Assembly (NCBI GenBank): GCA_004195045.1
Contig: SGBC01000001.1
Span: 310,001-374,000, forward strand
DNA: 64,000 nt
Source of the DNA: Candidatus Acididesulfobacter guangdongensis
Lineage (GTDB): Bacteria > SZUA-79 > Acidulodesulfobacterales > Acidulodesulfobacteraceae
Direction of reading: 5' to 3'
Positions 1 to 64,000 of this stretch are shown here, piece after piece. A program made the translations under genes and the position numbers. The notes under the pieces were generated by a model. That model saw only the letters and a list, made by a program, of their open reading frames with translations. It was not told the DNA's origin and searched no databases. Position 1 is the first letter of the stretch, and each line of letters begins with the position of its first letter.

Positions 1-1815
1 TCCGTTTTCTATAACATATATGATATCCGCTTTTTTAACGGTTGAAAGTCTATGCGCTATGACAATCGCAATTTTATCCCTGCAGAGATTAAACAGGGCA
101 TCTTGAATATGTTTTTCCGATTCGTTATCCAACGAAGCAGTCGCTTCATCTAAAATCAGTATGGGAGCATTTTTCAAAAAAGCTCTTGCCATTAAAATCC
201 TCTGCTTTTCTCCTCCCGACAATCTCAGTCCCGATTCATCGACTAAAGTATTATATCCTTCAGGGAGGTCAACTATAAAATCATGGGCATACGCAAGCTT
301 AGCGGCGTTAATTATTAAACCGTCGTTAATTTTAATTTCATCTTCTTTTACATTATCGCTGCGCCCGCTATTATTGCGATTATCATCAGCTTCATTAACT
401 GTTTTAAATCTATTTATATTTTCATGCTTTTTCTTATTATCACCAGAACTATCTAAGGAAACATGGGTACCGTATGCGATGTTAAACTTTACGGATTCAT
501 TAAACAGGGACACCTGCTGCGATACGTAAGAAATATTATCTCTTAATTCTTTCAAACTGTATGACGTTATGTTTTTGCCGTTAATTAATATTTCTCCCGC
601 ATCAGGCTGATAAAATCCGGGGAGCAGCATAGACAGGGTGCTTTTGCCTGCCCCTGAGCGCCCTACTATAGCAGCCATTTTCCCTTTTTCCGCGTTCAGA
701 TTGATATTTTTAAGGTCAAAACCGTTTTCTTTATTATAGCTGAAATATAAATTTCTTATTTGCAGATTTTCTATGTTTTTGGGCAAACTCTCGCCTTTAT
801 ATATATCTTCAAAATTATCTTCCATTATTTCAAATACCCTTGACGACGCGGCAATGCCTTCCTGCAGATTATTATTAAGCCTTGACAGGCTTTTCACAGG
901 CTCATATAGAAGTAAAATGGCTGTTAAAAATGAAAAAAAACTGCCGGGGGAATATCCGTATTTTATAACCTGCAGACCGCCGAGAAATATTATAGACGAC
1001 ACGGCGATTCCCCCGACTAATTCCACGAACGGAACTGTAATACCCTTAATTTTAGTCATTCTTATAAGAAATCTGTACAGCCTGTCGGAAAGTTTTTTAA
1101 ACCTGCCTATTTCAAATTCTTGCATATTGTACGCTTTGACTACCCTTAAATTTGAAATAGTCTCGTCAAGAAATTTCGTAATATTGCCCATTTCATTTTG
1201 TGTATCAATACTGGTTTTTCTAGTTTTTTTTCCAAGAAGGGATACCGGTATTATAGCTATCGGAAAAAGTACAAATACTGCAATCGCAAGCTCAAAATCC
1301 ATATAGAAAATAACCGCCAGAAGAATTATAATTGTAAGTATATCTTTTGCTATTGCGCTTAGGGCATTTGAAACGGTATGCTGAATAAGATTGATATCGT
1401 AAGTTATTCTTGCTATAAAAACGCCGGTGGGAATTTTATTAAGTTTCGATATCGGAAGATTAACAATAGATTTATAAACGTCATTCCTGATATTTTTTAT
1501 TATATTTTGCCCGACATATCCGGTATAATACGCTTCCATATAATAAAAAATTCCTTTAGCTATAAATATAGCTATAACTAACAGCGGTATCAAAATAAGT
1601 TCGGAAAAATTTTTAGAAACAAATATGTCGTTAATAAGCGGTTTAACTATGTACGCAAGTATTCCGGTCAGCAAAGAAACTAAACTCATGCTTATTAAAG
1701 CCATAAGCAGGCGATTTTTATAAGGCCGCATATACGGCAGAAGTTTCTTCAGTATTATGTACGACTGCCTTTCGTCTTTATTATTTTTCTTAATATTCGT
1801 TTTCTTTTTAAACAT
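1..1815 (-). CDS. msbA: MsbA-like lipid A export ABC transporter, permease fused to ATPase (partial)
   Basis: Half-type ABC exporter, expected to flip lipid A-core across the inner membrane using ATP. I translated it from the ATG at 1813-1815; the frame stays open to base 1, so the C-terminus lies outside the window (605 residues visible). An N-terminal transmembrane domain covers about residues 20-330. The nucleotide-binding domain has Walker A GRSGAGKST (385-393), a Q-loop VSQQ (about 431-434), signature LSGGE (532-536, E instead of the usual Q), Walker B ILILDEA and the H-loop HRLST. The Q-loop to signature distance is about 99 residues against roughly 57 in E. coli MsbA, because of a hydrophilic Lys/Asn/Asp-rich insert at about 445-490. 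It lies downstream of lpxB, which supports lipid A as substrate; a general multidrug exporter is the alternative. Confidence 0.88.
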   Translation of the reverse strand, partial: MFKKKTNIKKNNKDERQSYIILKKLLPYMRPYKNRLLMALISMSLVSLLTGILAYIVKPLINDIFVSKNFSELILIPLLVIAIFIAKGIFYYMEAYYTGYVGQNIIKNIRNDVYKSIVNLPISKLNKIPTGVFIARITYDINLIQHTVSNALSAIAKDILTIIILLAVIFYMDFELAIAVFVLFPIAIIPVSLLGKKTRKTSIDTQNEMGNITKFLDETISNLRVVKAYNMQEFEIGRFKKLSDRLYRFLIRMTKIKGITVPFVELVGGIAVSSIIFLGGLQVIKYGYSPGSFFSFLTAILLLYEPVKSLSRLNNNLQEGIAASSRVFEIMEDNFEDIYKGESLPKNIENLQIRNLYFSYNKENGFDLKNINLNAEKGKMAAIVGRSGAGKSTLSMLLPGFYQPDAGEILINGKNITSYSLKELRDNISYVSQQVSLFNESVKFNIAYGTHVSLDSSGDNKKKHENINRFKTVNEADDNRNNSGRSDNVKEDEIKINDGLIINAAKLAYAHDFIVDLPEGYNTLVDESGLRLSGGEKQRILMARAFLKNAPILILDEATASLDNESEKHIQDALFNLCRDKIAIVIAHRLSTVKKADIIYVIENG

Positions 1816-1897
1816 AACTTTTATTTTGATTGATTATTTATTTATCATATTCTACTCTGCTATATCCTATCCTAATTTTATCCTGTTTTATTTTATT

Positions 1898-3067
1898 TTA
1901 TATTCTGAAAATATTTTTATTTATAATTGCTGCGGTTTCTTTAAAAGGATTTTTTATAGAATCTAAAATTAAAATAGTTTCTTCTATTTTTGAAATTACC
2001 ATTTTTCTATATTCATCATTTTTTAAATATTTTGCTGTTTCTTTATACACATTTTCGGCAGTAAATTGAGATTCGACTAATTCCGGCACTACCCTTTTTC
2101 CGGCTATTATATTTATCAGTCCTATGTCTTTTACTTTAACAATAAGTTTTGCGATTAAATATGTTAAATAATTTAAGTAATAGATTATTATAACAGGTTT
2201 TTTAAACATTGCGGCTTCCAATGAAGCAGTCCCTGATGCGACGATTATTACGTCGCTCTGCAGAAGAGAATCTTCAAAATAATTTGATATAAAATAGCTT
2301 TCTTTCGGTAATTTTGATTTCTCTAACGCTTTTTCTAAAATAGACGAATCTATTCCTTTCCTGAAAGGAAATATAAATAAAGCGCCGGGGTAGTTAAAAA
2401 GTATAAGCTCGGCTGATTTTATAATCCTCGGACTATGATATTTTAATTCTGATTTCCTTGAGCCGGGTAAAAAAGAAATTATAGGATATTTGTTTTTAAT
2501 ATCTTTATTTTTAGAATTTATATTTTTATCTATCTTGTGTATATTTATAGTTTTTTGTAATTCATCTAATCTGTATTTAATGGGGTTTCCGCTATAATAC
2601 GCCTTTATGCCTTCGTCTTTATATATTTTTACTTCAAATGGAAATATGACTATTACAAATTTTATATATTTTTTTATAAAATATATTCTTTTATACCTTG
2701 ATGCCCATAATTTTGGAGGAACATAATATACGACGGGAATATTCAACCGATAGGCATATTTGGCAATTTTAAAATTAAATGTAGGAAAATCGACAAGAAT
2801 TATCAAATCTGGTTTATTTAATTTTATCCATACTAAAATACGTTTTAATATTTTTTTTATAACCGATATTTTCAGAATTACTTCTATAAAACCCATTACT
2901 GCAAGTTCATTTATATCTGCTATAATTTCTGCGCCTTCCGATTTTAAGTTTTCGCCGCCCATCGCATAAAAATCGGTATCAGGTCTAAGTTTTTTAAATT
3001 CTTTAATTAAACCCGACGCAAGCCAGTCTCCTGAAAGCTCCCCCGATACTATTAATATTTTTCTCAC
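1898..3067 (-). CDS. lpxB: lipid-A-disaccharide synthase LpxB
   Basis: Glycosyltransferase that joins 2,3-diacylglucosamine-1-phosphate (lipid X) to UDP-2,3-diacylglucosamine, giving the lipid A disaccharide at the inner membrane. At 389 residues it has the family's usual length. The N-terminus ILIVSGELSGD followed by AMGGENLKSEGAE matches the LpxB opening. The later FLPGSRKSEL and the SGTASLEAA segment (about residue 280) are the nucleotide-sugar binding part of the GT-B fold. The start is GTG: an in-frame TAA immediately precedes it and no ATG lies nearby downstream. It sits between lpxI and the MsbA-like exporter, so substrate production, condensation and export follow one another. Confidence 0.96.
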   Translation of the reverse strand: MRKILIVSGELSGDWLASGLIKEFKKLRPDTDFYAMGGENLKSEGAEIIADINELAVMGFIEVILKISVIKKILKRILVWIKLNKPDLIILVDFPTFNFKIAKYAYRLNIPVVYYVPPKLWASRYKRIYFIKKYIKFVIVIFPFEVKIYKDEGIKAYYSGNPIKYRLDELQKTINIHKIDKNINSKNKDIKNKYPIISFLPGSRKSELKYHSPRIIKSAELILFNYPGALFIFPFRKGIDSSILEKALEKSKLPKESYFISNYFEDSLLQSDVIIVASGTASLEAAMFKKPVIIIYYLNYLTYLIAKLIVKVKDIGLINIIAGKRVVPELVESQFTAENVYKETAKYLKNDEYRKMVISKIEETILILDSIKNPFKETAAIINKNIFRI

Positions 3068-3123
3068 TTAGCAATTTTCTATATTCAAAATTTGTTTGAC
3101 TATTAACATTTATTTGCGCTAAA

Positions 3124-3930
3124 CTAAATAACATAAACCGCAATACCGTAATCATTGGATTTCTTAATAAATTCCTGTTTATTGATTATTATAGTATTTT
3201 TTTCAAAGGCTAAACATACGCAGCCCGAATCATTCATAGCATCCAATGTACCAGACCCTACCGCCGGTATGTCAAATCTCAAATCTTGCTCCGGTTTGTT
3301 TACTTTTACGACAACAGCGCCTCCGCAAGCCAATTTACCGCCTCTTAGAATTGTTTCATCCGTTCCTTCAATAGCTTCTAATGCCATTACCGATGAATCT
3401 TTGATAACCGCAGTCTGCCCTATATCAGCCCCTGCTATTAATTTAGCTGCATGATATCCGAAATTAATATCCGCCAATTCCTTAGAAGACGGTTTGCGCG
3501 CGGATAACTTTCCCTGTTCTGGAAATATCGAATGTAAATATTTAGTTTGCGGTACTATGATTAAACCTTCTTTTTCTAAATATTTACATATAGCATTTAA
3601 AATTGTATCGTCTTTTTTATCTTTAAGGGATAAAAAAAGGGTAATAGCTTTAAGGTCAGGCTTTATTTTTTTAAACATCAACGTTTTTTTAACCTTGCCT
3701 GCCATAATAATTTCATTAACATTTTCAGATTTAAAAAATTTTATGAGTTTCCCGAGTTCTCCAACGCTTATATATGCAATAGCATCGGCGCAGTCCTTTA
3801 AACTTTCTCCTGCTTCTTCCGCAATTGCGCATACGCAGACATAGAAATTTTGCGACTTAAGCTCCTTAATATACAAAAGCGGAAATTCTCCGTAACCTGC
3901 AATTAAACCTATTTTTTTTTGTTCCGTCAT
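3124..3930 (-). CDS. lpxI: UDP-2,3-diacylglucosamine pyrophosphatase LpxI
   Basis: Hydrolyses UDP-2,3-diacylglucosamine to lipid X and UMP, the step before LpxB. This is the LpxI family (formerly DUF1009), the alternative to LpxH. The 268-residue protein opens with IGLIAGYGEFPLLYIKE, the LpxI N-terminal motif, and has the C-terminal block LRGGKLACGGAVVVKVNKP followed by DIPAVGSGTLDAM. It lies directly between lpxA and lpxB, as in other lineages that use LpxI. The Gfo/Idh-type oxidoreductase gene sometimes found beside lpxI is absent. The start ATG at 3928-3930 is the first in frame. Confidence 0.95.
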   Translation of the reverse strand: MTEQKKIGLIAGYGEFPLLYIKELKSQNFYVCVCAIAEEAGESLKDCADAIAYISVGELGKLIKFFKSENVNEIIMAGKVKKTLMFKKIKPDLKAITLFLSLKDKKDDTILNAICKYLEKEGLIIVPQTKYLHSIFPEQGKLSARKPSSKELADINFGYHAAKLIAGADIGQTAVIKDSSVMALEAIEGTDETILRGGKLACGGAVVVKVNKPEQDLRFDIPAVGSGTLDAMNDSGCVCLAFEKNTIIINKQEFIKKSNDYGIAVYVI

Positions 3931-4024
3931 AAAATTATTTTTAAATGAATATTTTTTAATATTATTAATTATATATTAATGTTCTTTATAACAAGCATAT
4001 TAATTAATTGATTATTTTGCCGTC

Positions 4025-4795
4025 TTATCTTGTTATACCGCGCTTAGAAGTCAAAATGAACTCTATAAATTTTTCTATAATCGGGCTGATATCAATTTCG
4101 TTTTTAATTTTATCGATAGCATTTTTAATCGTCAATTTAGACCTATATACTATTTTGTATGCCTTCTTAACATTTTCTACTTCTTCTTTTGAAAAACCTC
4201 TTCTTTCAAGCCCTATTTTATTTATACCGTAAATTTTGGCTCTGTCGCCGGATGTTATAAGATATGGAGGAATATCCTGCACTACCATAGTTCCGCCTGA
4301 TATCAAAGCAGATTCGCCTATTTTTGTAAATTGATGTATAGCGCATAAACCGCCGAGTATAGCAAAATCTTGAATCTCCACGTGACCTGCAAGAGTCGCG
4401 TGATTAGCTAATATCGCATGATTCCCGATAATGCAATCATGCGCAACGTGCGTTGACATCATAAAAAGATTAAAATCACCGACAACGGTAACATTATTTC
4501 CCGTTACGGTGCCCGGATTGAATGTGGCGTATTCTCTGATTATATTATTATTACCTATAAGCAGCTTTGTATCTTCGCCCTTATATTTTAAATCTTGGGG
4601 AATAGAACCGATTGACGCAAATTGAAATATTTTGTTATCATCGCCTATTTCGGTATTGCCTTCTATGACAACATGAGAAGCAATTTTATTATTTTTTCCT
4701 ATTTTTACATTATCTTTGATTATACAATATGGACCTATTTCGGTAGAATCGTCAATAATTACGTTCTCTCCTATTATTGCAGTTTTGTCTATCAT
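4025..4795 (-). CDS. lpxA: acyl-ACP--UDP-N-acetylglucosamine O-acyltransferase LpxA
   Basis: Transfers a 3-hydroxyacyl chain from ACP to the 3-OH of UDP-GlcNAc, the first lipid A step, in the cytosol. The first 185 or so residues are left-handed beta-helix hexapeptide repeats ([ILV]GxxxxI spacing). The STHVAHDC motif places the catalytic base at His119 (E. coli His125), and GGLCAIHQF follows. The C-terminal helical domain from about 195 (RGFSKEEVENVKKAYK) is specific to LpxA. Its 256 residues are the usual length. It lies in the lpxD-fabZ-lpxA order typical of Gram-negatives. The leader between fabZ and lpxA contains short TTTAA and TTTA runs. Confidence 0.96.
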   Translation of the reverse strand: MIDKTAIIGENVIIDDSTEIGPYCIIKDNVKIGKNNKIASHVVIEGNTEIGDDNKIFQFASIGSIPQDLKYKGEDTKLLIGNNNIIREYATFNPGTVTGNNVTVVGDFNLFMMSTHVAHDCIIGNHAILANHATLAGHVEIQDFAILGGLCAIHQFTKIGESALISGGTMVVQDIPPYLITSGDRAKIYGINKIGLERRGFSKEEVENVKKAYKIVYRSKLTIKNAIDKIKNEIDISPIIEKFIEFILTSKRGITR

Positions 4796-4888
4796 AGTCT
4801 GACAAATATTTTTAATTTAATTTAATTTAATTGAATTATTTATTTATTTATTTTTGATTACGGACATTTTATTTTTTACGCAATATTT

Positions 4889-5362
4889 TTAGGGTGCAAC
4901 AAAAGATGCCATGAGATTTGCCTCGCAGCATAATATATTATCTACCGATGCAGTACCGCGAAACACCCATATCATCTGTTTTTTCTTAATAAGTTCCACG
5001 TTTAAAATTATAGTACTGCCCGGAAGTATGGGTTTTCTAAATCTGGCTTTATCTATTCCCATAAAATATGTCAACATATCTTTCATAGCATCGTCTTCGG
5101 CAGTTTTATAAGCTAAAATACCGCCTGCCTGAGCTAACGACTCTAAAATTAAAACCCCCGGCATAACAGGATGATTAGGAAAATGACCTTGAAAAAAAGG
5201 TTCGTTCATGGTTGTATTTTTTATAGCTTTAATAGACTTTCCTTTCTCAAGACCTATAACTTTATCTATGAGAAGAAACGGAAATCTATGAGGAAGAAGG
5301 CTCATTATCTCCTTGATATCCATAATATAAGAAGATGGTTCAGGTGCGGTTTTATTATTCAT
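4889..5362 (-). CDS. fabZ: 3-hydroxyacyl-ACP dehydratase FabZ
   Basis: Dehydrates 3-hydroxyacyl-ACP in fatty acid synthesis and so competes with LpxA/LpxD for the same acyl donors. The hotdog-fold core reads PHRFPFLLID, then QGHFPNHPVMPGVLILESLAQ. The catalytic pair is His60 and Glu74, spaced as in E. coli (His54/Glu68). It is 157 residues long. The first 12 residues (Pro/Ser/Thr-rich) precede the conserved domain, so a later start is possible, although the ATG at 5360-5362 is the only nearby ATG before MDIKEIM. It lies between lpxD and lpxA. Confidence 0.96.
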   Translation of the reverse strand: MNNKTAPEPSSYIMDIKEIMSLLPHRFPFLLIDKVIGLEKGKSIKAIKNTTMNEPFFQGHFPNHPVMPGVLILESLAQAGGILAYKTAEDDAMKDMLTYFMGIDKARFRKPILPGSTIILNVELIKKKQMIWVFRGTASVDNILCCEANLMASFVAP

Positions 5363-5465
5363 ATTAACAATACCTTATATATAATTTAATATTGCAAGAT
5401 ATAATCAATCGTATCAAGATATAATCCATGTAGCAATGCGGAAATACAACTATTTAAGATAATCT

Positions 5466-6494
5466 TTATATCTTTTTTATTTTATTAAATAGTTCAGGCA
5501 GTTTTTTAAATAATACCATAGAGACGCGCCATTCTTTAATCGGTATTGCCGGAGAACCCGCAACGACTTCATTGTCTTTGATGTCATGCGATATGCCCGA
5601 TTGCGCAGCTATTATCACGTTATCTCCTACAGTTAAATGTCCTGCTACCCCGACTTGACCGCCCATAATAACATTATTCCCGATGACGGCGCTCCCTGCA
5701 ATGCCGGTTTGAGAGGCAAGAGCGCAATTTTCACCTATTGAAACATTGTGAGCAATTTGAACAAGATTATCTATTTTTGTTCCTTTTTTTATAATAGTAG
5801 AACCTATTGCCCCTCTGTCTATTGAAGTTGAAGCGCCTATCTCTACGTCGTCTTCCAATATAGTATTGCCAAGATGTATTATCTTAACATATTCTTTCCC
5901 GTCTTTAGCATACCCGAAGCCGTCGCTTCCAATGACTGAGCCCGCATGTATAATGCAATTATTGCCTATGATAGATTTGCTGTAGACGGTAACATTCGGA
6001 TAAATAGTAACATTATCCCCTATTATAACATTTTGTCCTATAAATACTCCCGGCAAAATTTTGCAGTTCTCACCTATTCTGGACGCTTTTTCTATATAAA
6101 CATTAGGATATATAACCGTACCTTCCCCTATGAGTGCTGTTTTATCTATAAAATCATTGTCCAATACAAATCCGTTTGATGATTCAACGTTATCTGCGCT
6201 ATAAAACAATTGAGTCATTCTGGCGAAAGCCAGATAAGGATTTTTTGTATCTAGAATTGCAAATTTTAAATTAGTCGGAAGTTCATCCTTTAACAGAGAA
6301 AAATCCATTATAACTGCGGCAGCATTTGTTGTATTTAAATATTTTATGTATTTCCTGTCCGCAATAAAACTTATTTCATCGCCGTTAGCATCTTTTAAAG
6401 AATTAATATTCTTAATTTTATAATCGGCAAAGTTTTCTTTGCCGATTATATTCAGAGATAGTAATTTTGCAATTTCTGCTATGGAATAAGACAT
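5466..6494 (-). CDS. lpxD: UDP-3-O-(3-hydroxyacyl)glucosamine N-acyltransferase LpxD
   Basis: Adds the second 3-hydroxyacyl chain, to the 2-amino group, in lipid A synthesis. The N-terminal uridine-binding domain is about residues 1-105 (with EISFIADRKY). It is followed by a long left-handed beta-helix of hexapeptide repeats (about 108-320). The NLVQIAHNV motif places the catalytic His at 249 (E. coli His239), and DGFGYAKDG is the conserved acyl-binding turn. The length of 342 is normal. The gene is separated from ompH upstream by a roughly 290-bp gap that holds a full copy of the dispersed palindromic repeat, which is an unusual interruption for this operon. Confidence 0.96.
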   Translation of the reverse strand: MSYSIAEIAKLLSLNIIGKENFADYKIKNINSLKDANGDEISFIADRKYIKYLNTTNAAAVIMDFSLLKDELPTNLKFAILDTKNPYLAFARMTQLFYSADNVESSNGFVLDNDFIDKTALIGEGTVIYPNVYIEKASRIGENCKILPGVFIGQNVIIGDNVTIYPNVTVYSKSIIGNNCIIHAGSVIGSDGFGYAKDGKEYVKIIHLGNTILEDDVEIGASTSIDRGAIGSTIIKKGTKIDNLVQIAHNVSIGENCALASQTGIAGSAVIGNNVIMGGQVGVAGHLTVGDNVIIAAQSGISHDIKDNEVVAGSPAIPIKEWRVSMVLFKKLPELFNKIKKI

Positions 6495-6561
6495 TTTAAA
6501 TATTTATATTATATATAATAATATTAATTACGTTTATATTATAACTCATACTTTTTTTATC

Positions 6562-6653
6562 GGAAAAGGTGTCAGATTAATTTTTTTGCAAACCTTTTCT
6601 TTGTTAAATGAACTATTTCATATGCAAAAAAAATAAAATCTGACACCTTTTCC
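6562..6653. repeat. Dispersed palindromic repeat, full inner element (copy A)
   Basis: About 92 bp with ends GGAAAAGGTGTCAGATT and its inverse AATCTGACACCTTTTCC, then inner pairing TTTTTTTGCA/TGCAAAAAAA around a loop containing CTTTGTTAAATGAACTATTTC. The same sequence recurs at 22188, 31388, 41807 and, inverted, at 51327. It lies between ompH and lpxD and carries no open frame. The outer TTAATCCTGCAATAG arms seen at other copies are absent here. It could fold into a long RNA hairpin in read-through transcripts. Confidence 0.9.
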
Positions 6654-6788
6654 TTTTAATGAATTTTACAATAAACCTAAATTTTAAACGTATTACTGCA
6701 ATACTATTCAGATTAACTGATATTTATATCTCAATTTATATTTTAAAATATATACAATACATTTAAGCATTTTACAGCTTAAATTTAA

Positions 6789-7313
6789 TTATTTAGAATT
6801 CATCTGATTCAGAACCTGATTTGTAATATCAATAGAATTAACTCTGTAAACTACACCCGGACTGTCAACAACAAGCAGATAGCCTTTTTGTTTCGCAATA
6901 TTAGTTATTATTGCTTTAACCTTTGCAATAATTCCTCTCAGCAGATTAAATCTTTTTTCAGAAATAACACCCTGTACGTGCCTTTCCTCAGAGGAAAAAC
7001 TAGTTATATCCGTTTCAAATTCTTTAGTTTTTTTCAGTTTTTCCGCTGAAGACATTATTGACGAATTCTGTTTTAAATCATTATGCAGCGAGGTTATTTT
7101 TTGTCTCAGGGCGCTTAATTTTGCCTTATACTTTATTACTAAAGAATGAAGAATAGAATTAGCTTTTTTTCCCTGTTTTGACATTGAAATTACTTTTTGC
7201 ATATTTACAACTGCAATTTTAGAACCGGCAGCTTCAGCTTTTGAAGTATTGCTTAAAAAAACCATCACAAACATTAAAATTAAAATAGAAAAAATTAAAC
7301 TTATCCTTTTCAT
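6789..7313 (-). CDS. OmpH/Skp-family periplasmic chaperone
   Basis: Predicted periplasmic chaperone that holds unfolded outer-membrane proteins on the way to BamA. Residues 1-28 form a Sec signal peptide (KR, a hydrophobic stretch, then SKAEAAG). The mature part begins with SKIAVVNMQKV, the typical OmpH first strand. A Lys/Ser-rich coiled-coil arm covers about 45-125, and the C-terminal GYLLVVDSPGVVYR returns to the core, as in Skp trimers. It has 174 residues, normal for the family. It sits directly downstream of bamA (39-bp gap), the usual arrangement. Confidence 0.92.
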   Translation of the reverse strand: MKRISLIFSILILMFVMVFLSNTSKAEAAGSKIAVVNMQKVISMSKQGKKANSILHSLVIKYKAKLSALRQKITSLHNDLKQNSSIMSSAEKLKKTKEFETDITSFSSEERHVQGVISEKRFNLLRGIIAKVKAIITNIAKQKGYLLVVDSPGVVYRVNSIDITNQVLNQMNSK

Positions 7314-7352
7314 AAAACCTCCGATTGTTTTTTTGTTTTATATAAAATTATT

Positions 7353-10109
7353 TTAGAATCCGCCAAAACCTTCTCCCATACTGAATTGAATTCTAGTGCT
7401 GGAATTGCCGTTAATGGGTGAACCTAATATTTTGCCGTAAGTTATCTCGATAGGTCCGAAGGGCGAATACCAGTTAAATCCGACGCCTGCCGCCTCATCA
7501 AGATCAAACAGGTTAACCTTCTGCGATGTTGTCCATGCATTACCTGCATTCCACCATAAAAATCCGTAGAATCCCATTTTTTTCAGAATAGGAATAAGAT
7601 ATTTTGTTCCGACCGTGAACATTTTTGTACCGCCATAGAGCAATCCGTTTTCTGAAGGTCCGACAGAATCGTACATAAATCCAAGAAGAGGATATGTATT
7701 CGTTATGCCGCCGACAAAAAATCTTTGATAGATAGGCAGCGGAACACTTGGATTTGTAGTTTCTATATATCCTGCTTGTCCGCTAGCCATAAAAGACGTT
7801 CCCCACCATAAAGGGATATAATGGTTTTCTTGAGCGGTTAATTTCACAAAATCGTCGTTTCCGCCTATCGGAGGACCTGCAAAACTTGCCCTGAAACTTG
7901 CCATATCTCCTGCCGTAGGAACCATAGGATTGTTAAGAGTATTATAAACGGTAGTAAAAGATAATTCGCTTGTCAACAGACTTCCCTGCGGCAATATATT
8001 ATCCAATCCCGGAATTATTACAGAGTTGTCCTGTTCGAGCAAATATCTTACGTATTCCGTAATCAATTGTTTATACAAAGGATAACCGACAGTGACGGAA
8101 CCTCCGAGTGTCCGGTATGCAAATTCATAGTAAAGAGAATTAAACGTGTCGTATAGTGATACATCTAAAGAAAGAGGCTTCCCGTAAAGATATGTAAGAT
8201 ATGGCTGTAATACGTTAAGACTGTACGATTGATAAGGACCTCCAACCTGAGCATTCAGCGAAGCAGATATGCCGGTTCCAAATAAATTTGACTCGGATAT
8301 CGAAGCTATAGCCATAAATGCAGTAGCCGAACTATAACCGCCTCCGATAGTAAATTTGCCGGTATTTTTTTCTTTTACATGGACCTTAACATTTAATATG
8401 CTTTCTCCCGGAACTTTTTCCGTGGTTATGGTAACATGCTTGAAATACTGCAAATTTTTCAGATTGGTTCTGGATATTTTAATAAGCTCCGGATTATATT
8501 TTTCGCCGGGGTATAGCGCCAGCGCCCTTAAAATGACATAGCTGTATGTTACATCGTTACCGGTTATAGTAATCTTCCCAAACCTTGCTATTTTACCCTT
8601 GTGAATCGTAAGTTTAACAAAAACAGACCTTTTTTTTCTGTTTATTTTTATTGACGGCTCAACATTTGCAAATGCGTATCCCCTGTAGGTCAAATATTTT
8701 GTGACCTCTAGAATATCCTTTTCTATCATTTTTCTGTTAAAGATATTGCCTGCTTTAGTCTTTAAAAGTTTGACGATAGCATTATATTCTTTAATATGCT
8801 TGTCTTTATTTTTTATTATAACGTCCACGTCCGATATCCGATATTGGGGACCTTGATGCACAGTCAATATTATTTTTACAAATTTTTTATTTTTTGAAAA
8901 AATAAATTTAGGTTTTTTTACGCTTACCTCAATATAGCCGTGGTTATAATAAAAACTTAAAAGTTTAATAATCTGATTGTTTAATTTTGCTTTCTCAAAT
9001 TTTCCGGCGCCCGTTATCCATGTAAGTATATTAACGGTTTTAATATTCATAATTCCTAACAATTTTGACGAAGGATAAGACGTATTTCCCTTTAAGATTA
9101 CCTGCGATACCATAACAGGAGAATTCTGATTTATGGCAAAATTCAAACCTACGTAATTTCCGGGAAGTTTTGTCTTATTAAGTTTAATTTTGGCATTGTA
9201 ATATCCTTCTGCAGAATAAAGAAATTTTAATATTTTCAGCGCTTTAAACCCTTCGTAAGCGCTGTATGGAGTGTCAGACTGAATATTTAATATTTTTTTT
9301 ATTTTTTTAACGGATATAGAACCGTTTCCAGTATATTTGACATATTTTATATACGGCCTTTCGGAAACTATAAAAGTTAAAATCAGCCCTTTATATGAAG
9401 GCTTAACATTAACGGTTATATTTCTGAAATATCCGGTTTTGTATAATTTTTTAATGCTTTCGTTTATTTTTTTTATGGAATATGCGCTGCCTTTCTTAAG
9501 CAATATATCGTTGAGTATAAAACCTGTACCTACCCTTATATTTCCTTCTACGCGTATCGCGTATATGTCTTTATCTTTAGAAAATTTATGGTGTACTGCA
9601 AATACATATTTTTGCTTATTATAATTTACCGCTATAAGCGAAGATACTTTATGAGCCAAAAGTCCGATATTTTTATTTAACGACCTTTCTCCGACGCCGA
9701 TATATCTTAATGTTTTTGAATGATAAATATTTTTTAAATTAACGAGCATGGCATGCAGTCTATATTGCGAGCCGAATCTTGCAATGCTGCCGGTAATAAT
9801 ATAGTCGGATTTATATAGCCTGCCTAATTTTTTAATTCTTACTAGATTAATTTTTTTATCAAAATTAAAATAAGGAGCTTTCGTAAGATTTGAATAGGCT
9901 AATACAAAATATGGTTTGGCAGATTTTATATATTGCAAAAAAGTTCTCTTGAAGGTTTTGTCGATATTTGACGGAACGGGTCTGCCTTTTTGATGAAAAA
10001 ATCCCGTAAAAACATTTTTGTTATTTATAGATGCATAGGCAATACCGTTAAAACTCAGAAAAATAATAAGAATTAAAAGCGTGTATGTAATAATTTTGTT
10101 ATATCGCAT
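7353..10109 (-). CDS. bamA: Outer membrane protein assembly factor BamA (Omp85), with N-terminal extension
   Basis: Core of the machine that folds beta-barrels into the outer membrane. Signal peptide at 1-26. Residues about 30-165 are an extra domain before the POTRAs; its KSDYIITGSIARFG segment resembles the TolB-N/FlgO-type alpha/beta fold. Five POTRA domains follow (about 180-250, 255-335, 335-425, 425-510, 510-575), then a 16-strand-type barrel opening with TGKFTIGGGYSS and ending in Phe. At 918 residues it is longer than E. coli BamA (810), mostly because of the extension. In the loop-6 region (FFVGGITN, then TYPLLGFMYDS) the near-universal Arg of the [VI]RG[FY] motif appears as Leu809. 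lolD lies 43 bp upstream and ompH follows. Confidence 0.95.
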   Translation of the reverse strand: MRYNKIITYTLLILIIFLSFNGIAYASINNKNVFTGFFHQKGRPVPSNIDKTFKRTFLQYIKSAKPYFVLAYSNLTKAPYFNFDKKINLVRIKKLGRLYKSDYIITGSIARFGSQYRLHAMLVNLKNIYHSKTLRYIGVGERSLNKNIGLLAHKVSSLIAVNYNKQKYVFAVHHKFSKDKDIYAIRVEGNIRVGTGFILNDILLKKGSAYSIKKINESIKKLYKTGYFRNITVNVKPSYKGLILTFIVSERPYIKYVKYTGNGSISVKKIKKILNIQSDTPYSAYEGFKALKILKFLYSAEGYYNAKIKLNKTKLPGNYVGLNFAINQNSPVMVSQVILKGNTSYPSSKLLGIMNIKTVNILTWITGAGKFEKAKLNNQIIKLLSFYYNHGYIEVSVKKPKFIFSKNKKFVKIILTVHQGPQYRISDVDVIIKNKDKHIKEYNAIVKLLKTKAGNIFNRKMIEKDILEVTKYLTYRGYAFANVEPSIKINRKKRSVFVKLTIHKGKIARFGKITITGNDVTYSYVILRALALYPGEKYNPELIKISRTNLKNLQYFKHVTITTEKVPGESILNVKVHVKEKNTGKFTIGGGYSSATAFMAIASISESNLFGTGISASLNAQVGGPYQSYSLNVLQPYLTYLYGKPLSLDVSLYDTFNSLYYEFAYRTLGGSVTVGYPLYKQLITEYVRYLLEQDNSVIIPGLDNILPQGSLLTSELSFTTVYNTLNNPMVPTAGDMASFRASFAGPPIGGNDDFVKLTAQENHYIPLWWGTSFMASGQAGYIETTNPSVPLPIYQRFFVGGITNTYPLLGFMYDSVGPSENGLLYGGTKMFTVGTKYLIPILKKMGFYGFLWWNAGNAWTTSQKVNLFDLDEAAGVGFNWYSPFGPIEITYGKILGSPINGNSSTRIQFSMGEGFGGF

Positions 10110-10152
10110 AATTTAATTAAGTTATCAAATAAAAAAAAACAAGTCAATTAAT

Positions 10153-10851
10153 TTAATATTTTTTTATAGAACCGTTCTCAATAGTAATTTTAATATTCAT
10201 CATATTGGAAAAATTTGAATCGTGAGTGACTACAATCAATGTTTTATTGTATTTTTCTTTTAAATCTAAAATTATCTTCTGCAAAGATTCTGCCTGCCTC
10301 GGGTCTAAGTTTCCTGTCGGCTCGTCCATGAGGATAACTTTAGGATAGGCTACTAAAGCTCTTGCTACCGCCGTCCTCTGCTGTTCTCCGCCGGATAGCA
10401 TATACGGTTTAAAATATAATCTATGTTCAAGACCAAATTCGCATAAATAATCCTTAGCTTTTTTTAACGCCGATGCTTTAGCTTCTCCTTTTATAAATAA
10501 AGGCATAGCAACATTTTCTACACAGTTAAATTCGTTAAGGAGATAATGAAATTGAAAAACAAACCCGATATTTTCATTGCGAAATCTTGCAAGACGGTTA
10601 TCCGACAAATTATTAACATCTATATCGTCAAAAAAATTTACCGTGCCGGAGTCCGGTTTTAAAAGACATCCCATTATGTGCAGCAGTGTGCTCTTTCCTG
10701 TTCCGGATTCTCCCGTTATTGCAATAGAGTCGCCGTATTTTATATCTATTCCGGTATTTTTCAGCACTATTACTTCATCATTGTTTGCTCCGGCTTTAAA
10801 AATCTTAGAAATGTTGCTGAGAGAAACTGCATTTTTAAAATTTTCATTCAT
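10153..10851 (-). CDS. lolD: Lipoprotein-releasing ABC transporter ATPase LolD
   Basis: ATPase of the Lol complex that extracts lipoproteins from the inner membrane for delivery to the outer membrane. The 232 residues contain Walker A GESGTGKST (about 48-56), a Q-loop in FVFQFHYLL, signature LSGGEQQR, Walker B VILMDEPTG and a switch His in VVTHD. The FQFHYLLNEF segment is typical of LolD and MacB-type ATPases. It overlaps the permease gene upstream by 8 bases (ATGAATGA), so translation is probably coupled. The neighbouring permease and bamA argue for Lol rather than a MacB efflux ATPase. Confidence 0.94.
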   Translation of the reverse strand: MNENFKNAVSLSNISKIFKAGANNDEVIVLKNTGIDIKYGDSIAITGESGTGKSTLLHIMGCLLKPDSGTVNFFDDIDVNNLSDNRLARFRNENIGFVFQFHYLLNEFNCVENVAMPLFIKGEAKASALKKAKDYLCEFGLEHRLYFKPYMLSGGEQQRTAVARALVAYPKVILMDEPTGNLDPRQAESLQKIILDLKEKYNKTLIVVTHDSNFSNMMNIKITIENGSIKKY

Positions 10852-12064
10852 ATCTTACGCCCTCTGCAGGGTCAATTTTACTTGCTTTGTATGACGGATA
10901 AATTGTGGCTATAAAACTGAGCAGCAATGCAGAAACGCCTATTACAAGAAATTCATCGACGGTCATTCTTACGGGTAAATCGGTTATATAATAGACAGAC
11001 GACGGCAGTTTGATTATATGATAAACTTCCTCAATATAACTGATTAGAAAACCTGCGCTTAAACCTATAAATGTTCCGATTAATCCGATTACGACACCCT
11101 GAATTATAAAAATTTGCATTATATTTTTTGAACTTGCCCCTATAGATTTTAATATTGCTATATCCTTTCTTTTTTCCATTACAACCATTATCAGCGTAGA
11201 TATAATATTAAATGCCGCAACCAGCACTATTAACGAAAGAATAACAAACATCGTAAGCTTTTCAAGTTTTAATGCGGCAAACAGGTTTTTATTGAGCTGC
11301 TCCCAGCTTAGAGCATAATAAGGAGAATGTAAAGTTTTGTCGATAGCGGCAGCAACCGGCATTGCGTTATTGATATTATAAAGCTCTACTTCCATGCCTG
11401 TCACTTCATTATGACTTAATCCGATAAAATTTTGCGCATTTTTTAAAGAAATAAAAGAGAATGTGGAATCATAGTTATACATACCGCTATTCATAATGCC
11501 GCCGACAATAAATGTTTCCGATTTTGGCATTATACCGAAAGGAGTAATTTCTCCCTGCGGAGAGATAACGCTTATTTTGCTGCCTATTTCAACCCCAAGC
11601 CTTTGGGCTAAAACTTTCCCGAGAATTATTTCGTTATGTTTCTTATTGTTTAAAGATTGCAGACTGCCTTTTATAATATATTTGCCAATATTGGTAGCTT
11701 TTGATTCGCTTCCGATATCTACTCCTCTAAGCACGCTTCCGGCAGATGTTGTGTCGGATGACAGCATAACATCTGTATATATAAAAGGGGCAACCTCTTT
11801 GACGCCTTTTATTTTACGTATCTTTTTAGTAATCTGTCTGTAATCCGGTATTAATCCGCCATAATTTAAAACGACTACCTGGGATTCTATGCCTACAATT
11901 TTTTCTTCCAGCGCATGGTCAAAACCGTTCATGACTGAAATTACTACAATAAGAGCCATAACACCTATCGCTATTCCGGCTATTGAAATAAAACTCAGAA
12001 GGGATATGAAAGAATTCCCCTTCGGTTTCAGATAATGCAATGCAACTTTTGTTTGAAAATTCAT
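10844..12064 (-). CDS. lolC: Lipoprotein-releasing ABC transporter permease (LolC/LolE family)
   Basis: Membrane subunit of the lipoprotein-releasing transporter. It begins FQTKVALHYLKPKG, the LolC/E N-terminal cytoplasmic helix, then the first membrane segment (about 20-45). A periplasmic MacB-like domain follows (about 50-265), and three membrane segments lie near 270-300, 315-345 and 370-395. The loop with MEKRKDIAILKSIGAS is the coupling-helix region that contacts the ATPase. Only one permease gene is present, so it may act as a homodimer (LolF-like) instead of a LolC/LolE pair. 406 residues is normal. Confidence 0.93.
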   Translation of the reverse strand: MNFQTKVALHYLKPKGNSFISLLSFISIAGIAIGVMALIVVISVMNGFDHALEEKIVGIESQVVVLNYGGLIPDYRQITKKIRKIKGVKEVAPFIYTDVMLSSDTTSAGSVLRGVDIGSESKATNIGKYIIKGSLQSLNNKKHNEIILGKVLAQRLGVEIGSKISVISPQGEITPFGIMPKSETFIVGGIMNSGMYNYDSTFSFISLKNAQNFIGLSHNEVTGMEVELYNINNAMPVAAAIDKTLHSPYYALSWEQLNKNLFAALKLEKLTMFVILSLIVLVAAFNIISTLIMVVMEKRKDIAILKSIGASSKNIMQIFIIQGVVIGLIGTFIGLSAGFLISYIEEVYHIIKLPSSVYYITDLPVRMTVDEFLVIGVSALLLSFIATIYPSYKASKIDPAEGVRYE

Positions 12065-12078
12065 AAATTTATTTTATT

Positions 12079-13566
12079 TTATTTGACGGGTTTAAGCAAC
12101 GGAAATAAAATAACATCCCTTATAGAATAAGAATTAGTTAAAAGCATAACAAGTCTGTCTATGCCTATGCCGCATCCTGCGGCAGGAGGAAGACCGTATT
12201 TTAACGCTTCTATATAATCTTCGTCTATTTCTGCCGGCAACCCTTCTTTCAGTTTAACGTCAACCTGAGACTTAAATCTTTCTTCCTGGTCGAATGGATC
12301 GTTTAGTTCTGAAAAAGCATTTGCCAATTCTCTTCCTGCGACAAAAAATTCAAATCTGTCTACAACCCTCTGATTAGTGTCATTTCTCCTTGCCAGAGGG
12401 GAACTTTCTACAGGATAATGCGTCACAAAAGTAGGATTCAGCAGTTTAGATTCTACCGTTTCTTCAAATAAAACCGTCAATAACTCACCATAGGTCATAT
12501 TATTATCGGCCGGCAAATTTAAATTTTGTAAGATTTTAATAATTTTGTCCGCAGAATCTATATCTTCAATTGAAAAACCGGCAACTTCATACAAACTATC
12601 CTGCAATTTAATCTTTTTAAAGGGAGGAGTAAAATTAATCTCCGTTCCTATATAATTTATTTCAAATTTTCCGCAGATGTTTTCAACTAAGCCGGAGAGC
12701 ATCGTTTCTACAAATTTCATCATATCTTCGTAATTGCTGTAAGCCATATAAAATTCAAGCATTGTAAATTCGGGATTATGCTTAACGGAAATTCCTTCAT
12801 TTCTAAAATTTCTGCCGATTTCATATACTCTGTCAAATCCGCCGACCAACAATCTTTTTAAATAAAGTTCGGGGGCAACCCTCATGTAAAGTTCTAAATC
12901 TAATGCATTATGATGCGTTTTAAAAGGCCTTGCCGTAGCGCCTCCAGGATTTGCATGCATTATGGGAGTTTCAACCTCTAAAAATCTGCTGTTGTTCAAA
13001 AAAGTTCTTATATAATTAATAGTATCGGCTCTTTTTTTAAAAATATCCCGAACATCATTGTTTGCAATCAAATCAACATATCTTTTCCTGAAGCGGATTT
13101 CTATATCTTTAAGTCCGTGCCATTTTTCAGGCAGCGGCAAGACAGATTTAGTTAAAAGTTTTATGTTTTCGGTTTTGATAGTAAGCTCGTTTGTTTTTGT
13201 TCTGAATAAATGACCGGTTATACCGCAAATATCACCGGCATCCAAAAATTTGTCAAAAAGCTCGAAATCCTCGTCGGAAACCGAACCTTTTTGTATATAG
13301 CATTGTATTTCACCATAGCCGTCTCTTAACCTGAAAAAAGAAGCCTTTCCGAAATTTCTTATTATAAGAATCCTTCCTGATGTTTTAATATGTATATGGT
13401 TTTCTTCCAGAAATTCTTTAGAAGCGTCATTATATTCAGATAAAATATCATCAATAATATTTTCTTTTATAAATTTGTTGTCAAACGGGTTTATACCTTT
13501 TTCTTTTAATATATTTATTGTGCCTATTCTATTTTTTTCTATAATATTTAATTCTTCATCTACCAT
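12079..13566 (-). CDS. lysS: Lysyl-tRNA synthetase, class II
   Basis: Charges tRNA-Lys. I place the start at the ATG at 13564-13566 (MVDEELNIIEKNRIG, 495 residues), preceded by an AAGGCGG ribosome site about eight bases upstream. The longer frame to 13647 would add 27 hydrophobic residues unlike the family. An N-terminal OB-fold anticodon-binding domain (with FFRLRDGYGEIQCYIQ) covers about 45-150. The class II core has motif 2 (GRNFRNEG followed by PEFTMLEFYMAY) and motif 3 (GCGIGIDRLVMLL) at the C-terminus. It lies between prfB and the lol genes, an order also seen in deltaproteobacteria. Confidence 0.95.
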   Translation of the reverse strand: MVDEELNIIEKNRIGTINILKEKGINPFDNKFIKENIIDDILSEYNDASKEFLEENHIHIKTSGRILIIRNFGKASFFRLRDGYGEIQCYIQKGSVSDEDFELFDKFLDAGDICGITGHLFRTKTNELTIKTENIKLLTKSVLPLPEKWHGLKDIEIRFRKRYVDLIANNDVRDIFKKRADTINYIRTFLNNSRFLEVETPIMHANPGGATARPFKTHHNALDLELYMRVAPELYLKRLLVGGFDRVYEIGRNFRNEGISVKHNPEFTMLEFYMAYSNYEDMMKFVETMLSGLVENICGKFEINYIGTEINFTPPFKKIKLQDSLYEVAGFSIEDIDSADKIIKILQNLNLPADNNMTYGELLTVLFEETVESKLLNPTFVTHYPVESSPLARRNDTNQRVVDRFEFFVAGRELANAFSELNDPFDQEERFKSQVDVKLKEGLPAEIDEDYIEALKYGLPPAAGCGIGIDRLVMLLTNSYSIRDVILFPLLKPVK

Positions 13567-13665
13567 TTTAGCCGCCTTCTGTTTATAAATATTAAGATTA
13601 TGAAACGCAATAAAAGTAAAATAAATAATAAAAACTGCCGTAATCAAAAAACTTTACTATACCGG

Positions 13666-14827
13666 CTAAGAAATCCGGCTTATAAGATAACCGTTAATAA
13701 ATTCATCTATATTGCCGTCAAAAACACTTTCGGTATCATATACAGTGACACCTGTTCTATGGTCTTTAATAACTCTGTTGGGATTAAGCGTGTATGACCT
13801 TATCTGAGAGCCCCACGATATTTCTTTTTTATCGCTTTGCAGTTTATTTTCTTCTTCCTCTTTCTGTTTTTTATAATAATCATAAAGCCTGGCTCTTAAA
13901 ATTTTCATAGCGGTATCCTTGTTCTTATACTGTGACCTTTCGTTCTGACATGCAACTACCACACCGGTCGGCAAATGGGTGATCCTGACCGCCGAATCTG
14001 TGGTGTTAACATGCTGTCCTCCGGCGCCGCTTGACCTGTACGTGTCGATTCTTAAATCTTTTTCATCTATAATTATTTCCGAAGTATCTTCTATTTCAGG
14101 ATAAACAAACACTGACGCAAACGATGTGTGCCTGCGTTTGTTGGCATCAAAAGGAGATATCCTGACAAGCCTGTGAACTCCTGTTTCTGATTTAAGATAG
14201 CCAAACGCATAAAGCCCTGAAACAATAAATGTGACGCTTTTTACGCCTGCTTCGTCCCCTGCGTTAAACTCCATAATATTCACCGGAAACTTTTTTTTAT
14301 CTGCCCATCTTAAATACATCCTTAAAAGCATGGACGCAAAATCCATAGATTCTGTGCCGCCTGAACCTGCATGTATTTCAACAATCGCATTTAATTTATC
14401 GTCTTTTCCGGAAAGAGTTAATTCGATTTCTAATCTTAGAACTGTTTTTTCTAACGTTTTTAAATTTTGTTCAATTTCCGCCAGCAGTCCTAAATCGTTT
14501 TCCTGTATTGCTAAACCTGCCAATTCTTTCAAATTACTAAATTCTTCATAAACAGCCATGAAAGGATTTAATCTATTTTCTAAATATGCTTTTTCTTTTA
14601 AAACGGAAGCTGATAAAGACTGATTACTGAAAAAATTTTCGCCCGCCGAGATTTTATCAATTTCCTCTATCCTTTGATTGATTTTATCCGGGTCAAAGCC
14701 TCCTCCGTATTTTAGATAATTTATCGTCTAAAATCTCAACATTTTTCTTTATAAAATCTATGTTAATTACGGCATCCTCATTAGGCGCATTCAGCGCCGT
14801 CTTATTATCTGTTTTGTTCTCTTTCAT
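13666..14827 (-). CDS. prfB: Peptide chain release factor 2, with programmed +1 frameshift
   Basis: Releases peptides at UGA and UAA. The gene is read in two frames. The first runs from the ATG at 14825-14827 through 44 codons to CTT, followed by in-frame TGA (14693-14695). Skipping one base (the T at 14695) continues at GAC in the +1 frame to the stop at 13666, for about 386 residues in total. SPF at about 224-226 is the RF2 stop-codon-recognition tripeptide, and GGQ at about 269-271 (SSGAGGQHVN) catalyses hydrolysis. The ATG overlaps the lnt stop as ATGA, which fixes the start and indicates coupling. Taking only the second frame from 14559 would lose the N-terminal third. Confidence 0.95.
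14692..14709 (-). promoter_or_regulatory. prfB: RF2 autoregulatory frameshift site
   Basis: On the minus strand the bases read CGGAGGAGGCTTTGACC. A Shine-Dalgarno-like GGAGG lies three bases before the slippery CTT, which is followed by the in-frame stop TGA and then C. This is the arrangement of E. coli prfB (AGGGGG, TAT, CTT TGA C). When RF2 is scarce the ribosome pauses at UGA and slips forward, making more RF2. Both flanking frames encode clear RF2 sequence, so this is a functional site and not a sequencing error. Confidence 0.95.
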
Positions 14828-16419
14828 CTTTTGTTTGTATTTCTCCTCTTAAAATAAATATAAAGTATTATTGATGTTATAAAAATATAAATAATTATAT
14901 GAGCAAATATATTACCATATATAGCAAAAAAAGTCTTATGATTAATTAATTTTATGTTTCCTATTAAAAATGTTCTTTTAAAAATTCCCGTTTCGGCAAT
15001 TATGTTTCCGGTGGGCGATATTATTCCGCTTATGCCGGAATTGCCGGCTCTTGCAACATATCTGTCGTTTTCTACCGCGGAAAAAACGGTCATTGACATA
15101 TCCTGATATGGAGCTGCAGTTTTGCCGTACCATGTATCGTCCGTAATGCTTATATAAAGATTTGCTCCGTCTTTTGAAAAATGCCTCACTAAAGAATCAA
15201 AATAGGCTTCATAGCAAATCATAGAGCCAGCTTTAATTTTCCCGCCTTTCAAAATCCTGAATTTTTTCCCGGGCGTAAAATTGCCGATACCCGCGCCTTT
15301 TAATATATGGGCAAGGAATGGCAGCTGATGCCTTAAAGGAATATATTCGCCGAAAGGCACAAGATGATGCTTATCGTAATATGAATATTGTCCTGTTTTT
15401 GTAAACATATAGTCGCGATTATAATAGTGCTCTTTATAGTTATAAAATCTTGCGCCTATTGCGCCGAAAATCAGGTCTATTTTATTTTTTTCGGCAAAAT
15501 TCATTACCTTATTCCAGTATGCAGGATAGGCTGAAATTATATAAGGCAAAGACGTTTCCGGCCATAAGACAAGGTAAGGTTTGTAAAGCATTGCCTTTTT
15601 AGTCAGATTTAAATATATACGCGTAGTCCTTTTTTTAGTTATTTTCCATTTCTGAAACATTCCGATATTGCCTTGAATAGCTGCAACTCTGTAAGATTTT
15701 CGACCGGATAGAGACTTTTTAACACTGTAAATATTAAAATATCCGTATGCAACAACAAGCAGGACAACGGATAAAGCAAACAAAAATTCAACGGCAGCCT
15801 GTTTTTTTGCAATATTTTTATAAAATATAAAGTGAAAAATCACGAAATTAATCAGCACAATAATAAATGACAGCCCAAAAACGCCGACTATATTAGATAT
15901 CTGAATAAAAGGGATGTTGAGATACTGCGAAAAACCGAGATTTTCCCAGGGAAAACCGGTTAACAGAGTCGATTTAAGATATTCAAAAAAAACCCAGCAG
16001 GATGGAACCAAAATAAAACTTAAACTTGCAAAATACTTATTTATCTTAGTGTTTTTTATAGCAGGATTAATCGCTATTTTGGCAAAACCTGCAAAAAAGC
16101 CTATATACAGGGCTAAATAAGACGACAGAAGGAGCAATGCAAAAATGGAAATATAATACGGCAAATTACCGAATACATGTACCGTGTAAACTATCCAGTA
16201 CAATATACCCGCATAAAAAATAAGACCTGAAATAAATCCGTAAAAAAAAGATTCTTTGAAACTCTTTGATTTATTTATTGAAATAAATAAGGGAACTAAA
16301 GCAACCCATGCAATAAATTCAAGATTGAATTCAGGAAATATTAAAATCAGCAATATTCCCGACAGAATAGAAAGCAGAAAATTGCCGAACCTGCCGTTTA
16401 AATTTATTTTAAAGCTCAT
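14824..16419 (-). CDS. lnt: Apolipoprotein N-acyltransferase Lnt
   Basis: Adds the third acyl chain to the N-terminal Cys of lipoproteins at the periplasmic face of the inner membrane. The 531 residues have six or so membrane segments up to about residue 230. A nitrilase-type domain (about 243-490) follows, and a final membrane segment lies near 500-520. The catalytic triad fits Glu288 (LWPETSLPY), Lys350 (DKHHLVPFGEY) and Cys402 (SMICYEAYF). It overlaps the prfB start by four bases. It belongs functionally with the Lol genes a few kilobases downstream. Confidence 0.96.
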   Translation of the reverse strand: MSFKINLNGRFGNFLLSILSGILLILIFPEFNLEFIAWVALVPLFISINKSKSFKESFFYGFISGLIFYAGILYWIVYTVHVFGNLPYYISIFALLLLSSYLALYIGFFAGFAKIAINPAIKNTKINKYFASLSFILVPSCWVFFEYLKSTLLTGFPWENLGFSQYLNIPFIQISNIVGVFGLSFIIVLINFVIFHFIFYKNIAKKQAAVEFLFALSVVLLVVAYGYFNIYSVKKSLSGRKSYRVAAIQGNIGMFQKWKITKKRTTRIYLNLTKKAMLYKPYLVLWPETSLPYIISAYPAYWNKVMNFAEKNKIDLIFGAIGARFYNYKEHYYNRDYMFTKTGQYSYYDKHHLVPFGEYIPLRHQLPFLAHILKGAGIGNFTPGKKFRILKGGKIKAGSMICYEAYFDSLVRHFSKDGANLYISITDDTWYGKTAAPYQDMSMTVFSAVENDRYVARAGNSGISGIISPTGNIIAETGIFKRTFLIGNIKLINHKTFFAIYGNIFAHIIIYIFITSIILYIYFKRRNTNKR

Positions 16420-16573
16420 TTTTACTTAATCAAATAATTAAAACAATTAATAATGACACATTGATAATTATTTTACATAACAACTAAAAAATTAAATTAA
16501 ATTAAGTTAAGTTAAGTTAAAGAAAAAATTCCGATAAAAGTTTTCGATTTTGTATCTTTTTTTATAAATGCTG

Positions 16574-17536
16574 TCAGTCAAGCTGCTCCGAATGCGGATG
16601 GTCGTCCATTTTAGAAAAATAGCGTTTGGCTTCTTCCCATAACTTATCCAGAACGGCGGCGTCCGCAGATTTAATATCTGAATTTTGAATTAATGACAGC
16701 TTATTTTCAATATAGTTAAATCTCTTGATAAATTTATCGGATGCATTATTTAAAGCATCGCATGGGTGTAAATCTAACAATCGCCCTACATTTACTATAG
16801 AAAACAATAAGTCTCCGTATTCTTCTTTTATTTTGTCTGCATCGTTTCCATTAGCGCATAGAACGGCGTTATGGTCTTTTGTATTTTTTATTTTTATGGA
16901 ATCATTCCTGCAGTTTTCAATTTCTTGCCTGAGTTCGTTTGCCTCTTCATTAATTTTTTCTAACGCCCCGCCAATACTTGAAAAATCAAATCCCTGCCGT
17001 GATGCTTTCTCTTGCACCATATAAGCTCTATGAAGCGCCGGCATATTTTTTACGACGTAAACAGAAGAATCGGATATGGCATTTTCTTCTTTGTATTTTT
17101 CTTTGTATTTTTTTTCTTTTTTTTCCTGTTTTTTTATTTTTTCCCAGTTTTCTAAAATAACGTCATTTAAACACTCACCTTCTTTCAGACTGAATGTTTT
17201 ATCAAAAACATGGGGATGCCTGCGCAATAATTTATTATTTATTTTTGTTATAACATCTTCAATTGAAAATATTTTCTTTTCTGCGTATATCTGCGATAGA
17301 AACACAACCTGCAGTAAAAGGTCTCCTAATTCTTCGGAAATTTCATCAGTATCTTTCGAATCCAACGCTTCTGCAACTTCATACGCCTCTTCTAAAACAT
17401 ATGGTTTTAGAGTTTCTTCGGTTTGCTTTTTATCCCACGGGCAGCCGTTTTCCGACCTCAGCTGCTTTAAGATGTCAACTAATCCATTGAATCCTTTATA
17501 ATTATAATCTGAATTATTTTCGTTGTTTTGGTTCAT
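16574..17536 (-). CDS. mazG: Nucleoside triphosphate pyrophosphohydrolase MazG
   Basis: Hydrolyses NTPs/dNTPs to the monophosphate and pyrophosphate, a house-cleaning and stress role. It contains two MazG domains. The first has CPWDKKQTEETLKPYVLEEAYE with the metal-binding Glu49/Glu50/Glu53 and SEELGDLLLQ (Glu69/Asp72). The second has HRAYMVQEKASRQGFDF and then EEYGDLLFSIVNVGR. At 320 residues it is longer than E. coli MazG (263). The extra length comes from a Lys/Glu-rich stretch at about 134-155 and an Asn/Lys-rich stretch at about 208-235, both outside the catalytic blocks. The gap between it and lnt holds a short TTAAG tandem run (about 16500-16520). Confidence 0.94.
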   Translation of the reverse strand: MNQNNENNSDYNYKGFNGLVDILKQLRSENGCPWDKKQTEETLKPYVLEEAYEVAEALDSKDTDEISEELGDLLLQVVFLSQIYAEKKIFSIEDVITKINNKLLRRHPHVFDKTFSLKEGECLNDVILENWEKIKKQEKKEKKYKEKYKEENAISDSSVYVVKNMPALHRAYMVQEKASRQGFDFSSIGGALEKINEEANELRQEIENCRNDSIKIKNTKDHNAVLCANGNDADKIKEEYGDLLFSIVNVGRLLDLHPCDALNNASDKFIKRFNYIENKLSLIQNSDIKSADAAVLDKLWEEAKRYFSKMDDHPHSEQLD

Positions 17537-17557
17537 AAATAAAATAATAAATGAAAT

Positions 17558-18307
17558 TTAAAAATAAAAAAATTTAAAAGCTAAAGCAGTTATTATAATG
17601 CCTATCAAACTGCCCGCAACGACCTCGGCGGCGGTATGTATACCTGTTTTTTTTCTTGATGACGCCACGAGAAAAGCTAAAATGAAAGTTAGCAAAGAAA
17701 CTATAGGATTTAATGTTATAAGAGATACCATAAGCCAAACCGAAAATGCAATAGCGGAATGTCCGCTTGGCATACCTCCTCTCAAAGGCTTTCCGCTGTT
17801 AAAGATGGCTTTAATTATAATAACTATAACAAATATAATAGATATTACCGCAATTATCATATTTGATTCATCCGTCTTTATCATGATAAGCAAATAGTAT
17901 AACACACTGTATATATATTTTGAAAATATTTCATATCCTACTATAAAAGCTCCAAATGAAGCAATTAAAACGGAGCCTGCGGCAATGTTTTTTATTGCGG
18001 CTGTTTTCTCTGAATAGCCTTCAAAAAATAAATCCAGAAAATATTCAATTGATGTATTAAATAATTCTGCCGATAAAACTATTATGGCGCTGATGAATAT
18101 CAACAGGAAATCAATTTTCGACAATTTTAAAAATATAGCGGCTAAAATGACGGCAACTGCCGCCAAAAAATGAATCTTCATATTGCGTTCCGTTTTTGTA
18201 GCTAAAATTATACCTTCAATCGCCACATTAAACGCTTCAATCCAATTCTTAGGCGTATATTGTTTTTTATATGAAAATTCGTTCTTGTTTTCTTTATCAG
18301 TGCTCAT
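17558..18307 (-). CDS. Fused DgkA-type lipid kinase and PAP2-family phosphatase
   Basis: One 249-residue membrane protein joins two enzymes. The first 130 residues are a diacylglycerol/undecaprenol kinase: ATKTERNMKIH near residue 36, then SAELFNTSIEYF with Glu81, Asn84 and Glu88 matching the E. coli DgkA active site. The expected KD pair (E. coli Lys94-Asp95) reads Lys106-Asn107. Residues about 160-249 are a PAP2 phosphatase: the PSGH motif at 180-183 and SRKKTGIH with His224 are the catalytic histidine regions, while the first motif is only partial (KPLRGG). The likely substrates are undecaprenol or diacylglycerol and their phosphates. It lies downstream of ybeY, where a stand-alone dgkA is usual. 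Confidence 0.88.
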   Translation of the reverse strand: MSTDKENKNEFSYKKQYTPKNWIEAFNVAIEGIILATKTERNMKIHFLAAVAVILAAIFLKLSKIDFLLIFISAIIVLSAELFNTSIEYFLDLFFEGYSEKTAAIKNIAAGSVLIASFGAFIVGYEIFSKYIYSVLYYLLIMIKTDESNMIIAVISIIFVIVIIIKAIFNSGKPLRGGMPSGHSAIAFSVWLMVSLITLNPIVSLLTFILAFLVASSRKKTGIHTAAEVVAGSLIGIIITALAFKFFYF

Positions 18308-18375
18308 TCATTAATTAAAATTAAATCAACCGATATTAAACCAATATTAAACCAATCAAAAATTTAATAAAACAA

Positions 18376-18960
18376 TCAGGTAATCAATCTGGAAACCGCA
18401 TTCCGATATAAGATATTCTGCAATTCTTTCATTTCTTGTGCATTTTCTGCGTTATCCTCATGGTCATATCCAAACAAATGTAAAATACCGTGAATTAGAA
18501 GCAGCGCAATTTCTTTATCAAAATCGCTATATTCGGCATCTTTATCTATATCCATTAAATATTCTGATTTATTTATTTGCGCCGATTTATTTACTTGCGT
18601 CCACCCTTCTTTATCCCAAAAATCTTTAAAATCTAAAGAATTTTTTTTTGCAACGGCAGGGCAGATAAATAATTCTCCTATAAAATATGTCTCTCCATCG
18701 TATTCTTTAAATTCAAAAGAAAGAATATCCGTAGTTTTATCTTTATCTCTGTATATTTTATTTAAATTTTTTATATAAGCGGGAGAACAAAAAATTATAT
18801 CCAGGTGAAAAGAACCGCAGAACATATGAAATACGGTCTTTTCAACGATATAACGGACTAACTTTTGATTTATTTTCTCCTTTCTTTGGATATTCGCTAT
18901 ATTTATTATTGCTTTTTGTACTATTTGCTTCTGCTTCTTCAATATTAGTTCTCCCTGCAT
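18376..18960 (-). CDS. ybeY: Endoribonuclease YbeY (rRNA maturation)
   Basis: Zinc metalloprotein for 16S rRNA 3' processing and ribosome quality control. The signature HGILHLFGYDHE gives zinc ligands His157, His161 and His167; YRDKDKTTDILSFEF (about 70-84) is the conserved central block. A hydrophilic insert at about 108-147 lengthens it to 194 residues against about 150 usually. The frame overlaps the end of the upstream HD gene by 119 bases. A TTG at 18942 with GGAG eight bases before it is an alternative start and would still overlap by about 100 bases. The recognisable domain begins near AIINIANIQ, so a long overlap is real with either start. Confidence 0.93.
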   Translation of the reverse strand: MQGELILKKQKQIVQKAIINIANIQRKEKINQKLVRYIVEKTVFHMFCGSFHLDIIFCSPAYIKNLNKIYRDKDKTTDILSFEFKEYDGETYFIGELFICPAVAKKNSLDFKDFWDKEGWTQVNKSAQINKSEYLMDIDKDAEYSDFDKEIALLLIHGILHLFGYDHEDNAENAQEMKELQNILYRNAVSRLIT

Positions 18961-21160
18961 ATGGAATTCTTTGATGAAAAATGCTGTTTAAAACTTTAAC
19001 AAAAGCTTTTTTTATATTATACAGATCCTTTAATGTAAGCTCACATTCATCAAGCTGTCCGTCGTTATAAATCCTATTAACCGTTTTTTCAACCATAAGT
19101 TCGAGTCTAGACGGAGATATATTATCCAATGTTCTCGATATAGCTTCCACCGAATCAGCCAGCATTATAATACCTGCTTCTTTTGTTTGCGGTTTTTTAC
19201 CTATATATCTGAAACTTTCTTTAGATAAATTATCATCCTTGCTTTCTTTCACAGCCTTTTCATAAAAAGCTCCTATCATGGAATTTCCGTGATGCTGGGC
19301 TATTATATCCGCTACTTTATCTCCAAGATCGTATTTTTTGGCAAGCTCATAACCGTCTTTCACGTGCGATGCTATTATTAAACTGCTCATTGTAGGTGAC
19401 AGCTTATCATGAGGATTGTCTTTGTTGTTAATATTTTCTATAAAATAATTAGGTTTATTTATTTTGCCTATGTCGTGGTAAAGACTTGCTACCCTCGCAA
19501 GCAGAGGGTTAGCCACTATTGCGTCGGCGGCGGATTCTGCTAAAGTAGCTACCATTATAGAATGCTGGTATGTTCCAGGGGCTATCAGAGAAAGCTGCCT
19601 CAGCAGCGGATGATTTGAACTGGACAATTCTAACAGTTTAAAATCCGTAGTATATTTAAAAATCCTTTCAAATATAGGTATTAATCCTATAACAATTATA
19701 GAGGAAAGAATCCCCGATAAAAACGCAAAAAAAATACTATAAATATTTTGAATATTTAACAGATTAAGGCTTACTAAAGAAAACGCTATAACCATAAAAA
19801 TATTTGCAATACCTGTTGCAACACCGGATCTTATAACCCTTCCCCACGACGAAAAATCAAATACTTCATACGACGCTATAAAACTTCCTCCAAATGCGTA
19901 TATCATAAAAAAAATATTATTCTTAAAAATAATCGCCGTCAATATTGAAAATATTGCTATAAAAACAACTGAGACTTCAGAATTCAAGATTATTCTGATA
20001 AGCATAGGTCCAAAAACAAAGGGAATTAGATAATAGATATCCTGCTTATTTATAAACGGAAAATAATTAGAAAAAGCATCGGCAAATATCATACCTATCT
20101 TTATTGCTAAAACGGAAAGGATTAAAATTATCATCGAAAAAATAATATTTTTAAAATCTAAGGATGTTCTGAATTTCCGTATAAATTTATACGGAAAAAG
20201 ATACGAAACGGATAATATAATAGCGACTACTAAGAAAAGCCCTATCAGCGACGGTATATTATTTTTTAATATAAATTTATCTTCATAAGTATTAAGCTCT
20301 AATGCTTTTGATTTTGTAATCAGCTGTCCTGCGCTTATTAAAAGCATACCTTTTACTACATGTTTATATATGGGATGAATTTCTTTTTTTGCATATTCAA
20401 TTTTTCTTATAGTCAAAGATTTTGAATATACTATATTAGGCTTAACAATTGAAGATACTACGGCATATATATCGTTTCTCATGTAGGAAGGCAGAAAATT
20501 TAAATATTTTTGCGTGTAATAATAAGAAAAATTTTTAACCTTTTTTAGCGTGAAAAAAAATTGCGGATATTTTATTAATTTTGAATTATTTGTTACTATA
20601 TTTTTAATTTCAATCTTTTTATTCTGTAAGGAAGGTCCTGAAATTACACCTTTTTTATATATGTCGTCTGTTATTTTTAAAATATAATTTTCTATATTGC
20701 TATTATAATTTAAAAAATAAAATTCATTTATTAAACTATTGTTTAATTTAGTTCCCAGTTCTGAATTAAATATATTGCCTGAAATTTCCTCGTTCACATT
20801 ATTTTTGGCATGCGTTCTATCGAAAGACCCTGCCTTTTTAAATGCATTTCTTATTTTTCTTTCCAGAACAACTTTAACTTCAGGATAATAAATATAAACA
20901 CCTGGAATATTTTTAATTTTTAATTTAAGCGTGTCATTAGTTTTTTTAACATTGATATATCTGAACCCCTTTCTTGCAATTATGGTTTTTTTTGATATCT
21001 CTCCGGCTTTATATTTGTTTTTTATATATTCTACCCCGCTGTAAAGCATAAAAGTGAGCAGAATCGAGGATATGATTAAAATTGCTACTAATTTATATTG
21101 ATGATTTTTTATTCCAAATTGCTTACTTTTTAGAATTTCTATGAATTTCGTTCGTTTCAT
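18842..21160 (-). CDS. 7TM receptor with intracellular HD hydrolase (PgpH-like c-di-AMP phosphodiesterase family)
   Basis: Membrane protein of 772 residues. A first membrane helix lies near 28-48, followed by an extracytoplasmic domain (about 50-300) of the 7TMR-HDED type and seven membrane segments (about 300-500). A cytoplasmic HD domain (about 530-730) has HSIMVATLAE, then LYHDIGKINKPNYF (His562/Asp563) and IAQHHGN. In Listeria the homologue PgpH degrades cyclic di-AMP; the substrate here is not shown by sequence. It lies between phoH (38-base overlap) and ybeY, a conserved trio in many bacteria. The last 40 or so residues are polar and share their DNA with the start of ybeY. Confidence 0.9.
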   Translation of the reverse strand: MKRTKFIEILKSKQFGIKNHQYKLVAILIISSILLTFMLYSGVEYIKNKYKAGEISKKTIIARKGFRYINVKKTNDTLKLKIKNIPGVYIYYPEVKVVLERKIRNAFKKAGSFDRTHAKNNVNEEISGNIFNSELGTKLNNSLINEFYFLNYNSNIENYILKITDDIYKKGVISGPSLQNKKIEIKNIVTNNSKLIKYPQFFFTLKKVKNFSYYYTQKYLNFLPSYMRNDIYAVVSSIVKPNIVYSKSLTIRKIEYAKKEIHPIYKHVVKGMLLISAGQLITKSKALELNTYEDKFILKNNIPSLIGLFLVVAIILSVSYLFPYKFIRKFRTSLDFKNIIFSMIILILSVLAIKIGMIFADAFSNYFPFINKQDIYYLIPFVFGPMLIRIILNSEVSVVFIAIFSILTAIIFKNNIFFMIYAFGGSFIASYEVFDFSSWGRVIRSGVATGIANIFMVIAFSLVSLNLLNIQNIYSIFFAFLSGILSSIIVIGLIPIFERIFKYTTDFKLLELSSSNHPLLRQLSLIAPGTYQHSIMVATLAESAADAIVANPLLARVASLYHDIGKINKPNYFIENINNKDNPHDKLSPTMSSLIIASHVKDGYELAKKYDLGDKVADIIAQHHGNSMIGAFYEKAVKESKDDNLSKESFRYIGKKPQTKEAGIIMLADSVEAISRTLDNISPSRLELMVEKTVNRIYNDGQLDECELTLKDLYNIKKAFVKVLNSIFHQRIPYAGRTNIEEAEANSTKSNNKYSEYPKKGENKSKVSPLYR

Positions 21161-22109
21161 ATGCTTTTATAATATTTTGAACAAGTTTATGTCTTAAAAT
21201 ATCAGTTTTATTGAAATTAACAATTTTGATGCCTTCTATTCCCGTTAAGATATTACTTGCGGTAATGAGTCCGGATTCTTTATCGGCAGGCAAATCTGTC
21301 TGAGTAATGTCTCCGTTAACAACGATTTTTGAACCTGAGCCTATTCTTGTCAGCATCATTTTCATCTGTTCGTTTGTAGTATTTTGAGCTTCATCTAGTA
21401 TAATAAATGAATTATTCAAGGTTCTTCCTCTCATAAATGCGAGAGGCGCTACTTCGATAATATCCTGTTCTATAAGTTTAACAACTTTCTCAAATTCAAG
21501 CATTTCATGCAGCGCATCATATAAAGGACGCAAATACGGATTGATTTTCTCAGAAATATCTCCGGGTAAAAAACCTAATTTTTCTCCGGCTTCTACGGCC
21601 GGTCTTGTTAATACAATCCTGTCAAATATATTTTTTTGAAAAAGATTTACCGCGCAAGCCATTGAAAGGTAAGTCTTTCCGGTACCAGCCGGACCTATGC
21701 CTATTACTATATCGTTTTCAAAAATGGCATCGACATATTTCTTCTGATTGAGCGTTTTCGGCGAAATTACCTTTTTCTTATGAGTAATAAGAACGGCTTT
21801 GTAAAACTGTTCGTGTAAATTTATTGCGGGGTTAGATATCTTTGCCTTAGACATCTTGACAATTTCGTCATCGCTTATTCTAATATTTAATCGATATAAA
21901 TTTACCAAATCATAAATAAACGAACTTGATAATTTAACATTTTCAGTTAAGCCGGTAATCATTATGATATTGCCTCTTATTGCGGCATTAACCGCAAACT
22001 CTTTTTCCACTATAGGCAAAGTGTTCAGAGAAATATCCGCGAATCTGTTAAATAGTTCGATATCGTCTAATTCAATTTTTTCGGTATATAGTTTTGTCTT
22101 TATCGTCAT
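21123..22109 (-). CDS. PhoH-family ATPase (PhoH/PhoL)
   Basis: Cytosolic P-loop ATPase linked to RNA metabolism and usually encoded next to ybeY. 328 residues. The N-terminal portion (about 1-110) has the family's ENVKLSS and LVNLYR elements. The ATPase core has Walker A GPAGTGKT (139-146), TRPAVEAGEKLGFLPGD, and Walker B FIILDEAQNTT with MLTRIGSGSKIVVNGD following. These are hallmarks of the group and distinguish it from RNA helicases. The 3' end overlaps the HD gene by 38 bases. Confidence 0.93.
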   Translation of the reverse strand: MTIKTKLYTEKIELDDIELFNRFADISLNTLPIVEKEFAVNAAIRGNIIMITGLTENVKLSSSFIYDLVNLYRLNIRISDDEIVKMSKAKISNPAINLHEQFYKAVLITHKKKVISPKTLNQKKYVDAIFENDIVIGIGPAGTGKTYLSMACAVNLFQKNIFDRIVLTRPAVEAGEKLGFLPGDISEKINPYLRPLYDALHEMLEFEKVVKLIEQDIIEVAPLAFMRGRTLNNSFIILDEAQNTTNEQMKMMLTRIGSGSKIVVNGDITQTDLPADKESGLITASNILTGIEGIKIVNFNKTDILRHKLVQNIIKAYETNEIHRNSKK

Positions 22110-22176
22110 TTCTACAATTATAGCATAATTGCAAATAAAGTAAAATTTTATAAATTTCTAATAATACCGCAATAGC

Positions 22177-22300
22177 GGAAAAGGCACGGAAAAGGTGTCA
22201 GATCTATTTTTTTTGCTAATATTTTCTTTGTTAATTAAACTATTTCGTATGCAAAAAAATAAGATCTGACACCTTTTTCTATTTCCACGACACCTTTTCC
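22177..22300. repeat. Dispersed palindromic repeat, full inner element with extra nested ends (copy B)
   Basis: The core at 22188-22279 (92 bp) matches the other full copies: GGAAAAGGTGTCAGATC, a conserved loop with CTTTGTTAATTAAACTATTTC, then GATCTGACACCTTTTTC. Outside the core a second partial set of ends is visible, GGAAAAGG just to the left and GACACCTTTTCC to the right (to 22300). This looks like one copy inserted into a short palindromic copy. The left flank ATAATACCGCAATAG may be a remnant of the outer arm TTAATCCTGCAATAG. It lies between phoH and murJ. Confidence 0.85.
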
Positions 22301-22315
22301 TTTGACTTAACTTTA

Positions 22316-23887
22316 CTAAATTTGATTAGTTTTATTTTTTTTTAAAATATTATTGTATAAAAATTCCAGCATTTCATTTTTAACGGCGGCAGATGCTCCC
22401 AAGTACGACAAAATACCTGTAAATAATGCTAATATTATAATAAAAAGCAGATCTAATCCGAAGCGCATACTTTCAATAATCACAAATTCAACTAAAGCCC
22501 CCATAACAATTCCTGCGAAAATCGTTTTCAAAAAAGATATAAAAAATTCTTTATTAAATTTAAATTTATTTTTTTTGTTTATTTTATTAAGAAGAAAGAA
22601 ATAATTAAATATTAAAGAAATACTTGATGCGAGAGCTAACCCGTCTACGCCCATAATTTTCATTAAAATGACCGCAAGTATAATGTTAATTATTAAAGCA
22701 TATATAGCTGCATTAACCGGTGTTTTTGTATCTTTCATTGAATAGAACACGGGAACTACCGTTTTTAATAATGCAGATGCCCATAATCCTACTATGAAAA
22801 ATAATAATACGGAAACCGTCTGCCTTGCGTCGAAACCGTTGAACAATCCGTGCATATATATTATATCTACTAACTGGCTTCTAAGAAGTATTAAACCGAT
22901 GCTTGAAGGAATAATTATAAAAAACATAAGCGATGTTGCAAAATTAAAGGAATGTCTTATTTCTTCGCTGTTCTGTCTTGCAAAAGAAGCCGACATGATC
23001 GGAAAAATGGCGGTTTGCAGAGCAATAGCAAATACTCCAAGAGGAAATTGATAAAGTCTATCGGCATAATACAGATAGGAAATGCTTCCGACAGGCAAAA
23101 ATGACGCCAGCAGCGTATCAAACAGCAAATTTAATTGTATGACAGCCATGCCCAGAAGAGAAGGCGTTAAAAGCTTAAATACCGTTTTAACATCTTTATT
23201 TTTAATATGGAATCTAAATCCTAATTTTATTTTTTTACGCTTTATATAATAAATTTGAGACGATAATTGCAGGACGCCTCCGATTATCACGCCGATAGCC
23301 AAAGATATAATCTTAAAATGAAAAAAAGACCTTAAGAATAGTGCGCTGAGTATTAGCACTATGTTTAAAATTATAGGATAAAAAGCGCCCGGACCATACG
23401 ATCCGTGCACATTTAAAATTCCTGCGAAAAAAGCTGTAAGACCTATTAAAATTATGTATGGGAACATAATCCTAGTTAAAAAAACCGTAAGATCATATTC
23501 TAAATGTTTGCCGATAAAACCCGGAGCGGTTATTGTAACAAAAAAAGAGGAAAAAATAACTCCCAATAGCGACAATATCAGGAGTATAACAAACAGAATC
23601 GTAAAAACCGTCATCAAAAGGTCTTCAGACTGTTCTTTAGATTTATTAACAATATTGTCTGAATAGACAGGAATAAAGGCGGCAGAAATTCCGCCTTCGC
23701 CAAAAAGCCTTCTAAGAAGATTCGGAATTCTAAAGGCTACAAAAAACGCATCCGTAAAATAGCCCGCGCCGAAAAAATACGCTATGGCGACATCGCGCAG
23801 CAAACCCAAAATTCTGCTGATAAACGTATAAAAAGAAACTACCGATAAATTTTTTAGAATTTCTTTATTTTGTGTTCCGGCAGCCAT
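22316..23887 (-). CDS. murJ: Lipid II flippase MurJ
   Basis: Flips the peptidoglycan precursor lipid II across the inner membrane. 523 residues, with about fourteen membrane segments. The N-terminus has SFYTFISRILGLLRDVAIAY followed by FRIPNLLRRLFGEGG, the diagnostic MurJ opening with its essential Arg residues. Later the SYLYYADRLYQFPLGVF block is also typical. The ATG at 23885-23887 is the family start. It follows asd in transcription, and a repeat element separates it from phoH. Confidence 0.95.
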   Translation of the reverse strand: MAAGTQNKEILKNLSVVSFYTFISRILGLLRDVAIAYFFGAGYFTDAFFVAFRIPNLLRRLFGEGGISAAFIPVYSDNIVNKSKEQSEDLLMTVFTILFVILLILSLLGVIFSSFFVTITAPGFIGKHLEYDLTVFLTRIMFPYIILIGLTAFFAGILNVHGSYGPGAFYPIILNIVLILSALFLRSFFHFKIISLAIGVIIGGVLQLSSQIYYIKRKKIKLGFRFHIKNKDVKTVFKLLTPSLLGMAVIQLNLLFDTLLASFLPVGSISYLYYADRLYQFPLGVFAIALQTAIFPIMSASFARQNSEEIRHSFNFATSLMFFIIIPSSIGLILLRSQLVDIIYMHGLFNGFDARQTVSVLLFFIVGLWASALLKTVVPVFYSMKDTKTPVNAAIYALIINIILAVILMKIMGVDGLALASSISLIFNYFFLLNKINKKNKFKFNKEFFISFLKTIFAGIVMGALVEFVIIESMRFGLDLLFIIILALFTGILSYLGASAAVKNEMLEFLYNNILKKNKTNQI

Positions 23888-23906
23888 TCAATGTTTAAAT
23901 ATATAT

Positions 23907-24953
23907 TTATATATAATTATTTATCAATATCTCGGCTATCTGGACGGCGTTTAATGCAGCGCCCTTCCTTACATTATCAGCTACGACCCATAAATTGATA
24001 CCGTTTTTAATTGATAAATCCCGCCTTATTCTGCCGACGTACACATCATCGCTCCCGCTCACCATGGTTTGATAGGGATATCTTTCATCTGCATTATCGC
24101 TAAAAATATCATCAATAATTTTTACGCCTTTAGTGTTAGACAATAATAATTGTACATCTTTAATATCAAAAGCATTTTCAGTTTCAATATTGATAGACTC
24201 TCCATGACAGAACATTACCGGAACTCTCACTGCCGTGGCGCATACCCCGATATTTTCGTCATGAAATATTTTGTGTGTTTCTTTCACCATTTTAATTTCT
24301 TCTTTGGTATACCCATCTTCGCTAAAAACATCTATTTGCGGAATGCAGTTAAATGCAATTTGTACCGGAAATTTATCAGGAGGGGCTGCTTCGCCTTTAG
24401 AATTTATTATATCTACCGTTTCGTAAAATAATTCGTCTATAGCTTTCTTACCGGCACCAGAAGTGGACTGATATGTTGAAACCACAATTCTTTTAATTTT
24501 ATATTTATCGTGAATAGGTTTTAGAGGAACAAGCATCTGTATTGTAGAGCAATTGGGGTTTGCAATTATATTTTTCTTACTGAAATATTTAATATCTTCA
24601 GGATTTACCTCAGGAACGATTAGAGGAACGTCTTGATCCATCCTGAAGAAGGACGTGTTATCTATAACAACTGCACCTTCTTTGGCAGCTATAGGACTGT
24701 ATTTTGAACTTGCCGCCGCACCGGGACTTGAAAGCACAATATCTATATTGTGTAATTTAAAATAATCTTCGGACACCGGTTCGACCGCATAATCCGTTCC
24801 GCTGAATTGAATAAGTTCTCCGGCAGAATGTTCTGAAGCCAGCAAAAAAAGATTATTTACCGGAAACTTTCTTTCCTGTAAAATTTCTATCATCTCTCTG
24901 CCGACAAGACCGGTTGCGCCCAATACCGCAATATTGTATTTATCTTTTTTCAT
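23907..24953 (-). CDS. asd: Aspartate-semialdehyde dehydrogenase
   Basis: Reduces aspartyl phosphate to aspartate semialdehyde for lysine/diaminopimelate, threonine and methionine. The NADP-binding LGATGLVGREM lies at 11-21, with the active-site Cys135 in ANPNCSTIQM. The later RVPVMFCHGESI carries the catalytic His region. 348 residues is normal. It lies at the downstream end of the leucine cluster (leuA-C-D-B-asd), an order common in deltaproteobacteria. Confidence 0.96.
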   Translation of the reverse strand: MKKDKYNIAVLGATGLVGREMIEILQERKFPVNNLFLLASEHSAGELIQFSGTDYAVEPVSEDYFKLHNIDIVLSSPGAAASSKYSPIAAKEGAVVIDNTSFFRMDQDVPLIVPEVNPEDIKYFSKKNIIANPNCSTIQMLVPLKPIHDKYKIKRIVVSTYQSTSGAGKKAIDELFYETVDIINSKGEAAPPDKFPVQIAFNCIPQIDVFSEDGYTKEEIKMVKETHKIFHDENIGVCATAVRVPVMFCHGESINIETENAFDIKDVQLLLSNTKGVKIIDDIFSDNADERYPYQTMVSGSDDVYVGRIRRDLSIKNGINLWVVADNVRKGAALNAVQIAEILINNYI

Positions 24954-24997
24954 TATTATATTTTATAAATAAATAATAAGGGTTATAATTTTATAAG

Positions 24998-26089
24998 CTA
25001 CGCTCGTACTGCATTTTTTAATTCAGATAAAACAGCTTCTCCCATTTGGGATGTGCCTACCAATTTTAGACCTGCCGCTCCGGAGTAAATATCCGGCGTT
25101 CTGTAACCATTTTTTATAACATTTTCAACGGATTTTTCAATATAATCGGCAAGATTATCCTCGTCAAAACTATATCTGAGCATCATGGCGACAGAAAGAA
25201 TAGTTGCTAACGGATTTGCTTTATTTTGTCCCGCAATATCGGGAGCGCTCCCGTGAATAGGTTCGTACATACCTTTTTTTCCGTTTAAACTTGCAGAAGG
25301 AAGCATTCCTATAGAGCCGGACACCATTGAAGCTTCATCGCTCAATATATCTCCAAACATATTGGTAGTCACTATGACATCAAACGATGCAGGCTGCTTA
25401 ATAAGCTGCATGGAACAATTATCGACGTACATATTGGACAGTTCAACTTCAGGATAGCTCTTTGACACATCCGCCACAACATTTCTCCATAACTCGGTAG
25501 ATTCCAAAACGTTTGCCTTGTCAACCGATAAAACTTTTTTCCTTCTTTTCATAGAAATATCAAAAGCTATCTTTGCGATTCTTTCAATTTCTTTAGTAGT
25601 ATAAACAAGCGTATTAAATCCTTTCTTTGAACCGTCGGGCATATCTTCAACGCCGCGGGGCTGTCCAAAATATATCCCGCCGGTAAGTTCTCTAACGATA
25701 AGCATATCCGTGCCGCTTACAATATTTTTTTTCAGCGGCGACGCATCTATTAAATCATCATACACCTTTGCCGGACGCAAATTTGCGTACAAATCTAATT
25801 CATATCTTAACCCTAAAAGGGCTTTTTCCGGTCTCAGTTCTATTGGAAGAGGCTCCCATTTAGTACCTCCTACCGCTCCGAATATAACGGCGTCTGAATC
25901 TTTTGCTATTTTAAGGGTTTCATCGGTTAAAGGCTTTCCGTACGCTTCAAAAGAAGCGCCGCCTACAAGCCCTTCTTCAATTTCATAATTTATTGAGTTT
26001 AAATCTAACAGATATTTTAAGACCTTTACCGCCTCTTTTGTGACTTCGATCCCAATGCCGTCACCGGCAAATAACGCAAGCTTCATCAT
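24998..26089 (-). CDS. leuB: 3-isopropylmalate dehydrogenase
   Basis: Oxidises and decarboxylates 3-isopropylmalate with NAD+, the third leucine step. The N-terminal [19 protein letters not shown] and the metal-binding [13 protein letters not shown] are clear, as are the DKANVLE and VDNCSMQLI substrate-binding segments. [14 protein letters not shown] is the nucleotide-binding loop. 363 residues is normal. Two ATGs are adjacent at 26089 and 26086; the first overlaps the leuD stop as ATGA, so coupled translation is likely. Confidence 0.97.
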
Positions 26090-26592
26090 TTTTTAAGTTC
26101 CCCTTCTTTTTTTACCCTTTTTCTGGCATGCTCCATTAATCCTCCTGCGCTGACTAACTCAGCCATAAATTTAGGTATAGGTTTTGCGTGTACTGTAATA
26201 TTTTTAGTTAGGTTTTTAATCTCTCCTTTGTCCGTATCTACTTCAAGAACATCTTCCGAATCAATAGAATCGGTATCCGCTTCTAAAATCAAAAGTCCGA
26301 TATTAAACGAATTTCTATAAAATATCCTTGCGAAACTTTTTGCAATTACTAAAGGAACACCTGATGCTTTTATAGCAATAGGCGCATGCTCTCTTGAAGA
26401 ACCGCACCCGAAATTGACGCCTGCAGCAATAAAATCTCCTTTATTGACTTTGGACGCAAACGAAGGGTCGGCGTCTTCCATGCAATGCTTTCTTAAATTT
26501 TCGGGGTCGGAATCATTTAAATATCTTGCAGGGATTATAGCGTCAGTGTCTATATTATCCGCGAACTTAAATACTTTGCCTTTTAATAACAT
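26086..26592 (-). CDS. leuD: 3-isopropylmalate dehydratase small subunit
   Basis: Swivel subunit of isopropylmalate isomerase, partner of LeuC. The 168-residue protein has [17 protein letters not shown] at the N-terminus and [19 protein letters not shown], the conserved substrate-binding block with Ser and Arg. Its short length fits the small LeuD form that pairs with the 420-residue LeuC type rather than the longer enterobacterial LeuD. It overlaps leuB by four bases and lies 178 bases downstream of leuC. Confidence 0.96.
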
Positions 26593-26770
26593 AGGAATAC
26601 CTCTAATATTCTATTTAATTTATTTAGAGCCAAATACTTTATTCCTCAGCAGTTTAGAATACAGATTCATCAGCTGCACAACATATTTCCGCAGTATGCA
26701 GAATAATCAATATAGCATACAAAACTATACTGAAAAAAGATGCTAACAATTTTCCTTTAAACAATTATGC

Positions 26771-28045
26771 TTACACAACTTCATCCGGCGACGATATCTT
26801 GCCGGCTATAGCCGAAGCAGCGCATACGGCAGGATTTGCAAGGTACACTTCACTCGTTATGTCGCCCATTCTTCCTTTGAAATTTCTATTCGTCGAAGAT
26901 ATAGCTCTTTCTCCGTCTGCAAGGATACCCATATAGCCGCCTAAACACGGTCCGCAGGTCGGAGTGCTTACAACCCCTCCTGCATTCATAAATATGTCTA
27001 TAAGTCCTTCTTTCTCAGCCATCAGGTATATCTCCGGCGTTGCGGGTATTACTATCAATCTGGTGTATTTTGCTATTTTTTTGCCTTTTAAGATTGAAGC
27101 GGCAATTCTTAAATCTTCTATTCTGCCGTTGGTGCATGAGCCAATGACGGACTGGTCTATTTTAATATTTTTAGCGGATGCTTCTTTAACATCCACGCTG
27201 TTTTCAGGAAGATGAGGAAATGCTACCTGAGGATTTATTTCAGCAGTATCATATTTTAGCGTTTTTAAATATTGCGCATCAGGATCGCTCTTATATATTA
27301 TGTAATCTCTTTTAGCCCTACCGGAAACGTACTCTTCGGTAATCTCGTCGGGTTCAAATATTCCGCTTTTAGCACCGGCTTCTATTGCCATATTTGAAAT
27401 AGAAAATCTGTCTGCCATAGTAAGATGTTTGAATGTTGTGCCGGAAAATTCCAACGCCATATAATTGGCTCCTTCAACCCCTATCTTGCCTATAAGAAAC
27501 AGTATTAAGTCTTTACCTGACACCCATTTATTGGGTTTTCCGTCAAAGACAACTTTTATGGAATACGGAATTTTAAGCCATGCTTCTCCGAACGCCATCG
27601 CATAAGCTAAATCTGTCGAACCCACTCCGGTTGAAAAAGCCCCTAATGCCCCGTAGGTGCATGTATGAGAATCTGCGCCTATGACTAGGTCGCCGGGGAG
27701 CACTATTCCCTGCTCCGGTAAAAGAGCATGCTCAATGCCGACCTCGCCGCTTTCAAAATAATATTTTATATTATATTTTTTTGCAAATTCTCTTAATGTT
27801 TTTGCCTGTTTAGCGCTTGCTATATCTTTATTTGGAACAAAATGGTCTGGAACGAGCGCTATTTTTTCCCTGTCAAAAACATCGCATACTCCTATCGTAT
27901 CGAATTCTCTTATCGCTATGGGAGCCGTTATGTCATTTCCTAATGCAATATCCACTCTTGCGCTTACAATATCTCCCGGAGAACATGATTCTAAATCGGT
28001 ATGGGCAAGAATTATTTTTTCTGTAATCGTAAGCGGATTAGACAT
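26771..28045 (-). CDS. leuC: 3-isopropylmalate dehydratase large subunit
   Basis: Aconitase-family subunit carrying the [4Fe-4S] cluster; it isomerises 2- to 3-isopropylmalate. Cluster cysteines lie in [12 protein letters not shown] and in [34 protein letters not shown] is the substrate/cluster loop. At 424 residues it is the shorter bacterial/archaeal LeuC type, also related to homoaconitase. Its place between leuA and leuD supports the leucine role. The leader upstream has no obvious Leu-rich peptide. Confidence 0.95.
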
Positions 28046-28135
28046 AAAATTTACCTCGTTAATAATAAAATTTTATTATATTTTTTTCAGTATTTTTTCA
28101 GCTATATTTTTAATATTTATTTGCTGCGCATTATT

Positions 28136-29707
28136 TTATGCGCGATAAACAGAATCGCATTCCTTTTCCGAAATATTTTCTAAATTTTTATTATATACAT
28201 AATGTTTGTTTAAGCAGTTAATGTATGCTTTGGCGCTTGCAACGACAATGTCGGTGTGGGCGCTTCTTCCTGTAAAATGAATATTTGCATCTTCAATAGT
28301 AACACTGACATCACCCTGAGCCTGAGTAGTTCCCCTGATAGATTTTACTTCATAACCTATGACTGCACAGTTTGAACCGGTGATTTTTCTTATTGAATTA
28401 TAAACGGCATCCACCGGTCCGTTGCCCCATTCGGAAGATGTTTTTAAATCTCCGTCTACCGCAACTTTAACCATAGCAAGCGGGGTAACCGTATCCCCGC
28501 ATACAACATTAACATATTTCAGTTCATATTTCTCAAAATGTTTAGAATTTTTTGCAACTAACGAATCTATGTCCTCGTCGTATATATCCTTTTTTCTGTC
28601 CGCTAACGCCTTAAATTTTATAAAGGCCTTGTCTATTTCGTCTTCGCTCAGCAAATATCCCAGTGATTCAAGTCTTTCTTTAAACGCGTGTTTGCCTGAA
28701 TGTTTTCCGAGCACCAATTCATTGGACTGTCTGCCGACTAATTCCGGGGTCATTATTTCATAAGTGGTTTTTTCTTTTAAAATACCGTCCTGATGAATGC
28801 CTGCTTCATGAGCAAATGCATTTTTTCCGACAATGGCTTTATTAGGCTGAACAGAAATACCGGTAGTATAAGTGAGCAGCTGCGAAGTTCTGTATAATTC
28901 CGAAGTCTTAATATTTGTTTCTGCATTATATATATCTTTTCTGACATTCAGCGCCATAACAATCTCTTCCAATGCCGCATTTCCGGCTCTTTCTCCTATG
29001 CCGTTAATAGTACATTCGATTTGATTGGCTCCCGCAAGTATAGCAGATAGAGAATTAGCGGTTCCGAGTCCGAGATCGTTATGACAGTGTACGCTTAAAA
29101 TAATATTTTCAATCCCTTTAACTTTAGTTTTTAGGTCTTTTATGAAATTATAAAATTCAAAAGGCGTTGCATAACCTACCGTATCTGGAATATTCAGCCT
29201 AGTAGCCCCTGCTTTTATAACTTCTTCTAATACTATCTTTAAAAAATCTAATTCGGTCCGTGAAGCATCTTCGGCAGAAAATTCAACTTCTTCAACGAAA
29301 GACTTCGCGTATCTGACCATATTAGCGGCTTTTTCAAGCAGAGTTTCGCGCGTCATTTTTAATTTGTATTTTAAATGCACGTCGGATGTGGCAATAAATG
29401 TATGTATTACCGGTTTTTCCGCAAATTTTACGGCGGAATAAGCCCTATATATATCTTTTTCATTAGCTCTTGCAAGTCCGGCTATTTCAACATTTTTTAT
29501 TTCCTGCGCAATAGCTTTTACAGCCTCAAAATCACCGTCGGAAGCTATAGGAAAACCTGCCTCAATTGTATCAACTCCAAGTCTTGCAAGTTGGCGGGCA
29601 AGATTAAGTTTTTCCTCAATATTCATGCTTGCACCGGGAGACTGTTCCCCGTCTCTGAGTGTAGTATCAAATATTCTTATAGCTCTTTTATTTTTATCGT
29701 AAGCCAT
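28136..29707 (-). CDS. leuA: 2-isopropylmalate synthase
   Basis: Condenses acetyl-CoA with 2-oxoisovalerate, committing carbon to leucine. The catalytic TIM barrel starts with RIFDTTLRDGEQSPGASM and has the metal-binding SVHCHNDLGLGTANSL. GIGERAGNAALEEIVMAL and HEAGIHQDGILK are further family motifs. The C-terminal domain (about 395-500) is the LeuA allosteric dimer that binds leucine, so feedback inhibition is expected. The length is 523. It is the first leu gene; pssA lies 130 bases upstream. Confidence 0.96.
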   Translation of the reverse strand: MAYDKNKRAIRIFDTTLRDGEQSPGASMNIEEKLNLARQLARLGVDTIEAGFPIASDGDFEAVKAIAQEIKNVEIAGLARANEKDIYRAYSAVKFAEKPVIHTFIATSDVHLKYKLKMTRETLLEKAANMVRYAKSFVEEVEFSAEDASRTELDFLKIVLEEVIKAGATRLNIPDTVGYATPFEFYNFIKDLKTKVKGIENIILSVHCHNDLGLGTANSLSAILAGANQIECTINGIGERAGNAALEEIVMALNVRKDIYNAETNIKTSELYRTSQLLTYTTGISVQPNKAIVGKNAFAHEAGIHQDGILKEKTTYEIMTPELVGRQSNELVLGKHSGKHAFKERLESLGYLLSEDEIDKAFIKFKALADRKKDIYDEDIDSLVAKNSKHFEKYELKYVNVVCGDTVTPLAMVKVAVDGDLKTSSEWGNGPVDAVYNSIRKITGSNCAVIGYEVKSIRGTTQAQGDVSVTIEDANIHFTGRSAHTDIVVASAKAYINCLNKHYVYNKNLENISEKECDSVYRA

Positions 29708-29836
29708 ATATTAAACCTCTCTTATGCAAAATAGTATGCAATAAATATATTGCAGCAAAGAAAATATTTAATTTTTATATTATATATATGATATGTGATT
29801 TGTTCTAATTTATACTATTCTGCTATTATGAAACTT

Positions 29837-30649
29837 TTATATATCTTTGTCTTCATTTTTGACTTTTATCTTACCATTATTAAGATAAAAATACAATAGC
29901 GGCGAAATAAAACAATAGACAAAAAAAATTAAAAAAAACATAATGACCGGTTTGATTATTATGATTATTACCATTAATGACGCAAGAGCGAGGATTTCGA
30001 AAGGCCTTTTCTTAAAAAAACTTAAATCTTTCATTGCATAATAGCTTATATTGCTTATCATTAAAAGCCCGAGCAGGGGCATAATAACCATCATTGCTAT
30101 ATGCTCATTTACGGCAACTTTAAAATACGCAATAACGAAAATAGAGAAAACCGCCATTCCTGCTGCCGCAGGGGAAGGCAATCCTGTAAATTTTTTGTTT
30201 TCTACTGAATTTACCTGAATATTAAATCTGGCAAGCCTTAACGCTGCGCCGATAAAATATACAAATATGAGCGCCCAACCTATTTTCCCGAAATTTTTTA
30301 ATTGCCATATATATACTAATATTGACGGAGCAGCGCCAAATGCTATCAAATCCGACAGAGAATCATATTCTATCCCGAATTTTGAACTTGTATTAGTTAT
30401 TCTTGCAACCTTTCCGTCTAAGCCGTCTAGTAAAATTGAAATTACTATAAGCCATCCCGCAATATAAAATTTACCGTCAATAGAATTTATTATTGAATAG
30501 AATCCTGAAAATAGCGATAAACTCGTAATGAGGTTTGGGAAAAAATATATGCCTTTATTTCTGCTGAGCACAAAAAACTCATCAGCCGTCTTAGTCAATT
30601 TATTTTTATAATGCTTAAAATGAATGTTGTATTTCTGCTTATTCTTCAA
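29837..30649 (-). CDS. pssA: CDP-diacylglycerol--serine O-phosphatidyltransferase
   Basis: Makes phosphatidylserine, the precursor of phosphatidylethanolamine, in the inner membrane. The CDP-alcohol phosphotransferase motif DGLDGKVAR is followed by the downstream G and two Asp residues (FGIEYDSLSDLIAFG). It has 270 residues and about seven membrane helices. The start is TTG (30647-30649), which overlaps the psd stop as TTGA; no ATG follows before the conserved core, so a coupled TTG start is favoured. A Lys-rich cytosolic leader of about 30 residues precedes the first helix. Confidence 0.93.
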   Translation of the reverse strand: MKNKQKYNIHFKHYKNKLTKTADEFFVLSRNKGIYFFPNLITSLSLFSGFYSIINSIDGKFYIAGWLIVISILLDGLDGKVARITNTSSKFGIEYDSLSDLIAFGAAPSILVYIWQLKNFGKIGWALIFVYFIGAALRLARFNIQVNSVENKKFTGLPSPAAAGMAVFSIFVIAYFKVAVNEHIAMMVIMPLLGLLMISNISYYAMKDLSFFKKRPFEILALASLMVIIIIIKPVIMFFLIFFVYCFISPLLYFYLNNGKIKVKNEDKDI

Positions 30650-31365
30650 CTTATTCTGCCTATTAAAGTTTCACCGGCATACACTTTGTCATTGACTTTC
30701 ACATAGGCAATAAAATCTGACGGCAGATATAAATCCATTCTTGAACCGTATTTAATAAGTCCAAACCTGTCACCTGCAACAACTCTGTCGCCTTTATTAA
30801 TTTTACAGACTATTCTTCTTGCGACAAGTCCGGCTATTTGCACAAATGCTATAATTGTTTTGCCGTTTTTATGATATGCATTTTTACTCATGCCTGCTGC
30901 ATTATCGGGAGCGTCTATTTCTAAAATTACCGCATTATATTCATTTTCCGATGAAGCTTTATCTAAATTTGCAGAAAAAAATTTTCCTTTGTTATACTTT
31001 ATTTCTATCACATTGCCGGATATAGGAATTCTGTTTACATGGACATTAAACAGCGACATAAAAATACTTATTTTGAAAACATCTTTTTTAAGATATCTTT
31101 CGTCGTAAATTTTTTCTGCATAAATAATTTTACCGTCGGCAGGCGATATTATTTCATTTTTATCTGCCGATGCTTTTCTTTCCGGGTCTCTAAAAAAATA
31201 AATGCTAAAGAGGAACAAAATAAAAAATATTGCCGAAAAACCTGCAAAAATATACTGCAGACCGTTTGCGCTAATATTCAATATTAAATATAAAGATGTA
31301 AAAATAACAAAACACACTAAAGGAAATATTATTAGCTTTATACCCTCTTTAGCAATCAATTTCAT
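30646..31365 (-). CDS. psd: Phosphatidylserine decarboxylase proenzyme
   Basis: Converts phosphatidylserine to phosphatidylethanolamine using a pyruvoyl group. I start it at the ATG at 31363-31365 (MKLIAKEGIKLI, 239 residues); an in-frame TTG nine bases upstream is the alternative. Two membrane helices lie at about 12-60, then ISPADGKIIYAE. VHVNRIPISG carries the catalytic His region, and the C-terminal FGLIKYGSRMDLYLP holds the GS self-cleavage site, with Ser becoming pyruvoyl. This is the short Psd type. About 22 bases covering its start are repeated upstream at 31477-31498, next to a palindromic repeat. Confidence 0.94.
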   Translation of the reverse strand: MKLIAKEGIKLIIFPLVCFVIFTSLYLILNISANGLQYIFAGFSAIFFILFLFSIYFFRDPERKASADKNEIISPADGKIIYAEKIYDERYLKKDVFKISIFMSLFNVHVNRIPISGNVIEIKYNKGKFFSANLDKASSENEYNAVILEIDAPDNAAGMSKNAYHKNGKTIIAFVQIAGLVARRIVCKINKGDRVVAGDRFGLIKYGSRMDLYLPSDFIAYVKVNDKVYAGETLIGRIS

Positions 31366-31387
31366 AAGTATCAACAGTATTAAGATC

Positions 31388-31478
31388 GAAAAAGGTGTCA
31401 GATTAATTTTTTTGCAAATATTTTCTTTGTTAATTGAACTATGCCATACGCAAAAAAATAAGATCTGACACCTTTTTC
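31388..31478. repeat. Dispersed palindromic repeat, full inner element (copy C)
   Basis: 91 bp between psd and ilvC. The ends are GAAAAAGGTGTCAGATT and GATCTGACACCTTTTTC, and the loop matches the other full copies (CTTTGTTAATTGAACTATG). The right edge directly touches a second copy of the psd start region (31477-31498). The first copy of that region lies at 31347-31368, about 20 bases beyond the left edge, so the element is bracketed by a 22-base direct repeat. Confidence 0.9.
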
Positions 31479-31512
31479 TTTAGCAATCAATTTCATAAAT
31501 ATAAATATTATT

Positions 31513-31588
31513 TTAATCCTGCAATAGAAAGTTATCTTTTGCTTAACAGAGCAAAGAAATGCATAACGATTTTCTACTGCAGGATTAA
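31513..31588. repeat. Outer palindromic repeat without the inner element (empty form)
   Basis: 76 bp with ends TTAATCCTGCAATAGAAA and the inverse TTTTCTACTGCAGGATTAA. The middle reads GTTATCTTTTGCTTAAC then AGAGCAAAGAAATGCAT. At 41778-41954 and 47003-47115 the same outer sequence is interrupted at this position by the inner element. It therefore serves as the uninterrupted reference form. It is separate from, though close to, inner copy C. Confidence 0.9.
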
Positions 31589-31668
31589 GATATTAATTTG
31601 TTCAGTATAGTTAAATACGGATAAGGCTATTTTGAATTAATGCCTGCCGCCGTTATTAATTTCCGTTG

Positions 31669-32736
<1,068 letters not shown>

Positions 32737-32825
32737 TTATTGTTATATTTATATTAAGTTTTTTAATATTAGAATATTAAAATGTATATATCTGTGCAAA
32801 AAACTGAATAAATTTAAAAAGATAT

Positions 32826-33314
32826 TTATTTTTTAGACCTTGTTATCGCTATCGTTCCTGTTTTAACAATATCTTTAATACCTATAGGTCTTATCAGTTC
32901 AATAAATGCTTCCATTTTTTTAGCTGACCCGCTAAATTCCAGAACGTAGGCGTTGCGGCTTACATCAACAATTCTTGCCTCAAATATTTCCTTGATACGA
33001 AATATTTCATTTTTAGTAGAATCGTCGGCATTTACTTTCACAAGAACTGTCTGCCTCATCACTGATTCATCATCAGTAAGCTCCTGAACTTTAATGACAT
33101 TGATAAGTCTGTTCAGCTGTTTTGTAATTTGCTCTAATATTTGCTCATCGCCGTAAGTCGATATTATCATCTTTGATTCATCTTTTTCAAGCGTGCCTGC
33201 GACGCTTATTCCGTCTATATTAAACCCCCTAGCAGAAAAAAGTCCTGCTACCCTTGCCAGCACGCCGGACTCATTCTCAACAAGTATAGATAAAATATGG
33301 TTTTTTTCCATCAT
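32826..33314 (-). CDS. ilvN: Acetolactate synthase small (regulatory) subunit
   Basis: Regulatory subunit that confers valine feedback on the IlvB catalytic subunit. The 162 residues contain an N-terminal ACT domain (ILSILVENESGVLARVAGLF, then SARGFNIDGISV). The C-terminal ferredoxin-like domain covers about 75-160. Two adjacent ATGs (33314, 33311) are possible starts. It lies between ilvB and ilvC. Confidence 0.96.
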   Translation of the reverse strand: MMEKNHILSILVENESGVLARVAGLFSARGFNIDGISVAGTLEKDESKMIISTYGDEQILEQITKQLNRLINVIKVQELTDDESVMRQTVLVKVNADDSTKNEIFRIKEIFEARIVDVSRNAYVLEFSGSAKKMEAFIELIRPIGIKDIVKTGTIAITRSKK

Positions 33315-33459
33315 ATTTTCCCTTTAATTATTGTAAAAATTTAATTAACAAAAATAAATAATTACATTCCGTTAAGTAACCGCAATATAAATCTTAGCAA
33401 AAAATTGCAGCGTATAATCATTGTAATTGCAAAAAAATACTTCATTACGTTTAAGACGG

Positions 33460-35178
33460 TTACACAAGCAGCATTCCCGTAATCGGATAACCTGGCGCAA
33501 CTATAGGATAAACCCCTTCTTCTTGAGCGACGACGAAATCCATAATAACAGGTTTTCTTATCGATAATGCCGTTTTCAAAACATCTTCCACCTGTTCTGG
33601 TTTGTTCGCTCTTAAGCCGACGGCGCCGTAACTTTCTGCCAGTTTAACAAAATCCGGGTTTACGTTTAATTTAGAAAATGAATATCTCTTCTCATAAAAT
33701 AATTCCTGCCACTGCCTTATCATACCAAGAAAATTATTATTTATTATTGCTATTTTCACAGGCAGATTATACTGGACGGCTGTGGCTAATTCCTGTATAT
33801 TCATTTGAATACTGCCGTCTCCCGCAATATCAAATACTGTTCTGTTCGGAAATGCTACCTGGGCGCCGATGGCTGCAGGAAATCCATATCCCATAGTGCC
33901 TAATCCTCCGGACGTTAATAACGATCTCGGATTTTTAAATTTATAAAATTGCGCAGCCCACATTTGATTTTGCCCGACTTCTGTTGCTATAATAGCCTCT
34001 CCGTCGGTTAATTCATATATTTTTTCAACAACAAACTGAGGTTTTATGATATCAGTCATTTTATATGAAAGAGGATGCTCATATTTATACATATTAAGTT
34101 CTTCTAACCATTTCATTCTTTTATATTGCGTTGATTCAATTTCTTTTGATTTTAACGATAAAATTTCCAGCATACTGTTTAAAACAGATTTAACATCTCC
34201 TACGACCGGAATATCTATTTTAACATTTTTACCTATAGAAGACGGGTCTATATCAATATGTGCAAACTTCGCCTTTCCGGCGAATTCGTCTACTTTGCCG
34301 GTCACTCTGTCATCAAATCTTGAACCTACCGCCACGATAAAATCGGCATTTGATATACCGGTGTTAGCTGCATAAGTCCCATGCATCCCGAGCATTCCAA
34401 AAAACAAAGCATGTTCCGACGGAAATCCCCCAAGCCCCATGAGGGTGGAAACAATAGGCAGATCTAACATTTCTGCAATTTCTTTAAGCTCATTCGCGGC
34501 ATTTGAACTTATTACTCCTCCTCCTATATAAAACATAGGCTTTTCAGCCTTCAGAAGTTCATCAACAACCTTTAATATTTGAACGTGATGACCAAAATAA
34601 GTAGGATTATAGCTTCGCATTTCAATACTCTCAGGATAATCAAATTCAGCAACGTTCGAAGAAATATCTTTAGGAATGTCTATAAGCACCGGACCTGGTC
34701 TGCCCGTTGAAGCAATGTAAAATGCCTCTTTAACAATCCTTGCAAGATCTTCGACATCTCTTACTAAATAATTATGCTTCGTACAGGGTCTTGTTATGCC
34801 TACTGTATCGGCTTCCTGAAAAGCGTCATTTCCGATTAGGCTTGTCGGAACCTGTCCGGTAATAATTACCATAGGAACTGAATCCATATATGCTGTAGCA
34901 ATACCGGTTATCGTGTTAGTAGCGCCCGGTCCTGAAGTTACCAATACGACACCGACTTTGCCGGTAGCTCTGGCATAACCGTCTGCAGCATGCGCAGCGC
35001 CCTGTTCATGACGCACCAGAATATGATTTAGTTTATCTCTATAATTAAAAAGCTCATCATAAATATTGAGTACTGCACCTCCGGGATACCCGAAAATAGT
35101 ATCTACGCCTTCTTTTATTAGACTTTCAATAAGAATTTTAGAGCCGGTCATTAATTGTTTTTTATTTTCTTTAATCAT
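33460..35178 (-). CDS. ilvB: Acetolactate synthase large (catalytic) subunit
   Basis: Thiamine-diphosphate enzyme that makes acetolactate from pyruvate. The N-terminal domain has [15 protein letters not shown] and the catalytic Glu in [17 protein letters not shown]. The central FAD-binding domain is about 190-340. The C-terminal [17 protein letters not shown], ending in NNN, is the ThDP/Mg motif. 572 residues is normal. Its ATG overlaps the ilvD stop (ATGA), so translation is coupled. Confidence 0.97.
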
Positions 35179-36842
35179 TTTCTCACCTTTCTATTTACGA
35201 TTGCCCCCTCGTCAGCTGATGAAACAATATCGGAATATCTTGCTAAATAACCATAATCTATTTTTTTCTCTTTTTTCTTCCAGTTTAATTTCCTAAGACT
35301 TAATTCGTTATCGCTGAGGAGCACATTAAGTTTTCTTTCGTTTATATCGATTTCAATTCTATCGCCTTCGTTAACAAGAGCTATAGGACCGCCTTCCTGA
35401 GCTTCAGGGGAAATATGCCCGATACATGGACCTCTTGTGCCCCCTGAAAACCGCCCGTCTGTTATAAGAGCAACTTTATCTCCTAATCCCATACCGACTA
35501 TTTGAGAGGTAGGCGCCAACATTTCTCTCATGCCAGGACCTCCTTTAGGTCCTTCGTATCTTATAACTACAATATCCCCAGGTTTTATTTCTCCTGAGGA
35601 TATACTCTTCATAGAATCTTCCTCGCTCTCAAAAACTCTGGCATTTCCTGTAAATTTCATCATAGACGGACCGACGCCGCTTGATTTGATGATAGCCCCC
35701 TTTGGAGCTAAATTACCGTATAATACAGCAATTCCGCCTTCAGTTCTGTAAGGATTGTCAATTTTTCTAATTATTTCGTTGTTTACATATCTGACCCCGT
35801 CAATTATTTCTTTAACTGAAAGCCCGCTTACATTCGTTGAATCTTTCACAAGCGACCTGAGTTCATATAAAAGTGCAGGAATACCGCCGGCAAAATCTAA
35901 ATCTTCCAGAAAATATTCTCCTGCCGGTCTTAAACTTGATAATTGCGGAGTTTTTCTAGAAATTTCGTCGAAAAGTTTTAAATCTAATTTGATTCCGGCT
36001 TCATTAGCTATTGCAAGCAAATGCAAAACAGAATTAGAAGAACCGCCGAGTGCAACATCGACCATAATAGCATTGTGCAGCGCATCCATTGTAACAATAT
36101 TACGCGGCAGTATATTTTCTTTCACTAAATCTACTATTCTGATTCCGCTTTCAAATGCCATCCTTTTTTTAATTGCAGAGCCGGCCAGTGCAGTTCCGGC
36201 GCCCGGCAGCGACATTCCCATAACCTCGGTAAGACAAGCCATAGTATTTGCGGTATATAATCCCTGACATGAGCCTTGACCTGGACATGCACACATTTCA
36301 AGATCCATAAGTTCATTTTCGGATATTTCACTTACTTTATATTTTGCCACAGCTTCAAATGTGTCTCTGACAAAAGAAAGTCTTTTGCCGTGATAATGCC
36401 CGGAAAGCATCGGTCCTGCAGTGACAACTATTGCCGGTATATTAAGCCTGAGAGCTGCCATAAGCATACCCGGTGTAATTTTGTCACAGTTGGTAAGCAG
36501 TATTAAACCATCAAGGGAATGGGCCTCTGCAATGGTCTCAACCATATCCGCTATAAGCTCGCGCGATGGCAGCGAGTAATGCATTCCTTTATGACCCATA
36601 GCTATCCCGTCGCAAATACCGGGTATGCCAAAAATGAACGGGTGTCCCCCGTTGCTATATACTCCATTTTCGGCTGCTCTTTCAAGATCTCTCATCCCTA
36701 CATGTCCTGGTATGAGATCTGTAAAACTTGAAGCAATACCTATAAAAGGTTTGCGCATTTCTTGATTTGTAATACCGGTTGCGTAGAGCAGTGCTCTATG
36801 CGGCGTTTTATCTACGCCTTTTTTAATATTATCGCTTTTCAT
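35175..36842 (-). CDS. ilvD: Dihydroxy-acid dehydratase
   Basis: Iron-sulfur enzyme that dehydrates dihydroxy acids to 2-oxo acids in valine, isoleucine and leucine synthesis. Cluster and metal ligands lie in [11 protein letters not shown] and [36 protein letters not shown] is the C-terminal conserved loop. At 555 residues it is the shorter IlvD form common in anaerobes and archaea, with a cluster that may be [4Fe-4S] or [2Fe-2S]. A small DUF465-type gene lies five bases upstream. Confidence 0.97.
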
Positions 36843-36846
36843 TATA

Positions 36847-37083
36847 TCACCCGTTAATAATATTTGATTTAATCATTTGATTCATAATATCATTTCCGTT
36901 AAGTTTTTTAAGTTTTAATTCTTTTATTGTTTTTTGTTCTTCAGGCGTCAAAAAAGGTTTTGTAGTAAATTTATCTAATTTTTTATCTATATCGATATGT
37001 TCTTCGTAAATTTTTTTAAAATCTGAATTTGTTTGTATTAAAACATCGGCAATCTTTTGTTCATTGTCATCAAGCCATTGCAT
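36847..37083 (-). CDS. Small DUF465/YdcH-like protein
   Basis: A 78-residue, highly charged and mostly helical protein. The pattern matches DUF465/Ydc[21 protein letters not shown], then [15 protein letters not shown] and a C-terminal helix ending in [11 protein letters not shown]. Function is unknown; the family forms short helical hairpins. A strong ribosome site (GGAGG) precedes its ATG. It ends five bases before ilvD and may simply share that transcript. Confidence 0.75.
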
Positions 37084-37123
37084 GCTATGACCTCCAAATT
37101 TTAAAATTTATATTATTAATATT

Positions 37124-37867
37124 TTAAAAAGCTCCGCCGCTATATACATAAACAGGCGAAAGACCCGTTATATCTTGAAAATCCGACTGTTCTTTCTTAT
37201 TATCGGCAAATTTATTAATAGCAATTATTCCCGACAAATATGCCAATCTCAGATTATCGAAGACCTTTACTTCTATTCCGCTATTATTAAATAACTGAAC
37301 ATTTTCATTTAATTTGCATTTATTATAACTGCCTAAAAAAACAAAATCCGATTTGATATTTAACTTATCAATTGAGCAAGCGATTTCATTTGCATTTCCT
37401 GTTTCTAAACTTTTAAATTTTTTAAGGGTGCCATTTTCTATTTTATAAATTTCAAAATAAAATTTATCTTTTATAAATTCTTTTATAACAGTAAGATAAA
37501 AATTATCGCTTTTATTTATAAATGAATACGCACACGCATATAGACTTTCGACTCCGGATATTTTCAAATTTAGACTGTAAGCCAATGTTTTGGCAATAGA
37601 AAGTGAAACTCTTATTCCAGTAAATGAACCGGGACCTAAAGTAATAGCGATACCCCCAATATCGGTTAAATTTAATCCGGCATCTGATAATATACCGTCT
37701 AATTGTTTAAATATCAGGGTTGAAGGTACTAATTGTTTACTATTAAGTTCTTTAAAATGTTTATTTTCATTTAAAACGATATTATTTTCAGCAACAATCT
37801 CGCAGTTATCGCCAATCAGGCAAGTACACGAATAACTGCCGGAAGTATCTATTGATAAAAACAGCAT
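37124..37867 (-). CDS. tsaB: tRNA threonylcarbamoyladenosine biosynthesis protein TsaB
   Basis: Partner that activates TsaD in making t6A37 of ANN-decoding tRNAs. ASKHA-fold protein of 247 residues: it begins LFLSIDTSGSYSCTCLIGD and has GIAITLGPGSFTGIRVSLSI (about 84-103), the TsaB hallmark. The C-terminal half is divergent, as is usual for this family. No tsaD or tsaE is in the window. The spacing of 40 bases to the DUF465 gene suggests a shared transcript. Confidence 0.93.
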   Translation of the reverse strand: MLFLSIDTSGSYSCTCLIGDNCEIVAENNIVLNENKHFKELNSKQLVPSTLIFKQLDGILSDAGLNLTDIGGIAITLGPGSFTGIRVSLSIAKTLAYSLNLKISGVESLYACAYSFINKSDNFYLTVIKEFIKDKFYFEIYKIENGTLKKFKSLETGNANEIACSIDKLNIKSDFVFLGSYNKCKLNENVQLFNNSGIEVKVFDNLRLAYLSGIIAINKFADNKKEQSDFQDITGLSPVYVYSGGAF

Positions 37868-37900
37868 GATAGAAACAGCATAATTAAAAAAGGTTTAAAA

Positions 37901-37928
37901 TTGCGGTATTAAATAAAAATACCTGCAA
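37901..37928 (-). terminator. Weak stem-loop between rseP and tsaB
   Basis: The inverted repeat TTGCGGTATT / AATACCTGCAA (one bulged base) follows the rseP stop in the minus direction. A T-rich tract (CCTTTTTTAATT) follows about ten bases later. It could be a weak intrinsic terminator or an RNA-processing hairpin; the stem is AT-rich and the T-tract is displaced, so confidence is low. Confidence 0.3.
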
Positions 37929-37984
37929 AATAATAAAATAAATTAAACGACAGAATATGCATAAATACAAATTTGCAAATCTAA

Positions 37985-39148
37985 TTAAGTCTTAATATTC
38001 CTCATTATGTCATTGTAAGAAACAAACAACAGCAACATTATAAGAAAGGCAAACCCGATTTTGGCAGCATTTTCCTGAAATTTTGGACTAAGCGGTCTGC
38101 GCCTGATCATTTCAATAAATGAAAATAGAATATGTCCGCCGTCCAAAGCCGGTATAGGGAACAAATTGACTAATCCGATATTGACGCTGATAACCGCTAT
38201 AAAATAAAAGAACTGGGACAACCCCATTGAAGCCGCTCTGCCGGATAGCTGGGCGATCATAATCGGTCCGCCTAAATCGGTGGCCGGTATCTTGCCGGCT
38301 ATAAGCATATACACGCTGAATATCGTTATATAGATAATAAACCAGACCTCTTTTAACCCTGAATAGAATGCGGAAAATATATTACTGCCCTGGTTTACCG
38401 TAACATTTGAAGGGTAGATTCCTATAATATAGCGGGTAATTTTCTGTTTAAATATGTTAAGACCGGAAACAAGCCTCGGTTTGATATTAATTAAAAACGT
38501 TTTAGAATAATCCGTTTTACCGGTTATCGGTAATTTTTTAGCAATTTTATTGTTTGACGCTGCATTAATAGGGCGCTTTACACCTAATGCAATAGTGTGC
38601 TTACCGTATTTTTGAATATATGCTGCAAGCGAAGACCATTTCCATATTTTTTTGCCGTTTACGGATGTTATAATATCGCCTTTTTTTAGTCCCGCAGCAG
38701 CTGCCGGATATCCTTTCATAACCTTCCCAACAACCGATTTTAATATCGGTTTGCCTGCCGAAAAAATTATCGTTAAAATAACCAGCGCTAAAACAAAATT
38801 AAAAACAGGTCCAAAAAATACGATTAAAAATTTTTTAAAAGGGCTAAGTTTACTGAAAGACCTTTTTTCATCTTCAGGAGAAAGTTCTTCTTCTGGATCT
38901 TCTCCGAGGAGTTTTACATAGCCTCCGAGCGGCAATGCCGAAACTGCATACTCGGTCTCGCCTATTTTTTTGGATATTAATTTAGGTCCGAACCCCAGAG
39001 AAAAATTTTCAACCTTTACTCCGAGCATTTTAGCTACTATAAAATGTCCGAACTCATGGAACACTACGATTATACTGACAACTATAACAAATGCTAAAAT
39101 ATCTATTAATATTCCGCTTGAAAAAAACGACTGCAATATATTTACCAT
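37985..39148 (-). CDS. rseP: RIP metalloprotease RseP (site-2 protease)
   Basis: Intramembrane zinc protease that clips anti-sigma factors and remnant signal peptides. I start at the ATG at 39146-39148 (387 residues); an in-frame TTG at 39160 would add four residues. The first helix carries HEFGH (residues 31-35, zinc ligands and catalytic Glu). One PDZ domain lies at about 115-200 (KKGDIITSVNGKKIWKW). The last helices contain NLFPIPALDGGHI with the third zinc ligand. Only one PDZ is evident, against two in E. coli. Confidence 0.95.
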   Translation of the reverse strand: MVNILQSFFSSGILIDILAFVIVVSIIVVFHEFGHFIVAKMLGVKVENFSLGFGPKLISKKIGETEYAVSALPLGGYVKLLGEDPEEELSPEDEKRSFSKLSPFKKFLIVFFGPVFNFVLALVILTIIFSAGKPILKSVVGKVMKGYPAAAAGLKKGDIITSVNGKKIWKWSSLAAYIQKYGKHTIALGVKRPINAASNNKIAKKLPITGKTDYSKTFLINIKPRLVSGLNIFKQKITRYIIGIYPSNVTVNQGSNIFSAFYSGLKEVWFIIYITIFSVYMLIAGKIPATDLGGPIMIAQLSGRAASMGLSQFFYFIAVISVNIGLVNLFPIPALDGGHILFSFIEMIRRRPLSPKFQENAAKIGFAFLIMLLLFVSYNDIMRNIKT

Positions 39149-39258
39149 AAAGATACGCAAACCCCATTAATTAATTTAATAAAATATTATTATCCCTGCT
39201 ATTTATTATAATTTTTTTTTATCTAAAGTGCAAATGTTTTAAAGTGGTTAAATAATTA

Positions 39259-41697
39259 TTATCCTCTCAGAACAATTCCGAAATTTTTATTCAGCTCTAA
39301 TATCAGTCTGTCTCTCAGTTCGTTCACTTCTTTCATCGTTAATGTTCTTGAGTCATCGGAGGCATCGTATCTGATTAAATACGCTATCTTTCCTTTTTCT
39401 ATCTGTTTCCCTCTGTAAACGTCAATTAAAACAATATTTTTTATAAGATTTGAAAATTTCTTAATAAATTTCTCAATTTCACCATATTCCAAATCCATAG
39501 GCGCAATAATCGAAATATCCTGCTCTATGATAGGATATTTGGAAGGAGCTATAAAATTTTTTTTATGAGAAATAAATTCTTTTATAGCCTCAAAATCTAT
39601 ATCAAACACGCCTACCCTGAATTCTAAACCGAATTCTTCAAGTATGCCGGTTTTGATTTCGCCGAAAAAACCGGCTGAAGATTTACCGATAAAAATTTCA
39701 AGCGTTCTGTCTATATCAAATATTTTATGCTCTTTTGGCTGCAAAAAATTATATTTTTTTATTCCAAGATTTGAAAATAAAAATTCTACCGTACCTTTTA
39801 TCTTGTAAAATTCAGTATCTTCGCTCTGAAATTTTATACCGGAACAAAATGCTCCGCACAGTCTATTTTTTTCTATGACCGGATAATTATCCGCATACTT
39901 TTTATTATCATCATTATCCTTGCTAAAATAAATTTTTCCTATTTCATAAATTTTAATATCTTTGTATTTTTTTAAATTTTGATTTAATGTCTTAAGAGAA
40001 TCCGGTATAAGGCTTGTTCTCAGATAATTAAACTCTACTGAAATAGGATTTTGAAGTTCCAGAGCATTATTCAAATTTTCAGAAATTATTTCAAGTTCTT
40101 TGCTGCCCGTAAAAGACGGGGTTATAATTTCAACAAGACCTGCATGTCCCAGTATTTCTTTTATTTCTTTAGATGTCTGATAATTAATATTTGCTTCAGG
40201 ACAGTTTAAAATACCTTCAGGCATTGTAGATTTAACCTTGTCGTATCCATAAATTCTGAATATTTCTTCATAAATATTTATTGCATCAAAAATATCGCTT
40301 CTAAAATACGGAGCAGTAACAAAAATACCGTCTTCCGTTTCAGATAGTCTGACATTAAAGCCCAATCTTGACAATATTTTTAACACTTTATTTTTATCTA
40401 TGGATTGCCCTAAAAAATTAAATAATTCATTAAAATATATATGAAATTCTTTAGGTTTTGCAATGTCTGCAATGTAATACGAATAGCAATTTACTTTAGC
40501 ATCCGGAATATTTTTTTTAATCAGATGCACAATCCTCTTCATGGCATTAATTGCGGAAACGGGACTTAATCCTTTTTCAAATCTTGTAGAGGCATCAGTC
40601 CTCAGCGCCATTAATCTTGATGTTTTTCTAATGTTTGACATATTAAAATTGGCAGATTCAACTACGACAGAATTTGTTTTTGCATCTATTGCGCTTGAGA
40701 TGCATCCCATAATTCCTCCAAGCGCAATAATCTTGTCTTCATCGGCGATAACTATTGAATCGTCAAAGAGCTTTCTTTCTTTATTGTCAATAGTCACAAT
40801 AACATCATCATTCTTTTTATTGAATCTCGGAAAAATTTTACTGCCGGAAAGCTTAATTCTGTCAAAGGCGTGCAGCGGCTGGGCAGTTTCGAGCATTACT
40901 AAATTTGTTAAATCTACTATATTATTTATAGGTCTTATCCCTGATTTAATTAATTTATTTTTAATTTCTAAGTCGGATTCTTTGACAAGTATGCCGTCAA
41001 TTTGTACTGCAATATAACACGGAACTGCTTCAGGATTGCTCATCATTACCGTAAGCTCTTCCGGTTTTGAAGAATACGAACCGCCAATACTAAATTCAAT
41101 ATCTTCGTCTATATTAGGCAAATTTATATCTTTATCAAATATAGACGACATTTCATAAGCAAATCCCTGAATACCGAACAAATCCGGTCTGTTTGGTTCA
41201 AGGTCAAACTCTAAAGCTGTATCATTTAATTCAAAAATATCATATGCTGATTTTCCTAAAGGTTCATCGGGAAATTTCAATATATTTGATATATTTAAAG
41301 AAAATCCCAACTCTTTTTCGGAACAGAATGCTCCTTCCGAAACAACCCCCAGGATAGATTTTTCTCTGATTTTCAGTCCATCGTCAAAAATAGCGCCTTT
41401 AATGGCTATCAGCGGTTTATCGCCGATACTTAACTCTGCTTTAGCCTTCGTATAAACTATTGTTTTTTGTCCTGCTTCTTCCCCTGCATAGACTGTCGCA
41501 ATATTAAAATTAGGACTCGACGGATGCGGTTTGATTTCCTTCACTTCTCCTACTATTATATTTTTAAACGATTTCTTTTCCGAATAAGCAATAATTTTTT
41601 CAACCTCCATCGTCCTGCTGTTTAGCAGAGACGGCACTAAATTTTCTTTTCCGGTAAAATCAACATATTCTTTTAGCCAATTGAAACTAACCTTCAA
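39259..41697 (-). CDS. pheT: Phenylalanyl-tRNA synthetase beta subunit
   Basis: Large subunit of the (alpha-beta)2 enzyme that charges tRNA-Phe. Domains in order: N-terminal KVSFNWLKEYVDF, an EMAP/tRNA-binding domain (about 40-150), the B3/B4 editing region (about 215-370), B5 (about 410-485), a core class II-like fold, and a C-terminal FDX-ACB domain (about 715-812, PSKYPIIEQDISI). The start is TTG, supported by GGAGG six bases upstream. 812 residues is normal. pheS, usually adjacent, is 4.2 kb away beyond three unrelated genes. Confidence 0.97.
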   Translation of the reverse strand: MKVSFNWLKEYVDFTGKENLVPSLLNSRTMEVEKIIAYSEKKSFKNIIVGEVKEIKPHPSSPNFNIATVYAGEEAGQKTIVYTKAKAELSIGDKPLIAIKGAIFDDGLKIREKSILGVVSEGAFCSEKELGFSLNISNILKFPDEPLGKSAYDIFELNDTALEFDLEPNRPDLFGIQGFAYEMSSIFDKDINLPNIDEDIEFSIGGSYSSKPEELTVMMSNPEAVPCYIAVQIDGILVKESDLEIKNKLIKSGIRPINNIVDLTNLVMLETAQPLHAFDRIKLSGSKIFPRFNKKNDDVIVTIDNKERKLFDDSIVIADEDKIIALGGIMGCISSAIDAKTNSVVVESANFNMSNIRKTSRLMALRTDASTRFEKGLSPVSAINAMKRIVHLIKKNIPDAKVNCYSYYIADIAKPKEFHIYFNELFNFLGQSIDKNKVLKILSRLGFNVRLSETEDGIFVTAPYFRSDIFDAINIYEEIFRIYGYDKVKSTMPEGILNCPEANINYQTSKEIKEILGHAGLVEIITPSFTGSKELEIISENLNNALELQNPISVEFNYLRTSLIPDSLKTLNQNLKKYKDIKIYEIGKIYFSKDNDDNKKYADNYPVIEKNRLCGAFCSGIKFQSEDTEFYKIKGTVEFLFSNLGIKKYNFLQPKEHKIFDIDRTLEIFIGKSSAGFFGEIKTGILEEFGLEFRVGVFDIDFEAIKEFISHKKNFIAPSKYPIIEQDISIIAPMDLEYGEIEKFIKKFSNLIKNIVLIDVYRGKQIEKGKIAYLIRYDASDDSRTLTMKEVNELRDRLILELNKNFGIVLRG

Positions 41698-41777
41698 AAT
41701 TTCCTCCGGTATTTAATTGTTTTATAAATTTATCAAACCTATTTCATTATCTATACAATATATATAATATATATAAC

Positions 41778-41954
41778 TTAATACTGCAATAGAAAGTTGT
41801 TTACCCGGAAAAGGTGTCAGATTATTTTTTTTGCAAATATTTTCTTTGTTAATTGAACTATTTCATATGCAAAAAAATAAAATCTGACACCTTTTCCTTA
41901 TATTTTGCGTAACCGAGCAAAGAAATGTATAAATATTTTCTATTGCAAGATTAA
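41778..41954. repeat. Outer palindromic repeat carrying a full inner element (copy D)
   Basis: The gap of 331 bases between pheT and the DprA-like gene is largely this repeat. The outer arms run TTAATACTGCAATAGAAAG (from 41778) and TTTTCTATTGCAAGATTAA (to 41954). Inside lies a complete inner element at 41807-41897, from GGAAAAGGTGTCAGATT to AATCTGACACCTTTTCC. The junctions ACCC before and TTATATTTTGCGTAACCGAG after differ from the empty form at 31513. The rest of the gap shows only AT-rich sequence. Confidence 0.9.
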
Positions 41955-42028
41955 GGATATAATTTTATATTTGCATTATTTGTTATATTATCTAACATAT
42001 ATACATGTATACATGAATTTTCAATCAG

Positions 42029-43009
42029 TCATCCGAATAATCCCGGCTGTTCCAATAAATACCCCGCCTTTTCATATTTTTCTTCATATAAATCGTTATA
42101 TACTATTCTTATTTCATCAATTATATCGTTTAAATCAATATTTTCAACATTAAAATTAATAACACCTTTTTTATTCAGCAGCGATTTAAGTCCCATATTT
42201 GAATAATTATCCATGAGGACTGGTTTGTAAGCGGGAATAAATACGGGTCTTTTTTGTTTAAACGCAAAATTGCACGTCTTTAATGTTCCGCTTGATAACG
42301 GAGAAGACATCGCAAATACAGCTAAACTCGAACCGCTCTGAAGCCTGTCGCGCGCAACTAAATTTTTAGGCGATAATTTTTCGTGCAGCGGTAATTCAGA
42401 AATAACAGCCCCTTTTTTTAATATTATATCCTGATACAGCTCCTCATTTTGAGACGGATAAACAGGTTCCAGCAATCCGGAACCGATAAACGCAATCGTA
42501 TTAATATTATTATCTACGGAAGTTCTGTGCGCAACCGAGTCTATTCCTGCCGCCAAGCCGCTTATAACTGAAAATCCGGCATTGCCTATTTTTTTTGTTA
42601 TATCTGCCGTGACGCCGCAGGAATAATCCGGCGGTTTCCTTTGTCCTACAACGGCAACCGCAAATCTAAGGTTTTCTTTAATATTCCCCTTGTAATACAA
42701 AATAGGAGGCTTATTTTTGACAAATAAAAGATTAGCGGGATATTCAGGGGATTGAAACGTAATTATTTTAATATTATTTTTTGCAGCTTCTTCTACTTCG
42801 TCTATTGCGTGCATAAACGAGGTTCTTACGATTCTTGAATCCATTAATATTTCTATGATATCGTTCCTGAGCCCAATTTTTAAAAATTCAGTTTTATTTG
42901 TATTAAATATATCGCACGGATTTGCAAAATGCGTAAGTAAAATAAATATATGGCTGTTGCTCAAACCAGGAATTTTCTTTAATGCCAGAGTGCAAATAAT
43001 ATCATCCAT
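42029..43009 (-). CDS. dprA: DprA-like DNA-processing protein
   Basis: Rossmann-fold protein of the DprA/Smf family, which loads RecA on incoming single-stranded DNA during transformation. The N-terminal helical region (about 1-75, ALKKIPGLSNSHIFILL) is followed by ILYYKGNI and VAVVGQRKPPDYS. FSVISGLAAGIDSVAHR is the diagnostic core. The usual RNR motif appears as SPKNLVARDRLQSG. At 326 residues it seems to lack the C-terminal winged-helix domain. A ComF-like gene precedes it by 15 bases. Natural competence is suggested but not proved by these two genes alone. Confidence 0.88.
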   Translation of the reverse strand: MDDIICTLALKKIPGLSNSHIFILLTHFANPCDIFNTNKTEFLKIGLRNDIIEILMDSRIVRTSFMHAIDEVEEAAKNNIKIITFQSPEYPANLLFVKNKPPILYYKGNIKENLRFAVAVVGQRKPPDYSCGVTADITKKIGNAGFSVISGLAAGIDSVAHRTSVDNNINTIAFIGSGLLEPVYPSQNEELYQDIILKKGAVISELPLHEKLSPKNLVARDRLQSGSSLAVFAMSSPLSSGTLKTCNFAFKQKRPVFIPAYKPVLMDNYSNMGLKSLLNKKGVINFNVENIDLNDIIDEIRIVYNDLYEEKYEKAGYLLEQPGLFG

Positions 43010-43023
43010 AACAATTTAATATT

Positions 43024-43557
43024 TTAATTTACTGTTCTTCCTATAAATAACATTATAACCGAATCCGCTCCTCTTGATATTAAAATATCCCTGATTGTAC
43101 CTGATGTATGACCAGTTGTTATTATATCATCAAATAAAATAATTTTTTTATTTTTAATGCGCTCCTCGTTTACTACTTTCACGGAATTTGCAATATCTGC
43201 CGAATTTCTTCTGTTTGTAATGTGTGAAGGCATATACCCCTTAGTTCTTTTTAATATATCGTCTTTATAGTTAATTATATTTAAAGCTTTTAACGACAGA
43301 CATATTATTTTATTTGAATAATCATCTAACATGGAAGAACTTGTGGGAATAGGAATAATTAAATCACAAAACCAGAAATAATTAAATATAATATTTACAA
43401 TTATATTTTCAAAATATTTTATTGCAAAATTGTTGCCTTTTTTGTACTGAATAATTAAATTAGAAAATGCATCTGCGATGCTTTTGCGTTTTGGAAAATA
43501 ATTCCCGAGATAGAAATAATTATCTTTTTCATTATATTGTATTTTTAAATGCTGCAT
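43024..43557 (-). CDS. ComF-like phosphoribosyltransferase-fold protein
   Basis: A 177-residue protein ending in a type I phosphoribosyltransferase fold. LIIPIPTSSS (about 87-96) is the early ComF loop, then LKRTKGYMPSHITNRRNSAD. KKIILFDDIITTGHTSGTI is the PRPP-binding motif. The N-terminal zinc-finger part found in many ComF proteins is missing, which accounts for the short length. ComF proteins act in DNA uptake; the dprA-like gene just downstream agrees. It is divergent from the helicase, sharing an 80-base AT-rich promoter region. Confidence 0.82.
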   Translation of the reverse strand: MQHLKIQYNEKDNYFYLGNYFPKRKSIADAFSNLIIQYKKGNNFAIKYFENIIVNIIFNYFWFCDLIIPIPTSSSMLDDYSNKIICLSLKALNIINYKDDILKRTKGYMPSHITNRRNSADIANSVKVVNEERIKNKKIILFDDIITTGHTSGTIRDILISRGADSVIMLFIGRTVN

Positions 43558-43637
43558 CTCTTTTATCTTGTTTGTATAATATAATTAATTTCTCATGATA
43601 AATATAAAACTTTATTAATTATTTATTCTATCATAAT

Positions 43638-45914
43638 ATGAATCTAAATTTCTTTAAACATATAGCATTTTATCGGCATAATCTTATCGGTACAGAACTT
43701 TTAAGCTCTTATGAAATAAATTATTTTATTAATCTCCTAAATAAATTAAACGTCAGTTTATCTTACAATATATTAGATTTTGATATTTATAAAAATAATT
43801 TAATAATTAATTATAATAAAAAACCGCTAAATTTTTGTTTAGATAAATTTTTAGCAGATTATAAAAATTTTGATTTTTTATTTGTTAAAAACATCCATAT
43901 TAATAATTTAAACGACGCTGTGCTTTTTAATTCTATTATAGATTTCTTTCTAAATTCTAATAATGTAATTTTTATACCTTGCTTAGAGGGTTTAAATGCT
44001 TCCATCTTAAATGTGTACGATACTCTTGCGGCTAACTCTTCATTTTCGCAATCTAATTATATTGATTTATTTAAGCTCAGGCTAAAATTATTATGCATGA
44101 CCAGACTTGCAACAACTAATGAAATTTATCCGCAAAGTATAAAGAAATTTTTAGATTTAGCCCTGCAGCATAATTTTTATCCAAAAAAAGTTCCTGAACA
44201 AAATTCTGAAGATTTGATTCTTGATTATTCAAATAATTTCCAAATAATTATTAAACTCAATTTTTTGGATAAATTTAATTTTAATAAATTCGCGTATGCA
44301 AAGAATAATAATTTTATTCAGTTAACCGTTTATTCTAATTTTTATGAAATTTATTTTAATTCTTCTTCTTTAATTTATAAAATTTTATCTTACATCGCAT
44401 ATATTCAAAACAATTCGAACAGCAAATCAAGCATTAATATAAAATCAGTTCTTGAACTAAATAGAAAAGAATACAGCTCTTATCTTAAAACAGATTTAAG
44501 CAAGATTCAAAAAACAGCTGTAAAAGAAATCGATAATCCCGTTATTATAATTGCAGGAGCCGGCTCAGGAAAAACTAATGTTATAGTTAATAAATTCTTA
44601 CATCTTTCAATTTATATATCACCTTATGAAATTTTAATTTTAACTTTCACTAATAATGCAGCCGGTGAGATTAAAGATAGAATATTAAAAGCTTTTAATT
44701 TGAATGACAATACATCAATCATTAAAAATAATTTGAAAATTTATACTTATCATAGTTTTTTTTATTCTATCATAAAAATTTATTATAGATATTTAGGCTT
44801 CCAAAATCTCCCAAAAATTTATGCCGAAAATAACTGCAAGAATAATGCTTGTAATTCTAAAATTGACGGAATATATAATTTTGACGATATTTTACAATAT
44901 GTTTTAAAATTATTTAAAAACGAATCTATTTTAATTGAAATTGCAAAAATGTACAAATATATTTTAGTCGATGAATATCAGGACATTAATTTATTAAGCG
45001 ATATAATAATTAAAAAAATTGATTACGGAAGAGGCAACATTACATATGCAGGCGATGATGACCAGTCTATATATAGATTTAACGGCGGTGATTCTATTAA
45101 TTTGCTCAGTTTTGATTTATTCTATCCATCCGGAAAAGCAGTTTTATTACAATCTAATTATAGATGTAATGAGTCAATAATAAATTTTTCTAATAATATT
45201 ATTCAAAAAATAGACTTCAGATATCCAAAATCAATGATATTAGGAAATAATATAAATAATTTTAAAAATGAAAGCAATGAAAAAAATACTTATAGCTTAA
45301 AATTAAAAGATACTTTACTGGTTTTACTTAATAAATATGCTTGCGACTCTTATGTATTTAATTATAATACAAATAATTGGATATCAAGCGATAAATATTT
45401 TAATAAGATAGAAGAATTAAGCGATTCTATTAAGTTAAATGCAGTAAACCTTATTCATTTTAAAAACTATTCAGATGAAACCGCATTTAATATTAATTTA
45501 TTTATCTTATTGTTAACAAGCGGTATTAAAGCCGCCATACTTACAAGAACCGCCAAAGAAGAAATTGAATATAAGACGCTTTTTAGTTACTATGCCGGCT
45601 TGCCGCAATACAATAATTTTAAGTTAAAATATTACAGAAACGCCTTTATCGGAACAATCCACAAATCAAAAGGCATGGAATTTAGTTTTGTAATTTTAGG
45701 CAGCCTTTCAGCCGCTAATTTTCCAAAAGTCTATAAAGAAAACAACGATATTAAAGCTGTTCATCCTTTTAATGCTTTTTATAACACGCCGTTTATAAAC
45801 TATAAAAATACTATAGATGATGAACGCAGATTATTTTATGTAGGGACTACAAGAGCCAAAGATTTTATTTTTATTACTTACACAGGGGATAAATCTTCAT
45901 TTATAGATTTTTAG
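43638..45914 (+). CDS. UvrD/Rep-type SF1 helicase with unrecognised N-terminal region
   Basis: ATP-dependent 3'-5' DNA helicase of superfamily 1A. Helicase motifs in order: Q motif LSKIQKTAV (about 287-295), Walker A GAGSGKT (307-313), Ia LTFTNNAAGEI, II VDEYQDIN, III AGDDDQSIYRFNGG, IV QSNYRCNESI, V GTIHKSKGMEF and VI FYVGTTRAKDFIF. The first 285 residues, Asn/Leu/Phe-rich, match no domain I recognise; standard UvrD begins at the Q motif. The core after it is shorter than usual, so the 2B subdomain is reduced. It is one of only two plus-strand genes here, divergent from comF-like and convergent with pheS (6-base gap). Confidence 0.85.
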   Translation: MNLNFFKHIAFYRHNLIGTELLSSYEINYFINLLNKLNVSLSYNILDFDIYKNNLIINYNKKPLNFCLDKFLADYKNFDFLFVKNIHINNLNDAVLFNSIIDFFLNSNNVIFIPCLEGLNASILNVYDTLAANSSFSQSNYIDLFKLRLKLLCMTRLATTNEIYPQSIKKFLDLALQHNFYPKKVPEQNSEDLILDYSNNFQIIIKLNFLDKFNFNKFAYAKNNNFIQLTVYSNFYEIYFNSSSLIYKILSYIAYIQNNSNSKSSINIKSVLELNRKEYSSYLKTDLSKIQKTAVKEIDNPVIIIAGAGSGKTNVIVNKFLHLSIYISPYEILILTFTNNAAGEIKDRILKAFNLNDNTSIIKNNLKIYTYHSFFYSIIKIYYRYLGFQNLPKIYAENNCKNNACNSKIDGIYNFDDILQYVLKLFKNESILIEIAKMYKYILVDEYQDINLLSDIIIKKIDYGRGNITYAGDDDQSIYRFNGGDSINLLSFDLFYPSGKAVLLQSNYRCNESIINFSNNIIQKIDFRYPKSMILGNNINNFKNESNEKNTYSLKLKDTLLVLLNKYACDSYVFNYNTNNWISSDKYFNKIEELSDSIKLNAVNLIHFKNYSDETAFNINLFILLLTSGIKAAILTRTAKEEIEYKTLFSYYAGLPQYNNFKLKYYRNAFIGTIHKSKGMEFSFVILGSLSAANFPKVYKENNDIKAVHPFNAFYNTPFINYKNTIDDERRLFYVGTTRAKDFIFITYTGDKSSFIDF

Positions 45915-45920
45915 CAATAA

Positions 45921-46949
45921 TTAAAACTGATTCAAAACATCCATATTGCCTGAATACAATAATCGTAAATCATTAACGTTATATTTCAGCATAACTAATC
46001 TGTCAAATCCCATTCCAAACGCAAAACCCTTATACTCTGCCGGATTTATTCCGGCATATTCAAATACCTTCGGATGTACCATACCGCAAGGAATAACCTC
46101 AATCCATCCTGAAAATTTACAAACGCTGCAGCCTTTGCCGTGACAAAAAACACACTCTATATCTAAATCTAAGCCAGGTTCTACAAAAGGATAAAAAGCC
46201 GGTCTGAATCTTGTTTTTTTTGCACCCAGCAGACTCTTAACAGTAGCTTCCAGAATACCCTTTAAATCGCTCAATTTTGCATTTTTATCAACAAAGAGAC
46301 CTTCAACCTGATTAAACATAAATAAATGGGTTGCATCCACCGATTCGTATCTATAGCACCTTCCCGGCGCGATTACCCTCAGAGGCGGTTTCTTTGTTTC
46401 CATTGTTCTGACCTGTACGCTTGATGTGTGAGTTCTTGGAATTAACCCGTTTTTTAAATAAAAAGTATCCCAAATATCTCTTGCAGGATGGTTATCGGGA
46501 ATGTTTAAAGCATCAAAGTTATAATGGGTTGTTTCAATTTCAGGTCCTTCAACAACTTCAAATCCCATTGAAGTAAAAAAATCTACAGTATCGTTAAGTA
46601 CTGCTGTAATAGGGTGTATATGAAACTGTTTTATCTTAATGCCGGGAAGGGTCATATCAATTTTTAAAGAACGGTTTAGCGTGCCATTTTTAACTTTTAA
46701 TTGTTCTTTTAAATTTTGATAAATTTCTTCAATTTGAATCTTGGCATTATTAACGGACATGCCGATTGTTTTACGAACTTCAGGCTCATAGGAAGATATG
46801 CTGCGTAAAATATCATTTAACAGGCTGTTTTTTCCGAGATAATTTTTATATATTTCCTCTAAACTTTTTTCGTTGATTTTTTCATTAAACTCAACTTTAG
46901 CTTTATTTAATGCGTTTTCAATTTTTTTTAATATTTCTTCACTATTCAT
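45921..46949 (-). CDS. pheS: Phenylalanyl-tRNA synthetase alpha subunit
   Basis: Catalytic subunit of PheRS. An N-terminal coiled coil (about 1-85) contacts tRNA; the class II core follows. Motif 2 is PGRCYRYESVDATH and motif 3 GFAFGMGFDRLVML. FNQVEGLFVD and the Cys-rich FCHGKGCSVCKFSGW segment are typical for this subfamily. 342 residues is normal. It is not adjacent to pheT: the helicase, the ComF-like gene and the DprA-like gene lie between them. Confidence 0.97.
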   Translation of the reverse strand: MNSEEILKKIENALNKAKVEFNEKINEKSLEEIYKNYLGKNSLLNDILRSISSYEPEVRKTIGMSVNNAKIQIEEIYQNLKEQLKVKNGTLNRSLKIDMTLPGIKIKQFHIHPITAVLNDTVDFFTSMGFEVVEGPEIETTHYNFDALNIPDNHPARDIWDTFYLKNGLIPRTHTSSVQVRTMETKKPPLRVIAPGRCYRYESVDATHLFMFNQVEGLFVDKNAKLSDLKGILEATVKSLLGAKKTRFRPAFYPFVEPGLDLDIECVFCHGKGCSVCKFSGWIEVIPCGMVHPKVFEYAGINPAEYKGFAFGMGFDRLVMLKYNVNDLRLLYSGNMDVLNQF

Positions 46950-47002
46950 AATTATTAATATATTATCATTTTTAAATTTTTTAGCAATAATTATTTTATA
47001 CC

Positions 47003-47115
47003 TTAATCCTGCAATAGAAAGTTATCTACTCGGAAAAGGTGTCAGACACCTTTTACTTTTATATTTCGCTTAACCGAGCAAAGAAATGCATAAATATTTT
47101 CTATTGCTGGATTAA
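47003..47115. repeat. Outer palindromic repeat with short inner palindrome (copy E)
   Basis: The outer arms TTAATCCTGCAATAGAAAG and TTTTCTATTGCTGGATTAA enclose a collapsed inner element at 47032-47055 (GGAAAAGGTGTC, A, GACACCTTTT). An inner pair CTCGG/CCGAG also flanks it. The outer right half (GAGCAAAGAAATGCATAAAT) matches the copies at 31513 and 41778. It lies upstream of pheS, in a 342-base gap that also contains the terminator at 47202-47244. Confidence 0.9.
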
Positions 47116-47201
47116 GGTCATAGAAAACATTTGTAGTATAATTTTTAGGATATTGCTTTTACATAACAGATTATCAAGTGAATTGTAATATTTTATAAAA
47201 A

Positions 47202-47244
47202 AAAAGTCTGTTGTAAAATTTTTTCAATTTTACAACAGACTTTT
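47202..47244 (-). terminator. Strong intrinsic terminator after the DsrE-like gene
   Basis: A perfect 19-base-pair stem: AAAAGTCTGTTGTAAAATT, a five-base loop, then its exact complement. In the minus direction the stem is followed by a run of T (about nine). It ends the transcript of the solute-binding/DoxDA/DsrE cluster, 48 bases after the DsrE-like stop, and isolates it from pheS. Confidence 0.9.
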
Positions 47245-47291
47245 AAATCTAATTATATGCGATATACTTTATAAACAAATACAATCGTTTA

Positions 47292-47858
47292 TTATGGTTT
47301 TAAATATGCATATCCTTCTGCTTCTCTTAAGATGATTTCGCCCTGAGCTGATGGAACAACCTTTACAAATGAATATATTTTTGATACTGGAATATGTAAT
47401 TCATATAAGCTGTTTGCGCATTGAGCTAGCTCTACGCCGTCTTTTTTTAACGTCAATAATGCTTTTTTATATCCATTGCCTTTAAAATACAGATGCGTTC
47501 CTGCGCTAAATGCCTGTAATTCGACAACAATGTGACCTTTTAATCTTGGGTCGTTTAAAGCATTATGAATATTATCTATAATCTTATTCATTTTTACTTT
47601 GTTGTTTGCACTGATTACATAAATTGCATGATAAATCTTTCCCGGAACCATTGGAGCGCCCATTGTAAAAGCAGGGCTTATTGATAAGTTAGGGAAATAT
47701 TTTCTAACCCCGTTAACATTGTGCCAACCGTACCATCCGGCAGGATGAATAGTTGGAGCTGTCCCTCTCCAATTTGCATAAGCATTAGATGTCATTGAAA
47801 AAACGGCAATTGCAAATGCCATAATTGCAATGCTTAATAAAGAGCTTTTCTTTTTCAT
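47292..47858 (-). CDS. Exported DsrE-like protein
   Basis: Secreted protein of the DsrE/DsrF fold, a group that carries or senses sulfur. Residues 1-28 are a Sec signal peptide (KKK, hydrophobic core, SNAYA). An unusual Trp/Tyr/His-rich stretch follows (about 29-70). The DsrE domain covers about 74-188, with VVELQAFSAGTHLY, a single conserved-position Cys147 (GVELAQCANSLYEL), VVPSAQGEIILREAEGYAYLKP split across the last strand and helix, and a C-terminal Pro. Cys147 is the likely persulfide site. It lies 68 bases downstream of DoxDA, so a periplasmic sulfur-transfer role beside thiosulfate oxidation is inferred. Confidence 0.85.
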   Translation of the reverse strand: MKKKSSLLSIAIMAFAIAVFSMTSNAYANWRGTAPTIHPAGWYGWHNVNGVRKYFPNLSISPAFTMGAPMVPGKIYHAIYVISANNKVKMNKIIDNIHNALNDPRLKGHIVVELQAFSAGTHLYFKGNGYKKALLTLKKDGVELAQCANSLYELHIPVSKIYSFVKVVPSAQGEIILREAEGYAYLKP

Positions 47859-47926
47859 TTTCTTCTCCTTTTTTTAGTTAATTTTATATATTTATTACAC
47901 TTAAACGACTATAAACTGCTGCTAAA

Positions 47927-48973
47927 TTATCCATTATACTGAGCAGAGCCTGAAAATACCTGTCCGCCGACATTTTCTAATTCCAATTTATAGCTTCCTG
48001 CTTTCAACGCCTTAATTTTTTTGGCAAACGGCAAAGTTATAAATGCTTTTGCTCCGAGAGGCATTTCAAGACTGAATTTATTAACTGTCATTTTATTAAC
48101 GTAAATGTTGTGTATATCGGATTTTGGAAGTGATACAACTGCTTTATTGTTCCACAAATACACAGTCTTTCCGGCAGCATTAACTAATTTTACTTTCATA
48201 ATATTAGCAAGAGCGCCGCCGCTTCCACCAATTCTATACGCAAGAAATTTAACGTTGTTAGATGTAATTTTTGCATTAGATACTGAAACTACGACCTTCG
48301 CTCCAAAATTATGTAATTTTCCCCAAACTCCGCCATCGAATAATTGATTTGAACCCATAGTCACTAATGTGCCGAAAACTGTAAACACTATTATCCATGT
48401 TACATATCCGTTTCCCCACAATGGACCGTTTCCAATTAATCTGTAGCCGAATGAATTAGCAAAATTCGGCCAGGCATTTCTGACTAAGTCGTCAAACGAC
48501 CACGCACTGCCGACGAACAGTATTAGAAGTCCAATTACCATTTCTACCGAACCAACCTGCCATTCATCAAGGCATGTTGCGCCAAGCCATCCTGAACCGA
48601 ACAGTATTCCAAAGGCTAAACAAACTGCGCCGAATGCGCCGAGTCTTGAAAACAATCCGAATATTAGCGATAGCCCGACTAAAAATTCAATTACCGTAAA
48701 TATATCAAGAAACACAGCCAATGCGCCTGGATTTAATAACAATGTATGAATCAAACCATGCACACCCATAAATCCGCTTGCATGCGGAATAAAAGTATTA
48801 AACTTATGCCCCACCCATAATGGTGAATTAGGCTCTAATTTCCCTGCCGATAACACAACTCTTCGCCATGCAGCTGAAAAAAACATCCATCCGAGCGTAA
48901 TTCTCAGAGGGATTGCGGCATAGGCTAAATAGCGGTAAAACGTACTGTCTTTAACATCAAAATTGTTTGCCAT
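47927..48973 (-). CDS. doxDA: Thiosulfate:quinone oxidoreductase, fused DoxD-DoxA
   Basis: Membrane enzyme that, in Acidianus, oxidises thiosulfate to tetrathionate and reduces quinone. Residues about 10-220 are the DoxD part: YAAIPLRITLGWMFFSAAWRR, then several membrane helices with EFLVGLSLIFGLFSRLGAF and SGWLGATCLDEWQVGSVE. Residues about 225-348 are an extracytoplasmic DoxA-like domain (MKVKLVNAAGKTVYLW, LENVGGQVFSGSAQY). The fusion resembles that of Acidithiobacillus and other sulfur acidophiles. The 348-residue frame has a GGGG ribosome site. The neighbours, a solute-binding protein and a DsrE-like protein, support sulfur metabolism. Confidence 0.88.
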   Translation of the reverse strand: MANNFDVKDSTFYRYLAYAAIPLRITLGWMFFSAAWRRVVLSAGKLEPNSPLWVGHKFNTFIPHASGFMGVHGLIHTLLLNPGALAVFLDIFTVIEFLVGLSLIFGLFSRLGAFGAVCLAFGILFGSGWLGATCLDEWQVGSVEMVIGLLILFVGSAWSFDDLVRNAWPNFANSFGYRLIGNGPLWGNGYVTWIIVFTVFGTLVTMGSNQLFDGGVWGKLHNFGAKVVVSVSNAKITSNNVKFLAYRIGGSGGALANIMKVKLVNAAGKTVYLWNNKAVVSLPKSDIHNIYVNKMTVNKFSLEMPLGAKAFITLPFAKKIKALKAGSYKLELENVGGQVFSGSAQYNG

Positions 48974-49219
48974 TTTCTTTACCCCATTTAATTACATTTA
49001 TTACATTTGCTTAAATTACGCCGTTCAATAGATTGCTCCAGCATATTTAAGAATCCTAAATTTCTTTTTATAATTATTTCTTTTACAATCCTTGACTATT
49101 ATTTGATAGTCAATAAACACAATTTACGCTCCTTAGTTAATCTGCAGATGTGTTTTATTTTAGCTTATAGTTAACATAGAAACACACCTGCAAACAAACA
49201 GTATTTTAATACGACTCTA
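48974..49219 (-). other. Intergenic region with two stem-loops between the solute-binding gene and doxDA
   Basis: This 246-base spacer contains an imperfect inverted repeat GCAGATGTGTTT (49144-49155) / AAACACACCTGC (49180-49191), 11 of 12 pairing. A smaller hairpin, GACTAT/ATAGTC, lies at 49094-49111. Neither is followed by a T-run in the minus direction, so they are more likely mRNA processing or stability elements, or a partial attenuator, than a full terminator. A separate promoter for doxDA could also lie here. Confidence 0.4.
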
Positions 49220-50212
49220 TCAAGGAGCTTTAAAACCGTATCTTTCAAATATTCTCAAGCTCGTTTTCGTTTTTAAGAAATTCAACCATTCTTTTGCAGC
49301 AACTTTATTTGGTGCGCCTTTTGTCATAGCTGCACCGTAAAGAGCTGTCGTATTCTGACTTGCAGGAATCTTAACTCCTGTTATAGGATTGCCTATCATT
49401 TCCTGGAACTTCACTTCGGAATACCAATTTACACCTGCATCAGATTTATGCTGCATAATTCTTATAGGTGTCTGACGATGATGAATATGCGTCAAATATA
49501 CTCTTCCCGATTTTACTCCGTAATTATAAACAGCCTGCTCTAATTTTTTGCCGCCTGCTTTTATTAAAGACATCTTAATCTGTCTTGCAATTCCTTCCCA
49601 TTCAGGATTCGGCATAGACAACTTTAATTTTGGATTCAAAAAGCTTTTTAAGCCGGTTATGTGGTATGGATTGCCTTTGTCGGTCATGATTTCAAGGTCG
49701 TTTGTAACATAGGTCACTTTTTTACCTACTGTCATGCCTATTTTATTAGTATAGTTTAATTTTTTTGCTCCTGCCATATAAACATCAGGTACAACATGCA
49801 TTGTTAAATTGCCAAGCGTGATCGTATCACCATGTTTCCACATTCTGATTAAAATTCCAGGAGGAATAGTTATATAGAATACATGCTTAACATTTGGGTA
49901 TTCTTTCAGAAACGCTTTAACTAAACGCGGAACAACAAAGAATATATTTCCGCCGATATAAAGCACCAAACTTGATTTCGGATGTAATGTAACAGTGGTA
50001 ATATTTCCGTGATAATCAGGATTATTGTCGACTGTTATCGCATTGAACTTATATCCCTGATGAAGAGCCGGATCGCCTTGTTTGCACCATGGCGGAAATA
50101 TCCTTCTAATCCCCATAGCAAACGAATTGTTAGACATCGTCATAGAAATTACAAAAACAAAAGCCATAACAACGCCCAAAAATCTGTAATGCTTTTTTGA
50201 ACTTTCGTTCAT
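49220..50212 (-). CDS. Exported solute-binding protein (type II periplasmic-binding fold, ModA-like)
   Basis: A 330-residue protein with an N-terminal signal segment (about 10-33, ending SNNSFA). The body matches extracellular solute-binding proteins of the molybdate/sulfate type: YIGGNIFFVVPRLVKAFLKEYP, then VPDVYMAGAKK, VTNDLEIMTDKGNP and GLKSFLNPKLKLSMPNPEWEG. The C-terminal AAMTKGAPNKVAAKEWLNFL is also typical. One Cys (43) lies just after the signal. No permease or ATPase is encoded nearby, so it may be a periplasmic sulfur-compound binder serving DoxDA rather than part of an importer. An AGGAGG ribosome site precedes the ATG. Confidence 0.75.
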   Translation of the reverse strand: MNESSKKHYRFLGVVMAFVFVISMTMSNNSFAMGIRRIFPPWCKQGDPALHQGYKFNAITVDNNPDYHGNITTVTLHPKSSLVLYIGGNIFFVVPRLVKAFLKEYPNVKHVFYITIPPGILIRMWKHGDTITLGNLTMHVVPDVYMAGAKKLNYTNKIGMTVGKKVTYVTNDLEIMTDKGNPYHITGLKSFLNPKLKLSMPNPEWEGIARQIKMSLIKAGGKKLEQAVYNYGVKSGRVYLTHIHHRQTPIRIMQHKSDAGVNWYSEVKFQEMIGNPITGVKIPASQNTTALYGAAMTKGAPNKVAAKEWLNFLKTKTSLRIFERYGFKAP

Positions 50213-50889
50213 AATTCTTGCCTCCTAAAGGTTAATTTGATTGTTTTGAATTAATTTTATATTGAAACGTAAACTGTATGCGAACTGTATATTATTTATT
50301 GCTGAATGTTGTACTTTTAATACAATATAATATAATTATCACTTAATGTTTTAAATGTCAATAAAAAAAATACTATTATAAAACTATTTTTTTTAATATT
50401 AATCTTTACATAAAAAATATAATATATGCTTATTATTATATAATAATATAACTATATATAAATTGCTAATAGTCAAATATAACAATATTTAACTTATTAA
50501 TAATAAAAGAATTTTTAACCCAACCTCACTACTTTTATTATTTTAAAATTATAATTGATTAAATATTATTATATTATATTTTTTATTTTGGAGTCACCAT
50601 AGACATTTTTATTGCCCCATAAATTTAATAATATCAACGCGTTGCTGATAATTATGGTGAAGTTGGGTTAATAAATGTAAGTTAAACATACGATAAAATA
50701 AATAGATATGCTATAAACTTTAGGATATTTTGTAATGCAGTTTAATTTGAAATTCCGGTACGTTTAATGCTGAGATATTATATATAAATATTCACAGGTT
50801 AAGGATATGGTACGCAGATTATGAAGGTTAAAAATGTATTAAATTTAAAAATACGGCAGACAGATTGTGAAGGTTAATAAATATTTATG
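50213..50889. other. 677-base gene-free AT-rich region
   Basis: No open frame with coding character on either strand. It contains the MITE-like element at 50515-50671 and two 17-base near-identical direct repeats (CAGATTATGAAGGTTAA at 50815-50831 and CAGATTGTGAAGGTTAA at 50861-50877). It also presumably holds the promoter of the solute-binding/DoxDA/DsrE cluster near its left end. I cannot pick out a convincing promoter because the whole region is A/T runs. Confidence 0.6.
50515..50671. mobile_element. MITE-like element with 15-bp terminal inverted repeats
   Basis: The left end TTAACCCAACCTCAC (50515-50529) and right end GTGAAGTTGGGTTAA (50657-50671) pair at 14 of 15 positions over a 157-base span with no coding frame. 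A second inverted pair (TCACCATA at 50594 and TATGGTGA at 50653) and a GC-rich palindrome CAACGCGTTG (50635-50644) lie in the right half. Such short, terminal-repeat, non-coding units are typical of miniature elements moved by a transposase elsewhere. Only one copy is in the window, so mobility is unproved. Confidence 0.6.
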
Positions 50890-50977
50890 TGGTGCCGAGG
50901 GCCGGAATCGAACCGGCACGGAACTAAGTTCCGAGGGATTTTAAGTCCCTTGCGTCTACCACTTCCGCCACCCCGGC
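50890..50977 (-). tRNA. tRNA-Leu (anticodon TAA)
   Basis: Read on the minus strand it folds as a class II tRNA. The acceptor stem is GCCGGGG / CCTCGGC with one G-U pair; the D-loop is GTGGTAGACGC; the anticodon arm GGGACTTAAAATCCC carries TAA. A variable arm (CGGAACTTAGTTCCG) and T-arm GCCGGTTCGATTCCGGC follow. The CCA end is encoded. The long variable arm and anticodon identify leucine, reading UUA and probably UUG. Confidence 0.97.
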
Positions 50978-51496
50978 AGTTTTAAGCAAAATAATTTCTT
51001 ATAGACATGCAGAAATCTATTTTATTGCATCCGCGATTATTAAAAAGTCGCCTGCCAACAGCTAAAACAAAAATATAATATATATAAATTAGTATTAATC
51101 TTATGCTGCTTAGCTTTATCAAATAAATTTACGATCAAATAAATTTACGATAAAATATCTTTATAAGAAAATATTTATGCATATTAAACTGCATCAAAAT
51201 AAAAATTAAAAAAAATATACTCTAATATTACAGTAAATCTTAATACATTGTCAATATTATTTTTTAACCTTAATCATGCAATAGAAAATATTTATGCATT
51301 TCTTTGCTCGGTTAAGCAAAATATAAGGAAAAGGTGTCAGATTTTATTTTTTTGCATATGAAATAGTTCAATTAACAAAGAAAATATTTGCAAAAAAATT
51401 AATCTGACATCTTTTCCGCAATTAATTGCTACTATCGAATTAATACATATACATATACTTACACGCATATGTAAAATATTTCTACTCTCAATAAAT
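50978..51496. other. 519-base gene-free region between tRNA-Leu and nfnB
   Basis: It holds an exact tandem duplication of ATCAAATAAATTTACG (51118-51133 and 51134-51149) and the inverted repeat copy F (51270-51417). The remainder is AT-rich with no coding frame or RNA gene that I can recognise. Confidence 0.6.
51270..51417. repeat. Palindromic repeat copy F, inverted, with one outer arm only
   Basis: The outer arm TTAATCATGCAATAGAAAA starts at 51270 and is followed by ATTTCTTTGCTCGGTTAAG, the reverse complement of the outer right half at 31513. The inner element fills 51327-51417 (91 bp, GGAAAAGGTGTCAGATT to AATCTGACATCTTTTCC), with its loop in the opposite direction to copies A-D. Beyond 51417 the second outer arm is missing, so this copy is truncated or was inserted at an already broken outer unit. 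Confidence 0.88.
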
Positions 51497-52948
51497 TTAC
51501 CAGATATCTGTTTTCAAATATTGATCTATAGCATCGGCAGCATTCTTACCTGCTCCCATTGCAAGAATAACGGTTGCAGCGCCTGTAACTATGTCGCCGC
51601 CTGCGAATACCCCTTTCTTGGTCGTTTTTCCGGTCTTTTCATCAGCTATAATATATCCCCACTTATTTAAATCCATGCCTGGAGTGCTGGATGGCACAAT
51701 CGGATTTACATTAGTTCCTATAGCAATAACCGCAGCGTCGATGTCGGCGACGAATTCCGACCCTTTAATAGGTATGGGTCTTCTGCGTCCGCTTTCATCA
51801 GGTTCGCCCAACTCCATTCTTTCGCATTCTACTTGCTTGAGGTTTTGTTTTTCGTCTCCGATAAATCTTATAGGATTTATCAGAAAGTCAAATTTAATTC
51901 CTTCCTGCTCGGCATGATGTATTTCTTCAAGTCTGGCTGTCATTTCATTGCGTGACCTTCTGTAAAATATTCTTGCATCGCTGTAACCCAATCTGAGTCC
52001 TGTTCTAACCGCATCCATAGCAGTATTGCCTGCTCCAAAAACTACCAATGTTTTACCGCATTTCATCGGCGTATCATACTCATTCATATTATATGCACGC
52101 ATTAGATTTATTCTAGTAAGAAACTCATTGGCTGAATACACTCCGTTTAGTTCTTCTCCCGGAATATTTAAAAACTTAGGTGTACCTGCGCCAGTTCCGA
52201 TAAAAACTGCGCTATAACCTTTTTCGTTTAACAATTCATCGACGGTTATTGTTTTGCCGATAACCACATTTGTAAATATTTCTACTCCATTATCCTTCAA
52301 AATCTGCACTTCCCTTAAAAGAATCGACTTAGGAAGCCTGAATTCGGGAACTCCATATATAAGAACGCCGCCTACCTCATGCAGCGCTTCAAATATTGAC
52401 ACACGATAACCTTTTTGCCGCAACTCTCCGGCTGCTGCCAGTCCGGATGGTCCCGCGCCTACTATTGCAATTTTTTTATCGTATAAATTTTTACCATTAG
52501 AAACATTATTTTTTTTGCCGTGTTCAGCCTCATAATCTGCCACAAATCTTTCTAAATTACCTATAGCAACTGAGGTTGAATCTTTTCTTTTCCCGACGGT
52601 ACAAGCTTTTTCGCACTGGTCTTCCTGAGGACATACCCTGCCGCATATAGCAGGCAGCGAGCTTTTCTCTCTGATTTTTTTTGCTGCGCCAAGAAAATCA
52701 CCTTTTTCTATCAATTTTATAAAGGCAGGAATATCAATGCTGACGGGGCATCCCTGAATGCAGTACGGCACTTTGCAGTCAATGCATCTTTTTGCTTCCT
52801 CAATTGCCTCTTCTATTGAATATCCTACAGAAACTTCTTTAAAATTCTGCACTCTTTTTGCCGGATTTTGCGCAGGCATATCATGACGTTTTATTTTTAA
52901 TCTTTCCTTAGTATTAAGAATTATCTGCTCTTTATTTTTATTTTCCAT
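51497..52948 (-). CDS. nfnB: NADPH-dependent oxidoreductase NfnB / glutamate synthase small-chain family
   Basis: Flavin and iron-sulfur protein of the GltD-like family. N-terminal [4Fe-4S] ligands: Cys55, Cys58, Cys63 and Cys67 (CIDCKVPYCIQGC), then Cys102, Cys106, Cys112 and Cys116 (CGRVCPQEDQCEKAC). An FAD-binding GAGPSG (164-169) and NADPH-binding GAGNTAMDA (about 305) follow. Its 483 residues fit NfnB/SudA or homotetrameric GltA. Because the NfnA-type gene lies just upstream, I call it NfnB, large subunit of the electron-bifurcating NADH-dependent ferredoxin:NADP+ oxidoreductase. Sulfide dehydrogenase (SudA) is a name for the same family. Confidence 0.9.
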   Translation of the reverse strand: MENKNKEQIILNTKERLKIKRHDMPAQNPAKRVQNFKEVSVGYSIEEAIEEAKRCIDCKVPYCIQGCPVSIDIPAFIKLIEKGDFLGAAKKIREKSSLPAICGRVCPQEDQCEKACTVGKRKDSTSVAIGNLERFVADYEAEHGKKNNVSNGKNLYDKKIAIVGAGPSGLAAAGELRQKGYRVSIFEALHEVGGVLIYGVPEFRLPKSILLREVQILKDNGVEIFTNVVIGKTITVDELLNEKGYSAVFIGTGAGTPKFLNIPGEELNGVYSANEFLTRINLMRAYNMNEYDTPMKCGKTLVVFGAGNTAMDAVRTGLRLGYSDARIFYRRSRNEMTARLEEIHHAEQEGIKFDFLINPIRFIGDEKQNLKQVECERMELGEPDESGRRRPIPIKGSEFVADIDAAVIAIGTNVNPIVPSSTPGMDLNKWGYIIADEKTGKTTKKGVFAGGDIVTGAATVILAMGAGKNAADAIDQYLKTDIW

Positions 52949-53121
52949 ATTTTAATTTTAGCTGTCTTATAATTTTTTACATATATCAGAACTTATGATA
53001 TAAGAAACAACCATTCCTCCTCGTCATGACAATTTAGTTAACTTCTTAATATTTCTTTAAATAAAATAATAATCATCTCTTAAATTTTTGAAATTTATAT
53101 TTTTATTTTTGCTAATTGATC

Positions 53122-53964
53122 TTATTGCTCTTTATGATGCTCTTTTCTGTGGCACTCGTAAGATGATTTTTCTTCGTCTTTATAAAATCTCTGCCTATTT
53201 ACTAAATTCTCAAAATCAACCTGATGCGCATCAAAATCAGGACCGTCAACGCATGCAAATTTTGTCTCTCCGCCGACTAAAACTCGGCAGGCTCCGCACA
53301 TTCCGGTTCCGTCTATCATAATTGGATTAAGACTTACAATAGTTTTTATATTATATTGTTTAGTGAAATCGCTTACTGCCTTCATCATAGGAACTGGACC
53401 TATCGCTATAACCCTGATAATATTTTTTTTATCGTCAACTATTAATCTTTTTAATATGTCGGTAACAAATCCTTTTGTTCCGTAACTGCCGTCATCAGTT
53501 GCTATTAAGAGCTGAGAACTTGCGCTTCGCATTTCGTTTTCCATCAATAAAAGGTCTTTCCTTCTAGCTCCTATTATAGAAATAACATCGTTTCCCGCAT
53601 TTTTCAGGGCTTTTGCAATAGGATGAACGGCTGCAATGCCGAACCCGCCGCCTATGCAAACTACCGTGCCGAAGTTTTCAATTTCAGAAGGAATGCCTAA
53701 TGGACCTACGAGGTCCGCCAATTCATCCCCTGCTTTTAATTCACTTAATAAATGCGTTGTTTTGCCCAAGGTCTGGACAAGTATAGTAATATAACCTGAA
53801 TTTTTATCCGTATCCGCAATAGTTATAGGAATACGTTCTCCTTTTTTATGTACGCGCAGAATGACAAACTGGCCAGGTAAAGCTTTGGCTGCTATATCGG
53901 GAGCACTTATTTTATAAACATTGACTCCTTCTCCAATGCTTTTATTTTCAATAATTTCATACAT
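53122..53964 (-). CDS. nfnA: NfnA, ferredoxin-NADP+ reductase subunit (sulfide dehydrogenase SudB family)
   Basis: Small subunit that binds FAD and NAD(H) and pairs with NfnB to move electrons between NADH, NADPH and ferredoxin. The FAD domain has RIPITIADTD (about 44-53), and the NAD-binding part has VCIGGGFGIAAVHPIAKAL (about 102-120). The [2Fe-2S] site fits Asp218, Cys223, Cys226 and Cys238 (DGTGMCGACRV and FACVDGPDF), the unusual Asp ligand known in NfnA. 280 residues, with a polar His/Glu/Lys tail. The 173-base gap to nfnB shows no second gene. Confidence 0.9.
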   Translation of the reverse strand: MYEIIENKSIGEGVNVYKISAPDIAAKALPGQFVILRVHKKGERIPITIADTDKNSGYITILVQTLGKTTHLLSELKAGDELADLVGPLGIPSEIENFGTVVCIGGGFGIAAVHPIAKALKNAGNDVISIIGARRKDLLLMENEMRSASSQLLIATDDGSYGTKGFVTDILKRLIVDDKKNIIRVIAIGPVPMMKAVSDFTKQYNIKTIVSLNPIMIDGTGMCGACRVLVGGETKFACVDGPDFDAHQVDFENLVNRQRFYKDEEKSSYECHRKEHHKEQ

Positions 53965-54026
53965 AAATCAACCTCTTTATTTATTTAACTTATATTTTTA
54001 TGTTTAAAAATTTGAGTAAGTTAATG

Positions 54027-54100
54027 TGGAGGCGGCACCCGGATTTGAACCGGGGATAAAGGTTTTGCAGACCTCTGCCTTACCGCTTGGCTATGCCGCC
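54027..54100 (-). tRNA. tRNA-Cys (anticodon GCA)
   Basis: On the minus strand it reads GGCGGCA (acceptor), D-arm AGCCAAGCGGTAAGGCA, anticodon arm GAGGTCTGCAAAACCTT with GCA, then T-arm CCCCGGTTCAAATCCGGG. It closes with TGCCGCC, the discriminator U typical of tRNA-Cys, and an encoded CCA. It lies 62 bases upstream of nfnA. Confidence 0.97.
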
Positions 54101-54236
54101 GTTATTATGGTTTTAAATTTTGATAATTTTTAACTCTTACTTTAACTGATTATTATATATTATTTATATATAATTATATATATATACTGTATATTGTATA
54201 TAATAACAATTTAAAAACTTTAATTCAAGAGAAATT

Positions 54237-55319
54237 TTATTTTGATAAAAGTAAACTATTCGGCGGTATTATATTTTTAATTTTAGAAGAGTTATGTTTT
54301 ATTTTTTGATTTATAATATTGCCTATTGGTTTTGCATGTATAGAGAATGTGCCTATTTTATTAAAAATTGTTTTAATCAATGCGACACCGTTTACGAAGT
54401 CCTTAAAATTGATTATACTGCTCCGTTCTATACCAGAATTAGATATCAGACTCAACTTGACTTTTCCTTTCATTTTGTTAATATTCTGGATTACATTTCC
54501 ATACTTATCAACTGGAACAAGTTTTATCATAAATGGTTTACCGGCAGAAATATGAGAAACATTTAGAGAAATATGAAATTTATATAGACCTGCTGGATTT
54601 ATTTTAATATTTCTGCTTGAGAACACAGGATTTTCACCATCATGCTGAATTTCAAAATTTAATTGGCTCATTCCAGAACGGTCGGAAATAAAATTATAAC
54701 TGCCGAAGCCGTTCTTAATGGATTGCGGCGGCAATATACGCGGATGCACCTTAAAATTATCGCCTGTAAGAAATACCTTAATTATACTGTTGCTTGGAAT
54801 ATCAACAGGATTGCCGTACTGGTCCTCTGCGTACACTTTAACGTCAAAAGGTTTTCCAGCCGTTACTTCCGAAGGCGATTTTATTTTCAGACTGTTAAAA
54901 GGACCAGGATAAATTTTTATCGGAGCGCTTTTGCCTGTTACGCCTTCAAATGAAGACTCTATAAATATCCGTCCTTCTTTTTTATAGGAAATATTGAATT
55001 TGACTTCGCCGTTTTTAAATTCAGAGGCAGGCAGACTTATTTTTCTGCCTAAATGCCTGCCGTATTTGACCATTATATCGGATCCGATATTTTTAGCTGC
55101 AAAATTAGTTATAATATTGCCGAAGTCGTCAAGAGCGATAATTTTAACGGTAAAATTTTTACCGGCTCTAACGCTATGAGGAGTTATAATTTTATACCTG
55201 TCAAGCCTGCCGGGCGTAATGGTAATAGTTAAAAAAGCATAAGAATCGGCGGCGGTAAATATAATCAACATTAAAATAGATAAACAGATAAAAATAGAAT
55301 ATTTTTGGAACAATCTCAT
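54237..55319 (-). CDS. Exported protein with three Ig-like repeats
   Basis: A 360-residue protein with a signal peptide (about 1-28, ending DSYA). Three related beta-sandwich units follow, each opening with a matching phrase: SVRAGKNFTVKIIALDDFGN (about 45), EVTAGKPFDVKVYAEDQYGN (about 150) and HISAGKPFMIKLVPVDKYGN (about 258). This is the pattern of bacterial invasin/Ig-like surface domains. The function is unknown; adhesion or a structural role at the cell surface is the usual inference. It ends with a short Lys/Asn-rich tail. The next gene upstream is a membrane-anchored TPR protein 75 bases away. Confidence 0.75.
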   Translation of the reverse strand: MRLFQKYSIFICLSILMLIIFTAADSYAFLTITITPGRLDRYKIITPHSVRAGKNFTVKIIALDDFGNIITNFAAKNIGSDIMVKYGRHLGRKISLPASEFKNGEVKFNISYKKEGRIFIESSFEGVTGKSAPIKIYPGPFNSLKIKSPSEVTAGKPFDVKVYAEDQYGNPVDIPSNSIIKVFLTGDNFKVHPRILPPQSIKNGFGSYNFISDRSGMSQLNFEIQHDGENPVFSSRNIKINPAGLYKFHISLNVSHISAGKPFMIKLVPVDKYGNVIQNINKMKGKVKLSLISNSGIERSSIINFKDFVNGVALIKTIFNKIGTFSIHAKPIGNIINQKIKHNSSKIKNIIPPNSLLLSK

Positions 55320-55394
55320 AATGAATTCCTCTAAATTTTAAAATTTAAAGCAAAATTTTCATACTGTTAAATTATAAATTAAGTAATTATTTTA

Positions 55395-56543
55395 TTAATA
55401 ACGATTAATATAATAGAGCAGTTTCCTGTTTTCAGGATCTAACAGATAAGCTTTTTTAAAATTGCTTCTGGATAATTTTAACTTATTACGCTTGAGATGA
55501 ATAAGACCAAGAATGAAATAAAATTGCCATTTATTATTTTTTATTTTCATTGCCTTTTTAATATAAAATTTTGCTTTATTGTAATTCTTTTTAATATAAT
55601 AATCAAGTGCGGTATTTGATAAGGCAATATAATTTCTCGGATTAAACAGTATTGATTTTTTAAATTTATTTAACGCTGCGTCGTATCTTTTATTTTTAAA
55701 TAATGTTATTCCCTCCTGGTTATATTTTTCAGATTTTTTGTATTTATTAATAATATTTATTTCAGGTTTTTTCTTTAATTCGGGAGCGTAATATGGAGCC
55801 TCACTATGTGCTTTTTCTATTGTTTTAGCAATATAAACTTTCCGGTATGATTTTTTAAAAGATTTGGCAGAATTATGCTCGGTTTCAATTTTTTTGATTA
55901 ATTTAATTTTCTTTTTTTTAATAATATTAATATTAGCGCTAATGTTAAAAGGATTGGTATTTTTTTGATAAATAAAAGGCGGATTTGATTTATTAAACTG
56001 TGAAAACGAAACCGGCGATGCTAAGCAATCTTTCTTTATTTCATATATTTTTAATTTGGAATAGAATGACAAAAAATGGCTTTTTTTATCATTTTTAAGT
56101 ATGAAATTAGTGATTATTATCCTATATTTATACTCTAATGCTTTAATAAAATTATATATGCTTATAAACTTACCGCTGCCGGACATACTAAACAGATATA
56201 TTTTTCCGTATGGATATTTTTTTAATCCTTTATAATGTATGTAAGTTAAATGCAGATTAGAATTAATTGCAGTTTTTGAAATTTTTGAACTGAAAAAATA
56301 ATTATTTTCTTTAGAAAAATAATTAAAGATTAAAGAGTTAATATTTAATTTTCTTATTTCCGTTTTTTTATTTTTAATATTTAATTTTATATTTTTCAGC
56401 AGTAATTCTTTACTGTGCACTATTATTTCTGCCTGTTTTTCTTTCTTAGCAGAAGCATTATAAAATAGGTAGAAAAATACTAAAGAGAGCAATACAGCAA
56501 ATATAAAAATTAAATTAATATTTTTTTTCAATTTCTGCAGCAT
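55395..56543 (-). CDS. Membrane protein with PilO-like region and C-terminal TPRs
   Basis: A 382-residue, Lys/Asn/Ile-rich protein. One membrane helix lies at about 11-32 (NLIFIFAVLLSLVFFYLF). A PilO/GspM-like region follows: a coiled stretch, then GSGKFISIYNFIKALEYKYR and IIITNFILKNDKKSHFLSFY (about 130-165). After a basic linker come at least two TPR units: YNQEGITLFKNKRYDAALNKF and FNPRNYIALSNTALDYYIKK (about 275-335), then a third. It may belong to a type IV pilus or secretion-type assembly, but no other pil genes are in the window, so this is weak inference. Confidence 0.6.
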   Translation of the reverse strand: MLQKLKKNINLIFIFAVLLSLVFFYLFYNASAKKEKQAEIIVHSKELLLKNIKLNIKNKKTEIRKLNINSLIFNYFSKENNYFFSSKISKTAINSNLHLTYIHYKGLKKYPYGKIYLFSMSGSGKFISIYNFIKALEYKYRIIITNFILKNDKKSHFLSFYSKLKIYEIKKDCLASPVSFSQFNKSNPPFIYQKNTNPFNISANINIIKKKKIKLIKKIETEHNSAKSFKKSYRKVYIAKTIEKAHSEAPYYAPELKKKPEINIINKYKKSEKYNQEGITLFKNKRYDAALNKFKKSILFNPRNYIALSNTALDYYIKKNYNKAKFYIKKAMKIKNNKWQFYFILGLIHLKRNKLKLSRSNFKKAYLLDPENRKLLYYINRY

Positions 56544-56741
56544 ATGATAAAATAATTAATAATGTTAGATAAACAGGCATTGCTTGCAGTTATTTAATGA
56601 TAGCTGCAATATGATATCATCTGTTAATAAATAACTGCCAAAACAACCGCCACAATATAATCTTTTAATATATATAAAAAAATAAGTCAATTTATTTATT
56701 GATTTTTAATAAAATATTTTAATTCCACGCTATATAAAATA

Positions 56742-57140
56742 TCATTCATAGTAAGAAGCCATGGATGTTGCAGTTTCATAGACATTTACTTTTTTAACTT
56801 TAACATTAATATTCTCGTCTTTATTTTGATTATCTCTATTGTTCTCTAATAATATGTTAAATTCATTAAAAATATATTTCGCAATATTCTCTGCAGAGGG
56901 ATTAATATTTTCAAAATAGGGCAGCTCATTAATATATTTATGGTCTAATTTTTCCATAATTAACTTTAGATAATTTTTCAGGATTTTAAAATCGACTGCA
57001 ATTCCTATGCTATTTAATAATTCTGAACATACTACAACTTCAATCTGCCAATTGTGCCCGTGAATGTTTTCGCATTTGCCGTTATATCCGCGCAAATTAT
57101 GCGCAGACGAAAACATAGATGATATTTTTAATTCATACAT
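56742..57140 (-). CDS. queD: 6-carboxy-5,6,7,8-tetrahydropterin synthase QueD
   Basis: Makes 6-carboxytetrahydropterin from dihydroneopterin triphosphate in queuosine/7-deazaguanine synthesis. The T-fold protein of 132 residues has zinc ligands His14 (SSAHNL), His27 and His29 (NIHGHNW), catalytic Cys23, Asp66/His67 (LDHKYIN) and Glu122 (VYETATS). An Asn/Asp/Lys-rich loop at about 99-112 is an insertion. The PTPS-III variants lack the Cys arrangement, so QueD is favoured. No other queuosine genes are in the window. Confidence 0.92.
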   Translation of the reverse strand: MYELKISSMFSSAHNLRGYNGKCENIHGHNWQIEVVVCSELLNSIGIAVDFKILKNYLKLIMEKLDHKYINELPYFENINPSAENIAKYIFNEFNILLENNRDNQNKDENINVKVKKVNVYETATSMASYYE

Positions 57141-57248
57141 TATAATATTTTATACCTGTTTAAATTAAATTATACAAAATAATTTTTATTATTATATTTA
57201 TAGTATTTAACAGTATTTAACAATAAAAATAAAATTAGAACAATAACA

Positions 57249-57302
57249 TTAATCCTGCAATAGAAAGTTATCTACTCGGAAAAGGTGTCAGACACCTTTT
57301 CC
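57249..57302. repeat. Palindromic repeat copy G: outer left arm with short inner palindrome
   Basis: The outer left arm TTAATCCTGCAATAGAAAG (57249 on) is followed by GTTATCTACTC. The short inner form at 57278-57302 is a perfect 25-base palindrome: GGAAAAGGTGTC, central A, GACACCTTTTCC. The outer right arm seen at 47003-47115 is absent. It lies between queD and the SurA-like gene. Confidence 0.88.
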
Positions 57303-57329
57303 TTCACCATCCAACCTTATATTATCTTA

Positions 57330-58109
57330 TCAATATTTGCTGCTTATAATATCAATCTTTGCCTTATTTCTAAGTTTGCGCACCCAAGCTTTTAAATCTG
57401 ATATGATATTTCTGCCTGACAAGTGTTTTATCGGAATTTCTTTACTTTTATTGAAATTGTTTTCAAAATTTTTTTTATTTTCTAATCTTTTTAGAATAAT
57501 AGCATTTTTTTTAGATATATTAAAGAAAAGCTTTAAATGTTCTATTATAAATCCCCTTTCAATTAACATATCTTCCATAAAATTTTCGAATTTCACATAA
57601 TTATACCCGAATATAGCCAAAAAATGTGACAATTTTAAACTTTTATATTTTCTTTTATAATCTTGCATAAATTTTTTTATATAAGAGTTTAAATAGACTT
57701 TATTTATGTTTATTATATCAATTTTATGCTCTTCTTTTAGTATTAAAAATCTATTGATATAAATATTTAATAACTTGACTATCTTTTTGTCAGAAAATTT
57801 GTCATCAAATGTTTTTTTGCTTCCATATAAGATTCTTCTAAAATTTCCTAAAAAATATATATCGTTTAATGTTACTGGTTTGTTGTCAACTGAAGCTATA
57901 ATCTCGTCACCCAACTCTGCATTTTCATAGGCATGTCCTCCATCGTTAGCAGGATAATCAGCTTTTAAATTTCCATTTTCAGATTTATAATAATTTAATT
58001 TTTTATTTAAATGATTATAAGATTGTCCATACACATGCTTTATAAAAATAAAACCACAGAAAATAATTAAAAAAATAACAGAAAAAACTAATTTATATTT
58101 ATTAATCAT
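57330..58109 (-). CDS. Exported SurA-N-like protein
   Basis: I start at the ATG at 58107-58109 (259 residues), which directly precedes a signal-type segment (KLVFSVIFLIIFCGFIF, then a VYGQS cleavage area). An upstream in-frame TTG at 58142 would add 11 residues. The mature protein resembles SurA's N-terminal chaperone part: DEIIASVDNKPVTLNDIYF (about 68-87), then LLNIYINRFLILKEEHK and helical segments. The C-terminus has LKAWVRKLRNKAKIDII. No parvulin PPIase domain is visible, so a catalytic role is unlikely. Function is inferred only as periplasmic protein folding. Confidence 0.65.
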   Translation of the reverse strand: MINKYKLVFSVIFLIIFCGFIFIKHVYGQSYNHLNKKLNYYKSENGNLKADYPANDGGHAYENAELGDEIIASVDNKPVTLNDIYFLGNFRRILYGSKKTFDDKFSDKKIVKLLNIYINRFLILKEEHKIDIININKVYLNSYIKKFMQDYKRKYKSLKLSHFLAIFGYNYVKFENFMEDMLIERGFIIEHLKLFFNISKKNAIILKRLENKKNFENNFNKSKEIPIKHLSGRNIISDLKAWVRKLRNKAKIDIISSKY

Positions 58110-58298
58110 GAATTTTTTGTATAATATATAGATTATATACAATTAAAATTGAAATTATAATTATAATTAATCAATAACAAATATATTATAATCAATCTAT
58201 TGTTTCTATAATATCATCATTGGCGGACAAAATAAAAATTAATTTAATTCAGCGCTTAGCGCGTAACTTTCTATAATTTATTATAGGGACAAATAATC

Positions 58299-59597
58299 AT
58301 GATATATTTATCTACAATATTGATTTTTATTTTAATAATAACATTAATTGCATTTTTTTTATATTATTTTTTACTAAAAAATAAAAGAATTTTCTCAGCG
58401 TTTTCAGATGCGGACATAAATAACAAGATTAAAGAAAATGAAAATTTTTTAAAAATTTATAAAAATATACTGCAGCAAGTCACGGACGGTATCGCAGTTA
58501 TTGATGAAAATAAAAATATTATTTTTGTTAACAGTTCTTTTAGAAAAAATATCCGTTCCGGTTTATCCGATAATGTCGATAGATTTGAACTCTTGACAAG
58601 AAATTATGAATTAAATAATATTATAAATAAAATTATAGAAAATAATGATTCGAATATAATCGAAAAAAAAATTTCTTATTTCGATAAAGCTGATGAAAAA
58701 ATAGTTTCCTGCAAGATTTTTAAAATTAATGAAACTAAATACTATGCGGTAATAATAAGAGATATCACTTATATTCAGAAAATTGAAAATATAAAATCGG
58801 CATTTATACAAAATATTTCTCATGAAATTAAAACACCTATAACTGCCATTACGGGTTTCATTGAAACGTTGAAAGACGGCGCATTAGATAATAAGGAAAC
58901 AGCAGTAAAATTTTTTAATATTATAGACCACCATGCAAAACGTCTCAATTCATTGATTGACGATCTTATAGTTCTTACAAATATTGAAACCGGCGGCGCT
59001 TCTCTAAAAATTGAAGAAATAGATCTGATAAATCTAATAGAGAATTCTCTGCAGTTATTTGAAAACGAGATAAGAGCAAAAAATTTAAAAATTATTAAAA
59101 ATTTAGACTGCTTTGACGGCGCCGCTTTTTTTTCAGATTTTTCAAAAATTAATCAGATTGTCATCAATATGCTTCAGAATTCAGTTAAATATACCGAACA
59201 TGATGGAAAAATTTCAATTGATTTATATTTTGAAACGAATTCAGGTGCGAATAATATTATAGCGGATTTAAGCGAAACTTCCATAGTCTGGGGAACGATT
59301 GATCCTAATGCAGACAATTTTTTATATATTTCCGTTGAAGATACAGGTATAGGCGTCAGCTATCCCAATCTGCTGCGTTTAGGCGAGCGGTTTTTCAGGG
59401 TCGACAGTTCTCATTCGGCAGACCCCGGAGGAACAGGGCTGGGGCTGGCAATAATTAAACATATTCTTAAATTGCTTAACGGCACGGCGATACTGCAAAG
59501 CAGCCTCGGCAACGGATTCACCTTCACCGTATTAATACCTCAAACCGGCGGCACAAATCGTTTAAACGACAAAGACAATAATATTATGCCGGCATAA
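58299..59597 (+). CDS. Sensor histidine kinase (PhoR-like), orphan
   Basis: Membrane sensor kinase of 432 residues. One N-terminal helix (about 5-27), a PAS domain (about 56-158, with DGIAVIDENKNIIFVN), a HisKA dimerisation helix with phospho-acceptor His175 in NISHEIKTPITAITGF, and a HATPase domain. The N box is Asn294 (NMLQNSVKYTE), G1 is EDTGIG (347-352) and G2 is GGTGLGLAI (377-385). An insert at about 313-338 lies before G1. No response regulator is in the window. There is no periplasmic sensor domain, so the PAS is the likely input. It converges on mqnA and overlaps its 3' end by 14 bases. Confidence 0.92.
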   Translation: MIYLSTILIFILIITLIAFFLYYFLLKNKRIFSAFSDADINNKIKENENFLKIYKNILQQVTDGIAVIDENKNIIFVNSSFRKNIRSGLSDNVDRFELLTRNYELNNIINKIIENNDSNIIEKKISYFDKADEKIVSCKIFKINETKYYAVIIRDITYIQKIENIKSAFIQNISHEIKTPITAITGFIETLKDGALDNKETAVKFFNIIDHHAKRLNSLIDDLIVLTNIETGGASLKIEEIDLINLIENSLQLFENEIRAKNLKIIKNLDCFDGAAFFSDFSKINQIVINMLQNSVKYTEHDGKISIDLYFETNSGANNIIADLSETSIVWGTIDPNADNFLYISVEDTGIGVSYPNLLRLGERFFRVDSSHSADPGGTGLGLAIIKHILKLLNGTAILQSSLGNGFTFTVLIPQTGGTNRLNDKDNNIMPA

Positions 59598-60468
59598 AAT
59601 TAAGCGCCGGAATATTTTTGATTATTTTATGCTTGTATAATAAATCGCAATACAGCATAAACCCTTCTAATTCTTTTTCTCCTAAATCAAAAGTTAAACA
59701 ATTTGTCCAGTAATCAATCAATTCGTCATATGTAATAAATTTAAAAGAATTATTTTTAAGGAGTCCCTGCGCAATTTCTTCAAGATGCGTAACAGCTTTT
59801 TCCTTGGCTTTTATTAAATATTCATAAAAAATATTAAATTCATTTTTATTATTTTCATATGAATCTTTTCTTATTATAAACAAAGCAAAAACAAACGGCA
59901 ATGATGTAAAATTGTACCAAATTGCCGCAAGATCATACGAATATCCAAAAACGTTTTCATAGTTTTTTTTATATTTTATAGCTTTATCGCCTATTTGCAA
60001 GTAAATTTTGGATTTATCCAATTCAGCATCTTCTGACAATTCAATATTTTCATTAGACGGCATAATTAAAAAATTAATTTTATTTATATCTAATTTATAA
60101 AATTCAGCAAGCAATATTTTTAGAAGATTAGCGGAAGTAAGCGTTTCAGGCGTTATATATATAGTTTCTGCGTCTGAAAATTCTTCAATTTTTTTCGGAG
60201 AAAATAGAAAAATACTATTAACTTTTTTTTTTGAACTAATTGAAACATCTTTGCATAAAATAGAATTTCTATAATGTTCAATATAATAAAAAGACGACGA
60301 AGGACTTAAATCAATAACGCCGTTTTTGAGACTCTCGTTTAAAAAAGCGGGCGTACCCTGTTTAAACATCAGAAAATTTAATTTAGTTCCATTTTCTGCA
60401 ATTTCTTTTTTAAGGAAATAAAATATAGGATACACATTAAGATAGTTAATTTCGCCTATTCTAATCAT
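59584..60468 (-). CDS. mqnA: Chorismate dehydratase MqnA (futalosine menaquinone pathway)
   Basis: Dehydrates chorismate to 3-enolpyruvoyl-benzoate, the first step of the alternative menaquinone pathway. The periplasmic-binding-like fold opens with RIGEINYLNVYPIFYFL. VIDLSPSSSFYYIEHY (about 52-67) and the later IWYNFTSLPFVFALFI are typical of MqnA. 294 residues, slightly long. MqnD, MqnB and MqnC are not here. It indicates that the cell uses menaquinone, consistent with an anaerobic electron chain. Confidence 0.9.
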   Translation of the reverse strand: MIRIGEINYLNVYPIFYFLKKEIAENGTKLNFLMFKQGTPAFLNESLKNGVIDLSPSSSFYYIEHYRNSILCKDVSISSKKKVNSIFLFSPKKIEEFSDAETIYITPETLTSANLLKILLAEFYKLDINKINFLIMPSNENIELSEDAELDKSKIYLQIGDKAIKYKKNYENVFGYSYDLAAIWYNFTSLPFVFALFIIRKDSYENNKNEFNIFYEYLIKAKEKAVTHLEEIAQGLLKNNSFKFITYDELIDYWTNCLTFDLGEKELEGFMLYCDLLYKHKIIKNIPALNFMPA

Positions 60469-60475
60469 ATGTATA

Positions 60476-61120
60476 TTAAGAAATTATATTTGCAATATGT
60501 TCATATAAAAAATCCGGATTAAAAGACCTCAATTCGTCATATTTATGATTTCCCGACGCCACGCTCAGCATAGATACCCCCGCATTTTTTGCAGTCATTA
60601 TATCAATCGGAGAATCCCCTATGAAGACGGCATCAGATTTTTTGTATCCTGTATTCTCTAATATTTTATTAAGCATTTCAGGGGAAGGTTTACCTTCCAT
60701 GCCGTCATAAACACCGTATACGTAGTCAAACAATCTGTCTATGTTTAAATGCTTTAGAATATCCCTTGAAATATCGCCTGTTTTGTTTGTAGCAATATTC
60801 AGCGATTTGCCTTTATCTTTCAAGTATATAAGAAGCTCTTTCACGCCTTTAATTAATACAGTCTTTTCAAAACAAACCTCTCTATATCTATTCCTAAATA
60901 TCTTTATTGCTTCATCCTGATTTTCTTTACCAAACATTTCACCGAGCAAATCTTCCAGCGGAACGCCGACATACGACTTAGATTCGCTATCGGACAGCGC
61001 TCTTCCTTCAAATTTTAAAAATACGGCATCAAATGCATCGTTTATAGCCTGAAATGAATCTATTAGCGTTCCGTCTAAATCAAATATTATACAATTATAT
61101 TTATTTATATCTTCAGTCAT
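60476..61120 (-). CDS. gph: HAD-superfamily phosphatase, phosphoglycolate phosphatase-like
   Basis: Haloacid dehalogenase-type phosphatase of 214 residues. Motif I is FDLDGTLIDSF (Asp nucleophile), motif II NIATNKTGD, then KPSPEMLNKIL and motif III VFIGDSPIDIMTAKNAG. The cap (about 18-85) is the C1 helical type of Gph and of the PPi phosphatase PpaX. The substrate cannot be decided from sequence; phosphoglycolate is the usual default. It ends 8 bases before mqnA. Confidence 0.85.
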   Translation of the reverse strand: MTEDINKYNCIIFDLDGTLIDSFQAINDAFDAVFLKFEGRALSDSESKSYVGVPLEDLLGEMFGKENQDEAIKIFRNRYREVCFEKTVLIKGVKELLIYLKDKGKSLNIATNKTGDISRDILKHLNIDRLFDYVYGVYDGMEGKPSPEMLNKILENTGYKKSDAVFIGDSPIDIMTAKNAGVSMLSVASGNHKYDELRSFNPDFLYEHIANIIS

Positions 61121-61286
61121 TTTACTTGTTATACCTTTATAAATTAAGAATTATTTTGTCTGCTATTATTTGTTTGTAATATCTGCTTAATTTTCCGACA
61201 TGATCAATTATTAATACTTAAAATAAACTATTTTCAGTTTTTAAGTTTAATCTATTAAAAATCTTTTACTGTATTGCCGTTTTGCA

Positions 61287-62366
61287 TTATTTTATAAAAT
61301 TTTTCATAAAGTCTGCCGTCTCTTCAGGAATTGCGGTATTAATGGACATACCTGTGCCGATTTCAAAACCTGCTTTCATAGTAAGCCGCGGAATAATCCT
61401 TAAACTCCAGTGGTAATAATCTTCATTTTCATCTGCAACTGGGGCATTATTGATAACATAGTTGTAATCGGGGTCTCCCAGCGCATTATACATCGCATTC
61501 AAAATTTTTTTAACAATAACGCCAAGCTCTTTTATATTATCTAATGAAGCGTTGCTAAAACAAGTTTCATGTTTTAAAGGCATAATCCATGTTTCGAAAG
61601 GGCTTTCAGACGCAAACGGATGAAAAACGATAAAATCGTCTGTTTGTAATATTATTCTTCTGCCATCGACAATTTCTGCCTGAATCATGTCGCAAAATAT
61701 GCACCTGCCCGCTTCGTCATAATAAAATCTTGCCTGCGATATATTATTTCGCAGAGTAAGCGGTATAACGGGCGTAGCGATTATTTGAGAATGCGAATGG
61801 ACTATAGATGTGCCTGCGTTGGGGCCGTAATTTTTAAATATTATTATATATTTAAAACGTGAATCTTTATGTAAATCGAGGTATCTGTCTCTGTACATAA
61901 GAAATAATTCTTGAGCCTGCTTGTCTGAAAAAAAAGGCAACACTTCATTGTGTTTCGGCGTATCTATTACTACTTCGTGCGCTCCGATTCCAGGCTTTAC
62001 CCTGAATATATCAGTTGCCCGCGGATAAAAATAATCCGCCATAGTAGTAAAAGTATTCGTTTTTGATGCGGAACCAGAAGCCTGTTGTTCCGGTTCCGGC
62101 GAAAGAGCCGCAAATTTGTTGGGAATTACTCTTATCCACCAGCCTTTAGAATTTGGACCGGTTCCCGGAGTCCTGTATGATTGTATTTCATGAGGCGCAA
62201 AACTTTCATTGCCGGAGCAGAATGGGCAATCTTCCATATATTCAGGCAGATTGCTGCGCTCCTCTTTTTCTTTAGACGATTTTTCAAACTCATGCGGTCT
62301 TCTTCGCCTTTCTGTAGAAATAATAACCCACTCACGGGTTGTAGGATTTTGTCTAAGTTCCGACAT
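61287..62366 (-). CDS. galT: Galactose-1-phosphate uridylyltransferase
   Basis: Exchanges UMP between UDP-glucose and galactose-1-phosphate. HIT-superfamily protein of 359 residues. Zinc-type cysteines lie in CPFCSGN (about 47-53) and CIFCDM. The catalytic histidine motif is IVHSHSQI in place of HPHxQ, as in the short prokaryotic GalT types. RQNPTTREWVIIS is the family N-terminus. Some members act as broad NDP-hexose or ADP-glucose phosphorylases, so the substrate is not certain. Confidence 0.88.
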   Translation of the reverse strand: MSELRQNPTTREWVIISTERRRRPHEFEKSSKEKEERSNLPEYMEDCPFCSGNESFAPHEIQSYRTPGTGPNSKGWWIRVIPNKFAALSPEPEQQASGSASKTNTFTTMADYFYPRATDIFRVKPGIGAHEVVIDTPKHNEVLPFFSDKQAQELFLMYRDRYLDLHKDSRFKYIIIFKNYGPNAGTSIVHSHSQIIATPVIPLTLRNNISQARFYYDEAGRCIFCDMIQAEIVDGRRIILQTDDFIVFHPFASESPFETWIMPLKHETCFSNASLDNIKELGVIVKKILNAMYNALGDPDYNYVINNAPVADENEDYYHWSLRIIPRLTMKAGFEIGTGMSINTAIPEETADFMKNFIK

Positions 62367-62456
62367 AACTCAGTTTTTTTAGTTATAATTGTTATAGTTG
62401 ATATAATTGATATAATTTTACAGAAATATTAGAAACGATAACCGGCTTTCTAATTA

Positions 62457-64000
62457 TTATACAACATAATTGTTATAAAGAAAATCATATATCTGGCAGG
62501 AATTATTTACGCTTGAAAAATCGAAATTTAATGATTCCGGATATACGGCAAAAGGAATATTCTGCTCCCCGCCGGCGCCGCCGTGCGCCCCAAGCTGATT
62601 TTCAAAATTAACGACATATTCTTTGTTGTATGCTCCAAAAATTATTAAGTCTCCTGAATTTTTAAATCTGCAAAAATCTTTAATAGAGTCTATTATTAAT
62701 TTTTCTTTATTAAACGCTTCAAGATATTCTATAATATTTCGCAATGTGTCGTTAGAAAGATTTTTAAGATAAATGTTTAATAATTTTTCATCTGCCGCCA
62801 TATCGTGTTTAAAAAAAGGCTTAAAACCTTCCGAGCCTTTATATGATATAACTACGTCGTTTTTTTTATTTATGCCCATAATAAATCCGATATGTTGAAT
62901 ATCGCATAGCCGTTCGATTAGACCCGGATAAAAGAATTCAATTTCTTCCGTATTCATTTTAATTTTTTTATCAGAAAAATAAATATTTGACATAGGTCCT
63001 GAGTTCATTATATATATTACATTTTTATTTTTCCAATCTACAACATTTTTGCTATTGATATTTTTTTTCGTTTCATAATTATATTTAATTTTATTAAATA
63101 ATTTATCATAGACTGTTTTACAATTATTTTTCTTCAGTAAATCGTCTATATATAAAAATAATCGTTTAAAAATTACATTATAACCCGTATCAAATTCATA
63201 TACCGTATAATTTTTTTTTATATCGGTATCAGCACCCTTATTTTCGGTTAAAAATTTATTAATAACCGTTTCAAGTTTTTCATCGTTATTTAAATGAACA
63301 AACGGCACCGACGGTGTGTGTCCATGGTCAGATATTATAAAAAAATCATACTTTCTTTCCGATTTTTCTAATTCCTTAAAAATATATTTTATTTTGCGAT
63401 CTATCGCTTTAAGAGTTCTCATTGCACTTATAGAGTAAGGTCCTCTGTGATGGGAAAGCTCGTCATATCCTGTGAAATCCATATATATAGAAGGTACGCC
63501 TCTTGAAATATCCATAATTGCGCCAAATGTTTCAATCTCTTTAAATATAACGTTGGATATCGCTCTCGCAAAAGGAAAGATGCCTTCCGGTCTGACAACT
63601 CTTTTTTTTATAACATCTAATATTTTTTCATATAATTCAAAAAAAAATTCAAATATTACATAAAAAATTGTTTTTAATAAAGTAAAAATATGAAATATAA
63701 ATATAATAAAAATATCAAAATGTCTTACTTTTTTTTTAAAAAGATATCTAACCGAAAATGTAGACAATGTAAATGTTGAACGGGAGGCACCTCCCGAAAA
63801 TAAATTAACATAACTGGAGCCGCCTTTGAGAAGTCCTTTATGGTTTTTAGAAAGCATTGCCTCAATGTGCCCTGCGCTATCCGGTTTTTTAAAGATAATT
63901 TCATTTCCGGTATCTTTCTCAATCCATCTGAATCCGGGGATATTTTCGTTATCTCCGTACAGCAATCCTGCTTGAAAAAAAGGAGTATCGCTTGGAACGC
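62457..64000 (-). CDS. Alkaline-phosphatase-superfamily protein (partial)
   Basis: The frame is open to the right edge: codons upstream of the TTG at 63965 continue as PSDTPFFQAGLLYGD, which is family-like, so the real start lies outside. About 514 residues are visible. Metal-binding features of the phosphatase/phosphodiesterase fold include DFTGYDELSHHRGP (about 175) and IISDHGHTPSVPF (about 227). A hydrophobic segment (FDIFIIFIFHIFTLLKTIFY) near residue 100 may be a membrane or amphipathic helix. It could act on phospholipid or cell-surface phosphodiesters; the substrate is unknown. Confidence 0.8.
   Translation of the reverse strand, partial: VPSDTPFFQAGLLYGDNENIPGFRWIEKDTGNEIIFKKPDSAGHIEAMLSKNHKGLLKGGSSYVNLFSGGASRSTFTLSTFSVRYLFKKKVRHFDIFIIFIFHIFTLLKTIFYVIFEFFFELYEKILDVIKKRVVRPEGIFPFARAISNVIFKEIETFGAIMDISRGVPSIYMDFTGYDELSHHRGPYSISAMRTLKAIDRKIKYIFKELEKSERKYDFFIISDHGHTPSVPFVHLNNDEKLETVINKFLTENKGADTDIKKNYTVYEFDTGYNVIFKRLFLYIDDLLKKNNCKTVYDKLFNKIKYNYETKKNINSKNVVDWKNKNVIYIMNSGPMSNIYFSDKKIKMNTEEIEFFYPGLIERLCDIQHIGFIMGINKKNDVVISYKGSEGFKPFFKHDMAADEKLLNIYLKNLSNDTLRNIIEYLEAFNKEKLIIDSIKDFCRFKNSGDLIIFGAYNKEYVVNFENQLGAHGGAGGEQNIPFAVYPESLNFDFSSVNNSCQIYDFLYNNYVV

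Follow-up and report, generated by a model that had tools for sequence, protein, structure and literature searches.

Among described systems, the tsd-sbp-doxDA-rhd(P21) cluster of Acidithiobacillus ferrooxidans (AFE_0041-0050) is one of the closest to the locus analyzed here. It encodes a solute-binding protein (SBP) and DoxDA without a transporter (PMC2621215, PMC6335251), and most of its genes are upregulated on sulfur compared with iron (PMC2754497). Its Tat protein AFE_0042 has since been recognized as a thiosulfate dehydrogenase (TSD); PMC6335251, with reference to Kikumoto 2013, puts the top activity of the enzyme at pH 2.5 and notes that alone it reduces neither ubiquinone nor horse cytochrome c. 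On Metallosphaera cuprina DsrE3A, a Cys-S-thiosulfonate has been demonstrated that is passed to TusA; DsrE3A reacts with tetrathionate, but not with thiosulfate (PMC4175335).

In our window, the whole stretch of 64,000 nucleotides that was analyzed, three minus-strand genes lie one after another. They encode an exported, permease-less SBP_bac_11 protein of the thiosulfate-cluster type (49220-50212, 330 aa), a membrane protein resembling a fused DoxD-DoxA thiosulfate:quinone oxidoreductase (47927-48973, 348 aa), and an exported DsrE-like protein whose sole cysteine, Cys147, is invariant (47292-47858, 188 aa). An intrinsic terminator on the same strand (47202-47244), with a perfect 19-pair stem, a 5-nt loop and a minus-strand T run, closes the trio. 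The earlier note had described three co-directional genes ending in a strong terminator, and both features stand, with the gene order kept in relatives. A single transcript is plausible, and we put it no higher because the SBP-DoxDA gap is about 246 bp here and varies from 108 to 482 bp in relatives.

The trio shares with the A. ferrooxidans cluster an SBP beside a fused DoxDA (an adjacency taken for A. ferrooxidans from PMC6335251, not from sequence comparison), an exported partner, the lack of an ABC permease and a host that is an acid-mine sulfur oxidizer. It differs in that an exported DsrE follows DoxDA and there is neither TSD nor rhodanese, whereas A. ferrooxidans has both. Because a search for TSD (NF052225, at E 0.01) found it in 0 of 30 genomes of the phylum, the trio is a variant of the A. 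ferrooxidans-type cluster and not a member. The same search led us to reject a TSD encoded elsewhere in the source genome. The suggestion that the arrangement might be undescribed therefore has to be narrowed: a transporter-less SBP-DoxDA pair is already on record for A. ferrooxidans, and what we found no description of in the literature is the form in which an exported DsrE takes the TSD position.

Several repeats and neighboring genes surround the trio. Just downstream, at window 47000-47118, the palindrome AGGTGTCAGACACCT lies within a 21-nt inverted repeat; exact copies occur at window 57283-57297 and elsewhere in the genome (also loci L027 and L028), and this dispersed palindrome looks like a small REP-type repeat. 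An AT-rich stretch upstream of the SBP gene holds an imperfect inverted repeat (50512-50674; AACCCAACCTCAC ... GTGAAGTTGGGTT), possibly a small mobile element or a regulatory region. Also upstream, window 51497-53964 encodes a pair resembling glutamate-synthase-small-subunit-like and flavin-binding subunits of the NfnAB/sulfide dehydrogenase type, which adjoins the trio in loci L003, L005, L009, L011, L012 and L014 and not in L007, L010 and L013.

The source genome (2.2 Mb, 99% complete) belongs to the phylum Candidatus Acidulodesulfobacteriota, and one of its relatives is Candidatus Acididesulfobacter diazotrophicus, an organism of acid mine drainage. Our searches covered 30 genomes of this phylum and, outside it, plasmids. 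The SBP is present in 13 of the 30 genomes, DoxDA in the same 13, and a close DsrE (E < 1e-117) again in these 13. The order SBP-DoxDA-DsrE is kept in all 12 relatives found with DoxDA, the very conservation whose lack the earlier note had named as fatal to its module. Such conservation excludes chance ORFs, and the co-occurrence is strong evidence for a unit, although the genomes are related and do not represent 13 independent events. The flanks of the trio vary between species. Three other genomes, G007, G010 and G026, have a DsrE homolog at the 1e-72 level without SBP or DoxDA.

The SBP matches PF13531 (SBP_bac_11) in Pfam with E 6e-36 and scores 30.1 bits against the modA equivalog, under its cut-off of 62.5. 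At its N-terminus, a hydrophobic stretch leads into a signal-peptidase-like site, and both are kept in all 13 orthologs; the sites of the two soluble proteins of the trio (NAYA before N, NSFA before M) were read by eye as belonging to Sec-type signals. No ABC permease gene lies beside the SBP at the locus. A distant ABC partner was also considered and rejected, as all five relevant permeases in the genome sit beside other partners. Two belong to a phosphate system and two to a peptide system, and the fifth is part of a molybdate-type system that has an SBP_bac_11 protein and an ATPase to itself. That protein and the trio SBP are the only two SBP_bac_11 members in the genome. The proposal of a binding protein without a transporter is thus borne out, and the importer that might have undone it does not appear. 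The SBP is 46-51% identical to SBPs of proteobacterial TSD, DoxDA and cytochrome clusters and 38% identical to those in Bacteroidota, with LT(H/Q)IHHRQ, MPNPxxEG, GGN and PPGxL as shared motifs. By these comparisons, the trio SBP is not an orphaned ABC part, and its homologs form a permease-less family.

The second protein contains DoxD (PF04173, 142.6 bits, E 1.4e-41; cut-off 22.7) and DoxA (PF07680, 81.1 bits, E 9e-23; cut-off 27) in one ORF. Against the NCBIfam DoxD equivalog NF041179, a model whose match is confined to the DoxD part, it scores 106.7 bits, under the cut-off of 300. We therefore name it DoxDA-like, a putative thiosulfate:quinone oxidoreductase, and make no claim of activity. 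The thiosulfate:quinone oxidoreductase of Acidianus ambivalens likewise has both DoxD and DoxA, but in our protein the two are fused and accompanied by two exported proteins. A TC(L/I)DEW motif is conserved in DoxDA, and its Cys134 is also present in the DoxDA of Gluconobacter, Salmonella and Martelella. On Salmonella and Martelella plasmids, DoxDA occurs without the SBP. The Salmonella enterica plasmid pLG26p2 (L043, 4926-6014), for example, carries a DoxDA-like gene, and several Salmonella plasmids are alike, with no SBP, TSD or DsrE annotated nearby.

The third protein scores 16.1 bits against Pfam DsrE (PF02635), under the cut-off of 22.7, whereas exported homologs in other phyla pass. Its profile matches the DsrE-fold protein MTH1491 (1l1s) with E 2.1e-9, and this match, together with a cysteine at the active-site position, argues for membership of the DsrE superfamily at the level of fold. 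As had been proposed, it is an exported protein with one key cysteine: a hydrophobic stretch and a signal-peptidase-like site are found at the N-terminus of all 13 orthologs, and Cys147 is invariant in these and in all exported DsrE proteins aligned. Metallosphaera cuprina DsrE3A resembles it in superfamily and, under the model favored below, in a reactive cysteine and thiosulfonate chemistry, but is not exported, has a Cys-X7-Cys arrangement and works with TusA.

Secreted DsrE proteins are less unusual than the earlier note supposed, since relatives of one exported type occur in 67 plasmid records and several more lie in the sox clusters of this clade. In the source genome, an exported DsrE follows soxY, soxZ and soxB (L094:3713-7832; G000:C1:633000-648000), and sister genera have two to four around soxB and soxA (L091:7303-12350, L096:7735-12081). 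One of the sox-cluster proteins of this clade has a lipoprotein-like N-terminus. In this clade, exported DsrE proteins therefore go together with the oxidation of thiosulfate in the periplasm, a pattern in keeping with the trio as a thiosulfate module.

Comparison with plasmid clusters shows which partners this SBP family keeps. We found the family in 22 plasmid records at 38-51% identity, several of them near-identical plasmids, so the independent cases are fewer. In all 22, the gene directly upstream of the best-matching SBP encodes either TSD (13) or an exported DsrE (9), with TSD identified by NF052225 over its cut-off in Bosea, Methylobacterium and Bradyrhizobium and elsewhere by homology to these. 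No ABC permease occurs in the annotated plasmid SBP neighborhoods. The electron acceptors encoded nearby are of two kinds: DoxDA, which we saw in acetic acid bacteria, and c-type cytochromes, which frequently come with haem-copper oxidases. Gluconobacter and Acetobacter plasmids carry TSD-SBP-DoxDA, which resembles our locus in an SBP 51% identical with DoxDA directly after it, but has TSD in place of DsrE and a DoxDA only about 25% identical. Conversely, DsrE-SBP(-SBP2)-cytochrome c clusters in Komagataeibacter, Acetobacter, Paraburkholderia, Hymenobacter and Spirosoma, for which we found no description in the literature, place an exported DsrE beside the same SBP family, but have c-type cytochromes, often with a haem-copper oxidase, in place of DoxDA. 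A single Acetobacter ascendens plasmid (L078:2680-5642, 16684-23438) holds both versions, TSD-SBP-DoxDA and DsrE-SBP-SBP2-cytochromes-cbb3 oxidase. SBP2, a second, divergent solute-binding protein, is often found in the same clusters (L033:6991-7761, L040:6866-7639, L087:4067-4831, L088:4068-4832), and its recurrence suggests a two-SBP version of the module.

In a tree of the SBPs, which has long branches and few sequences, one branch (92/91) separates the TSD-partnered (8) from the DsrE-partnered (9) proteins. Because the tree splits by partner while DoxDA falls on both sides, we tentatively propose that the SBP remains tied to its exported partner and that it is the acceptor that is swapped.

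The absence of TSD from the 30 phylum genomes implies that DsrE fills the TSD slot, and the two proteins may be related. TSD has no Pfam family, and a PDB sequence search with it gave no credible match. An earlier comparison of TSD and DsrE with thin alignments returned probabilities of 22% and 1.4%. When 12 TSD sequences were compared with a large set of exported DsrE proteins (hhalign), the C-terminus of TSD matched with 95.9% probability and E 5.4e-9, over about 54 aligned columns of the C-terminal part only. In the alignment, the cysteine of TSD (in SCHNAIWE) falls on Cys147 (in QCANSLYE), and GTLPELQxAGFxYA at the C-terminus of TSD lies opposite GEIILREAEGYAYL of DsrE. The match-column score was 60.3, compared with at most 24.3 in 300 column shuffles and 11-18 for reversed-sequence, SBP and DoxDA profiles, and the match was recovered when the DsrE set was limited to Proteobacteria (E 5e-5) or to the remaining exported DsrE (6e-8). 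Among 200 shuffles in which gappy columns were retained, one scored 133, which we treated as an artefact of gap columns.

No direct match was seen between TSD and the cytosolic DsrE of the genome (score 20, the shuffle level), although exported and cytosolic DsrE match each other. The structures predicted for DsrE and for SBP on the basis of 13 close orthologs were unusable (pLDDT 40 and 34). TSD and exported DsrE are probably distant relatives; the match makes a good case for homologous C-terminal parts but does not prove that the fold is shared.

Taken together, these observations lead us to favor, at a probability of about 0.55, a model in which the trio is a periplasmic thiosulfate-oxidizing module of the same kind as tsd-sbp-doxDA of A. 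ferrooxidans, but having an exported DsrE where that cluster has TSD. We infer its substrate, cysteine chemistry, electron path and direction of reaction as follows. The SBP and DsrE would act jointly outside the inner membrane as the outer, thiosulfate-handling part. Thiosulfate would be held on Cys147 as a Cys-S-thiosulfonate, as on Metallosphaera DsrE3A, and a second thiosulfate would then release tetrathionate, with two electrons passing to membrane DoxDA and on to quinone. The failure of TSD to reduce ubiquinone or cytochrome c by itself fits a need for such partners.

Several points count against this model. The main chemical caution against the Cys147 scheme is the reaction of DsrE3A with tetrathionate and not thiosulfate. 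The TSD match covers only the 54 or so columns and does not extend to cytosolic DsrE. Paraburkholderia fungorum has DsrE and TSD within one cluster, so the two need not be equivalent. In Acidianus, DoxD/DoxA alone is held to make tetrathionate, so SBP and DsrE could be dispensable.

The earlier note had read the trio as a periplasmic sulfane-sulfur relay of capture, oxidation and carrier. Spelled out, the SBP would capture a sulfur compound, DoxDA would oxidize it, and DsrE would carry a persulfide or thiosulfonate to enzymes such as Sox. In known systems, DsrE proteins do carry sulfur, DsrE3A hands thiosulfonate to TusA (PMC4175335), and exported DsrE paralogs lie within the sox clusters of this clade. 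However, the trio comes with no gene for an acceptor, be it TusA-like or SoxYZ, and in sister clusters the exported DsrE holds the position of an enzyme, TSD. We therefore retain the conserved periplasmic sulfur-oxidation module from that reading and favor DsrE as the counterpart of TSD instead of a downstream carrier, a role that we consider unlikely, if still the strongest of the alternatives.

Less probable still is that the neighborhood is incidental, the SBP sensing or scavenging an oxyanion such as molybdate, tungstate or sulfate while DoxDA alone serves as thiosulfate:quinone oxidoreductase. The weak modA similarity and the Salmonella and Martelella plasmids with DoxDA but no SBP would fit, but another SBP of the same Pfam family belongs to a separate ABC system in the genome, the trio SBP family accompanies sulfur-oxidation genes without an ABC permease in both Proteobacteria and Bacteroidota, and the genomes with the SBP are exactly those with DoxDA. 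We give a similarly small chance to a module running in reverse, with quinol driving the reduction of tetrathionate or other polythionates in a host that may be a sulfate reducer. The mixed dsr set of the order suggests both sulfate reduction and sulfide oxidation (PMC6776010), and the preference of DsrE3A for tetrathionate points the same way (PMC4175335); against this, related clusters carry cytochrome oxidase genes, which argues for oxidation, and expression of the A. ferrooxidans cluster rises on sulfur compared with iron (PMC2754497).

Of greatest interest in this analysis are the partner swapping and the probable kinship of TSD and DsrE. A broader and more speculative proposal, which we hold with less confidence than the thiosulfate-oxidizing module itself, is that TSD and exported DsrE form one superfamily of periplasmic, cofactor-free, single-cysteine thiosulfate oxidizers that work with a dedicated non-transport SBP and an exchangeable acceptor, DoxDA or c-type cytochromes; the window would hold the DsrE-plus-DoxDA version. 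For A. ferrooxidans TSD, a protein without a Pfam family, the gene pairs suggest a DsrE-like origin with a reactive cysteine, and they point to the binding protein, together with either DoxDA or cytochrome c, as candidate partners in its electron route. The locus further suggests that a ModA-like binding protein need not work with a transporter and can instead belong to an enzyme module. Finally, the founding paper of the order describes mixed dsr genes, sqr and a partial sox set, and the word doxDA is absent from it (PMC6776010); the trio suggests that thiosulfate oxidation of the tsd-sbp-doxDA kind extends to this uncultured acid-mine phylum.
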